Source of the DNA: a virus
DNA length: 37,635 bases
Virus record (IMG/VR): IMGVR_UViG_3300027861_000083
Location: 1 to 37,635 of that record
Direction: 5' to 3' (one strand)
In this document: positions 1-37,635 of the stretch, one piece after another
Numbering within the stretch: position 1 is the first letter of the stretch
Layout: the number at the start of each line of letters is the position of its first letter
Made by a program: the position numbers and the translations under genes
The notes under the pieces: model-generated
What the model saw: only the letters and a program-made list of their open reading frames with translations
Databases searched by the model: none
What the model was told of the DNA's origin: nothing

Positions 1-136
1 TTTCTTTTTTTCCGTCCCTTGGTCCGTCCTTTGGTCCGTCCCTTGGTCCGTCCTTTGGTCCGTCCTTGTGTCCGTCCTTGTGTCCGTCCTTGTGTCCGTC
101 CTTGTGTCCGTCCTTGTGTCCGTCCCTGGGTCCGGC
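1..136. repeat. Left copy of the terminal direct repeat
   Basis: Bases 11-136 are identical to 37510-37635, a 126-bp exact direct repeat at the two ends. The first ten bases resemble, but do not exactly match, the T-rich tail just before the right copy: TTTCTTTT occurs at both 1-8 and 37499-37506, then the spacing differs by one base. The right copy is cut off inside a 12-bp unit by the window end. Either this is the physical terminal repeat of a T7-like phage, or the ends of a circular assembly overlapping in a repetitive zone. Sequence alone does not decide. Confidence 0.85.
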
Positions 137-154
137 CTTGTGTCCGTCCTTTGG
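11..154. repeat. Tandem array of twelve 12-bp units
   Basis: Twelve head-to-tail 12-bp units with consensus TCCGTCCYTTGG / TCCGTCCTTGTG. Four units alternate between two forms (11-58), five identical units end in TTGTG (59-118), then variants start at 119, 131 and 143. No ORF uses the array. T7 has short-repeat arrays (SRL and SRR) with a heptamer at roughly 12-bp spacing next to its terminal repeats, so a role in end processing, concatemer resolution or protein binding is plausible by analogy; this is inference. Confidence 0.9.
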
Positions 155-248
155 TCCTTACGTTTTCCCGCGAAAGTGTTAGCACCTTCTGAAAAAACAA
201 TCAAGAAAACATCTTGACCTTTTCCCGCTTCCGTTTTAATCGTTGGGC

Positions 249-1064
249 ATGTCAAAGAAAAACACGACACTAGCAGAGATATTCGACACCACCTTCTTGA
301 ATCGTTGGGCCGGAAAGGCACGGGAGGAAGTTGAGCAGCGAAATATTAACTTCTGGCTTAAAAACCTTCCGAAAACAACAAGGGGTCTTTCGTTGGGCAC
401 AATCGACAAGGTGATCCGAGATGAGATCGCAAAAGGGAACAAGCCTTCCACCATTAACAGCAAGCTCCAGACCCTAAAGACAGCGTTGGATTTCACACGG
501 GAGCGAGGGATGCATGACGTGGCCTTTAAAGTCCCGCGCCTTAAGCAAGGCAATGATGCACGCATTGGATTCTTTAGTGCGGAAGACCAAGCTCACATTG
601 AGTCATTGATTGAGTGTGACCGCTTTCGGGACTTCTTTGTGTGGTCTATTGAAACTGGTCTTCGTCCGTCTGAATCGTTGGGCTTGAACTCCAAGATGAT
701 CCGCAAAGATCCGGTAGTGGGTGCGGTGATTGATATTGTTAAAACCAAAAACGGGGAGCCACGCACAATCCCTCTCACAAAGAAAGCCTTGGAGTGTTTG
801 GAGCGCCGGCAAAGCTGGGCTGAGTTCCGAGGCATAAGGATCACCCGTGAGTGGCGTAAGCTTCGCGGAAAGGATTCCTCGTTGGGCCGCTTTGTGTTCT
901 ATACGTGTCGCCATACGTGTGCCACAAGACTCCTGAGTCGTGGTGTTAATGTTAAGGTGGTGCAATCCTGGATGGGACACAAGGACATCACGATGACCCT
1001 GAGATACGCCAAGCTGGTCCCAACGGATCTTGCTGCTGCCCGTGACCTTATGGATAACGCCTAA
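249..1064 (+). CDS. int: Tyrosine recombinase / phage integrase
   Basis: Site-specific recombinase of 271 residues that would integrate the phage into, or excise it from, the host chromosome. The C-terminal catalytic domain shows Arg139 in TGLRPSE, a Lys in the VKTKNGEPR beta-hairpin, Arg221 in CRHTCATR, His244 in GHKD and the nucleophile Tyr253 in LRYAKL. The usual His of the HxxR box is Tyr here (YTCR). The N-terminal 110 residues look like a SAM-like core-binding domain. ATG at 249 is chosen; a TTG two codons upstream is possible. It lies upstream of the RNA polymerase, the position of integrases in P-SSP7-like cyanophages and temperate pelagiphages. The octamer CGTTGGGC occurs five times in or just before the gene. 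Confidence 0.93.
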   Translation: MSKKNTTLAEIFDTTFLNRWAGKAREEVEQRNINFWLKNLPKTTRGLSLGTIDKVIRDEIAKGNKPSTINSKLQTLKTALDFTRERGMHDVAFKVPRLKQGNDARIGFFSAEDQAHIESLIECDRFRDFFVWSIETGLRPSESLGLNSKMIRKDPVVGAVIDIVKTKNGEPRTIPLTKKALECLERRQSWAEFRGIRITREWRKLRGKDSSLGRFVFYTCRHTCATRLLSRGVNVKVVQSWMGHKDITMTLRYAKLVPTDLAAARDLMDNA

Positions 1065-1068
1065 ATTT

Positions 1069-1254
1069 ATGAAAATAAAACAGAAGAAAATACTGAAGCA
1101 GCTTAAGAAAAACGCTGAACAATACGAACGGGATGCAAAGAGTTACGCTGAGAATGGATCATATGAAATCGCACTTGAATGTGTCATCATATCGCGATTC
1201 CTGACGGACAATTTAATTTACGGTATTGAAACCGGATACTTCTTTGAAGACTAA
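1069..1254 (+). CDS. Small charged helical protein, unknown function
   Basis: Predicted 61-residue protein, start ATG at 1069, four bases after the integrase stop codon. The N-terminus is very Lys-rich (MKIKQKKILKQLKKN), followed by a helix-turn-helix-like pattern (AENGSYEIALECVIISRFL) resembling a single TPR-type helical pair, and an acidic aromatic end. No signal peptide or membrane segment is visible. The tight spacing suggests co-transcription with the integrase. I do not recognise a family. Confidence 0.6.
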   Translation: MKIKQKKILKQLKKNAEQYERDAKSYAENGSYEIALECVIISRFLTDNLIYGIETGYFFED

Positions 1255-1269
1255 ACAACAACCACTAAT

Positions 1270-1602
1270 ATGAAAACAAAACCCGAAACCTTAATCACCT
1301 TGATAACCGTCCAAGACGCGCTCAATGCGTCCGGCCTCAAGACCATCAAGCGTTCCCAGATTGCCGCCGCCGTGCTTCTCAAGGAGCGCATCCGTTGTGT
1401 GGACTTGGCGAAGCTCATGCAGGTCAGCCAACAGAACTGTATGGTTACCGTCAAGGCGATGCAAAAGGATAGATTGTTAAGAGTTGAATCCATCAAAGGG
1501 CCGGACGGAAGAAAGACCGCTTGGGTCATGCCTGTGCCCTACCTCAAGGATGTGTTCGCGGGGATTGAAAAAACCCTTGAACGTCACCTCCAACAAAGTT
1601 AG
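1270..1602 (+). CDS. Winged-helix-like putative transcriptional regulator
   Basis: Predicted 110-residue protein. Residues about 25-80 have the pattern of a winged helix-turn-helix: IKRSQIAAAVLLKERIRCVD, then LAKLMQVSQQNCMVTVKAMQ as the likely helix-turn-recognition helix, then a basic wing with a GPDGRK turn. The C-terminus is helical and could dimerise. The arrangement resembles MarR-type domains, but I cannot assign a family. Between the integrase and the RNA polymerase it is well placed to control the choice between integration and lytic transcription; that role is inference. The start follows an A/C-rich leader without a Shine-Dalgarno sequence. Confidence 0.6.
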   Translation: MKTKPETLITLITVQDALNASGLKTIKRSQIAAAVLLKERIRCVDLAKLMQVSQQNCMVTVKAMQKDRLLRVESIKGPDGRKTAWVMPVPYLKDVFAGIEKTLERHLQQS

Positions 1603-1625
1603 ACTCACATGTCGCCGTTGAATAG

Positions 1626-1647
1626 AGTCGTAGGAGAGCTACGGACT
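1626..1647 (+). promoter_or_regulatory. Hairpin upstream of the RNA polymerase gene
   Basis: In the 89-bp gap before the polymerase gene, AGTCGTAG (1626-1633) pairs with CTACGGACT (1639-1647) with one bulged G, around a GAGAG loop. No T-run follows, so it is not a standard terminator. It could be an operator, an RNA processing site or a translational control element. Confidence 0.35.
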
Positions 1648-1691
1648 AGGTCATGTTTTGCCTTCATTGAACACAACCGTGACACCTTGAT

Positions 1692-4103
1692 ATGAAACAA
1701 GACAAATTGAACCAGGACATGGTGGACATGGGGGTAGATCGCTATCGTCGCAATGCCACAACCACCAAAGGTTCCCTGACTCAAGCGGGAAGACGCATCA
1801 TGCGTGACGGGGTGGAGCCGGTGGTGTTAGGACTTACCGAGTCCATTGAAAAGATCAAACCGATCCGTAACAAAAGCCGATGGCAGAAGTGCCTTGCTGA
1901 GTTAACCCTTCCCGACACCCGTGCGGTGGGATTGTTAGCAGTTAAAGCCACCCTTGATGTCCTTGATGAACCACGCAGTTACGCCTCGGTCGCAAGCAAG
2001 TTGGGTCGTGCCATCGAAGACCAGTTGCTTTCGTCCATGTTGATTCGTGACCATGAGTTCGGGAGTCGATTGGTTAAGCGTATGCAAGACCTCGCCAAGC
2101 GTGGGACCACCCAGAGTCGTTACCTTCACAAGACTGCACGAAACGAGGAGATGGAGTGGGATGATTGGACACGCAGAGATCGCATTGGATGCGGGGCGTT
2201 GTTGTTAGAGATCGTTCACGACCGCACCGGACTCATTGCCTTCACTGAGAAAGCCCAACGCCGCCGTCGAGTCTTCAAACCGATGCGCATGGTGGAGCTT
2301 TCGGAAGTCACAAGGGAATGGATCAACGACTATAACAACCACCGTGAGTTATTGCTTCCGTTCTGGATGCCGATGGTTGAGTCCCCGACACCTTGGGAGC
2401 GAGTCTTTGGGGGAGGCTATGGGTTTGCCTCGGATGACTCCAGCCCTCTTCCAGCGTTACCTTTTATTAGATGCAGTGATCGGGATGTGTTACGCCAAGC
2501 ACCCGAGATGCCCGAGGTTTACAATGCGGTTAACCTTATCCAAGAGACACCCTATGCTATCAACAACCGAGTCATGGATGTCTTGGAGTGGGCATGGGAC
2601 AGTGACCTGGAGATAGGACTCCCGCCTCGCCAAGATGTTCCCCTTCCTGAGTGGACTGATGCCAACGCCAACATGACGGAGGAGCAGATACGGAACTGGC
2701 GTGATGACAAGCGTGAGTTAGCTGCACACAACATGGGCCTAGCCAGCCAGCGCATACTCATCTCAAAGATCCTGATGCTTGCCCGTAAGTTTCGCGGGGA
2801 AAGAATGTTCATGCCCTCCTCGTGTGACTTCCGTGGTCGCATCTATCAGATCCCAAGCTACCTTAACTACCAAGGACCAGACCACTGTAGGGGATTGTTA
2901 CAATTTCACAGGGGTCTTCCCATTAAGAGTGATGAGGACAAGAAGTGGTTAGGCATCCACGGAGCCAACTGTTTTGGCAACGACAAGATCGCCTTCGATG
3001 ATCGCCTTGCGTGGGCCGAGGGATTCACCCGTGATGCCATACGGATTGCTAACGACCCAAGGGGGAACCGTGAGTGGGCACAAAACTCGCATTCACCTTG
3101 GCAAGCATTGGCGTGGTGCTTTGAATGGGCTGACCTCCACACCAAAACCTCCAAGAACTTTCAGACATACCTTCCGTGTGCGATGGACGCGACGAACTCT
3201 GGGTTACAGTTGTTATCGTTGTTGAGCAGGGATGAACATGGATGTCACGCCACCAACGTAAGTCCTACGGATGTCCCCGAAGACATCTACCGGATGGTCT
3301 CGGATCACACCTTGGGAGTCCTTCGTGATCATGCAGCCGAGGGTCGTGACTACGCTCGCCTTTGGGTTGACTTCGGGATCGACCGTAAGATGTCCAAGCG
3401 TCCGGTCATGTGTTACAGTTATGGCTTAACTCCCTACTCCAACAGGGATTACGTAGCTTCATGGTATGATGAGACCCGCCGGCAACGTGGCATTGAGTGT
3501 GTCTTTGGTCGCCGGCACGTTTACCCAGCTATTAAGTATCTTGGGGATCTCCTGTGGGAAAGCATTGAGACGCTCCTTACTCGCCCGAAGCTGGTCATGG
3601 ATTGGTTCCAGGAGGTTGCCCATATGTTAGCGGAACAGGACGAGGCACTCACATGGACAACACCGAGTGGGTTCCGAGTGAGCCAAGACTACCGCAAGCA
3701 AGTCAGTCGTAAGGTTGCCACTTGGTTACACGGATCACTCACTGCTGTTAGATTCAAAGACAGCACCGACGAACTCGACACTCGCAAGCAGCGCAACGGG
3801 GTAGCTCCTAATGTAGTCCATAGTCTTGACGCTGCTGGGTTGGTGTTAACCACTAACGAAGCACATCGCCGTGGTGTTTATGACTTCGCGATGATTCACG
3901 ACAGCTTCGCCACTCACAGTAATAACTGCGATGTATTAGCCTCTTCGATACGCGACTCCTTTGCCGACATGTTCTCGAAAGATATTCTTGCCAGCCTCGC
4001 TGAACAATGGCAAAACAATAGTGTCGAGCCTCTGCCTCCCTTACCGGACTACGGAAACTTTGATGTTAACACCCTTCGGGACTCCAAATACTTTTTCAGC
4101 TAA
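1692..4103 (+). CDS. T7-like single-subunit DNA-directed RNA polymerase
   Basis: Phage RNA polymerase of 803 residues (T7 gp1 is 883) that would transcribe the middle and late genes from phage promoters. Catalytic landmarks: SCDFRGRIYQIP (T7 DWRGRVYA region), motif A with Asp499 in CAMDATNSG, motif B with Lys569 and Tyr577 in KRPVMCYSYG, and motif C with Asp737 in MIHDSF. All main catalytic residues are present, so the enzyme should be active. It is preceded by the integrase and regulator block and followed by ssDNA-binding protein. I could not find a convincing repeated promoter consensus by eye. Confidence 0.97.
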   Translation: MKQDKLNQDMVDMGVDRYRRNATTTKGSLTQAGRRIMRDGVEPVVLGLTESIEKIKPIRNKSRWQKCLAELTLPDTRAVGLLAVKATLDVLDEPRSYASVASKLGRAIEDQLLSSMLIRDHEFGSRLVKRMQDLAKRGTTQSRYLHKTARNEEMEWDDWTRRDRIGCGALLLEIVHDRTGLIAFTEKAQRRRRVFKPMRMVELSEVTREWINDYNNHRELLLPFWMPMVESPTPWERVFGGGYGFASDDSSPLPALPFIRCSDRDVLRQAPEMPEVYNAVNLIQETPYAINNRVMDVLEWAWDSDLEIGLPPRQDVPLPEWTDANANMTEEQIRNWRDDKRELAAHNMGLASQRILISKILMLARKFRGERMFMPSSCDFRGRIYQIPSYLNYQGPDHCRGLLQFHRGLPIKSDEDKKWLGIHGANCFGNDKIAFDDRLAWAEGFTRDAIRIANDPRGNREWAQNSHSPWQALAWCFEWADLHTKTSKNFQTYLPCAMDATNSGLQLLSLLSRDEHGCHATNVSPTDVPEDIYRMVSDHTLGVLRDHAAEGRDYARLWVDFGIDRKMSKRPVMCYSYGLTPYSNRDYVASWYDETRRQRGIECVFGRRHVYPAIKYLGDLLWESIETLLTRPKLVMDWFQEVAHMLAEQDEALTWTTPSGFRVSQDYRKQVSRKVATWLHGSLTAVRFKDSTDELDTRKQRNGVAPNVVHSLDAAGLVLTTNEAHRRGVYDFAMIHDSFATHSNNCDVLASSIRDSFADMFSKDILASLAEQWQNNSVEPLPPLPDYGNFDVNTLRDSKYFFS

Positions 4104-4146
4104 CAATTAAAGCTGAGAGAACCACAAAAAAGAAACCACAAAAAAG

Positions 4147-4755
4147 ATGAAAAACCAAAAAAGATACAAGATTACCACTCCAGTAGGTAAAAGCGTTTAC
4201 CCTAAACTGGTAGAACCTGACACCAAGTTCGATGACAACGGCGTGTTCAGTTGTCGCTTGATACTGAGTGAAGAGGACTACAATGCCTTTGACGCTCAGA
4301 TCAGCACTTGGCTGGAGGCCGAATACGAACGCCACTGCAAAGAGGCTGACGGTAAGAAGCTCAAGCGTCACGATGAACCCCCACTCAAGCAGAATAAGGA
4401 TGGTGACTACGAGTTGTTTGCCAAACAAGTAGCTCGACGGGAAACCAATAAGGGTGTTCTGAACTTCTCGGTCGCTCTCTTTGACAGCACCGGTAAGAAG
4501 CTTAACGATCCTCCTAACATTGGCAGCGGGTCAAAGCTCCGTCTGTCCGTTGAGCCACACTCTTGGAATAGCCCGATGCTTGGCGTTGGATACACCCTTA
4601 GACTTCGTGCTGCTCAACTCATTGAGCTTGTTGAATACAATCCTGGTGGTGGCGAAGCCTTCGGGTTTGGTTCAGAGGATGGAGGATTTGTTAGCGAAGA
4701 CCTCGGTGATGCGCTCACTGATGACAACGGTTCCGATGCCAAGGTTCCGTTCTAA
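4147..4755 (+). CDS. Single-stranded DNA-binding protein (T7 gp2.5-like)
   Basis: Predicted 202-residue protein matching T7 gp2.5 in size (232) and position after the polymerase. It has a central OB-fold-like region (about residues 5-165) and an acidic, Gly-rich tail that ends in a terminal Phe (DAKVPF). In T7 an acidic tail with C-terminal Phe contacts the polymerase and helicase; the same role is inferred. It coats ssDNA at the replication fork and assists recombination. The leader is A-rich with two similar ACCACAAAAAAG copies and no Shine-Dalgarno motif. Confidence 0.88.
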   Translation: MKNQKRYKITTPVGKSVYPKLVEPDTKFDDNGVFSCRLILSEEDYNAFDAQISTWLEAEYERHCKEADGKKLKRHDEPPLKQNKDGDYELFAKQVARRETNKGVLNFSVALFDSTGKKLNDPPNIGSGSKLRLSVEPHSWNSPMLGVGYTLRLRAAQLIELVEYNPGGGEAFGFGSEDGGFVSEDLGDALTDDNGSDAKVPF

Positions 4756-5089
4756 ATTTGAAAAGAGGTTGGCCCTTGCACTAGAACGTGCGGGGGTCAG
4801 CTTCGGCTACGAGACCGAACGTATCGGCTACCTCAAGCAGCACCACTACACTCCTGACTTCGTTCTTGAGAATGGTGTTATGCTGGAGGCCAAGGGCCGT
4901 TTCCTTGCGAGCGACCGTGCCAAGCATCTGTTGGTCAAGAAGCAGCACCCAGAGATGGACATAAGGTTCGTCTTCATGCGAGCTTCTAACACCCTGACCA
5001 AACGGAGCAAGACCACCTATGGAGATTGGTGTGACAAGCACGGATTCCTTTGGTGTGAGAATAGCATCCCACGTTCTTGGTTCGACTAG
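4736..5089 (+). CDS. Endonuclease I (T7 gp3-like Holliday junction resolvase)
   Basis: Predicted 117-residue nuclease. The catalytic set is visible as Asp41 in TPDFVLE, then Glu51 and Lys53 in LEAKG, matching the D...E-x-K triad of T7 endonuclease I (Asp55, Glu65, Lys67). It should cut branched DNA, resolve recombination intermediates and degrade host DNA. The ATG at 4736 overlaps the end of the ssDNA-binding gene by 20 bases and gives a start (MPRFRSKFEKR) typical of the family; the reading frame is open further upstream, but that part is only a shadow of the previous gene. Confidence 0.92.
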   Translation: MPRFRSKFEKRLALALERAGVSFGYETERIGYLKQHHYTPDFVLENGVMLEAKGRFLASDRAKHLLVKKQHPEMDIRFVFMRASNTLTKRSKTTYGDWCDKHGFLWCENSIPRSWFD

Positions 5090-5101
5090 GTAACCACCAC
5101 C

Positions 5102-6691
5102 ATGTATAAACAAACACATTTGCCGTGCGATGAGTGCGGCTCAAGCGATGCCTTGTGCATCAACGAAGATGACTCGACTTATTGCCACTCATGTGGTTCA
5201 TACAAGCGACCATCTGAAGACACAAAAATTGAAATGAAAATAAACAAACCATTACACTCTACGGATGATACGTTCCTTAATGGACGTTACTCCGACATAC
5301 CCGCCCGTCACATAACCCACGACACCTGTCGCCACATGCGTTACCACATTGGTGAATACAAAGGACGGTGTTGTCACATTGCTGACTACTATAACGATGA
5401 CCGCAAACTGGTAGGACAGAAGCTACGCTTTGAAGGCAAGCAGTTCATGATCCTCGGTAAGATTGCTGATCGATTCTATGGACAACACTTGCACCCGATG
5501 GGGGGACGGAAGTTAGTTGTTACTGAAGGCGAGGTTGATGCCTTGAGTGTTAGCCAGATACAGGAAAACAAATATGCCGTGGTCTCCCTTCCTACTGGCA
5601 GTCAGTCAGCCGCTAACGTCTTTAAGAAAAACCTTCGATGGCTTGAGAAGTGGGATGAGGTTATCCTGATGTTCGACGAGGATGAACCAGGTCGTAAAGC
5701 AGTGGAGGATGTTGTTGGTATTCTTCCAGCAGGGAAAGCCAAGGTCGCCCGTCTTCCGTTGAAGGATGCCAACGAATGCTTGGCCAACAAGAGATCCAAG
5801 GATGTTATCCATGCGATCTTCCAAGCTAACCCTTGGAGACCTGATGCAATTATTTCTGGTTCTGACATCCATGAAAGATTGGTCAACCCGAAGCACACCG
5901 AAAGCATTCCTTATCCATTCGATGGTCTTAACAACATGACACGAGGAATACGCAAGGGAGAGATTGTTACCTTCTGTGCTGGGTCGGGCCAAGGGAAGTC
6001 ACAGATCTGTCGTATCATCTGTCATCACATCCTCACCACCACTGACAAGTCCGTGGGATACATTGCCCTTGAGGAATCCATTGAGCGCACCGCTTTGGGT
6101 ATCGTTGGATTGGAGATGGGCAAACAACTACACCTCGACCCTGAGTCAATCTATGAAGACCTAGAGTTCGATGAGGCTTACACTAACACAGTAGGCTCGG
6201 GAAGGATGTGGTTATATGACCATTGGGGAAGCCTAGATGCCGACCGTCTGCTGTCACATGTCATGCACATGGCGAAGGCGATGGATGTTGAGTATGTCGT
6301 TCTTGATCATGTCAGCATTGTTGTTAGTGGTATGCAAGATGGCGACGAACGCCGCATGATTGATAACCTTATGACCAAGCTCCGTGCGTTAGTTGAGGAG
6401 TGTGGCATTGCGTTAATCCTGGTGAGCCACCTTAAGCGTCCCTCGGATGGACGAGGACATGAAGAGGGAACCAGTACAAGTCTTGCACACCTTCGAGGAT
6501 CGGCTGCGATTGCCCAGCTATCAGACATGGTGGTGGGCTTGGAGCGTAACCAACAAGACACTGAGCATAAGCACCTTACAGCAATCCGCGTTCTCAAGAA
6601 CCGCTTCAGTGGTGAGACCGGAGTGTGCGACAACCTATCCTTTAACCCAATCACTGGTCGCATGGCTGAGTGTAACTTTGAAGCTCTCTAA
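5102..6691 (+). CDS. Bifunctional DNA primase-helicase (T7 gp4-like)
   Basis: Predicted 529 residues (T7 gp4 is 566). A zinc ribbon is formed by Cys9, Cys12, Cys28 and Cys31. A TOPRIM primase core shows VVTEGEVDAL and MFDEDEPGRKA. The RecA-like hexameric helicase has a Walker A at about residues 292-299 (GSGQGKS) and a Walker B (VVLDH), followed by an SHLKRPSDGRGHEEG segment like T7 helicase motif 3. It would unwind the fork and make primers for the DNA polymerase encoded next. The leader is ACCACCACC directly before ATG, without a Shine-Dalgarno site. Confidence 0.96.
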   Translation: MYKQTHLPCDECGSSDALCINEDDSTYCHSCGSYKRPSEDTKIEMKINKPLHSTDDTFLNGRYSDIPARHITHDTCRHMRYHIGEYKGRCCHIADYYNDDRKLVGQKLRFEGKQFMILGKIADRFYGQHLHPMGGRKLVVTEGEVDALSVSQIQENKYAVVSLPTGSQSAANVFKKNLRWLEKWDEVILMFDEDEPGRKAVEDVVGILPAGKAKVARLPLKDANECLANKRSKDVIHAIFQANPWRPDAIISGSDIHERLVNPKHTESIPYPFDGLNNMTRGIRKGEIVTFCAGSGQGKSQICRIICHHILTTTDKSVGYIALEESIERTALGIVGLEMGKQLHLDPESIYEDLEFDEAYTNTVGSGRMWLYDHWGSLDADRLLSHVMHMAKAMDVEYVVLDHVSIVVSGMQDGDERRMIDNLMTKLRALVEECGIALILVSHLKRPSDGRGHEEGTSTSLAHLRGSAAIAQLSDMVVGLERNQQDTEHKHLTAIRVLKNRFSGETGVCDNLSFNPITGRMAECNFEAL

Positions 6692-6696
6692 TAATT

Positions 6697-8541
6697 ATGA
6701 AAACAAAAATACTATTCTTCGACATCGAAACCAACGCCATTGACCATTGGCCAACTCTCGGTGGATTAACAACCCTTCACTGCATCAGTGTGTTCAACGC
6801 TGAGACCAACTCAATGCGATCCTTCAACTCACAGAAGGGGGATCTCCAAGAGGGTGTTGATTATCTCAACTCAGCCTACAATATCTGTGGTCACAACAGC
6901 ATTAACTTTGATGCGCCGGCACTCCGTAAGCTGGGCTACGAGATCAAGGCCAAGGTGGTGGACACCAAGGTCATGTCTGCTGTCATCTCTACTGACCTCT
7001 ATGAAAAGGATGTTAAGACGATGGGAGAGGAGTTCCCGAAGAACCTTAGAGGTCGCCACAGTCTCAAGGCATGGGGACTCCGCTTAGGTAACCAAAAGTC
7101 AGACCACGGGGAGTCCGAGGACTGGACACAATGGAGCCAAGAGATGGAGGACTACTGCGAGCAAGACGTTCGTGTGACTGCCTCCCTCTTCAAACACTTC
7201 ATGGATCAGAAGCCCTCGTCCGAGATGTTGCACTTGGAGCATGACTTCGCGGAGTTGATGACCGTGCAAGAGATGAATGGTTGGCCCTTTGATATGGATT
7301 CCGCCAATGCTCTCACTGAGACTCTCATGGCTCGCCGTGCAGAGATGCGTGATGAACTCCAAGATATGTTCCCTGCGACCACCGAGGAGATGAAGACACC
7401 GAAGGGATGGAGTGTTGATGTTGAAGGGGAAACCTACCACGCTGCCACCAAGGGAGGCTTGAAGCTCGTCCTAAAGGAAGCGGGATTGAAACAGGTGTTA
7501 GCGGATAAAGCAGTTAAGACTGGCAACAAAACCAAGACCGTTCCATTCAACCCTAACAGCCGCGACCAGATAGCTGAACGCTTGATGAACATGGGGTGGA
7601 AGCCTAAAGCCTACGAAGGGAAGCGACCGAAGATTGACGAAGCAGTTCTGCGTGGCGTTGAGACACCGGAAGCGGATATGTTGTTGGAGTATTTGTTAAT
7701 CACCAAACGCTTGGGGCAAGTTGCCGAGGGTCGTAACGCTTGGTTAAAGATGGTAAAGGATGGACGCATACACGGTGAGGTTAACACCAACGGTGCAGTC
7801 TCCGGTCGATGCACTCACACCCGTCCTAATCTTGCACAAGTGCCAGCAGTTCGTGCGACATACGGAACGGAATGTAGATCGTGCTTCACGGTTCCCGAAG
7901 GCAAGGTGTTGGTTGGTGCTGATGCCAGTGGTTTGGAGCTACGATGTCTTGCCCACTACCTTCACCCTTACGACAACGGATCATACGGAAGGACAATCCT
8001 GGAAGGTGACATCCACACCGCTAACCAACAGGCTGCGGGGTTACCGTCACGCGACGAGGCTAAAAAAATGATCTACGCTTTCCTTTACGGAGCCGGAGAT
8101 GAGTTGGTGGGTAATATTGTTGGTGGAGGAAGACGAGAAGGAAAACGAATCAAGGAAACCTTCAAACGTAATACCCCCGCGATTGCTCGCCTATTGAAAA
8201 GCATCGAGCAAGCCCTCAAAGGGAAGACATGGTTGGGTGGTTTGGATGGTCGCAAGCTGCACTGTCGCTCTGCACACTCCGCATTGAATCTTTTGTTACA
8301 GTCGAGTGGAGCAGTTGTTATGAAGAAGGGGTTGGTTGTTTTTGCGCGTGACGCAAAGCTGCCTTACGAACTTCACGGTAACATCCACGACGAGGTTCAG
8401 TTCTCCTGTCTCCCGGAACACGCTGATGAACTCGGTAAGTTGTTCTGTGATTCACTCACCAAGGCCGGCGAGGAGTTGAAATTCAAATGCCGTCTTGACG
8501 GTGAATACAAGGTAGGATCTAATTGGGCTGAAACACACTAG
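6697..8541 (+). CDS. Family A DNA polymerase with 3'-5' exonuclease (T7 gp5-like)
   Basis: Replicative polymerase of 614 residues (T7 gp5 is 704). Exonuclease motifs: FFDIETNAID (Asp9, Glu11), GHNSINFDAP and YCEQDV. Polymerase motifs: A with Asp409 in GADASGLELRCLAHYL, B in DEAKKMIYAFLYGAG, and C with Asp565 in HDEVQFS. The stretch KTPKGW...FNPNSRDQI lines up by eye with the T7 region after the exonuclease domain. It starts five bases after the primase-helicase stop codon. Both active sites look intact. Confidence 0.97.
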   Translation: MKTKILFFDIETNAIDHWPTLGGLTTLHCISVFNAETNSMRSFNSQKGDLQEGVDYLNSAYNICGHNSINFDAPALRKLGYEIKAKVVDTKVMSAVISTDLYEKDVKTMGEEFPKNLRGRHSLKAWGLRLGNQKSDHGESEDWTQWSQEMEDYCEQDVRVTASLFKHFMDQKPSSEMLHLEHDFAELMTVQEMNGWPFDMDSANALTETLMARRAEMRDELQDMFPATTEEMKTPKGWSVDVEGETYHAATKGGLKLVLKEAGLKQVLADKAVKTGNKTKTVPFNPNSRDQIAERLMNMGWKPKAYEGKRPKIDEAVLRGVETPEADMLLEYLLITKRLGQVAEGRNAWLKMVKDGRIHGEVNTNGAVSGRCTHTRPNLAQVPAVRATYGTECRSCFTVPEGKVLVGADASGLELRCLAHYLHPYDNGSYGRTILEGDIHTANQQAAGLPSRDEAKKMIYAFLYGAGDELVGNIVGGGRREGKRIKETFKRNTPAIARLLKSIEQALKGKTWLGGLDGRKLHCRSAHSALNLLLQSSGAVVMKKGLVVFARDAKLPYELHGNIHDEVQFSCLPEHADELGKLFCDSLTKAGEELKFKCRLDGEYKVGSNWAETH

Positions 8542-8545
8542 GTTG

Positions 8546-9115
8546 ATGAAAGTCTTAATAGCTTGCGAATACAGTGGAACGGTAAGAGATGCGTTCACCG
8601 AGTTAGGACATGAAGCTATGTCGTGTGATCTTCTTCCAACTGAAAAAACAGGACACCACTATGAGGGTGATGTGCGAGATGTTCTTGATTACCCGTGGGA
8701 CTTAATGATCGCTCATCCTCCTTGCACTCATCTCAGTGTATCCGGTGCGCGTCACTTTAAGGAAAAGCAATTAGACGGGAGACAACAGACAGCAGTTTCT
8801 TTCTTTATGAGTCTTGCACACGCTAACATCCCGATGATTGCTATTGAGAATCCGGTGTGTGTGATGTCCTCACTGTGGCGTAAGCCTGATCAAATCATCC
8901 AGCCTTGGCAGTATGGGCACGGAGAAACCAAATCCACCTGCTTGTGGTTAAAAGGTCTTCCAGATCTAACACCCACGGAAATCGTGGAGGGAAGAGAAGC
9001 GAGGATACACCGACTTCCCCCAAGTGAGGAGCGTTGGAAAATACGAAGTGAAACTTATCTAGGAATAGCCAAAGCAATGGCAAGTCAGTGGGGAAACGTG
9101 CTGACGTTACGTTAA
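8546..9115 (+). CDS. DNA methyltransferase-fold protein (cytosine methylase-like)
   Basis: Predicted 189 residues. MKVLIACEYSGTVRDAFTELGHEA followed by an acidic CDLLP strand end resembles the SAM-binding start of C5-cytosine methyltransferases, and IAHPPCTHLS sits where the catalytic PCQ loop is found. The family is common in phages and is often annotated as a DNA methylase, but it is shorter than true C5 methyltransferases and no clear target recognition domain is visible. It may modify phage DNA against restriction; the activity is unproven. ATG at 8546 is used, although a TTG lies one codon before. Confidence 0.65.
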   Translation: MKVLIACEYSGTVRDAFTELGHEAMSCDLLPTEKTGHHYEGDVRDVLDYPWDLMIAHPPCTHLSVSGARHFKEKQLDGRQQTAVSFFMSLAHANIPMIAIENPVCVMSSLWRKPDQIIQPWQYGHGETKSTCLWLKGLPDLTPTEIVEGREARIHRLPPSEERWKIRSETYLGIAKAMASQWGNVLTLR

Positions 9116-9135
9116 CAAAAAAAAAACAAAACATT

Positions 9136-9876
9136 ATGAGTAAGAAAATATACATCGACGGCGACATGCTTCTCTATCGGGCAGCGTTCTCAGCCGAAAA
9201 AGAAATCAAGTGGGATGATGACATCTTCACTGTTCACTCCGACTTCTCGGATCTCAAGGACTGTTTCATCATGGTCACTGACTGCATCAACGAGATCCTT
9301 ATGGTGGACGAGGAGGAAGGCGACAAGGTAACAATGGTCTTCTCAGATCGCTACACCTTCCGTCACGAGATCAACCCTCTTTACAAATCTCACAGGCGCG
9401 AGAAGAGAACTCCACTTGGCCTCGGTGCTTTACGGGACTGGGCTTGTGACACATGGGAAACCCAGCACGAGCAACGCTTGGAAGCCGATGATGTCCTTGG
9501 GATTATTGGAAGCGGTGAACCAGGTTCGATTATTGTTAGTGGAGACAAAGACTTCGCGACCGTGCCGTGCATCTGGTATAACTTCCTTAAGGACGAACTA
9601 CGCACCGTGACCTTGGAGGAAGCAGACAGACAGCACCTAGTCCAGACGCTCGCCGGCGATGCCACCGATGGATACTTTGGTGTTCCTCGGGTGGGCTTGA
9701 AGACTGCTGAAAAGCTCCTTGATAAAGAGGGAGCGGAGTGGCAGACTGTTGTTAATGCTTATGAGAAAGCCGGAATGGGGGAGGACGAAGCGTTGCTGAA
9801 TGCTCGCATGGCGTTCATCCTACGGGAAGGTTACTACGATAAAGACACAAAGGAGATAACACTATGGACACCGTAA
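9136..9876 (+). CDS. 5'-3' exonuclease (T7 gp6 / FEN-like)
   Basis: Predicted 246-residue metal-dependent nuclease. Features of the PIN/FEN fold: YIDGDMLLYRAAF at the N-terminus, HEINPLYKSHRREKR basic arch, EADDVLG acidic cluster, VSGDKDF and GDATDGYFGVPRVGLKTAEKLL, which is the helix-hairpin-helix-type DNA-binding loop. It should degrade host DNA and remove primers as T7 gp6 does. The ATG at 9136 starts MSKKIYIDGD; an in-frame upstream extension is unlikely because it would run into the previous gene. The leader is a run of about ten A residues. Confidence 0.92.
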   Translation: MSKKIYIDGDMLLYRAAFSAEKEIKWDDDIFTVHSDFSDLKDCFIMVTDCINEILMVDEEEGDKVTMVFSDRYTFRHEINPLYKSHRREKRTPLGLGALRDWACDTWETQHEQRLEADDVLGIIGSGEPGSIIVSGDKDFATVPCIWYNFLKDELRTVTLEEADRQHLVQTLAGDATDGYFGVPRVGLKTAEKLLDKEGAEWQTVVNAYEKAGMGEDEALLNARMAFILREGYYDKDTKEITLWTP

Positions 9877-10175
9877 CCACAAAAATTGAAGGAACCGCTG
9901 AGGAGCGCAAGATGATTCCCCTGTATCGGGGGTTGTTGTGTTATTTTCCAGACGCGCTCGTTGAAGTCGCCAAGCAATCCGTCAAAGGGAACCTCCAGCA
10001 TCACCCAGATTCCTTGGATATATGGTGGGATAAAAGCAAATCCAAGGATGAACTCGATGCCCTCCTCCGTCACATGCTTGAGGGTGATTGGGCTGCAATG
10101 GCATGGCGAGCTTTGGCTCATCTTCAAAGGCAGCTAGATGAACAGACCCATAATAGGACTGTTAACAATGAGTGA
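9864..10175 (+). CDS. DUF5664-like putative nucleotide diphosphohydrolase
   Basis: Predicted 103 residues. The order PLYRGLLCYFPDALVEVAKQSVKGN, WWDKSKSKDELDALLRHMLEG and AAMAWRALAHLQRQL fits a phage family annotated as DUF5664 or dATP/dGTP diphosphohydrolase-like, an all-alpha fold related in layout to MazG or HD-type nucleotide hydrolases. It may adjust the nucleotide pool during replication; this is inference. It overlaps the exonuclease end by 13 bases and is one of the few genes with a Shine-Dalgarno-like AAGGAG at a suitable distance, though that lies inside the upstream coding sequence. Confidence 0.6.
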   Translation: MDTVTTKIEGTAEERKMIPLYRGLLCYFPDALVEVAKQSVKGNLQHHPDSLDIWWDKSKSKDELDALLRHMLEGDWAAMAWRALAHLQRQLDEQTHNRTVNNE

Positions 10176-10368
10176 CTATATACCGCCTGTCTCTACAGAC
10201 TTGATTAAGTTCTTGGACGAACGTGTTCCAAGTAAGGATTTCTCCCCTAGCGATTCGCTTCGGGAGATTGACTTTTATGGGGGTAAGCGGGAACTCGTTA
10301 ACTTTCTAAAACGTCTTCACGACGACCAGCTAGCTAACCATCTAAAACCATTCCACCCAGAAGACTAA
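10168..10368 (+). CDS. Small conserved phage protein, unknown function
   Basis: Predicted 66 residues; start at 10168 overlaps the previous stop codon by eight bases (ATGAGTGA). The pattern TDLIKFLDERVP...DSLREIDFYGGKRELVNFLKRLHDDQ is familiar from small unnamed proteins of marine T7-like phages placed after the exonuclease. It is helical and charged with no membrane segment or signal. Function unknown; the location ties it to the replication operon. Confidence 0.65.
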   Translation: MSDYIPPVSTDLIKFLDERVPSKDFSPSDSLREIDFYGGKRELVNFLKRLHDDQLANHLKPFHPED

Positions 10369-10372
10369 AACC

Positions 10373-10570
10373 ATGTGCATGTCTGTTAAAACTCCCGAAC
10401 CACCGGAGCCTCCTGCGAGTCCTCCACCGCCTACTGCTATAGCTGAGACGGTTAAACCAAAAGATAAACCCTCCAAAGCCCAAGGGAAACCCAAGGGTGT
10501 GGCTAGTCTTGTTAAACGCCGCCCTGTCGTTGGTGGGTTAGGAATCTCCAAACAAACCTCTAACTACTAA
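10373..10570 (+). CDS. Small Pro/Lys-rich protein, gp7.3-like virion protein candidate
   Basis: Predicted 65 residues starting MCMS, then a proline stretch (TPEPPEPPASPPPPTAIAE), a Lys-rich linker and a C-terminal GGLGISKQTSNY. Its position just before the host-binding and portal genes and its disordered, Pro/Lys-rich nature recall T7 gp7.3, a small virion and adsorption protein. A second protein at 16533 also starts MCMS and ends in Asn-Tyr, so the two may be related. Function is inferred from position only. Confidence 0.55.
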   Translation: MCMSVKTPEPPEPPASPPPPTAIAETVKPKDKPSKAQGKPKGVASLVKRRPVVGGLGISKQTSNY

Positions 10571-10578
10571 ATTGTATT

Positions 10579-10911
10579 ATGGCACTCGTAACAACAGACA
10601 TCAACATCACCATCGCGGATTTAGGATCGGGCGGGACCGAAGGTTTCACATCCTCCACAACACCAGCGATCACTCCGCACAACGGGAAAACTAACGCATT
10701 CCTTGTATCGGGTGATTTTGCAGGGGGAACCGTAACACTTCAACACAAGATCGGAGATAATTATGTGGACATCGGACCAGACACAACATTAACTGCTAAT
10801 GGTGGTGGATTGTTTACCACTCCTGTTTCTGATCTAAAGGTATTAGTAACAGGAGCTGATGGTAGTCCATCTTTCGATGTCCAAGTGATCATCAAACCAA
10901 TCATCCTTTAA
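10579..10911 (+). CDS. Small beta-rich structural protein candidate
   Basis: Predicted 110 residues, rich in Thr, Gly and Val with alternating beta-strand patterns (NAFLVSGDFAGGTVTLQHKIGDNYVDIG, LKVLVTGADGSPSFDVQVIIKPI). It looks like a single beta-sandwich domain such as those of head decoration or fibre-associated proteins. It sits immediately before the repeat adhesin and may work with it in the virion. No catalytic motif, signal or membrane segment. Family not recognised. Confidence 0.55.
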   Translation: MALVTTDINITIADLGSGGTEGFTSSTTPAITPHNGKTNAFLVSGDFAGGTVTLQHKIGDNYVDIGPDTTLTANGGGLFTTPVSDLKVLVTGADGSPSFDVQVIIKPIIL

Positions 10912-10923
10912 GAGTATACCGGT

Positions 10924-13029
10924 ATGCGGAAGAATAGACGAACTGACGAAAAGCTCTCCCTTCGCTTAGGGACGCTCGTCCCAACACAAGGGTTTACCCA
11001 ATCTTTGACGAGATCGTTGACTTCCGGGGTCACTAGCACAGCAGGATTTGACCCGCTTTCCCTCAACCCAGCCTTCTGGTTTGACATGGATGTCTCTATG
11101 CTGGCGGCGGGTGATGTGGCAGCGGAAGAAGCTGATCTAGTCGCAACATTGGAAAACAAAGTGAGCGGAGGGGGCGACGCGACCCAGACCACAGCAAGCA
11201 AGCAAGCTGTCGCGAAGATCCCCACAGACGGAAGCCAACCGTATCTCTTGATGGATCTTGTAGACGATGAGTATGAGTTCACAACGGATTCAGCTGTCAA
11301 CGGAACCATCGTCGTGGCAACACTTGAGGGAACCTACAGTGCAAACATCTCCCTTAATGCATCTACGCAATACGACCTGCAAGCGCGGGGTGTGTCAGCA
11401 AGCCCTGATTACGGCTTCTTGAAGAATGTTATCGGCTACCTTATCACGCCTTCGCAGTTGAGCGACTCTGAGATAACAAACATCGAAGCGTATTTTGTCG
11501 ATAAAGGGGCAGCAGCGAGGAGCGCATTTGGGAGTGTTACGGACTTCTCTCTCGCATGGTTTAACTGCAACTCCCTCACATCCTTTCCGTTGCTTGATAC
11601 TTCATCGGGGACGAGCTTCAGTAACACATGGTTTAGCTGCTCATCCCTCACATCCTTCCCCTTAATCAACACTTCATCAGGGACGAACTTCACCTACGCA
11701 TGGTATAGCTGCTCCTCCCTCACATCCTTTCCATTGATCAACACTTCATCGGGGACGACCTTCGACAACGCATGGCGCAACTGTAACTCTCTCACATCCT
11801 TTCCGTTGATCAACACTTCATCAGGGACAAACTTCACCCAAACATGGTATAACTGCACCTCACTCACCTCCTTTCCCTTGATCGACACCTCATCGGGGGA
11901 GAACTTCAGTAACACATGGCGGGACTGCTCTTCATTGACATCATTCCCGCTGATTGATGTTTCATCAACTAGCCTTGACTACACATGGTCAGGTTGCACC
12001 TCTCTCGCATCCTTCCCCTTGATAGACACATCGTCAGTGACGAGTTTCGGTGGAGCATGGCAGTATTGCTCCTCGCTCACATCCTTTCCGCTCATTGACA
12101 CCACACTAGGCACTAACTTCGGTTTTACATGGCGTAACTGTACCTCTCTCACATCATTTCCCCTGATCAACACTTCATTAGGGACGAACTTCACCTACGC
12201 ATGGAATGGCTGCTCATCCCTCACATCCTTCCCCTCAATCAACACTTCATCAGGGACGACCTTCTCCGTCGCATGGTATAACTGCTCCTCCCTCACATCC
12301 TTTCCTTTGATCGATACTTCATCAGGGACGAACTTCGCTTACGCATGGTATAACTGCTCCTCACTCACATCATTTCCCTTGCTTGATACTTCATTAGGGA
12401 CGAACTTCAGCCAAACATGGCGTAACTGCACCTCTCTCACATCCTTTCCGCTGATTAACACCTCTTCGGGGACGAACTTCACTGAAGCATGGTATGACTG
12501 CAATTCACTAACCTCTTTTCCCGCTATCGATACTTCATTAGGGACGAACTTCATTAACGCATGGCGTGACTGCAACACACTTACATCCTTCCCTCCTCTT
12601 GATTTTAGTAAAGCTACAGATATGCTCGCTACATGGTTAGGCTGCTCGTCTCTCACCTCCTTCCCTCTGGTCGATACTTCATTAGTAAGGAGATTTGGAT
12701 ATGCGTGGCATAATTGCTACAGCCTTACCACCTTCCCATCAGGATTCTTTGATAGCTGGTCTCCCGCTTCTGTAAACAGCGCAGTCTTCAACCTGACATG
12801 GGACGGCTGCACATCCCTTACCGCTCAGTCAGTTGAGAACATCCTCACCTCCATCGACACCAGCGGAGTCTACGGAACAGATACAGGGGCAAGCGGAGGC
12901 ACTCAGCTAACAGACAATACCATCGACATCGACTATGATGGAACCACGTTGTCATCCGCAACCTCCACGGCAATCACCAGTCTCAAATCTAAGAATTGGG
13001 CCATCTCAATTAACTCAGTAATCCAGTAA
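10924..13029 (+). CDS. BspA-like (DUF285-type) repeat surface protein, likely host-binding
   Basis: Predicted 701 residues. Residues 1-215 form a unique N-terminal region, including FDPLSLNPAFWFDMD. Residues 217-599 are sixteen near-identical units of 24 residues (one of 23) with consensus SLTSFPLIDTSSGTNF..AW.NC, then a degenerate unit and a C-terminal cap. The Trp, Cys and SLTSFP positions are fixed, whereas the two or three residues before the Trp and the one after it vary. This fits the bacterial surface 26-residue repeat / DUF285 leucine-rich-like solenoid. Its place between replication and portal genes is where some marine podoviruses carry accessory virion proteins; receptor binding is inference. 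Confidence 0.8.
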   Translation: MRKNRRTDEKLSLRLGTLVPTQGFTQSLTRSLTSGVTSTAGFDPLSLNPAFWFDMDVSMLAAGDVAAEEADLVATLENKVSGGGDATQTTASKQAVAKIPTDGSQPYLLMDLVDDEYEFTTDSAVNGTIVVATLEGTYSANISLNASTQYDLQARGVSASPDYGFLKNVIGYLITPSQLSDSEITNIEAYFVDKGAAARSAFGSVTDFSLAWFNCNSLTSFPLLDTSSGTSFSNTWFSCSSLTSFPLINTSSGTNFTYAWYSCSSLTSFPLINTSSGTTFDNAWRNCNSLTSFPLINTSSGTNFTQTWYNCTSLTSFPLIDTSSGENFSNTWRDCSSLTSFPLIDVSSTSLDYTWSGCTSLASFPLIDTSSVTSFGGAWQYCSSLTSFPLIDTTLGTNFGFTWRNCTSLTSFPLINTSLGTNFTYAWNGCSSLTSFPSINTSSGTTFSVAWYNCSSLTSFPLIDTSSGTNFAYAWYNCSSLTSFPLLDTSLGTNFSQTWRNCTSLTSFPLINTSSGTNFTEAWYDCNSLTSFPAIDTSLGTNFINAWRDCNTLTSFPPLDFSKATDMLATWLGCSSLTSFPLVDTSLVRRFGYAWHNCYSLTTFPSGFFDSWSPASVNSAVFNLTWDGCTSLTAQSVENILTSIDTSGVYGTDTGASGGTQLTDNTIDIDYDGTTLSSATSTAITSLKSKNWAISINSVIQ
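11572..12720 (+). repeat. Sixteen coding repeats of 72 bp
   Basis: Fifteen 72-bp units and one 69-bp unit (the sixth) in frame within the surface protein, 1149 bp in total. The units are close to each other at the DNA level, with shared ACTTCATC(A/G)GGGACGA and CTCACATCCTT blocks. Such an array invites gain or loss of units by recombination. It also creates several long antisense ORFs that are artefacts. Confidence 0.92.
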
Positions 13030-13030
13030 C

Positions 13031-13447
13031 ATGCCCGACGAAGACTACAGCGACGAACCACTCACTGAACTTGAACAGAATCAGTTGGACACCGGATGGT
13101 TATTTTTCCTTGCCTTACCGGAAGCCTACCCCGCCCTCTCTGGCTACGTTGACGAGAGCAGAGGTTACCCCATCGGCGGTGCTAAAGCCTCCACCCTGCG
13201 CGGTCTACCCCCAGCCGAGGATCTCCAAGTGGCTAACGACGAAAGTGGTCGGCTAATGCTACGTCTTGAGACATGGAGAGTGACCTCGGATGACCTTGCT
13301 GCCCTCCAGCCTTACATTGAGCAAGGAGTTCTGTCCATCGTGACCGAACAAGAATGGCTCGCGTTGGAACCCGAAGACGAAGACCTGTTGCCTGACCTTG
13401 ACGACCTGTTGCCTGACCTTGACGACCTTGAACCAATCACACCATAA
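13031..13447 (+). CDS. Acidic protein upstream of the portal, unknown function
   Basis: Predicted 138 residues, one base after the repeat protein, ending in a TAATG overlap with the portal gene, which suggests coupled translation. The body has no known motif (WLFFLALPEAYPALSGYVDESRGYPIGGAKASTLRGLPP). The C-terminus is strongly acidic and contains a perfect 21-bp tandem duplication (13382-13423) encoding DLLPDLD twice. It may be a virion or assembly accessory factor. The family is not recognised. Confidence 0.6.
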   Translation: MPDEDYSDEPLTELEQNQLDTGWLFFLALPEAYPALSGYVDESRGYPIGGAKASTLRGLPPAEDLQVANDESGRLMLRLETWRVTSDDLAALQPYIEQGVLSIVTEQEWLALEPEDEDLLPDLDDLLPDLDDLEPITP

Positions 13448-15003
13448 TGATGACCGAAACCGCCCAACAAACATACACCCGCCTTGAGGGGGACCGTTAT
13501 CAATACCTTGATCGCGCACGGGCTTGCTCTAAGCTGACCCTTCCGTATGTCATGCCCGAGGAAGGCTTCGGTCCACACAGTCGCCTTGATACTCCCTTCA
13601 GTGGTGTTGGTTCACGTGGTGTTAACAATCTTTCATCGAAGCTGCTCTTAGCTTTGCTTCCCCCTAATGCTCCCTTCTTTCGCCTACAGGCTGACCAGCG
13701 TAAGCTAGCAGAAGAGGAGACCCCACCAGAACTCTTAAGTGAGATCGAATCATCCCTGCAAGCCCTTGAAGGTTTGGTTATGGATGAGGTAAGCCTCGGA
13801 GCCTACCGTGTAACAATCCACGAAGCTCTCAAGCACTTGATCATCACCGGCAACGCCCTCCTGTATCTACCGGACAGCGGAGGACTCCGTGTGTTCCACC
13901 TTGATAGGTTTGTTGTTGAAAGAGACCCGATGGGGAACCTCCTTAAGATCGCTACAAAGGAAACCCTTGCATTCTCTACGCTTCCTGAAGAAGTCCAAGC
14001 GGCTCTTGTCCAAGGCGACCCCAACCTCGACACCGCCGAAAGCAAGCTCGATCTCTACACCTCATGCTGCCTGATCAAAGGATCGTGGCACATACGCCAA
14101 GACGTTAATGGTGTTAACATTCCTGGTGCTGGGGGTAAGGTTCCCAAGGATCGCAATCCGTTCATCCCCTTGCGTCTTTCTAGGATTGACGGGGAGGCAT
14201 ACGGGCGTGGGTTCGTTGAGGAATACCTCGGTGACATCCAGAGTCTTGAAGCGTTGACCAGAGCGATTGTCGAAGGATCAGCCGCAGCAGCCAAGGTGTT
14301 ATTCCTTGTGAACCCCAACGGGACTACCCGCGCACGGACGCTGGCTGAAAGCCCCAACGGTGCGATTGTTCAAGGGAATGCAGCGGATGTCAGCACCTTA
14401 CAGCTTGGTAAGTTCAACGACTTCCGCACGGCTCAAGTCACAGTAGAAGCCATCAAAGACCGTCTCGGTGGAGCTTTCCTTCTGACATCCGGTGTGGTGC
14501 GACAGGCTGAACGTGTTACCGCAGAGGAGATCCGAATGCTTTCACAAGAGCTAGAGACTTCCCTTGGAGGTATGTATAGCCTCCTTGCCAGTGAGATGCA
14601 GTTGCCCTTGGTGACACGCATTATGATGGTGATGCAGAAGAAGAAGACGCTTCCTAAGCTTCCTAAAGACCTCGTGAAGCCTGTGATTGTTACAGGTGTA
14701 GAGGCTCTTGGTCGTGGTAACGATCTCTCTAAGCTTGACCTGTTCCTTGCTGGTGCTGCCCAAGTGGTTGGCCCACAGGCTATTGGACAGTTTGTTAATG
14801 TTGAAGACTACTTTAAAAGACGCGCTACGGCTCTCGGCATCAAGACTGAGGGACTCATCAAGAGTTCTGAACAGATGCAACAGGAGCAACAGATGGCGCA
14901 AATGCAAGCTCTCAGTGAGAAGCTCGGCCCCGCTGGCATTAAAGCCTTGAACGATCAGTCGTTAGCGGGTAACATGCCGGAGGTTGAACCACCTGAACAG
15001 TAA
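13447..15003 (+). CDS. Portal / head-tail connector protein (T7 gp8-like)
   Basis: Predicted 518 residues (T7 gp8 is 536). Family features include the early LTLPYVMPEEGF segment, GVNNLSSKLLLALLPPNAPFFRL, ALKHLIITGNALLYLP, NPFIPLRLSRIDGEAYGRGFVEEYLGDIQSLEAL, and GGAFLLTSGVVRQAERVTAEEIRMLSQELE; the C-terminus is Gln/Met-rich. The dodecameric portal joins head and tail and is the DNA channel. The start is ATG at 13447, overlapping the previous stop; a second ATG follows directly. Confidence 0.96.
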   Translation: MMTETAQQTYTRLEGDRYQYLDRARACSKLTLPYVMPEEGFGPHSRLDTPFSGVGSRGVNNLSSKLLLALLPPNAPFFRLQADQRKLAEEETPPELLSEIESSLQALEGLVMDEVSLGAYRVTIHEALKHLIITGNALLYLPDSGGLRVFHLDRFVVERDPMGNLLKIATKETLAFSTLPEEVQAALVQGDPNLDTAESKLDLYTSCCLIKGSWHIRQDVNGVNIPGAGGKVPKDRNPFIPLRLSRIDGEAYGRGFVEEYLGDIQSLEALTRAIVEGSAAAAKVLFLVNPNGTTRARTLAESPNGAIVQGNAADVSTLQLGKFNDFRTAQVTVEAIKDRLGGAFLLTSGVVRQAERVTAEEIRMLSQELETSLGGMYSLLASEMQLPLVTRIMMVMQKKKTLPKLPKDLVKPVIVTGVEALGRGNDLSKLDLFLAGAAQVVGPQAIGQFVNVEDYFKRRATALGIKTEGLIKSSEQMQQEQQMAQMQALSEKLGPAGIKALNDQSLAGNMPEVEPPEQ

Positions 15004-15788
15004 TGGAATCCGTAACATACAACGACCCAACTCCCGAGGAGAACATCTCTTTGGAGCAGCAAGCCGCAATGCAAGAGGAAGCGCAAGAACAGCGTGACCA
15101 ACAGCAGCAGCCACAACAACCCGAGGAAACCCCAACGGAAACACCACCGGAACGCCCTGAGTGGCTCCCCGAGAAGTTTGATACCCCAGAGTCTATGGCT
15201 GAAGCCTACGGACAACTGGAACAACGCTTCCACGAAAATAACAACAACAACGAACAGTCCGAAGACAACTCGGAGGAAGCTGAAGCGGCACCCGCAATGG
15301 GTGAGGCCGTAACAGCAGCATCTGACGAATACTACGAGACTGGGACGTTATCCGATGCAGCCTACCAGAGTCTTGAAGAAGCTGGCTTAAGCAGGGATGT
15401 TGTTGATACCTATGTCCAAGGTTTCGAGGCACTTCAAACCCAACAACAAGAGTCTCTTCAAGCGGAGATTGGTGGACCAGATAATTATGACGCTATGTCC
15501 GATTGGGCATCCACCGCTCTCACCGACCAAGAACAAAAGGTCTACAACAACACCGTAGAGAGTGGAGACCGAGATGCTGCTGCGATGGCTATTCGTGGTC
15601 TCTATGCTCGCTACGTTGCTGACGGAGGAGATCCGGTATCTCTTGTCCAAGGAGGCACTTCTGGTAACGCTCTTGCCGTTCCCTTTGGATCTAGCTACGA
15701 GATGACTCAAGCTATGTCTGATCCTCGTTACGACAACGACGAAGGTTTCCGTAAAAGCGTTGAAGCTCGCATTTCCGTAACTCCTTAA
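15003..15788 (+). CDS. Scaffolding / capsid assembly protein (T7 gp9-like)
   Basis: Predicted 261 residues, highly acidic and Gln-, Glu- and Asn-rich in the first 105 residues, with the motif RPEWLPEKFDTPESMAEAYGQLEQRF that marks podovirus scaffolding proteins. The central and C-terminal parts are helical (SLEEAGLSRDVVDTYVQGFEAL, VRISVTP-like end). It directs capsid assembly and leaves the mature head. Start and portal stop overlap as TAATG. Confidence 0.93.
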   Translation: MESVTYNDPTPEENISLEQQAAMQEEAQEQRDQQQQPQQPEETPTETPPERPEWLPEKFDTPESMAEAYGQLEQRFHENNNNNEQSEDNSEEAEAAPAMGEAVTAASDEYYETGTLSDAAYQSLEEAGLSRDVVDTYVQGFEALQTQQQESLQAEIGGPDNYDAMSDWASTALTDQEQKVYNNTVESGDRDAAAMAIRGLYARYVADGGDPVSLVQGGTSGNALAVPFGSSYEMTQAMSDPRYDNDEGFRKSVEARISVTP

Positions 15789-15801
15789 CCCCCACAACAA
15801 T

Positions 15802-15987
15802 ATGTCTAACATCATTAACTACATCCTGGAGAACTCTACACAACTCATCGGGATTGCTACCGCCATCGTGACAGCCGCTAGTGCTATCGCTGCGTTAACT
15901 CCTACACCCACAGATGACACTTGGGTTGGTAAAGCTTATCGCATCGTTGACTGGCTTGCGCTGAACATCGGGCGAGCAAAGGACTAA
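15802..15987 (+). CDS. Small one-span membrane protein, holin-like candidate
   Basis: Predicted 61 residues with one hydrophobic helix (about residues 12-32, LIGIATAIVTAASAIAALTP) and a conserved-looking tail TPTDDTWVGKAYRIVDWLALNIGRAKD. Proteins of this shape are common next to scaffold or capsid genes in podoviruses and are sometimes called holins. It precedes two genes that look like a spanin pair, which supports a membrane or lysis role, but a second holin candidate exists at 31198. Function not proven. Confidence 0.6.
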   Translation: MSNIINYILENSTQLIGIATAIVTAASAIAALTPTPTDDTWVGKAYRIVDWLALNIGRAKD

Positions 15988-15998
15988 CACTTATAGCC

Positions 15999-16331
15999 GT
16001 GAAGCTGTCTCTACTACTCATAAAACTACTTATCTCATTCCCAAAAGTAGCAGAGGCACTTCGCGGTCTTTTAGACAGCTATGAAGAAGAGTTATACCGT
16101 CGTAGGCATAGCGACATGCGTGATGTTATTGATGACTGGATGCGCTCCGACTCTTCGTCCGACAAGGCTCCCCGAGTTTTTAGAGAAGCTGGATCAACAT
16201 CAGTTCAGTCTCGAAGAGAAAAGAACATTGGGGGAGATACTTCACTACATCAACGACCTAGAGAACGATGCCCAGTAAACGAAAAGGATTGTCCCTTAGA
16301 AAAGAACACAAGTCCGAAAAAGGAGGACTGA
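15999..16331 (+). CDS. Small protein with N-terminal hydrophobic helix, possible i-spanin
   Basis: Predicted 110 residues from a GTG start at 15999. The N-terminus MKLSLLLIKLLISFPKVAEAL could be a membrane anchor or an amphipathic helix, followed by LLDSYEEELYRRRHSDMRDVIDDW. Similar short proteins occur in marine T7-like phages. A lipoprotein gene lies entirely inside it in the +1 frame, the classic nested Rz/Rz1 arrangement, so an inner-membrane spanin is possible. Against this, the long coiled coil of Rz is missing and residues after about 65 have a low-information, basic composition. The end overlaps the next gene. Confidence 0.5.
   Translation: MKLSLLLIKLLISFPKVAEALRGLLDSYEEELYRRRHSDMRDVIDDWMRSDSSSDKAPRVFREAGSTSVQSRREKNIGGDTSLHQRPRERCPVNEKDCPLEKNTSPKKED
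16081..16278 (+). CDS. Lipoprotein, outer-membrane spanin candidate
   Basis: Predicted 65 residues. The first 21 form a lipoprotein signal: two Lys, a hydrophobic core and a lipobox MTGC with Cys21. The mature part is short, has Pro residues (APTLRPTRLP) and then a helix (EKLDQHQFSLEEKRTLGEIL). This is the size and form of Rz1-like o-spanins, which join the outer membrane to an i-spanin for the last step of lysis in Gram-negative hosts. It is nested in a different frame of the gene at 15999. The signal peptide is convincing; the spanin role is inferred. Confidence 0.65.
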   Translation: MKKSYTVVGIATCVMLLMTGCAPTLRPTRLPEFLEKLDQHQFSLEEKRTLGEILHYINDLENDAQ

Positions 16332-16513
16332 CTGAGAAAGGGAGAAAACACTACAACCAAAAGACAGGTAGTAATCTTAAGAGACCGCAACCAGAGGGAG
16401 GACCAAGGAAGCGGTCTTTTTGTGCGCGTATGTCAGGTGTTAAAGGACCGATGAAGGATTCTAAAGGTCGTTCCACAAGGAAAGCTCTAGCACTCAGAAG
16501 GTGGAAATGTTAA
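16268..16513 (+). CDS. DUF6321-like conserved basic phage protein
   Basis: Predicted 81 residues, strongly basic. The block GGLTEKGRKHYNQKTGSNLKRPQPEGGPRKRSFCARMSGVKGPMKDSKGRSTRKALALRRWKC matches a protein family that I recall from many marine phages (DUF6321), with the signatures GLT.KGR..YN..TGSNLK.P and SFCARM.G.KGPM. Function is unknown; the charge suggests nucleic-acid binding. It overlaps both the o-spanin candidate and the end of the possible i-spanin. A terminator-like hairpin lies within it. Confidence 0.8.
   Translation: MPSKRKGLSLRKEHKSEKGGLTEKGRKHYNQKTGSNLKRPQPEGGPRKRSFCARMSGVKGPMKDSKGRSTRKALALRRWKC
16382..16421 (+). terminator. Terminator-like hairpin inside a coding region
   Basis: AGACCGC (16382-16388) pairs perfectly with GCGGTCT (16411-16417) and is followed at once by a T-run (16417-16421). 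The loop is 22 bases and purine-rich. It lies inside the DUF6321-like gene, so it could limit read-through toward the capsid region, act as an attenuator, or be a chance pairing. Confidence 0.35.
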
Positions 16514-16532
16514 TTAATAATAAATAAAAATT

Positions 16533-16772
16533 ATGTGTATGTCTAGCAATCAATCTCGGTTCGGTCTTCTTGGAGGACAAATGGCCGAAAGTAAAAAAGT
16601 ACAACGTCTTGTTACAAAGAATTTCGATAACACAGCCATCGGGCAGGTAGTTAAGAATAATAAAAATAAGTCAACGCCTAAACGACCTGTAAGTGCGCCG
16701 ACTCCAACGAAACCCACTGATCCAGTACCTCTACGTATTAGAGGACGAAAAGGGTTTAACCTGAATTACTAA
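16533..16772 (+). CDS. Small basic protein with conserved C-terminal motif, gp7.3-like
   Basis: Predicted 79 residues, starting MCMSSNQSRFGLLGGQ and ending PLRIRGRKGFNLNY. A C-terminal LRI...G-(L/F)-N-(L/I) motif after a disordered, Lys/Pro-rich linker is typical of small proteins near the head-tail genes of podoviruses and recalls T7 gp7.3. The start follows an AT-only leader (TTAATTAATAATAAATAAAAATT). Probably a virion-associated or tail assembly factor. Confidence 0.6.
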   Translation: MCMSSNQSRFGLLGGQMAESKKVQRLVTKNFDNTAIGQVVKNNKNKSTPKRPVSAPTPTKPTDPVPLRIRGRKGFNLNY

Positions 16773-16829
16773 AATGAGCGATGCCGCGATTTCTTATAAT
16801 TTTTAACAACAATAACAACAACAAATAAA

Positions 16830-16940
16830 ATGCCCAAAGTAGGAAAGAAGAAATACCCGTATACCGCCGAAGGAAAGCAAGCCGCAAAGAAGGCAGCCAA
16901 ACGCTCTGGCTTGAAGCTTAAGAAGACCAAGGGTGGTTGA
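16830..16940 (+). CDS. Very small Lys-rich conserved phage protein
   Basis: Predicted 36 residues: MPKVGKKKYPYTAEGKQAAK followed by KAAKRSGLKLKKTKGG. Short proteins starting MPKVGKKK(F/Y)PYT...AKKAAK are frequent in marine phage genomes beside the capsid gene, so this ORF is very likely real despite its size. The start follows an AAC/AAT-rich leader. A nucleic-acid or capsid-associated role is possible; nothing is known from sequence. Confidence 0.65.
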   Translation: MPKVGKKKYPYTAEGKQAAKKAAKRSGLKLKKTKGG

Positions 16941-16971
16941 AAGTAATGTTGTTATTTAATTCAAGTTTTGA

Positions 16972-17265
16972 ATGTCTTCCATTATCGAAAGCGAGATCCC
17001 CACGCATTACCTGACGAGTTGCGACTGCGAAGAAGAAGTCGTGACAGGTGACATCGTTCAAATAGATTTTTTAGACCACGCGCAAGACAGCGAAGATGGT
17101 CCAATTTCATGCACCGTCTATGGTTGTGTTATCGACCAAGGCGAGCATTACATCACAGTCGCTTCGTGGCAAACCCACATAGATGACTTTGAAGATACAA
17201 CTTTCACCATTGTTACAAGCTGCATTACTAGCTTGGTGGTGTTAAAACAACAACCGTCATCATAA
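16972..17265 (+). CDS. Small Cys-containing protein, unknown function
   Basis: Predicted 97 residues, beta-rich and acidic. It has five Cys, including a CDC pair at residues 17-19, and a segment GDIVQIDFLDHA...GPISCTVYGCVIDQGEHYITVASW that reads like a small beta-barrel. No membrane segment or signal is visible. It precedes the capsid gene by 130 bases. The family is not recognised. Confidence 0.55.
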   Translation: MSSIIESEIPTHYLTSCDCEEEVVTGDIVQIDFLDHAQDSEDGPISCTVYGCVIDQGEHYITVASWQTHIDDFEDTTFTIVTSCITSLVVLKQQPSS

Positions 17266-17395
17266 CGATAGACTCCGTAACGAGGCCGAAGATGAGACCC
17301 ACCGAGGTGGACAATCAATAACTCTGAACCCGACCACTGGATACATCTGATTGAGGACACCCTTAAACCAAAAACAAAAATAGAAACCATACATT

Positions 17396-18421
17396 ATGGC
17401 TTACGGAAATACTACTGCGTCCCGCTTAGGGGCAATCAACGGGGGTAGCGATACCCAAGCGTTGTTCTTGAAGGTGTTCTCAGGAGAAATCCTGACCACC
17501 TTTGAAGAGATGAATGTTATGAAGGGTCTTCACACGATCCGCACCATCTCTAACGGAAAGTCTGCACAGTTCCCTGTAACTGGAATTGCGACTGCTAACT
17601 ACCACACTGCTGGAGAAAACATTGCTGACGCTGAAAACAGCTATCTTAGCACTGTTAAGCACGCTGAGAAAGTCATCACGATTGATGATGTTCTCCTTGC
17701 GTCCTCCTTCATCGCTAACATTGATGAGCTTAAGAACCACTACGATGTCCGTAGCATTTACGCTAAGGAACTCGGTAAGGCTCTTGCCAAGCGTTTCGAT
17801 CTGGCGACCATGAAGACTCTTGTCGCTGCTGCTCGCACTACTTCCGTTATTACGGGAGGAAAAGACGGCATCGCTATCGACGGAGGTGAGGCTTCTGCAT
17901 TCACTGCGGCTGTCATCCAGGAGAAGCTCTTTGAAGCTGCTCAGAAGTTGGACGAGAACGACATCCCGAATGATGGGCAGCGTTACGCTATCTTGAAGCC
18001 CGCTGATTACTACAAACTTGTCCAGTCTGACCAAGAGGTAATCAACCGTGACTTCGGTGGTCGTGGTGACGTTGCTACTGGTAACATCCCAATGGTTGCT
18101 GGTCTTCGTATCTTCAAGTCCAATCACCTCTCTGACGTTGCAACAGACCTTTCTGGTGTCGCCACTGGAGACGGTTCTGCGTCTGTTAAGAACGATGTCT
18201 TTGGAGGAGGAGCAGCAGGAGCCGGATACAACGGTGACCTGTCCAAGACCTTCATCATCGGTGGACACCCCTCGGCTATCGGAACTGTCAAGCTTCTTGA
18301 CCTCGCTACCGAGAGTGATTACAAGCTTGAGCTTCAAGGAACCCTGTTCGTTGCTAAATATGCAATGGGCCACGGTGTTCTTCGCCCTGAAGCTTCGTTT
18401 GAAATCAAGGACATTGATTAA
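17396..18421 (+). CDS. Major capsid protein (T7 gp10-like)
   Basis: Predicted 341 residues, HK97-fold family as in T7 gp10A (345). Recognisable parts: ALFLKVFSGEILTTFEEMNVMKGLHTIRTISNGKSAQFPVTGIA near the N-terminus, AEKVITIDDVLLASSFIANIDELKNHYDVRS, and NRDFGGRGDVATGNIPMVAGLRIFKSNHL in the centre. Codon use is more uniform than in the neighbours, as expected of a highly expressed gene. The 130-bp leader and the strong terminator directly downstream mark a highly transcribed unit. A 315-residue antisense ORF here is a shadow. Confidence 0.97.
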   Translation: MAYGNTTASRLGAINGGSDTQALFLKVFSGEILTTFEEMNVMKGLHTIRTISNGKSAQFPVTGIATANYHTAGENIADAENSYLSTVKHAEKVITIDDVLLASSFIANIDELKNHYDVRSIYAKELGKALAKRFDLATMKTLVAAARTTSVITGGKDGIAIDGGEASAFTAAVIQEKLFEAAQKLDENDIPNDGQRYAILKPADYYKLVQSDQEVINRDFGGRGDVATGNIPMVAGLRIFKSNHLSDVATDLSGVATGDGSASVKNDVFGGGAAGAGYNGDLSKTFIIGGHPSAIGTVKLLDLATESDYKLELQGTLFVAKYAMGHGVLRPEASFEIKDID

Positions 18422-18440
18422 TCCCACACCAAGGTTTTCA

Positions 18441-18495
18441 TCCCTGTCCCCTTCGGGGGATGGGGGTGTTACCTTCCCTTTCCTTTTTCTTTTAT
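18441..18495 (+). terminator. Strong Rho-independent terminator after the capsid gene
   Basis: Eleven consecutive pairs (18441-18451 with 18456-18466, including three G-U pairs) close a C(UUCG)G tetraloop at 18452-18455, followed by a pyrimidine and T-rich tail to 18495. Position and strength match the T7 late terminator T-phi after gene 10. Confidence 0.9.
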
Positions 18496-18508
18496 AATAA
18501 CAACAACT

Positions 18509-19105
18509 ATGGCTACCCTGACTTCTGAACTTAATGCGGTTAACACCATGCTGGGATACATCGCGGAATCTCCTGTTAACTCCATCGCGGATACAACCGC
18601 CCTGCCACCGTCAGCGGCATTAGCTAAAGGTATTCTTGATGAGGTCTCTCGTGAGGTTCAACAAGAAGGGTGGCATTTCAACACAGCTAAAGACTACACG
18701 CTTGAGGCTAACTCATCCAACGAGATTGTGTTACCTGATAACGTCCTTCAAGTAGATGCTGTAGACAACACACACGATGTGGTCCAACGAGGAAACAAAC
18801 TGTTCAACCGTAAGGACTACACAACGACTTTCACCATCGATGAGATCAAGGTAGATGTTACCTTCCTTCTCGACTTCACCGAGCTTCCCGAACAGACCCG
18901 CCGTTACATCACACTCAAAGCATCCCGGATGTTCTCCAACAGGCTTGTTGGTTCGCGTGAGATTGAAGCACTTATCTATCGGGATGAGATCATGGCTAAA
19001 GCAGCTATGGAAGAAGCCGAAGGAACCAACTCAGACCGCACCATCTTTGACAACTACGACACCGCAAGTCGCATCGGGATTAACCGTAGAACTGACCTTG
19101 CGTAA
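18509..19105 (+). CDS. Tail tubular protein A (T7 gp11-like)
   Basis: Predicted 198 residues (T7 gp11 is 196). Family features: ELNAVNTMLGYIAESPVNSI at the N-terminus, DEVSREVQQEGWHFNT, and ELPEQTRRYITLKASRMFSNRLVGS. It forms the ring or adaptor that joins the portal to the nozzle. It is the first gene after the capsid terminator, with an ATAATAACAACAACT leader and no Shine-Dalgarno site. Confidence 0.95.
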   Translation: MATLTSELNAVNTMLGYIAESPVNSIADTTALPPSAALAKGILDEVSREVQQEGWHFNTAKDYTLEANSSNEIVLPDNVLQVDAVDNTHDVVQRGNKLFNRKDYTTTFTIDEIKVDVTFLLDFTELPEQTRRYITLKASRMFSNRLVGSREIEALIYRDEIMAKAAMEEAEGTNSDRTIFDNYDTASRIGINRRTDLA

Positions 19106-19113
19106 TCATTAAC

Positions 19114-21888
19114 ATGGCTAACATCACCACATCCGTCCCCAACCTGATTCAAGGAGTAAGCCAACAGTCTCCTCGGGTCAGGATTCCTGGTCAATGCGAG
19201 GATCAGCTTAATGCTCTTCCTACGATCACCAAGGGACTCACCAAGCGTCCACCAGCGCGGCTTATCAAGAAGCTGACCGCTGCGAACGTCTTTAACAAAG
19301 GCGACATGATTCACTTCATTGAGCGCAGTGCGACCGAACGGTATGTGGTTGTTATTGAACACAGGAGCCAGAGTGACCGACAAGGTGTTCTTAGGGCTTT
19401 CAATGTGGACACAGGAGATGAGGCAACGATTGAGGGTGTTACTGGTGGTTATAACATCAATAACAATTACCTCCAACTGAAAGCAACGGATGACACTCTT
19501 TTCCCTGCTTCAGACTCCCACAAGCTGCTTAAGGCTCGCACCCTTGGAGACAGCACGTTTATCCTTAACACCACCAAGACTGTTGCTAAAAGCACGGAGA
19601 AGTCCGAAGCTCTCGACAAGTCACGCGCATTGGTTTTCATCAAGCAAGGTGACTACGGTAAGAAGTATGGTCTTAAGTTTCGTGAGGTTGGACGTTTCAG
19701 TGGATCAGGGGCGACCTTTAAGGTTACGATGGAGGTCGCCTTTACCGATGATAGAGGTAGAGCAGCCTACCGTGCGAAGTCCGTAGAGATAGAGAACGGG
19801 GGTTCTGGATACCTTGAAGATGACACTCCTATTTTGGACTTTAGCGTATTCACCTCCACTGTGTGGCTGATACGACCAGAGATTGTAACCACTATTGAAA
19901 ACGGTGTAGTTACCAAGGTAAATTTAGTTCACCCAGGTTTGACAAGTGTTATTGGTATTCCTTCGTCCAATAATATACCTCCGACTATTGTTCCCTCCTC
20001 CGCTCCTTATGAAGAAGTATCTATTGTAACACACGATGCTAATGGAGGGGCGCATGAAAGGATTGCCGATTCCACAAACATCGCGAACGAACTTTACAAT
20101 GCGCTTAAGGGGCTAAACACGACAAACGGATACGCAAGCTCATCGTCTCTCGCAACACAGGGTTTTAGAGACAAATACACCAGCACCCTTAAGGACGGCT
20201 CAATCATAATCCAACGCGATGACGGAAAGGACTTCTATGTGGAAGCCTTCGACGGTCTCAACGGATCTGGATTAGGACTCGTCCATAAAGAGGTGGATGC
20301 CCTCAGTGACCTTCCTGTTCGCGCACCTGATGGATTCCGTGTGGCAGTCCGAGGTGACTCTGATGCTAACGAGGATGACTACTACCTTAGATTTGAGGCT
20401 AACGATGGACAAGCATTTGGAGAAGGTGGATGGGTTGAAGACGTAGGCCCAGACCTTGAAGTCGCCTTTGACGCTAACACCCTTCCTTTACAGCTAGTCA
20501 ATACCGCGCCTGACACTTTCACACTCAGCACTACCGCATGGGGCAGACGCGAAGCTGGTGACGATGAAACCAACCCGTTCCCCTCCTTTGTCGGTAAGAC
20601 GATGAACAACATGGTCTTCTTCAAGAACCGCTTTGGGTTCATCTTCCAAGATATCATCGTGCTGTCTGAGGCTGCTGAACTATTCAACTTCTTTAGGACC
20701 ACCGTAAGGACGCTTCTGGACACCGCTCCGATTGACATAACATCTGCCACCGCTAACGTGACTGACCTCCGTAGCAGTATTGCATTCCAAGAGAATTTGT
20801 TATTGTTTGGTAACCGTGGTCAGTTCGTCTTGAAAGGCGACCCGTTGACCAACGACACGGTAACACTCAATGCTATCACGAACTACAACTCGGACACCAC
20901 CGCAGACCCGCTTGCAGTAGGATCGTATGTTTACTTTCCGTATGAGCGTGGAGAGTTCCTTGGAGTCCAAGAGTATAGCCTTAACGCCACCACGGATGTC
21001 TATGACTCCGATGAGATCACCACACAGATCCCTGCGTATATCCCTAAAGGGGATGTGTTATTTACTGCTGGGACATCCTCAGAAGAACTCTTGGCGTTCG
21101 CTACAGGAGGCACGGACATCTACCTTTATAAATACTTCTTTAATGGACGAGAGAAAGTCCTGAGTTCATGGGGCAAGCTAACGATGCCATTTGATGTCAT
21201 TGGGATGCACTTCATGAAGAGTTCGTTGTTCTGTGTAGGCGACAAGGCCGGACAGTCAGTGATCTCTGAGGTTAAGTTTGAAGAGCTACGCTTGGAGGAT
21301 GACACCACAGGAGGCTTTACGATCCACCTTGATCTCCTCAAGAAGCACACCTTTGACCAGAGTGTTGTTACTGACGCAGTGGACATCACCATCGACCTCG
21401 GGTTCGTCCCTGAGAGTGGAGATGTAGTTGAGGTGTATGACTTGGATGGAAGGAAACTGAACATTGTTTCAATTAACAACAACACCGCCACCATCCAGGG
21501 CTTCTACAAGACATGCTTCTCTGGTCTTAAATACAACATGGAATGCACCTTGAGTGAGCCTGTGTTCAAGCAAGGGAACCCTCCGACATCCTCGGGCCTC
21601 GCTCGGTTGATCCTTAGGAATGGCACGTTGTTCTTTTCGGATGCTTCAGCGTTCCAGCTTGAGGTAACACCACGCGCCCGTGACAAGAGAGTCTATTCGT
21701 ATAGTCCCTTAAACATCAACGTAGATGCGCTGGGGTCACGAGCTTCCGAAGAAGGTAAGTTTAGGTTTTCCATCTATACAGCAGCACCTGAGTCTGTTAT
21801 TAAGATTGTAAATTCAAGTGCCTTTACCGCCAACTTCCAGTCCTGTGAATACGAAGCCAACGTCCACACCCGTTCAACTAGAATATAA
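19114..21888 (+). CDS. Tail tubular protein B / nozzle (T7 gp12-like)
   Basis: Predicted 924 residues (T7 gp12 is 794). Signature start TTSVPNLIQGVSQQSPRVRIPGQCEDQLNALPTITKGLTKRPP, and later NPFPSFVGKTMNNMVFFKNRFGFIFQDIIVLSEAAELFNFFRTT and LLLFGNRGQFVLKG. It forms the tail nozzle, with beta-propeller-like domains. It is longer than the T7 protein mainly through a region around residues 200-330. The following gene overlaps its end by 71 bases if the upstream GTG is used. Confidence 0.95.
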   Translation: MANITTSVPNLIQGVSQQSPRVRIPGQCEDQLNALPTITKGLTKRPPARLIKKLTAANVFNKGDMIHFIERSATERYVVVIEHRSQSDRQGVLRAFNVDTGDEATIEGVTGGYNINNNYLQLKATDDTLFPASDSHKLLKARTLGDSTFILNTTKTVAKSTEKSEALDKSRALVFIKQGDYGKKYGLKFREVGRFSGSGATFKVTMEVAFTDDRGRAAYRAKSVEIENGGSGYLEDDTPILDFSVFTSTVWLIRPEIVTTIENGVVTKVNLVHPGLTSVIGIPSSNNIPPTIVPSSAPYEEVSIVTHDANGGAHERIADSTNIANELYNALKGLNTTNGYASSSSLATQGFRDKYTSTLKDGSIIIQRDDGKDFYVEAFDGLNGSGLGLVHKEVDALSDLPVRAPDGFRVAVRGDSDANEDDYYLRFEANDGQAFGEGGWVEDVGPDLEVAFDANTLPLQLVNTAPDTFTLSTTAWGRREAGDDETNPFPSFVGKTMNNMVFFKNRFGFIFQDIIVLSEAAELFNFFRTTVRTLLDTAPIDITSATANVTDLRSSIAFQENLLLFGNRGQFVLKGDPLTNDTVTLNAITNYNSDTTADPLAVGSYVYFPYERGEFLGVQEYSLNATTDVYDSDEITTQIPAYIPKGDVLFTAGTSSEELLAFATGGTDIYLYKYFFNGREKVLSSWGKLTMPFDVIGMHFMKSSLFCVGDKAGQSVISEVKFEELRLEDDTTGGFTIHLDLLKKHTFDQSVVTDAVDITIDLGFVPESGDVVEVYDLDGRKLNIVSINNNTATIQGFYKTCFSGLKYNMECTLSEPVFKQGNPPTSSGLARLILRNGTLFFSDASAFQLEVTPRARDKRVYSYSPLNINVDALGSRASEEGKFRFSIYTAAPESVIKIVNSSAFTANFQSCEYEANVHTRSTRI

Positions 21889-22345
21889 AAACGTCTACAT
21901 CCGTTCTGCACTCCCAAGTGACATCGAGGACGTAGGTGATAACATGCGGGAGATTGACAAGCTGGAGTGTTTGTTAAGCTCGGGGACTCGCCCTAGAGAC
22001 GCTATACGCGCCGGCCTTGAGACTGATTTCCATACATGGTCTATCTGCTCCAACAAAACCAAGAAGCCTTTGGCTTGCTTCGGGGTTGGCCCGTTGATGC
22101 CGAATGAAACCAATTACATCTGGTTGCTCTGCACTGATGACCTAGTTAAAGAATCAGGTAGTGAGTTTGCCAAAGCGAGCAAAGCGTGGGTTAAGTTTAT
22201 TGTTAACTACTACCAACTTCCTTGTGTCAACGAGGTCCACACTGAGAACACCCTAGCGTTACGCTGGTTGAAATGGTGTGGTGCTACTGTTGAAGAGCCA
22301 AAAGAAAACGATTTCTCCTTATTTATTATACACCCCAACGAATAA
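21818..22345 (+). CDS. Internal virion protein (T7 gp13-like, GNAT-type fold)
   Basis: Up to 175 residues. VYIRSALPSDIEDVGDNMREIDKLECLLSSGTRPRDAI is the beginning typical of the T7 gp13-like GNAT-fold family, and NEVHTENTLALRWLKWCGATVEE is the corresponding acetyltransferase-like end. The start is uncertain: the GTG at 21818 lies 71 bases inside the tail tube gene, and a second GTG at 21845 and an ATG at 21944 are alternatives; the conserved region begins near residue 26 of the longest form. T7 gp13 is needed for assembly of the internal core. Confidence 0.75.
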   Translation: MPLPPTSSPVNTKPTSTPVQLEYKNVYIRSALPSDIEDVGDNMREIDKLECLLSSGTRPRDAIRAGLETDFHTWSICSNKTKKPLACFGVGPLMPNETNYIWLLCTDDLVKESGSEFAKASKAWVKFIVNYYQLPCVNEVHTENTLALRWLKWCGATVEEPKENDFSLFIIHPNE

Positions 22346-22354
22346 CATCCCTTT

Positions 22355-23005
22355 ATGTGTGAACCTATCTCGATCATAACTGGAATAGCAAGTGCTGCCA
22401 CCTCTTATTCCGGTCAAAAATCCGCTGCCGATGCCCAAGAAAAAGCTCAAGCTGAAGCCTCTGCTGCTGAACAGATCAGAGCAGGAAAAGCGAACACCGC
22501 TGTCCGTCTTAGACAGGCTCAAGAGAGCGTAGCACGCGCACAACGTAAAGACGCAGCGCAGATCAAAGGGATGGCAGCCAAGTCCAGCACTACACTCAGC
22601 GCACTCACAGAGGGAGGCGTAGGTGGACGCACCTTGGATATGTTAGAGCGAGACCTCGCAGCACAAGAAGCACGCTATCAGTTCTCCGAGGATCGCCAGA
22701 CGAATCTCCAAGCGACTCAATCCGCATTCACCTTGGAGGAGGAAGCATCACGAACAATGATGAACCAGCTTCGGATCAACCGCCCGATCAGACAAGCCAG
22801 CCTTCTTCAATCCGGTCTTCAAGGACTCCAAACGGGGATGTCGATGTATGGTGTTACTAAAGACATGGGCGCACCAGAAGAAGTAAATAAAGCTCTCGCC
22901 GGCGATCCCGTTGGGGCAGGTGGGGGTTCATCTTACCCAATCGGTAACACTGGCGCACCTGTTGGACCTGGAATGCTTCCCCAAGTAGGAACGATGCCAC
23001 AGTAA
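22355..23005 (+). CDS. Internal virion protein B (T7 gp14-like)
   Basis: Predicted 216 residues (T7 gp14 is 196). MCEPISIITGIASAATSYSGQ followed by a long Ala/Gln-rich coiled coil (AQEKAQAEASAAEQIRAGKANTAVRLRQAQESVARAQRK) is the usual form of gp14 homologues, with a hydrophobic N-terminal segment that inserts into the outer membrane during ejection. Gly/Pro-rich C-terminus. Gene order 13-14-15-16 is kept. Confidence 0.88.
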   Translation: MCEPISIITGIASAATSYSGQKSAADAQEKAQAEASAAEQIRAGKANTAVRLRQAQESVARAQRKDAAQIKGMAAKSSTTLSALTEGGVGGRTLDMLERDLAAQEARYQFSEDRQTNLQATQSAFTLEEEASRTMMNQLRINRPIRQASLLQSGLQGLQTGMSMYGVTKDMGAPEEVNKALAGDPVGAGGGSSYPIGNTGAPVGPGMLPQVGTMPQ

Positions 23006-23043
23006 AAACAAGAATAACACACCTACAAAAAGAACACTTTCAT

Positions 23044-25569
23044 ATGACCCAGCAAGACGCACTACTTTCATCCTTACTTAAGAGTGAGCAACGCCGCCCT
23101 GTAGATGTTAATCTCGGACAGGTTCCCATTACTCCTACTATTGGACGCATGGGTAACTACTCTGTCGTTACTCGTGAAACTCTTAAAGACAACCCTGCCT
23201 TAGAACTCTCCCGTGCGCTCTCTCAGCTTCCGCAACTACTAGGACAGGCAAAGAACATAAGTGTTGCGGCGGGTTTGAAACAGGCTGAAGAGATGGATCT
23301 TGAGGAGATCGAGAAGAGATGGAAAAACGGGGACACCGAGGCTGAAGGATTCATGACATGGCTCGGGGGAAACAAAGCGTTCCAAGAGGCAGCTTATCAG
23401 AGGTTATTTGACGCGAGCATCAAGCCAAACCTCCAAAAGGTTTCCAGTGAGATTGATGGTATGACTAACGGCGAACTCTTACAATTTGATTCAGACGAAT
23501 CCATCAAGGAGTATGCCCAGAGTCGCTTAGTTGGATCTCTAGCTCCAGGAATCCTAGATACAGTCAGGACTAACTCATGGTTAGCCGTGAGGCATAACAG
23601 AGCGATGGAGGCGATCATTCCTAACTACGTTCAGAAAGCAGCAGCGAGCATTGATGCGCGCAAAAGGGACTTCCAAGAAAAAGAAGCTCTTGCAGCAGTG
23701 GAGACAAACTTCTACACACAGTCTGATGTTGCTGGTCCTATCCAAGGTGATTATATTGTCCCACAGTTTGCTAACCCTAATGACCCACGAGTTCAAATCG
23801 AGAGAGACCTATTCAATAAAGCGCAAGAAGAAGCTAATCAGAGGTGGGTTAACAACCTCCAATACTCTCTTGATTTCGCAACAGACAATGGGTTCGCAGG
23901 GCGTTTAGACAAGTTCCAAATCGAAGCGCAACTAATCCCAGCACTCACTGCAAAATATCGAATGCTTATTGAAGATGAAGATCACAGTGCAGCCGATCTA
24001 TTCTTAGAGGCAATGGAAAGCGGGTCGCTCAACATCAACGGGAGACCAATCAATAAGTCCTCCGCTGGGATGAGGTTAATTCAAAACGCAGAAGCACTTC
24101 TTGAAGACGCGCTTGAAGATGACCAAGCGGGAATCGACATAGAGAAGATTAACGGCATCAAAAGCGATACGCTGAGATTTTTGTCAGGGGAAAAGGTAAA
24201 ACCAGGTTACGATCCTGACAGTATGATTCCACTCTTACAACAACAAGAAAACGATCTGTATAACGATCCTGCGAATCCAATGAGTAACAAAGAAATCATA
24301 GAACTGAGTGGCTTCTTCGCACGGACTCGTGATGGTGTTAGGGGGCGCGGTGAGATCCATTCGGAGACCTCGGATGAGAAACGAAAGGAACTAGGGGAAA
24401 AGTTCAGAAAGACATACAAGTCAGTCAACCCAGAGGAAATTGCCGTGAGTTTTGAAAGGGACGCTCTTGAGAAGGCATTTTTAGATGCTGGAGGTGACCC
24501 TGAGTTCTGGGATAACCAGCTAACTACCACAATACTAGATCCCGAAGGGCAAAAACCTCCCAAGGTAGTCTTCCAGAACCCCGCCTCCCGTGAGTTAGCA
24601 GATGCCGCATCACAAGCATCGAGAAGCACCGTTGCTACTTTTATAGACCGTCCTATAGAGGAGCTATTCTTAGGAGATGTTGCTTCAGATGACATAGAAA
24701 AGCAATCACAGTTACGAACGCAGATAACTGATAAAGCTGATGAGTTTTTCATTAAAGAAGTAGCGGCTCGCTTGTTGGGCATTCAAGAATCCTTTAAGGC
24801 TCAAAACCCACCCTTAACACCCAAGGATGAAAGGATAATCGAAGCGAACACACCCGAGTCTCGACAGATAAGAAGAAAGGAGTTACGTGAGCTAGCCAGC
24901 GGAGGGCTTATCGGTCCTCAAGGAGTAATCAAACCTGTAGTTGTTAAACCTTCGGGTTATAGTAGGGAAAAAGACACTTACCCTCTTGGCGCGATCAACA
25001 CTACACTAAAAAACTCTATTGGCGCTAGGGAGTTCAAGAAAAACCTTCCACAAGCAAAAGTAAACGCACTTATAGGTGCTTACACTGACTCCATTGATGA
25101 GGAAGTTCTACTGTCACAAGCTATAGACCTAGAATCAATCGTGGGACAACCCGAGTATGATACATTACTAAAAAACGAAATTGAAAGCAAGAAGTATGTA
25201 GGTATCCCTTTGACCACACTCTATGCAGGAGGGCGTGAATTTACCCACATGACTGACCGTAAGTGGTATCATGTTTTAGAGGATGGAGTAGGAGGTAAGG
25301 CGGGTTTAAGACAAACGACATCAGCAATTCTATACAATAAATACGAGAATTTCAGTAAACCAGAGGAGACCAAAAAGCGTATCTTCAACCTTCCCGCTGT
25401 CGTAGAGTATCTTCAAGACGGAGACGAGAGAAAACTGAAAAACATACACAACTCACTTCTTAAAGGAAAAATGCCTCTAGAGGAATTTATCAAAAACCAA
25501 GCTGATTTCTTTGAGTCTTTCGCGGGTAGTCTCACTGACGTTCAAACACCGCAACAAACCAACAAATAA
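23044..25569 (+). CDS. Internal virion protein C (T7 gp15-like)
   Basis: Predicted 841 residues (T7 gp15 is 747). It is mostly helical and hydrophilic, with the segments LSRALSQLPQLLGQAKNISVAAG, GNKAFQEAAYQRLFDASIKPNLQ and NSWLAVRHNRAMEAIIPNYVQKAAASIDARKR. Size, position after gp14 and helical composition identify it as an ejection-core protein that would help form the trans-periplasmic channel. No enzyme motif is visible. Confidence 0.85.
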   Translation: MTQQDALLSSLLKSEQRRPVDVNLGQVPITPTIGRMGNYSVVTRETLKDNPALELSRALSQLPQLLGQAKNISVAAGLKQAEEMDLEEIEKRWKNGDTEAEGFMTWLGGNKAFQEAAYQRLFDASIKPNLQKVSSEIDGMTNGELLQFDSDESIKEYAQSRLVGSLAPGILDTVRTNSWLAVRHNRAMEAIIPNYVQKAAASIDARKRDFQEKEALAAVETNFYTQSDVAGPIQGDYIVPQFANPNDPRVQIERDLFNKAQEEANQRWVNNLQYSLDFATDNGFAGRLDKFQIEAQLIPALTAKYRMLIEDEDHSAADLFLEAMESGSLNINGRPINKSSAGMRLIQNAEALLEDALEDDQAGIDIEKINGIKSDTLRFLSGEKVKPGYDPDSMIPLLQQQENDLYNDPANPMSNKEIIELSGFFARTRDGVRGRGEIHSETSDEKRKELGEKFRKTYKSVNPEEIAVSFERDALEKAFLDAGGDPEFWDNQLTTTILDPEGQKPPKVVFQNPASRELADAASQASRSTVATFIDRPIEELFLGDVASDDIEKQSQLRTQITDKADEFFIKEVAARLLGIQESFKAQNPPLTPKDERIIEANTPESRQIRRKELRELASGGLIGPQGVIKPVVVKPSGYSREKDTYPLGAINTTLKNSIGAREFKKNLPQAKVNALIGAYTDSIDEEVLLSQAIDLESIVGQPEYDTLLKNEIESKKYVGIPLTTLYAGGREFTHMTDRKWYHVLEDGVGGKAGLRQTTSAILYNKYENFSKPEETKKRIFNLPAVVEYLQDGDERKLKNIHNSLLKGKMPLEEFIKNQADFFESFAGSLTDVQTPQQTNK

Positions 25570-25570
25570 C

Positions 25571-26488
25571 ATGAGTCTTTTTGCTACCCGAAGTTTATTC
25601 CAAAGCCCACGCTTCCTTGCTCCTAACTCCCAAGATGTTACCACATTCGGAGAGGTTGATGCGGATTACGCCCATCTCGACCGCTTCCAAACCGCCCAGC
25701 AGATGAAGAGAGAAGCTCCCGATGATGTGGGTTTCATTGAAGACGTAGCAACAGGAGTGGCATCAGGTGTTGAAGGATTCGGAAGATCACTCGTAGGTTT
25801 TGCCGATATGGTCCTGTTTGATGCCCTTCCCGATGAATGGTCCGAACGAACCTTTGATCGCCCACAAGGGATGGTTGGAGGATTGGTTGAAGGTATCACT
25901 CAGTTTGGATTAGGTCTGATTCCTGGTCTTGGAGTTGCTGGTCTAGCCGCGAAAGGAGCCAAGGCTTTTGGAGCCGGTAGTAAACTTGTATCGGGTGTTA
26001 AGACCGTATCGGCTGGAGCCACGTCTGACTTCATTGCCTTCGACGAACACGAGGCGCGACTTAGTGACTTCCTTGTGGGACATGATGCAACCCGTAACTC
26101 AATTACAGAATACCTACAGTCCAACGAAGAGGACAGTGCCTTTGAGGGACGCATGAAGAACGTCCTTGAAGGAGGAGCATTGGGCGCGATTGGAGGAGTC
26201 CTTATAAAAAGCGCGAAGGCTCTTAAGAAAGGAAAACAACTGGATGGAACCCCTGCTTCGATAGCCGCTAAAGAAGCTGCTGACAAGGAGCTTAAACACG
26301 CTCTAGTGGACACAGGACTCGCAACTGAGGACGGTCTTAGGTTGGTGCAAGAAACCGACGAACTACTACCCGAAGCGACCATGAGAGTTCAAACTCAAAT
26401 GTCAGTGTCTCGTCTGGATTACCAAGGAAGCCCTAACACAAAGACTGACCCAACAAGCATCACTCCGAAATACCCAGAGTGTAAATAA
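25571..26488 (+). CDS. Internal virion protein, separate N-terminal part of the gp16-like protein
   Basis: Predicted 305 residues from ATG 25571 (MSLFATRSLFQSPRF), directly after the gp15 stop codon; an in-frame extension upstream is a shadow of gp15. It has the membrane-like segments VEGITQFGLGLIPGLGVAGLAAKGAKAFG and LEGGALGAIGGVLI, and the block FIAFDEHEARLSDFLVGHD...DSAFEGRMKNVLEGG, which I associate with the large internal virion proteins of marine podoviruses. The next gene carries the rest. I see no lytic transglycosylase motif. Whether the split is normal or a broken gene is discussed in the findings. Confidence 0.7.
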   Translation: MSLFATRSLFQSPRFLAPNSQDVTTFGEVDADYAHLDRFQTAQQMKREAPDDVGFIEDVATGVASGVEGFGRSLVGFADMVLFDALPDEWSERTFDRPQGMVGGLVEGITQFGLGLIPGLGVAGLAAKGAKAFGAGSKLVSGVKTVSAGATSDFIAFDEHEARLSDFLVGHDATRNSITEYLQSNEEDSAFEGRMKNVLEGGALGAIGGVLIKSAKALKKGKQLDGTPASIAAKEAADKELKHALVDTGLATEDGLRLVQETDELLPEATMRVQTQMSVSRLDYQGSPNTKTDPTSITPKYPECK

Positions 26489-26514
26489 GTGGATAATAAT
26501 AATAATCAACAATC

Positions 26515-29500
26515 ATGAGTGAACCCTGTTATACTGGAGGCCCAGAAGCCCTTATAAACAACGCTAACGCCCTTGAAGCACTATTAGGCGCAGATAAGTT
26601 TAGTAAAATACGAGATGTCGTTAATGGCATCACTAAAAACTTAGAAGAAGAACTACCCACACTAACTGAGGATAACTTAAGAGAAGTGTTCGCTACAATG
26701 CGTGCGCGTGAGGCAGCTACAGGTGGAAACCCTGAGATTTATAAGAGCGCACTCCAGAACATCACACTAAAGAATCCCGATGGGACTAGAGCAGATGATG
26801 TGTTTGAAGCGATCCGTTCCGTGATGTTACACCAACATGTTTACACCCAAGGGATGCAAGTAAGCACGAACAAGATGATCGGGCTGGCTGAACGGATAAC
26901 AAACGCCAAGTCCAAGGGGTTGACCGCAAAAAAAGTAGAAGGTTTAGAGCTTCAGTTTATCTCCGCACAGGCACAGTTACGTAACTACATGGCGCATCGT
27001 TCATCCATCGGTTCTGGGTTGAGTTTTGCCTTCTCCCAGAGACGCAAGTCGAACGTGGTCAACGCGACAGAAGCCTTGGATGGTTATGTGGAGTCATTCA
27101 CCAAAAACTACAAGGACGCTTTTGAAGGCGAAGAGTTTCTTCAAGGAGTTGAACGCAACAGTAAAACCAAAGAAATCCTTGAGCGTCAGATCAAAGACCT
27201 GGCCGAGGATGCTGACATATCACCTCACGTTCAAGCCGCTAAGGATGCGGTGAAGGAGACCCAAGCGGATCTTGATAACTACCTAAAGACACGCGAAGCC
27301 GGCGTAAAGAAAACCACTGATGAAGCTGGCGCAAAGAAGAAGAAGAAGACCGAAGTGGATCAGACGGAGGTGGATCTACAAGCCAAGGTGAAAGCAGCGA
27401 ATGAGGATGTTAATCAGTTAACACGCCTAAGAGAGCTTCAAGATGACGTTAAGGCTGACGAGAAGGGAGCAAGCGCAATCCAAGAGGAGATTGACAGTCT
27501 TAAAAAGTCCCGAGGTAAAACCATCAAGGTTCTTAGAAATCGTCTGGCTGAACTGAAAGAAGACGCATCATCCCCAGAGAGGTCGGTTCTAGAGAAGCAG
27601 ATTGAGGATCTTCAAAAGTTGAACAGTCTAAAAAGACAACGGACCAAGCTAAAGAACGCAAACAAACCGATTGATGATGTTGAAGCAGAGATTGGTGATT
27701 TACGAGATCGGATAGACAAAACCAAAGAACTTAACAAACTGGAAACCACCTTAGCTCGTCTTAAGAATCCTAAGAGCGACATCAAGAAGACCAAAGAGGA
27801 GATCGAAAAGATCAAGAAGGCTAGGGAAGAAGAAGCCCGAAGAAGAATCGAAGCGTCGGAAATCACAACCGAAGCCCAATACAAGAAATTCATTAACCAG
27901 ACTCTAGGAGCTAGGGATGCAAAAACCTTGGCTAAACGTCTTACATTCGCTGATAAGATGGGCAAAGCTGAAGAGTCCGTAAGGCACGCTGCAAACATGT
28001 CAGAGAAAACCGGGTTCCACAAGACACTGGATATGGGATTGCAGTGGTTCACAGGAAGTCTCCTGAGTGGTCCTCCAACATTCGTCCTTAACGCAGTAAC
28101 ACCTATCCTTTCCAGAACGCTTCAACAACTAGAGCTAGCCACGGGCGCATTGATGACAGGTAACATGCCTCTCTTCAAAGCATCCCTTGATATGCACAAC
28201 CTGTTCTACGGGACACGCGATGCCTTCAAAATGGGTAACGCATCCCTCCAGATGGATAAAGACGCACTCTTAGGAGGGCAACGGATGTTTGACGAAGGTG
28301 ATGACTTCGGCGCGTTTGCGTCTGCCAACTTCAAAAACGTCTTCCTGAGTAACGAACCGATGTCGAAAGTGATGGACACCATTAACTTCCTTACAAGGCT
28401 CCCCAACAGGATCAATGGATCGGTTGACTCATTCAACAAAACAATGGCAACCATGAAGTATCTTCGGACTCACTTTACGGCTGACGCAATCGCCAAGAAG
28501 ATTCCGCACGGTGAAGTAGAAGAATACGTTCGTAAGAATGTCCAAAAGATGTTCAACAAGGACGGATCTCTTTACTCGGAAGCTAGGTTGATGAAGGCAG
28601 CGGTGAAGCAAGCCAACGACGAAGGTCTTAGCCGCTCATCGGACGAAGCTACCATCAAGTTCCAACAAAGAGTTGCAGAGATTATTGAAGGTCGCCTCAA
28701 GGATCTAGGGCCGGATAAAACTAACGCCGATACCTTATCACGCACGGCTGAAAAGTTTGCCCGTGAAAGCACCTTCACTGATGAACCAGGTAAGTTCACT
28801 CAACTCATCAAACAAGGCTTGAACCATATGCCCGTGTTTAAGTTCATTATGCCGTTCGTAAGCACCCCAATGAACATCCTTCACTTCGGTTGGAGACGCA
28901 CGCTTCCAGGCGCGATGCTTGATGGAATGATTCCCGTTCTTAAAAAGACCAAAGACGCAAGAACGAAGGAATGGGCTGAACTCACTCCTATGGAGCAAGC
29001 AGCATCAAGAGGACGTTATGCAACCGCAGTGGCTTCCACAGGGGCTATGATTTACTTTGCCTCCCAACACGGTGACCGTATCACTGGGGGTGGACCAAGA
29101 AACCGACAGGAACGGAAAGCATTGATGGCGACAGGGTGGCAACCTTACTCGTTCGTTATGAAGGGCGAAGACGGCTCAAAGACGTATGTTAGTTATGAAC
29201 GGGTAGACCCCCTAGCAACCATGATCGGTCTTATCGCTGACGCAGCGGAGTTCACAAAGATGAACCCTGATGACAACGAAAGTTTTGCCGAGTTGTTTTC
29301 AGCGTTGTCCTTCACCGTGGCAGAGAACATGACCGACAAATCATTCCTTCGTGGTATTAACAACATTCTTAACATCACTCAAGAGCCGGACATTTACATA
29401 CCGAAGACGTTCAAGGATATTGGATCAGCAATGGCAGTCCCTATGTTCATCGATAAAATCAAGAACGTAGACGGTGAGCAGATGATCCGCGAGTCACGGA

Positions 29501-30081
29501 CACTTGGAGACGCGATCTTGCGTAAATTACCTGTTGCCGAAGAAAGAGTCCCCCCAAAGAGAACTTTCCTTGGTGAAGCTGTTTACAAGCAGAACCCACT
29601 CGGAGTCTTGGGAATGATGAATCCCATCTACATCCAGTCCACCAAAAACGACTTAGTGGATGAAAAGATCCAAGGACTTCTTTATGGATTCTCGATGCCC
29701 CAACATAACTGGACAAAGGGCAAGGAAACGGACATGAGAGAGTTCTACAATCCCGATGGACGGCAAGCCTACGACCGCATGTTGGAACTCACCAGTGAAC
29801 ACAAGATCTACGGACGCACCCTTCGCCAGTCATTGAAGGCACTGTTCAAATCACCTGCATACAAACAAGCCGAACAGAACTTCCAGCAATTTGGAGGTGG
29901 TGAAGGAGACACCGATCCCCGAGTGCGTCTTGCTAAGAGAGTCATCACACGCTATCGTAGTGTCGCCAAACGCCTTGTTATTCAAGAGTTTCCAGAACTT
30001 CAACAAACTGTTAAACAGGTGCAACAACGTAACTATCAACTCCGAACCGGACAATCACTAAACCCAATCCCATCCCTTTAA
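26515..30081 (+). CDS. Large internal virion protein D (T7 gp16-like, C-terminal part)
   Basis: Predicted 1188 residues (T7 gp16 is 1318). Residues about 205-455 are a long charged coiled coil; hydrophobic parts follow (FTGSLLSGPPTFVLNAVTPIL, MPVFKFIMPFVSTPMNILHFGWRRTLPGAML), then a region with IYFASQHGDRITGGGPRNRQERKALMATGWQPYSF and VSYERVDPLATMIGLIADAAE. The latter block is characteristic of gp16-type ejection proteins. It has its own ATG behind an AATAATAATAATCAACAATC leader and starts 26 bases after the previous gene. It is ejected into the host envelope with the DNA. Confidence 0.88.
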   Translation: MSEPCYTGGPEALINNANALEALLGADKFSKIRDVVNGITKNLEEELPTLTEDNLREVFATMRAREAATGGNPEIYKSALQNITLKNPDGTRADDVFEAIRSVMLHQHVYTQGMQVSTNKMIGLAERITNAKSKGLTAKKVEGLELQFISAQAQLRNYMAHRSSIGSGLSFAFSQRRKSNVVNATEALDGYVESFTKNYKDAFEGEEFLQGVERNSKTKEILERQIKDLAEDADISPHVQAAKDAVKETQADLDNYLKTREAGVKKTTDEAGAKKKKKTEVDQTEVDLQAKVKAANEDVNQLTRLRELQDDVKADEKGASAIQEEIDSLKKSRGKTIKVLRNRLAELKEDASSPERSVLEKQIEDLQKLNSLKRQRTKLKNANKPIDDVEAEIGDLRDRIDKTKELNKLETTLARLKNPKSDIKKTKEEIEKIKKAREEEARRRIEASEITTEAQYKKFINQTLGARDAKTLAKRLTFADKMGKAEESVRHAANMSEKTGFHKTLDMGLQWFTGSLLSGPPTFVLNAVTPILSRTLQQLELATGALMTGNMPLFKASLDMHNLFYGTRDAFKMGNASLQMDKDALLGGQRMFDEGDDFGAFASANFKNVFLSNEPMSKVMDTINFLTRLPNRINGSVDSFNKTMATMKYLRTHFTADAIAKKIPHGEVEEYVRKNVQKMFNKDGSLYSEARLMKAAVKQANDEGLSRSSDEATIKFQQRVAEIIEGRLKDLGPDKTNADTLSRTAEKFARESTFTDEPGKFTQLIKQGLNHMPVFKFIMPFVSTPMNILHFGWRRTLPGAMLDGMIPVLKKTKDARTKEWAELTPMEQAASRGRYATAVASTGAMIYFASQHGDRITGGGPRNRQERKALMATGWQPYSFVMKGEDGSKTYVSYERVDPLATMIGLIADAAEFTKMNPDDNESFAELFSALSFTVAENMTDKSFLRGINNILNITQEPDIYIPKTFKDIGSAMAVPMFIDKIKNVDGEQMIRESRTLGDAILRKLPVAEERVPPKRTFLGEAVYKQNPLGVLGMMNPIYIQSTKNDLVDEKIQGLLYGFSMPQHNWTKGKETDMREFYNPDGRQAYDRMLELTSEHKIYGRTLRQSLKALFKSPAYKQAEQNFQQFGGGEGDTDPRVRLAKRVITRYRSVAKRLVIQEFPELQQTVKQVQQRNYQLRTGQSLNPIPSL

Positions 30082-30087
30082 AACATC

Positions 30088-31191
30088 ATGGCTTTAACAA
30101 CAACAACCGCCCTGTCATATTATCAGCAAGAAAGCAGTGGAAACTACACTGAGTGGACCAACCCTATTAACTTCTCCCTTGAAGCCTTAAGTGCTGACGA
30201 TGTGGAAGTGTGTGTTATCAACTCACAAGCCGCTGAAGGATTTCAAAAGCTGACACTTATCAAAGATACGGACTATACCCTAGACTTCGCCTCTAAGACC
30301 GTGACATGCACATCGTCTGCTTGGGGTGATATAAGCAAAATCGCCAACCACTCAGCGAACCACATTAGAATCTTCCGTGCGACATCAATAACCGAACTCG
30401 TTGATTTCACCAATGGTGCAGTGTTGAGCGCAGACGATCTTAATCTTGCCTACAAGCAAAACTTGTTCGCCGCACAGGAGATGAATGAAGATGCTGGGCA
30501 TACTAGAGGTGGAATCCAGAGTGTCAGTGAGACAGCATTAGCGGATTCCTCAGTGGCCAATGCAAAGATTCAAAACAATGCTGTGACTTCTGACAAGATT
30601 GCCACTGACGCTGTTATCGCAGCAAAGATCGCGAGCGGAGCCGTTACTACAGCAAAACTCGCAGCAGAAGCGGTCACCGAGGAAAAGATTGAGACAGAGG
30701 CGGTTACCACGAACAAGCTTGAAAACGATGCAGTCACTACCGTGAAGATAGTGAACGATGCAGTAACATACGATAAAGTATTGCCAGCGAGTAAAGCCCA
30801 AATGGAAGGACAACTAGGGGCGGGTACGCATGGAACTCCTGGTGTTGTTGCTGGCGTGGTGACTCCTGATGTGCTTAAGAATAGCCCGTTGGTTCCTAAG
30901 TGTTATGGTGTAGTTAGTTATGATGGTAACACTCCATCGCTTTCAAGCGGATCTTTTAACGTGGCCTCGGTTTCCGAACCATCAGCAGATAAAAGAACAG
31001 TCACTTTTACAACCCCGTTACAGAACGCAAGTTATGTTGTATTAGCAACAATGCAGACCGCTGCCGCAGTAGGGGATTACGAGGCCGTAAGCATAACTGC
31101 TAAAGCAACCTCATCCTTTACAATGGAGTCACGCCACAATGAGAGCGCGGACTTAAGTATTAACTTCGTGGTCTTCGGAAGCACCTATTAA
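30088..31191 (+). CDS. Tail fibre protein (T7 gp17-like N-terminus)
   Basis: Predicted 367 residues (T7 gp17 is 553). Residues 1-140 match the T7 tail fibre attachment domain (GNYTEWTNPINFSLEALSADDVEV, IRIFRATSITELVDFTNGAVLSADDLNLAYKQNLFAAQE). Residues about 150-235 are repeats of the type AVTTxKIxxDAV that form a trimeric shaft. The C-terminal 120 residues are a beta-rich tip. The short fibre together with the repeat surface protein may set host range. No chaperone domain or cleavage motif is seen. Confidence 0.92.
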   Translation: MALTTTTALSYYQQESSGNYTEWTNPINFSLEALSADDVEVCVINSQAAEGFQKLTLIKDTDYTLDFASKTVTCTSSAWGDISKIANHSANHIRIFRATSITELVDFTNGAVLSADDLNLAYKQNLFAAQEMNEDAGHTRGGIQSVSETALADSSVANAKIQNNAVTSDKIATDAVIAAKIASGAVTTAKLAAEAVTEEKIETEAVTTNKLENDAVTTVKIVNDAVTYDKVLPASKAQMEGQLGAGTHGTPGVVAGVVTPDVLKNSPLVPKCYGVVSYDGNTPSLSSGSFNVASVSEPSADKRTVTFTTPLQNASYVVLATMQTAAAVGDYEAVSITAKATSSFTMESRHNESADLSINFVVFGSTY

Positions 31192-31197
31192 TAACCC

Positions 31198-31353
31198 ATG
31201 AACCCAAATCTTAACACACCTATGATCGGGGTCACCGGATTGATTGCTAACATAACCCTTGAACAAGTGAACACATCAGTCGCTATCGCCGTAGGATTAA
31301 CAACCTTAACCTACATGGTCATTAAGATTTACCACGCACTAACCAAACGATGA
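31198..31353 (+). CDS. Class II holin-like one-span membrane protein
   Basis: Predicted 51 residues with one hydrophobic helix (about residues 29-45, VAIAVGLTTLTYMVIKIY) and a basic end (HALTKR). It sits between the tail fibre and the small terminase, exactly the site of T7 gp17.5, a class II holin of 67 residues. It overlaps the next gene by four bases (ATGA). It would open the inner membrane to release the amidase. Confidence 0.78.
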   Translation: MNPNLNTPMIGVTGLIANITLEQVNTSVAIAVGLTTLTYMVIKIYHALTKR

Positions 31354-31580
31354 AAGACGAATCCCGTAGCATTAAAATGGAGGGTCTCCAGGATCTCTTG
31401 ATTGACACCTTCATTGATCGCATCCAAAGTGGAGATGACACCCCTGCTCTCTTAAACGCTGCCCGACAGCTACTTAAGGACAATAACATCAGCGCAGCAG
31501 TCACCAAAGGATCACCCTTGGATAGCCTAGTGAACATCCTTCCCTTTGATGATCCGACTGATCAAGTAGTCAACGAATGA
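31350..31580 (+). CDS. Small terminase subunit (T7 gp18-like)
   Basis: Predicted 76 residues (T7 gp18 is 89). The pattern MKDESRSIKMEGLQDLLIDTFIDRIQSGDDTPALLNAARQLLKDNNISA is typical of the DNA maturase A family, with an acidic C-terminus (DSLVNILPFDD). It recognises concatemeric DNA for packaging with the large subunit, whose gene overlaps its end by four bases. Confidence 0.9.
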   Translation: MKDESRSIKMEGLQDLLIDTFIDRIQSGDDTPALLNAARQLLKDNNISAAVTKGSPLDSLVNILPFDDPTDQVVNE

Positions 31581-33250
31581 GCGACCTTCCTAAACAACTC
31601 CAAGACTTCCGCAACTTCCTTTGGATGACGTGGAACCACTTGTCACTTCCGGCTCCCACTCCTATCCAATACGAGATAGCCGAGTGGATGCAACACGGAC
31701 CACGCCGAGGTGTTATCCAAGGGTTCCGAGGCGTAGGTAAGTCATGGATTTGTTCAGCCTTCGTCGTTCACCAACTACTCCTTGATCCACAGAAGAACAT
31801 ACTGGTGGTCTCCGCATCCAAGAACCGCGCCGATGACTTCTCGACGTTCACCCTCCGTATCATTCACGAGATGGAGATCCTTGGACACCTAAAGCCCACC
31901 GACAAGCAACGCTTCTCCAAGATCTCCTTTGACGTTGGCCCTGCTCAAGCATCACACGCACCCAGCGTCAAGTCCCTCGGTATAACATCCCAGCTTACCG
32001 GTAGCCGTGCGGACATCATTGTGGCTGATGACGTAGAGGTTCCCAACAACTCCGCAACCCAATCCATGCGGGACAAGCTCTCGGAACAGGTCAAGGAGTT
32101 TGAAGCTATCCTTAAGCCCAACGATGGCAGTCGCATTCTGTTCCTTGGGACTCCACAGTGCGAGGACAGCATCTACAACAAAATGCTCGAAAGGGACTAC
32201 GAGACTCGCATTTGGCCGGCGAAGAAGATCGGTGTGGAGAAGTCCGAGAAGATCTACCAAGGTAACATTGCCGCCTCGTGCATCGATGATGACTTCATCG
32301 GAAGCCCTACAGAACCGACACGATTCTCTGAGATCGACCTAGCAGAGCGTGAAGCATCCTACGGTAAGTCAGGGTTCGCCATGCAGTTCATGCTGGACCC
32401 CAAGCTGTCCGACTTGGATCGTTATCCCTTGAAGATCAATGACTTAATCGTCATGGACATTGATGACACCACGGCTCCCGAGAAGCTGGTCTGGGCACAA
32501 TCCCCTGAGAACGCTTGGGACAACACTGTGCCGAACGTAGGGTTCACAGGGGACCGCTTCTTTCGCCCCATGAAGGTCATCGGTGATAACATCCCATTCA
32601 CTGGTAGTGTGTTAGCCATTGACCCATCGGGACGAGGCAAGGACGAAACCTCGTGGGCTGTCGTAAAGATGCTCAACGGGTATCTCTATGTGACGGATGC
32701 CGGCGGTATGCAAGGGGGATACGATGATACCGTCTTAAAGGTTCTCACGATGAAGGCCAAGATGAACAACGTGAATGTTATTGTTGTCGAAAGCAACTTC
32801 GGTGACGGCATGTTCGTAGAGATCCTAAAGCCCTATCTATCAAAGATTTATCCGGTAACCGTCGAAGAGGTTCGTCATAACATCCAGAAGGAGAAGCGCA
32901 TCGTGGACACCCTGGAACCCGTGATGAACCAACACAAGCTGGTCATCGACCCCAAGGTAATTCGGAACGACTACGATACCGCCCAGAAGTATCCCATCGA
33001 ATCCCAACTCAAATACCAGTTGATGTTCCAGATGTCTCGCCTGACACGCGAAAAGGGGGCTTTAACACACGATGACAGGCTTGACGCACTATCAATGGGA
33101 GTGGCATACTGGGTCGAACAGATGGCACAGGATGCCGACATTAAGATCTCTGAACGAAAAGAGGAGGACATCCAAAGACAGCTTCAGAAGTTCAAGGACT
33201 CCTACTACAAGATTAACACTAATCAAGCACCCTCAACCACATGGATATAA
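31577..33250 (+). CDS. Large terminase subunit (T7 gp19-like)
   Basis: Predicted 557 residues (T7 gp19 is 586). ATPase domain with Walker A GFRGVGKS (Lys55), Walker B IIVADDVEVP and the coupling region LFLGTP. The RNase H-like nuclease has AIDPSGRGKDETSWAVV and VVESNFGDGMFVEILKP, and a late acidic DRLDAL. It cuts and pumps DNA into the prohead. In the T7 group this enzyme works with terminal repeats. Confidence 0.96.
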   Translation: MSDLPKQLQDFRNFLWMTWNHLSLPAPTPIQYEIAEWMQHGPRRGVIQGFRGVGKSWICSAFVVHQLLLDPQKNILVVSASKNRADDFSTFTLRIIHEMEILGHLKPTDKQRFSKISFDVGPAQASHAPSVKSLGITSQLTGSRADIIVADDVEVPNNSATQSMRDKLSEQVKEFEAILKPNDGSRILFLGTPQCEDSIYNKMLERDYETRIWPAKKIGVEKSEKIYQGNIAASCIDDDFIGSPTEPTRFSEIDLAEREASYGKSGFAMQFMLDPKLSDLDRYPLKINDLIVMDIDDTTAPEKLVWAQSPENAWDNTVPNVGFTGDRFFRPMKVIGDNIPFTGSVLAIDPSGRGKDETSWAVVKMLNGYLYVTDAGGMQGGYDDTVLKVLTMKAKMNNVNVIVVESNFGDGMFVEILKPYLSKIYPVTVEEVRHNIQKEKRIVDTLEPVMNQHKLVIDPKVIRNDYDTAQKYPIESQLKYQLMFQMSRLTREKGALTHDDRLDALSMGVAYWVEQMAQDADIKISERKEEDIQRQLQKFKDSYYKINTNQAPSTTWI

Positions 33251-33951
33251 AAGACGAACTAAACGAGGCAATAAGGCTTCTTGAAGGATTACGCTCTAGG
33301 ATCGATTCTGAGGGCCTTTTGGATGATTCTGGAGGTCACACTAGAGAAATCTCTGAAAACGCACAGGAGCGCATCCTCGTGCTTGCAGTGGGGCATTCTA
33401 GGGAGCTTGATGCGGGTGCTGTGGCTTATGACGGCGAAACCTACGAATGGCACTACAACACAACGCTCGCCCACAAGATCAAGGAATACCTTCCAAGTCA
33501 CATCAATACAACGATCATCAACCACTACGAAGGGGATTCCTACACCGAGTCCATGCGATGGCTTAAACGAACCGTTAACCCTCTCAATGCGGACCTTGTG
33601 TGTGAACTCCACTTCAATAGCTTCAGCAACCCCAACGTGAAAGGCCACGAGATGCTTCACTGGAACTCATCCATGAAAGGCTTAATCGCCGCATCCAACA
33701 TCAACGATGCCATGAACGAGGACTTCCCAGGGAACACCGACCGAGGAGTCAAAAAAGTAACACACGGTGAACGCGGTGCTGGATTCCTTTACGGACCCAA
33801 GGCTCCGTGCGTGATCATTGAGCCGTTCTTTGGGTCAAACCCCGATGAATGGGAGGCTTTTGGGGAGACCGAAACCACCTTCAACGCCCTTGCAAAAACC
33901 TTAGCACGGGGAATCTCTATAACACTCTCTTACTCAACGCCTAATAAATAA
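33241..33951 (+). CDS. N-acetylmuramoyl-L-alanine amidase (Amidase_3), endolysin
   Basis: Predicted 236 residues. After an N-terminal helical part (1-45) the zinc amidase domain shows His52 in AVGHSRELD, Glu69 in YEWHYN, His124 in ELHFNSF and Glu194 in CVIIEPFF: the metal ligands and catalytic Glu of the Amidase_3 fold (AmiC-like). It cleaves the amide bond between the glycan and peptide of peptidoglycan. This is a different family from the T7 lysozyme gp3.5 (Amidase_2), which is absent from its usual place. It overlaps the terminase end by ten bases. No signal peptide, so a holin is needed. Confidence 0.92.
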   Translation: MDIKDELNEAIRLLEGLRSRIDSEGLLDDSGGHTREISENAQERILVLAVGHSRELDAGAVAYDGETYEWHYNTTLAHKIKEYLPSHINTTIINHYEGDSYTESMRWLKRTVNPLNADLVCELHFNSFSNPNVKGHEMLHWNSSMKGLIAASNINDAMNEDFPGNTDRGVKKVTHGERGAGFLYGPKAPCVIIEPFFGSNPDEWEAFGETETTFNALAKTLARGISITLSYSTPNK

Positions 33952-33976
33952 CACCCATAATAGGGAGGAAAGAAAG

Positions 33977-34137
33977 CCTCTCTTTAAGATTCTCTCTGAG
34001 ATAGGAGGAGAAGGAGATAAAAATAACAATCCTCTCTTAAAGATGTCTCTGAGAAAACTCTAAGATTGGTTTATTATTTTTTATCCTTATTATTATCCAA
34101 TCTCAGAGAAATCTCTAAGATATCTTAAAGAGGGAGG
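33977..34137 (+). repeat. Two direct and one inverted repeat forming alternative hairpins
   Basis: In the 220-bp gap after the amidase, arm A1 (33977-34002) and arm A2 (34031-34069) are related direct copies, and arm B (34097-34134) is their inverted copy. A2 and B can form 31 pairs in 38 positions with two G-U pairs, around a 27-base T/A loop. A1 can instead pair with B in two perfect blocks of about 11 and 10 bases. The zone is purine or pyrimidine rich on each side and has GGAGG-like runs. It may be a terminator, an attenuator, an origin or a stabilising 3' end. Confidence 0.75.
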
Positions 34138-34171
34138 AGAAAGAGAGAGAGAGACACCTTTGTAGTGTTCA

Positions 34172-34459
34172 ATGCAACGTAACTCCAACATCCCAGAGTC
34201 AGCCCAAGACCGCCTTAAGCTAGCCTTAAGTATCCTTACCGAACACTTCGATGATGTCTTGGTGGCTGTGAATCACAGGGAGACTAGTAACATTCATGTG
34301 GAGTCCCCAACGCCTTATGCTGCCCTCGGGATGCTTCCGACTGTCCAAGGGAAGCTACGGGAGTCTGTAGGACGCAACGAGTTGGCTCAGAGTCTTCGTG
34401 AAGAGGGAGGAGATTATGGATTGTTATTTGATGAAGAAGACAATGAGGAGCCGGAATAG
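34172..34459 (+). CDS. Hypothetical protein
   Basis: Predicted 95 residues with an N-terminal helical part (AQDRLKLALSILTEHFDDVLVAVNH), a middle segment PTPYAALGMLPTVQGKLRE and a strongly acidic C-terminus (DEEDNEEPE). No signal, membrane segment or known motif. It follows the inverted repeat region. Its base composition resembles the late genes more than the block to its right. Unknown function. Confidence 0.6.
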   Translation: MQRNSNIPESAQDRLKLALSILTEHFDDVLVAVNHRETSNIHVESPTPYAALGMLPTVQGKLRESVGRNELAQSLREEGGDYGLLFDEEDNEEPE

Positions 34460-34884
34460 TTTTGTTACAAAAATCTGAAGGGGTATATATAGACAGCGCC
34501 GCGTAAGTTACCCCCGCGACCCTCCCAGTAAAGACATTGTAACTACCGATTGACGCGCTTTTTGATAGGGGGGGTATCGTGCTGGGGATTGCTGGCGTAA
34601 TGCCTTGTCATATAGTCCACGGTAGAGACATAAAGAAAGTCTTTGCATCGATTGGATGACTAGGGGGGGAGTGTTATTGACCAAGGGGAACCCACAATCG
34701 AAATTGTCGCTTTTCCTGGTTTTTGTGCATTTCCGCTTGTTTTTGTCGTTAGCCCCCCTTTGAAATATTCGATACGCTCGTAACACGCTTAAAGTCAACA
34801 CTTTAAACCAACCTGTCATACATCCGTGTAAAAACTTAAATAAAACACTAGACAAACATAAGGGGAAGCGGTTAGTGTTCACCC
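34460..34884. other. 425-bp region without a credible gene
   Basis: No convincing ORF is present; an antisense ORF over 34508-34882 has unlikely composition and no neighbours on that strand. Visible features: a TATATATA stretch near 34485, two G-runs of seven to eight bases, a GATA-G7-TATC pair near 34566-34580, and T/C-rich repeats with GTTTTTGT around 34722 and 34740. It separates the morphogenesis genes from the accessory block and may hold promoters for the latter or a replication origin; this is inference. Confidence 0.55.
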
Positions 34885-35043
34885 ATGACCGAAAACGACT
34901 ACCGCCAAGAAACCATCACGCATTCCCAAGCTCTTTACCAGCTTAAGCAGCACGGAGTGATTGACCTTGAAGAGTTCCACGCGGACCTTGGAAAGCGCGA
35001 GACATACACGGGGGAGGAAGTCCTCAACTGGCTAGGCTACTAG
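34885..35043 (+). CDS. Small hypothetical protein
   Basis: Predicted 52 residues: a mainly helical, acidic protein beginning MTENDYRQETITHSQALYQL, with a central HGVIDLEEFHADLGKRETYTGEEVLNWLGY. The pattern of two helices and a turn suggests a small DNA- or protein-binding domain. It is the first gene of the accessory block, after the long untranslated region. A G-rich AAGGGGAAG lies about 20 bases upstream, too far for a normal Shine-Dalgarno site. Confidence 0.55.
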   Translation: MTENDYRQETITHSQALYQLKQHGVIDLEEFHADLGKRETYTGEEVLNWLGY

Positions 35044-35048
35044 ATAGA

Positions 35049-35100
35049 GTGTTAATTCCTAGAATTCCTCGCGATTATCGCGGGGGATTCAATGGAGTAA
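35049..35100 (+). promoter_or_regulatory. Structured leader element, copy 1
   Basis: Starts with GTGTTAATTCC, then a 14-position self-complementary stem (35062-35075 with 35077-35090; innermost pairs cannot form in the loop), then GGAGTAA about 25 bases before the start of the gene at 35123. Copy 2 is at 35786-35844. A shared leader RNA, operator or protein-binding site is likely. Confidence 0.6.
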
Positions 35101-35122
35101 GCAAACAAAAGCTCCCATTAAA

Positions 35123-35524
35123 ATGATGAAAAAACGACAAATGACCGAATCAACGCATAGTCTCTTGAAGACCATTCAAGCGTACCAAGCCACCATCTCG
35201 CCGCTATTTCAAAAGGCCATCGAGATGCCACCAACCACCGCACAAAGAAAACTGGGAGCCAATCGCGGCAAGACGCGCCTTTGGTTGGAAGGAAACATCC
35301 TTTCAGAGTCCAATTGGAATCGCGGCGATTCCTTTGATGTTATTTGGCTCGACGGCGTTTTGCGCTACATCAAGAATCCTAACGGAGCGCGAAAAGTCGC
35401 TGGCACGGAAGCAAGGCCGATCATTGACACCAATACCGACAAGCTCGCCTCCACGCTCCACGCATCCACGGGTGATAAGGTATCGCTCACTGTCACTTCC
35501 AATTCAATCACAATCCAGAAGTAG
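35123..35524 (+). CDS. Hypothetical protein with a beta-barrel-like C-terminal domain
   Basis: Predicted 133 residues. The N-terminus is helical (about 1-45). From residue about 50 the pattern KTRLWLEGNILSESNWNRGDSFDVIWLDGVLRYIKNPNGARKVAG, then RPIIDTNTDKLASTLHASTGDKVSLTVTSNSITI, looks like a small double beta-hairpin domain as in AbrB- or SymE-like proteins, and resembles short proteins I have seen next to phage DNA methylases. Function unknown. The leader contains structured element copy 1. Confidence 0.6.
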   Translation: MMKKRQMTESTHSLLKTIQAYQATISPLFQKAIEMPPTTAQRKLGANRGKTRLWLEGNILSESNWNRGDSFDVIWLDGVLRYIKNPNGARKVAGTEARPIIDTNTDKLASTLHASTGDKVSLTVTSNSITIQK

Positions 35525-35532
35525 ATTTAGTC

Positions 35533-35784
35533 ATGACCCAAAAAGAAGCCCAACAAGCGATCATGAAGCTGTATTACGGAATGAAGGACGCTCAAGCCCT
35601 CTTGACGCATCGCAATAATACCGGATTAACAACCTTAGAACGCTACAAGTCCGGCGAGATTGACAATCCTTCCGGTTATCTCATGGAGATCTCGCGCGAG
35701 GTAATCAACGTTAATTCAGTCCGCGACATTTCGCGAAGGAATGAAGCTATTCGAGACGCGATCCAATATCTCCGCACTCACTAG
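35533..35784 (+). CDS. Small helical hypothetical protein
   Basis: Predicted 83 residues, helical throughout: TQKEAQQAIMKLYYGMKDAQALLTHRNNTG, then LTTLERYKSGEIDNPSGYLMEISREVINVNSVRDISRRNEAIRDAIQYLRTH. It begins nine bases after the preceding gene, with the same TTTAGTCATG / ATAGTCATG start context as the gene at 36106. No motif recognised; a DNA-binding role is possible. Confidence 0.55.
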   Translation: MTQKEAQQAIMKLYYGMKDAQALLTHRNNTGLTTLERYKSGEIDNPSGYLMEISREVINVNSVRDISRRNEAIRDAIQYLRTH

Positions 35785-35785
35785 C

Positions 35786-35844
35786 GTGTTAGTTCCCTTC
35801 AATCCCTCTTGGCGGCAATCGTCAGGGGGATTTTGGGGAGTTAA
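35786..35844 (+). promoter_or_regulatory. Structured leader element, copy 2
   Basis: Starts with GTGTTAGTTCCC, then a nine-pair stem (35801-35809 with 35824-35832, one G-U pair) with a 14-base loop, then GGAGTTAA, about 25 bases before the gene at 35864. Order and spacing of the blocks match copy 1 at 35049-35100. Confidence 0.6.
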
Positions 35845-35863
35845 TAACCACTCCGTTTTGATT

Positions 35864-36103
35864 ATGACAAAAGAAAACGAAATAAGACAAGCCCTCGCAA
35901 CGGGCATCCCGGTGACCGTCAATGGTCGCCAAATGACCACCAACGGAACGCGCTTGGTAGTTGTTATCAACACCGGACGCGGCACGGCGTTTACTCACGC
36001 TAATCGTGAAGACATAGACGCTGCTGTTATTGATCCTAGCACCGTCGAAATGAATCGCGTGTTTGATCGCATCGAATCCTTACTTGAAAGGGGCGGAGAA
36101 TAG
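35864..36103 (+). CDS. Hypothetical protein with a small beta-hairpin core
   Basis: Predicted 79 residues from ATG 35864 (MTKENEIRQALATGIPVTVNGRQM). The core TNGTRLVVVINTGRGTAFTHANREDI reads as two strands and a turn, and a helix ends the protein (EMNRVFDRIESLLERGG). An in-frame ATG at 35741 would start inside the previous gene and remove the leader, so it is not used. No known domain. Confidence 0.55.
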   Translation: MTKENEIRQALATGIPVTVNGRQMTTNGTRLVVVINTGRGTAFTHANREDIDAAVIDPSTVEMNRVFDRIESLLERGGE

Positions 36104-36105
36104 TC

Positions 36106-36291
36106 ATGAGATCCATTAAACAAGTTTTAATGAAGCGCGACGGGTTGACAGCCACGGAAGCGGAAAGTCTCATTTCGGAAGCTCGCGAGCAATTTGAGGA
36201 ATATGTTAGCAATGGCGCATTTGATTTAGCAGAGGAAATTTGCTTAGATTATTTCGGTTTAGAGCCTGATTACCTAGTTGAATTTTTCTAA
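36106..36291 (+). CDS. Small conserved helical protein of phages and plasmids
   Basis: Predicted 61 residues. VLMKRDGLTATEAESLISEAREQFEEYVSNGAFDLAEEICLDYFGLEPDYLVEFF follows a pattern I recognise from many small mobile-element proteins (KRDG.T..EA..LI.EA...... EEICLDYFGLEPDYL). Function unknown; the acidic helical form suggests a protein-protein role. Two bases separate it from the gene before; an AGGGGCGGAG sequence upstream is a possible weak Shine-Dalgarno site. Confidence 0.65.
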   Translation: MRSIKQVLMKRDGLTATEAESLISEAREQFEEYVSNGAFDLAEEICLDYFGLEPDYLVEFF

Positions 36292-36295
36292 TACG

Positions 36296-37027
36296 ATGAA
36301 AACAACAACTAAAAAACCAGCATGGAAACCTTCCCTAGGCTCCTTTTCAAAAGCGGTCCAAGGTGCAATCTCTCTTAATTTTGGAGAGTCAGGGGGAATC
36401 AATTGCTCCACGAAATGCGAGGCGTTGAAGCTTGGCGTATGTTACGCGGTACACACCGAAAAGATGAAGCCAAGTATTCAAACAAGCGGAGAAAGGAAAA
36501 GGAAGCACGGTTTCGCAAAGGTTTGTCTTGAATACCGAAACCAAATCGAAAGACTAGAAAGCAAAGGGAAAGCAATCCCCTGGATTCGTTTCTCAACATT
36601 CGGAAGTGTCCCTAATAGGCGTTTAACGGGTGTTGAGATGCAAGCTTTTGCCGATCTAGTGCGCTCTTTTCCTTCCGGCGTGCCCGTGCATTTCCCAGTA
36701 GAGACAAAGGAGAAAGCCGAAAGGTTTCGCGCTATTGCTGTCGCGTTCGATCTTTCGCTTGTCGTTCGGGAATCGTGTCAGTCTGATAGGCGAGCAAATG
36801 AAACACTCGCGGAAAACTCGCCAGCATCCAGGATTGTTTACAAGGGAGAGAACAAGCGCGAAAGGCTCGTAAATGCGCAAAAGCTTGCCCGGAAAAGCAA
36901 AGGGAAAGCGCGTGTTTGTCCTGCTATTGCGTCAACTATCCTCAGGCGTGATAATCCTGTTAAATGTGGACAGTGTACTTTGTGTGCGCGTGGTGACGTG
37001 AATTTGATCCTTTACCCTCAACACTAA
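36296..37027 (+). CDS. Gp88/DUF7227-like cysteine-rich phage protein
   Basis: Predicted 243 residues from ATG 36296. Near the N-terminus (about residues 30-50) lies INCSTKCEALKLGVCYA, and the C-terminal end is KCGQCTLCARGDVNLILYPQH, a closing C-x2-C-x2-C...H set. Together they suggest metal binding, possibly an Fe-S centre. The segments IRFSTFGSVPNRRLTG and VHFPVETKEKAERF fit families annotated in phages as Gp88 or DUF7227. The function is not known. It starts four bases after the previous stop codon. Confidence 0.65.
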   Translation: MKTTTKKPAWKPSLGSFSKAVQGAISLNFGESGGINCSTKCEALKLGVCYAVHTEKMKPSIQTSGERKRKHGFAKVCLEYRNQIERLESKGKAIPWIRFSTFGSVPNRRLTGVEMQAFADLVRSFPSGVPVHFPVETKEKAERFRAIAVAFDLSLVVRESCQSDRRANETLAENSPASRIVYKGENKRERLVNAQKLARKSKGKARVCPAIASTILRRDNPVKCGQCTLCARGDVNLILYPQH

Positions 37028-37037
37028 AAAAAGAAAA

Positions 37038-37196
37038 ATGAAACTGAATAAAAAAGAATGTATCTTCCTAGCATGGATGATCGCTGGGCTGGTCATCTAT
37101 GGCCGCCTTGAACAATCTTCACACGAGGATGAAATCGAATGGAAACGCAGCTTAGAATTAAATATTGAAAATGAAAAAAGAACTTCAACTTTCTAA
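37038..37196 (+). CDS. Small one-span membrane protein
   Basis: Predicted 52 residues with a hydrophobic N-terminal helix (about residues 8-22, CIFLAWMIAGLVIYG) behind a short Lys-rich start, and a charged tail (HEDEIEWKRSLELNIENEKR). Inner-membrane location with the tail probably outside or inside cannot be decided. Function unknown. It overlaps the next gene in another frame. The leader is A-rich (AAAAAAAGAAAA). Confidence 0.5.
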   Translation: MKLNKKECIFLAWMIAGLVIYGRLEQSSHEDEIEWKRSLELNIENEKRTSTF

Positions 37197-37380
37197 AGAC
37201 GGGAAAATTATTATTGATCACTTCCCTTTGGCAAAGCTTGCATTTGACAGCTATTCCGAGTGGTTTAATGATTATATAACTGTTTGGGCATTTGCTCGCG
37301 ATAAAGGCATACATGAGGATTTCGCGGAGGCTCTCATTAGGGAGGGCCGGAGAATCCATGAAATGAACGATGAAAGCTGA
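37171..37380 (+). CDS. Small hypothetical protein
   Basis: Predicted 69 residues from ATG 37171 (MKKELQLSKDGKIIIDHFPL); a TTG two codons earlier is also possible. It starts inside the end of the gene at 37038. Tyr/Trp-rich centre (DSYSEWFNDYITVWAFARDKGIHEDF) and a helical end (AEALIREGRRIHEM). No recognised domain, signal or membrane segment. Confidence 0.5.
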   Translation: MKKELQLSKDGKIIIDHFPLAKLAFDSYSEWFNDYITVWAFARDKGIHEDFAEALIREGRRIHEMNDES

Positions 37381-37444
37381 AATCCTACTCGCCCTGGCCT
37401 TTGCAATTTGCTGGTATTTCCTGATTAAATTAGTTTTAGCCTAA
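37370..37444 (+). CDS. Tiny hydrophobic membrane peptide
   Basis: Predicted 24 residues, nearly all hydrophobic (AEILLALAFAICWYFLIKLV). The ATG at 37370 overlaps the previous stop codon (ATGAAAGCTGA), as in a coupled start, and the ORF ends just before a terminator. Length makes it uncertain; the overlap and clean hydrophobic helix are the only support. Confidence 0.4.
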   Translation: MKAEILLALAFAICWYFLIKLVLA

Positions 37445-37466
37445 GCGCCACCACAAGCCAACACAC

Positions 37467-37506
37467 AGGCCGCCCTTGGGATTCCCCTTGGAGCGGCTTT
37501 TCTTTT
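37467..37506 (+). terminator. Rho-independent terminator at the right end
   Basis: AGGCCGC (37467-37473) pairs with GCGGCTT (37493-37499) with one G-U pair; a smaller GGG-ATT-CCC hairpin sits in the loop. A T-rich tail (TTTTCTTTT) follows. It ends the accessory transcript directly before the terminal repeat. Confidence 0.8.
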
Positions 37507-37509
37507 GTG

Positions 37510-37635
37510 TCCGTCCCTTGGTCCGTCCTTTGGTCCGTCCCTTGGTCCGTCCTTTGGTCCGTCCTTGTGTCCGTCCTTGTGTCCGTCCTTGTGTCCGTCC
37601 TTGTGTCCGTCCTTGTGTCCGTCCCTGGGTCCGGC
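37510..37635. repeat. Right copy of the terminal direct repeat
   Basis: Identical over 126 bases to 11-136. It contains ten complete 12-bp units and half of an eleventh, cut by the window end. If the window is circular, the next bases would be those at 137 onward. Confidence 0.9.

Follow-up and report, generated by a model that had tools for sequence, protein, structure and literature searches.

A leucine-rich repeat module in the exonuclease–portal gap of a marine T7-like phage as a candidate exchangeable host-recognition adhesin

In a marine T7-like phage, the gap between the exonuclease and portal genes, referred to here as the slot, holds a gene that behaves as a cassette. Behind a constant start, the gene encodes a ladder of leucine-rich repeat (LRR) units that share a near-identical frame and differ around an invariant Trp, and in related phages the same start leads into other modules. 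On the sequence comparisons described below, we consider it likely that the product of the slot gene is a virion-borne host-recognition adhesin built from parts and diversified by the exchange of both modules and units. The window, i.e. the whole stretch of DNA analysed, is the 37,635-nucleotide IMG/VR record IMGVR_UViG_3300027861_000083.

The slot in its genome

By gene content, the window is a marine T7-like virus of bacteria. It encodes a single-subunit RNA polymerase, a T7-type SSB, a primase-helicase, a Gp10A-like capsid protein and a T7 gp14-like protein, along with further T7-type genes for the tail fibre and terminase; no tRNA genes were found in the window. Although classed as linear, the record probably represents a complete genome, because a 126-bp exact repeat is common to its two ends (11–157 and 37505–37633). 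This end repeat is made of 12-bp TCCGTCCTTGTG-like units. An integrase-family gene (243–1064, PF00589, 2.6e-18) is present in this T7-like phage, in AP013544 (76%) and in a 37.8-kb relative (97%), and suggests a temperate option. For one or more members of group G8, the group of the nearest named phage, a link to SAR11 is given in one study (PMC3861242). SAR11 was not carried over as the host, as the GC content of the window (0.42–0.53 per kb) is above the G8 group mean of 39.6%. The features on which the argument rests are as follows.

9136–9876, plus strand: exonuclease gene, from its position probably of the T7 gp6 type; upstream border of the cassette, 97–100% amino acid (aa) identity in relatives holding the gene
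10373–10570, plus strand: conserved small Pro-rich protein of 65 aa; 89–98% aa identity in same-group relatives
10579–10911, plus strand: moderately variable 110-aa protein directly upstream of the slot gene; 63–91% aa identity in same-group relatives
10924–11025, plus strand: constant N-terminal 34 codons, proposed virion anchor; found in 18 of the 30 loci tested, 76–100% aa identity
11026–11532, plus strand: linker and pre-ladder domain (aa 35–203); partly common to three loci of other phage types (L007, L050, L056)
11533–11571, plus strand: half unit leading into the ladder (aa 204–216), from the unit pattern
11572–12720, plus strand: sixteen regular LRR units (aa 217–599), fifteen of 24 aa and one of 23 aa; supported by the fold match
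12721–12813, plus strand: irregular seventeenth unit of 31 aa (600–630), from the unit pattern
12814–13029, plus strand: C-terminal cap (aa 631–701), from sequence comparison among ladders
13031–13447, plus strand: 138-aa partner gene, whose type switches with the module in the comparison of relatives
13447–15003, plus strand: portal (head-tail connector; PF12236, 3.4e-77), downstream border of the cassette
30088–31191, plus strand: ordinary T7-type tail fibre (PF03906, 1.9e-06), additional to the slot gene

The slot gene is an open reading frame of exactly 10924–13029 on the plus strand and encodes 701 aa. It starts 12 bases after the 110-aa gene and ends one base before the 138-aa gene, the stop codon of which overlaps the start of the portal gene by one base. 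The portal protein is 96–100% identical (aa) in same-group relatives holding the gene. In AP013544 the exonuclease counterpart carries the annotation 'DNA polymerase I', and the counterpart of the 110-aa protein is 53% identical (aa); the 65-aa Pro-rich protein had no match at E 0.1 in the phages collection. Further upstream, a 190-aa gene (8543–9115) is kept in two relatives (L005, L026) and missing from two others (L003, L017), in which the DNA polymerase gene abuts the exonuclease gene. Its counterpart in AP013544, 46% identical, is annotated as a putative DNA methylase.

Repeat units, predicted fold and variable patch

The repetitive nature of the slot gene is apparent at both the DNA and the protein level. 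Tandem Repeats Finder (TRF) reports a 72-bp array of 13.9 copies with a score of 736, and the lag-24 autocorrelation is 0.58 compared with at most 0.17 in 1000 shuffles (lags 10–59), which rules out a chance repeat. The regular units begin with SLTSFP or a variant of it, and every one of the 16 units keeps Leu2, Ser4, Phe5, Pro6, Trp20 and Cys23. An earlier note on this DNA had described a ladder of sixteen units with a fixed frame and variable residues around Trp, a description that the unit alignment, TRF and the autocorrelation bear out. The frame is less rigid than it had claimed: the six invariant positions stand, while position 15 varies and positions 7–9 and 12 vary moderately. Similarly, the Trp of its 'AW' motif is invariant, while position 19 holds either Ala or Thr, with Ser in 3 of the 59 units from other loci. 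The irregular unit and the cap share 77–92% nucleotide identity with six other ladders, one of which is truncated.

Proteins of the BspA/TpLRR family consist of 23–24-residue units with the consensus A-[FW]-x-x-C, in which Phe is usual. The window protein has tandem units of 23–24 residues with a hydrophobic frame, and its model folds as a solenoid. The best solved match of the model (aa 198–584) is 4fs7, a BspA-type LRR protein (Z 25.2, rmsd 4.5, 360 residues aligned), and the TpLRR structure 6mlx is also among the fold matches (Z 17.5). The BspA-like solenoid foreseen in the earlier note is thus supported by structure prediction. The confidence of the AlphaFold model varies along the chain, with pLDDT values of 63–91 per ten-residue block for aa 231–560, lower values at both ends of the ladder, mostly <60 in the linker and pre-ladder domain (aa 35–203), and <50 for residues 1–118 and parts of the cap. 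A sequence search of the PDB returned generic LRR proteins, variable lymphocyte receptors included.

With the window ladder protein, all curated Pfam and NCBIfam models stay below their cut-offs. LRR_5 (PF13306) gave no row at E up to 10. Among models of the 26-residue PARCEL repeat (DUF285/Liste_lipo_26), PF03382 gave no row, and the ladder alone scored 9.4 bits against the TIGR02167 cut-off of 30. Relatives also stay below the LRR_5 cut-off of 27.7 (L012, 23.5 bits; L001, 22.7 bits), while a cyanophage ladder (L053) passes PF03382. By predicted fold and repeat pattern the window protein is therefore a BspA-type LRR protein, but a divergent one, as curated family models stay below cut-off. 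No close cellular homologue was found; scans of genome contigs gave 37 and 594 pattern matches, none of which was confirmed as a relative. Distant BspA-type relatives occur in 17 bacterial plasmid records, with about 32% identity among the eight matches listed, and in 54 phage records, all below 60%.

Variation among the units is concentrated around the invariant Trp. Entropy reaches 2.0–2.7 bits at positions 17 and 18, just before Ala/Thr19-Trp20, and at positions 21 and 22 after it, and replacements concentrate at positions 15, 17, 18, 21 and 22, here called the patch. Among the 16 window units, replacement and silent differences per site are 0.03 and 0.58 in columns 1–6 and 0.55 and 0.68 in columns 17, 18, 21 and 22, so that the patch exceeds the frame about twentyfold in replacement differences, with similar silent differences. 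The contrast recurs in 59 units from nine other loci (0.036/0.497 in the frame, 0.615/0.595 in the patch). The pooled comparison combines these 59 units with 15 of the window, omitting the 23-aa window unit, a 26-aa unit of L007, and irregular last and truncated units. In these 74 units, the patch columns are 89% polar (Gly and Tyr counted in), with Asn, Arg, Ser, Tyr, Gly and Asp, led by the first four, making up 287 of 370 residues. Non-polar residues, with Ala and Cys included, make up 94% of the frame columns 2, 5, 8, 16, 19, 20 and 23. This composition is as expected if the frame forms the core and the patch lies on the surface, and together with the pattern of variation it makes a binding face formed by the variable residues plausible.

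The roughly equal replacement and silent rates in the patch are also what neutral loops would give, which weakens the adhesin reading. If the repeats merely drift, the patch would be an unconstrained surface with no binding role and the unit number, which varies freely, would change by slippage. We regard such drift as rather improbable in view of the close unit pairs (at most 11 of 72 nucleotides different; n = 53), in which replacement and silent codon differences number 123 and 14 in the five patch columns and 96 and 189 in the remaining 19, although these pairs are not independent. The narrow choice of patch residues and the position of the module among the most exchanged parts of the genome also argue against drift. 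Positive selection at the patch is suggested, short of proof, given the near-saturation of silent sites and the non-independence of unit pairs.

Many patch codons are NNC or NNT with the first two bases varying (columns 15, 21 and 22), as could arise from a diversity-generating retroelement acting on the units. The window contains no reverse transcriptase, nor do any of the 14 records of relatives, which are mostly fragments. In place of a template repeat, blastn of the ladder against the rest of the window gives three chance-level matches of 13–17 nucleotides (E 0.56). The lack of both components in the window, already pointed out in the earlier note, led us to reject a retroelement, which we consider extremely improbable.

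Apparent exchange of modules, partner genes and units

A comparison of relatives suggests that the slot gene has been exchanged in large pieces. Four of the 18 loci with the 34-codon start continue as a ladder in the same gene (L039, L040, L012, L041), two have the ladder in a second gene (L004, L037), and 12 are without a ladder in the available sequence, several of them cut by a contig end. The 12 loci without the start comprise nine that begin within or after the slot gene, AP013544 with a start of its own, and two from other phage types (L007, L050). Relative to the window, nucleotide identity in 14 relatives is 0.75–1.00 over codons 1–34; over codons 35–80 it is 0.25–0.35 ungapped and 0.44–0.64 gapped in nine of the 14, and 0.57–0.93 in the other five. 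That gapped identity past codon 34 drops less sharply than ungapped identity weakens the adhesin reading. The modules behind the constant start are ladders of 4–16 units, concanavalin-like domains or a 306-aa form. These metagenomic contigs are often short, and mis-assembly in repeats is possible for single contigs. Further, the locus counts overstate independence because some loci share a contig (L003, L015 and L040; L009 and L011; L020 and L044; L005 and L036; L026 and L047; L023 and L048) and others are near-identical (L004, L005 and L006; L016 and L017; L028 and L029; L048 and L049).

The gene immediately downstream changes type along with the module. The 138-aa partner (type A) is found in 17 records with ladder or concanavalin-type modules and an unrelated 108-aa partner (type B) in five records with the 306-aa module, i.e. 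module and partner co-switch in all 22 records and are never mixed, some of the records being near-duplicates. Among the type-A records, one holds a fragment of the partner (L043) and three have another small gene between ladder and partner (L001, L028, L029). Left uncounted were partners without a module (L013, L018 and L022 of type A, L021 of type B) and the contig of L023 and L048, which has a type B partner and a 306-like module at 37% identity split by the contig end. Ladder and partner also lie side by side in L056, which has different tail genes. Pfam gave no match for the window partner and one weak match (E 0.055) in one of 11 members; PHROG likewise gave one weak match (E 0.013) in one of 11. 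Fold searches with the partner gave no clear match (best Z 5.0), the best viral match being a protein of an uncultured marine virus (E 0.044). From the co-switching, the partner probably serves the assembly or stability of its module type. A role as tail-fibre chaperone was considered, for which there is no direct support.

In the two longest relatives, of 37.8 and 32.2 kb, the slot gene matches over 5–6% of its length and the partner is undetectable, while the RNA polymerase, primase, DNA polymerase, exonuclease, portal and terminase are 97–100% identical (the RNA polymerase is half covered in one relative and the terminase to 0.74 in the other). The pattern observed suggests that the whole C-terminal module is exchanged behind the 34-codon start together with the downstream gene. 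Few parts of the genome are exchanged as much as the slot module, and it is not the sole labile place: the 249-aa gene, the gp15-like protein and the tail fibre also vary, which weakens the adhesin reading. The tail fibre is 57–73% identical (aa) to those of three relatives over its full length, or 61–77% by a separate search. With 28–52% identity in three relatives, the gp15-like internal virion protein (23044–25569) is unusually divergent, most of their other genes being above 80%. The 32.2-kb relative shows further divergence, with 32–58% identity for gp14, gp16 (32%) and a 325-aa gene. The 249-aa gene (36278–37027) scores 25.2 bits against PF17338 (GP88), just over cut-off, and none of four relatives, including the one of 37.8 kb, has a match to it, which makes it a second replaced or lost gene.

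Sister modules in the slot match a carbohydrate-binding family (PF02018, above cut-off in L037 and L042) and a concanavalin-like family (PF13385, below cut-off in L014). A virion-borne protein for general attachment to particles, mucus or polysaccharide, as opposed to recognition of a specific receptor, would accommodate such domains as well as the presence of an ordinary tail fibre, and work on coral-mucus vibriophages discusses an LRR protein of theirs for mucus adherence (PMC10945359). We nevertheless hold general attachment to be unlikely, as module exchange amid core genes that are 97–100% identical would better fit strain-specific recognition. Two-gene slots (L001, 16605–21131; L004; L014; L037) are a further arrangement, in which the second protein starts with MALNL and, in L004, L014 and L037, the first carries the 34-codon start. 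They suggest two adhesins in series.

Beyond whole modules, single units appear to recombine. The seven arrays that reach the last unit hold 16, 10, 10, 8, 8, 7 and 4 regular units, which supplies the comparison of unit number among related phages proposed in the earlier note. The clearest case is L009, with a ladder of 107 residues compared with 394 in the window and with pre-ladder DNA, cap, partner and portal 93.3%, 91.9%, 98.6% and 98.1% identical, respectively. Similarly, two Nonlabens phages of the same host strain, P12024S and P12024L, differ in the ladder gene by a 69-nucleotide (23-aa) unit indel at 92.7% nucleotide identity, and six other genes or gene parts are 97.3–100% identical. 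Units are no more alike within arrays than between them (0.715 vs 0.711, reached in 216 of 1000 label shuffles), which suggests draws from a shared, recombining pool. The nearest matches of window unit 2 are units 10, 11 and 9 of its own array (0.92, 0.89 and 0.88 nucleotide identity), which fits exchange within an array, and the neighbouring window units 9 and 10 each match the neighbours 5 and 6 of L039 at 0.86, a trace of unit order. The earlier note had attributed variation to recombination between units. Array size and the likeness of unit 2 agree with this; the account is incomplete in that it missed the exchange of whole modules and in that units overall show no greater likeness within arrays.

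The exchange may extend beyond the T7-like group. At the nucleotide level the slot gene matches L007 (81.0% over 860 bases) and L056 (76.9% over 752 bases), both with other podovirus-like genes, and L050 (77.7% over 489 bases) with HK97-type head genes; in two phage lineages that differ in head or tail genes, the ladder module follows other N-termini. Ladders were also encountered in larger or more distant genomes. In a 136-kb viral contig, two ladder ORFs lie next to each other (L008, 2997–5240 and 5245–7587), with 28 and 19 unit matches to a profile derived from the window, and a 147-kb contig holds a distant ladder (L058). A Klebsiella P2-like phage encodes a fusion of a long BspA-type LRR with tail protein I two genes upstream of its tail fibre gene (L055, 3759–6785).

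Virion link and comparison with known systems

The link to the virion is indirect. In L014, a slot protein lacking the ladder matches phrog_5939, 'tail protein' (3.8e-43), and in Klebsiella phage ST16-OXA48phi5.4 an LRR is fused to tail protein I (PF09684, 3.6e-38; LRR_5, 1.7e-10). The ladder gene of S-CBWM1 is annotated as a putative tail protein and that of P12024S as similar to tail fibre protein; in S-SKS1 the ladder gene sits among head genes, which does not favour a tail location. The window ladder protein itself matches phrog_34853 (1.2e-65), a family without assigned function; its match to phrog_1424, 'tail protein', is at 8.4e-4 only, with no strong virion-annotated match, and residues 1–139 had no match at E 1e-5 in the phages collection. 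The adhesin reading is further weakened by the variable T7-type tail fibre that the phage already has.

The placement of the slot gene before the portal gene, outside the tail block, would also suit a protein that is not part of the virion: a secreted or cell-surface protein of the infected cell or lysogen, which could act like BspA or exclude other phages. The integrase gene, the closest solved structures, which are bacterial surface or uncharacterised LRR proteins, and the distant BspA-type relatives on bacterial plasmids point in the same direction. The constant N-terminus, however, is basic and by eye unlike a signal peptide, a sister slot protein matches a tail family and an LRR is fused to a baseplate protein in another phage, all of which make a non-virion role, in our judgement, improbable.

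As a virion-borne adhesin, the protein would be attached to the particle by its constant N-terminus, and the BspA-type solenoid would present about five variable residues per unit beside the invariant Trp as a binding face. Recombination at the 34 codons and around the partner and portal genes would swap the module with its partner. Recombination among the near-identical 72-bp frames would alter the unit number and could also draw units from a pool common to other phages, with point changes as a further source of replacements at the patch. Should the ladder set host range, the T7-like phage would have a second, exchangeable recognition device away from the tail fibre gene. Recognition would follow a rung-by-rung code on a fixed scaffold, to which each unit contributes about five residues and in which natural variants differ mainly at these, and the bacterial surface structure bound by each patch might be learnt from environmental sequence. 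A more tentative proposal, possible though somewhat doubtful, is that interchangeable LRR recognition units and modules form a pool common to marine phages of unrelated structural types, with lineage-specific anchors and a matched partner per module class, and that host range is combinatorial by unit number, order and patch. If true, such combinatorial host range would resemble an immune repeat receptor.

Several known systems share parts of this arrangement. BspA/TpLRR proteins such as 4fs7 and 6mlx have the same 23–24-residue units, hydrophobic frame, A-aromatic-x-x-C motif and solenoid, which for the window is predicted; the window protein differs in being phage-encoded, in having Trp for the usual Phe, and in a frame that is near-identical from unit to unit. 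Lamprey variable lymphocyte receptors, found here by sequence (4po4, E 6.6e-6), provide an analogy only, i.e. an LRR scaffold with varying surface residues; they are assembled somatically, belong to a different LRR class and carry the variable face on the concave sheet. Among phages, AP013544 (Ayaqvirus S45C18) also has a slot before the portal gene with a ladder and a related partner. Unlike in the window, the slot has two genes and no match to the 34-codon start; the second gene (897 aa) encodes the ladder, which aligns at 40% identity over 0.55 of the query, and an extra 113-aa gene lies between ladder and partner. LRRs of double-stranded DNA viruses are reportedly the subject of Matsushima et al. 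2021, which may well cover phage LRRs.

Planavibriovirus lipares has an LRR-like protein in its tail module that is most diverse among close strains differing in host susceptibility, with weak LRR homology (10% HHpred probability as stated); the accessible portions of that text mention neither a constant anchor nor the swapping of modules, a partner that co-switches or a patch in each unit (PMC10945359). In work on metaviromic islands, host-recognition genes are described as a labile part of marine phages, and T7-like tail fibres as keeping the N-terminal domain while similarity is lost at the C-terminus (PMC3909814). The slot resembles such islands as a region replaced among otherwise close phages. 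It is unlike the fibre genes described there in its site, the exonuclease–portal gap, and in a module that can carry an LRR ladder and is swapped with a partner. Among the matches listed in searches of open-licence literature, no account was found of a constant anchor, per-unit patch, exchangeable ladders and co-switching partner together outside the fibre gene. Collectively, labile host-recognition genes in marine phages and phage LRR proteins were known before; what appears new here is their combination in a cassette.

Follow-up and report, generated by a model that had tools for sequence, protein, structure and literature searches.

Why should two look-alike hairpins stand directly before two small genes whose products do not resemble one another? 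The question is raised by a 37,635-nt viral sequence (the window, by which we mean that whole stretch), for which the original prediction described a set of ordered blocks shared by two leaders. All of these blocks are found where they had been placed, and the joint pattern GTGTTARTTCC, AATYCCTC, GGGGGATT and GGAGT occurs in the whole window exclusively at 35049 and 35786 of the plus strand, with no occurrence on the minus strand. Taken singly, GTGTTARTTCC with up to two mismatches has a window frequency at chance level, and GGGGGATT has 2 matches in the window against 1.1 expected. The starts given for the two elements hold; their 3' ends had been set too short, as pairing extends a few bases further, to ~35103 and ~35846. 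The elements and the genes behind them are as follows.

35049..35103, plus strand: copy 1, with lower stem P1, inner loop and upper stem P2 (from fold z-scores and covariation across 36 copies).
35123..35524, plus strand: early gene behind copy 1, 133 aa (relatives in 12 viral contigs).
35786..35846, plus strand: copy 2, with lower stem P1, inner loop and upper stem P2 (from fold z-scores and covariation across 36 copies).
35864..36103, plus strand: early gene behind copy 2, 79 aa (relatives in 5 viral contigs).

Each copy follows a TAG stop codon (35041-35043 for copy 1, 35782-35784 for copy 2) and precedes the next ATG, at 35123 and 35864, respectively. None of 200 dinucleotide shuffles folds as well as either copy; the fold z-scores for the longer and shorter cut-outs are -5.0 and -6.8 for copy 1 and -3.8 and -5.1 for copy 2, and when the whole window is ranked by 62-nt fold strength, both copies come within the first five. 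The proteins encoded downstream of them are indeed dissimilar (comparison E=21), and the 133-aa protein has no Pfam or PHROG family match.

The window represents a T7-type podovirus: it encodes a single-subunit RNA polymerase, a Gp2.5-like protein, primase/helicase, DNA polymerase and a tyrosine integrase, besides head and tail genes of T7 type. Among named records the uncultured phage S45C18 (Autographiviridae, Ayaqvirus, Mediterranean plankton) comes nearest, with a polymerase 76.5% identical; its counterpart elements are found in the early region, with the amidase gene on one side and the integrase and polymerase genes on the other. The 52-aa protein encoded before copy 1 has a homologue near a genome end in several cultured T7-like phages. 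In S45C18, the protein behind the equivalent element (L021 7649-8062) is composite: its N-terminal piece resembles the product of window 35864-36103 and its C-terminal piece that of window 35123-35524 (68% identical), which suggests that modules have been shuffled between early genes.

Other features of the record were noted in passing. Tandem 12-bp repeats of one family (TCCGTCCTTGTG-like) occupy both record ends (1-208 and 37468-37635) and are one array split by circular permutation, as expected for a permuted record. A coding array of 72-bp units spans 11471-12703 within a 701-aa ORF (10924-13029), and the non-coding stretch that separates the amidase from the first early gene contains purine- and pyrimidine-rich inverted repeats (CTCTCTTTAAGAT.. 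and ..ATCTTAAAGAGGGAGG) at 33950-34170. A very stable hairpin directly 3' of the major head protein gene (18417-18478) is likely a terminator, as after the capsid gene of T7-like phages. Shine-Dalgarno-like 4-base matches were found upstream of 2 of 36 genes in the window and 3 of 39 in S45C18, compared with 17% of random places, a rarity pointing to a host with Shine-Dalgarno-independent initiation. Bacterial genomes searched with the polymerase protein and a restrictive element pattern yielded no element and one polymerase candidate, unconfirmed.

Further copies were gathered by DNA-pattern and protein scans of viral contigs, leaving out as chance matches the pattern-scan loci L026, L032, L041, L044, L045 and others scoring at most 24 bits. 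The resulting hairpin family comprises 36 distinct aligned copies on 24 phage contigs, one to four per contig; records of 37.6-40.6 kb carry one or two each, antisense echoes not being counted. The window copies, both of them seed members of the family model R1, score 63.8 (copy 1) and 52 bits (copy 2). RNAalifold recovers the two-stem structure from the 36-copy alignment. For the hand-named structure, 90.7% of alignment cells pair against 83.4% in shuffles, cells changed on both sides number 69 against 25.6, and the covariation score is 0.32 against 0.19, all values that the relatedness of the copies inflates. Sliding the partners makes every pairing and covariation measure collapse. Several of the changes are plain compensatory swaps, such as AAUUCC/GGGAUU in the window, CAGCCC/GGGCUG in contig L005 and CGCCUC/GAGGCG in contig L028. 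The original prediction had named a lack of further copies, or pairing broken without compensation, as grounds for giving it up; copies in related genomes keep compensated pairing, so neither outcome arose, and the covarying stem positions that it had proposed looking for are present.

The upper stem covaries, G-U makes up ~20% of pairs, and in each of the 36 copies folding favours the sense strand over the antisense. Sense-strand folding together with covariation in the upper stem indicates that the selected object is the mRNA, in keeping with the view that this is a cis element whose structure is under selection and which acts as RNA. The predicted hairpin extends over about two helical turns, mostly 20-25 bp, with a small inner loop breaking the stem (2/3 commonest; 0/0 or 0/1 in 12 copies of the MFE structures). 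Neither the gathering nor the permissive thresholds of Rfam gave a relevant match, ribozymes included, and model R1 has no match in the early ends of T7, HTVC031P, HTVC019P, CRP-171, CRP-125, LUZ100 and Nobby; within what was searched, the sequence family is therefore confined to this group of phages. The family is a genuine and hitherto uncatalogued structured RNA, carried by uncultured marine phages that are T7-like. A literature search, with most subscription journals outside its scope, returned nothing on RNA processing in these phages.

What the copies have in common besides structure is their placement. All 36 are on the coding strand, and 19-43 nt separate their GGAG from the ATG that follows; they often touch or overlap the stop codon of the preceding frame, and they lie in the early region of phages with a T7-type polymerase. 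The proteins encoded downstream fall into at least 15 single-linkage clusters, and the statement that the element precedes unrelated small genes, made from two examples, thus extends to the family. Contig L028 has four copies in alternation with genes; one follows the homologue of the GP88-like protein encoded at 36296-37027, a place where the window has none. As a Shine-Dalgarno sequence GGAG was rejected, given that the genes of these phages lack such sequences and that the GGAG-ATG distance is 19-43 nt.

A third pairing strand, missing from the original prediction, lies downstream of each element. The 3' arm of P1 starts with GGAGU, and a second partner for it, CUCC, occurs between this arm and the ATG in 34 of the 36 copies, compared with 2.7 expected from composition. 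It is mostly preceded by A or G, pairing with the U of GGAGU, and in the L028 copies the helix gains a sixth pair, itself compensated (GGAGUG..CACUCC). In the window this alternative partner lies shortly 3' of the arm, at ~35112-35115 (copy 1) and ~35851-35854 (copy 2), and defines an alternative hairpin, P3.

35094..35121, plus strand: P3 of copy 1, GGAGU with GCUCC; predicted cut just 5' of the first G.
35837..35854, plus strand: P3 of copy 2, GGAGU with ACUCC; predicted cut just 5' of, or inside, the preceding G run.

P3 has 4-6 pairs, and P1 and P3 are mutually exclusive. In the intact leader the mean pairing probability is 0.92 for P1 and 0.07 for P3, with one exceptional copy at 0.95 for P3; in an RNA starting at GGAG, P3 reaches a mean of 0.99 over the copies. 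A U-G pair of P1 at the shared strand is invariant in all 36 copies, which would suit a strand serving two partners: P3 fixes the G, and the U keeps P1 exchangeable.

The early RNA of T7 is cut by host RNase III at R0.3, R0.5, R1, R1.1 and R1.3. On balance we favour the reading that the elements are early mRNA-processing signals working like these sites, an argument by analogy; as an RNase III cut at the inner loop is what defines that class, we claim a likeness of working and not membership. In this scheme the early RNA forms P1 and P2 between genes, a folding backed by covariation. Reasoning from T7 anatomy, a double-strand-specific host RNase, most likely RNase III, would cut the inner loop just 5' of GGAGU. 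The upstream message would then end in the P2 hairpin, blocking 3' exonucleases, and the freed GGAGU arm would re-pair with CUCC, placing a hairpin at the new 5' end or very close to it. The potential for this re-pairing and its conservation are established across the 36 copies; in the cell, the hairpin so formed would shield the downstream message from 5'-end-dependent decay. With P2 left upstream and P3 released downstream, one cut would protect both new ends, and unrelated early genes could be added, lost or expressed as separate units. If this is right, T7-style early-message processing extends to uncultured marine phages. The searchable model marks early genes without known function, a practical gain in that genes of this sort often target the host, and the question whether processing sites aid the exchange of early genes as modules becomes open to testing.

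The main rival, an unlikely but serious one, is that an RNA-binding protein of phage or host origin binds the leader and sets the translation or stability of the downstream early genes without cutting. It owes this rank to the lower-stem sequence GUUAAUUCC/GGAGUUAA, which is strongly conserved, and not fully for pairing: in the 5' strand GUUAAUUCC, the A at alignment column 6 stays the same while the base opposite changes, suggesting an extra recognition role. Repeats before unrelated genes would also make an operator-like regulon, and the near absence of the inner loop in some copies speaks against processing. Against a binding protein, unpaired bases, those of the inner loop included, vary among copies and conserved ones are nearly absent, the two pairings of GGAG account for the conservation of GGAG and of its partners, and there is no candidate protein. 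The original prediction had considered that a cis-regulatory RNA or a site of protein binding might coordinate the accessory block; the cis element stands, and the coordinating or binding role is less supported, since the placement, the dimensions and the scarcity of conserved unpaired bases better fit T7-type processing.

Mutually exclusive hairpins are also what a transcription attenuator would present, with P3 as the terminator hairpin and P1/P2 as the competing antiterminator, and a terminator scan does call P3 of copy 2 terminator-like. We consider this improbable: P3 is only 4-6 pairs long, at least five U in the next 8 nt after it are found in only 10 of 34 copies (several have 0-2), terminator-like sites in the region are as frequent as the shuffled mean, and P1 is the first to form and far more stable. 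P1/P2 of the window copies have no U tract directly 3', and as an intrinsic terminator the element was rejected for not combining a GC-rich hairpin with a direct U tract.

More improbable again is selection at the DNA level, for a recombination site folded in the single strand or for a mobile repeat, through which small gene cassettes would move in the manner of integron attC. Copies separate small unrelated genes and, in L028, follow one another in alternation with genes; the window encodes an integrase, and the S45C18 protein resembles a fusion of window modules. The attC core pattern has AAC in the 5' arm and GTT in the 3' arm, an order reversed in the family; the G-U pairs, the better folding of the sense strand in every copy and the constant offset to the ATG also argue against action as DNA, while use as joints in homologous recombination is possible as a side effect. 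Least credible is a small self-cleaving ribozyme of a new type, plausible for the same transcription unit in that HTVC031P carries hammerhead-like sequences before early genes, as the family has no conserved unpaired core, an inner loop that is variable and in some copies nearly absent, and no Rfam ribozyme match.

We return to the processing reading and to the systems with which it can be compared. Like the T7 early sites, the elements are look-alike interrupted hairpins of ~20 bp that precede unrelated early genes of a T7-type phage, and they agree with those sites in place, size, interruption and predicted cut-ATG spacing. With the T7 cuts at coordinates attributed to Dunn and Studier (1983), the same folding places a hairpin at each of the five, with 6-12 bp below the cut and 9-13 bp above, and the cut lies 27-35 nt before the ATG in four of the five sites, next to the 19-43 nt between GGAG and ATG in the family. 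For the T7 R1.1 site, a hairpin of 60 nt whose inner loop is 4/5 has been described (PMC6121014). The family differs in its smaller inner loop, in that the conserved stem is the lower and not the upper one, and in belonging to phages whose genes lack Shine-Dalgarno sequences. Model R1 finds no sequence similarity to the T7 sites, a similarity that T7 relatives usually share and that cleavage does not require; with no match in T7 or the six other cultured T7-like phages, the kinship with the T7 sites is one of anatomy only. The family also has the downstream strand that would make a 5' hairpin after the cut. In T7 such a hairpin is absent from four of the five sites, R1.1 alone having one, slightly inside, so that a cut releasing a ready-made 5' protective hairpin would be a new trick compared with the five T7 early sites.

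The pelagiphage HTVC019P (L060, KC465901) has two related hairpins, at ~1480-1550 and ~1820-1890, before the early genes at 1578 and 1924. As in the family, an interrupted hairpin is followed by a strand that can re-pair with its 3' arm into a predicted 5' hairpin (GACUUUU..AAAAGUC); unlike the family, its sequence is unrelated, without an R1 match, and its U-rich 3' arm could also be a terminator. In HTVC031P (L057, MH598800) hammerhead-like sequences with cores CUGAUGAG and CGAAAC and closing helices lie at 1301-1367 and ~290-350, 30-45 nt before the early genes at 1399 and 364; Rfam Hammerhead_II scores 25.6 bits on 1301-1367, below its gathering score of 37. From the occurrence of such hairpins and hammerhead-like sequences at these places, we infer that these phages may repeatedly need to have the early message cut ahead of single genes.

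In Escherichia coli, RNase III cuts have been proposed to leave protective 5' or 3' hairpins (PMC5371410). The predicted products resemble RNAs with 5'-terminal stem-loop stabilisers in that the hairpin of the downstream product is at its extreme 5' end, with that of the upstream product near its 3' end. Unlike those stabilisers, the predicted 5' hairpin of the family lies concealed within the processing site, and it is the cut that would set it free. We tentatively propose a processing-triggered RNA switch, in which one arm of the cleavage hairpin doubles as an arm of a hidden 5' protective hairpin and a single cut caps both mRNA ends, and at which this phage group and HTVC019P may have arrived with unrelated sequences.
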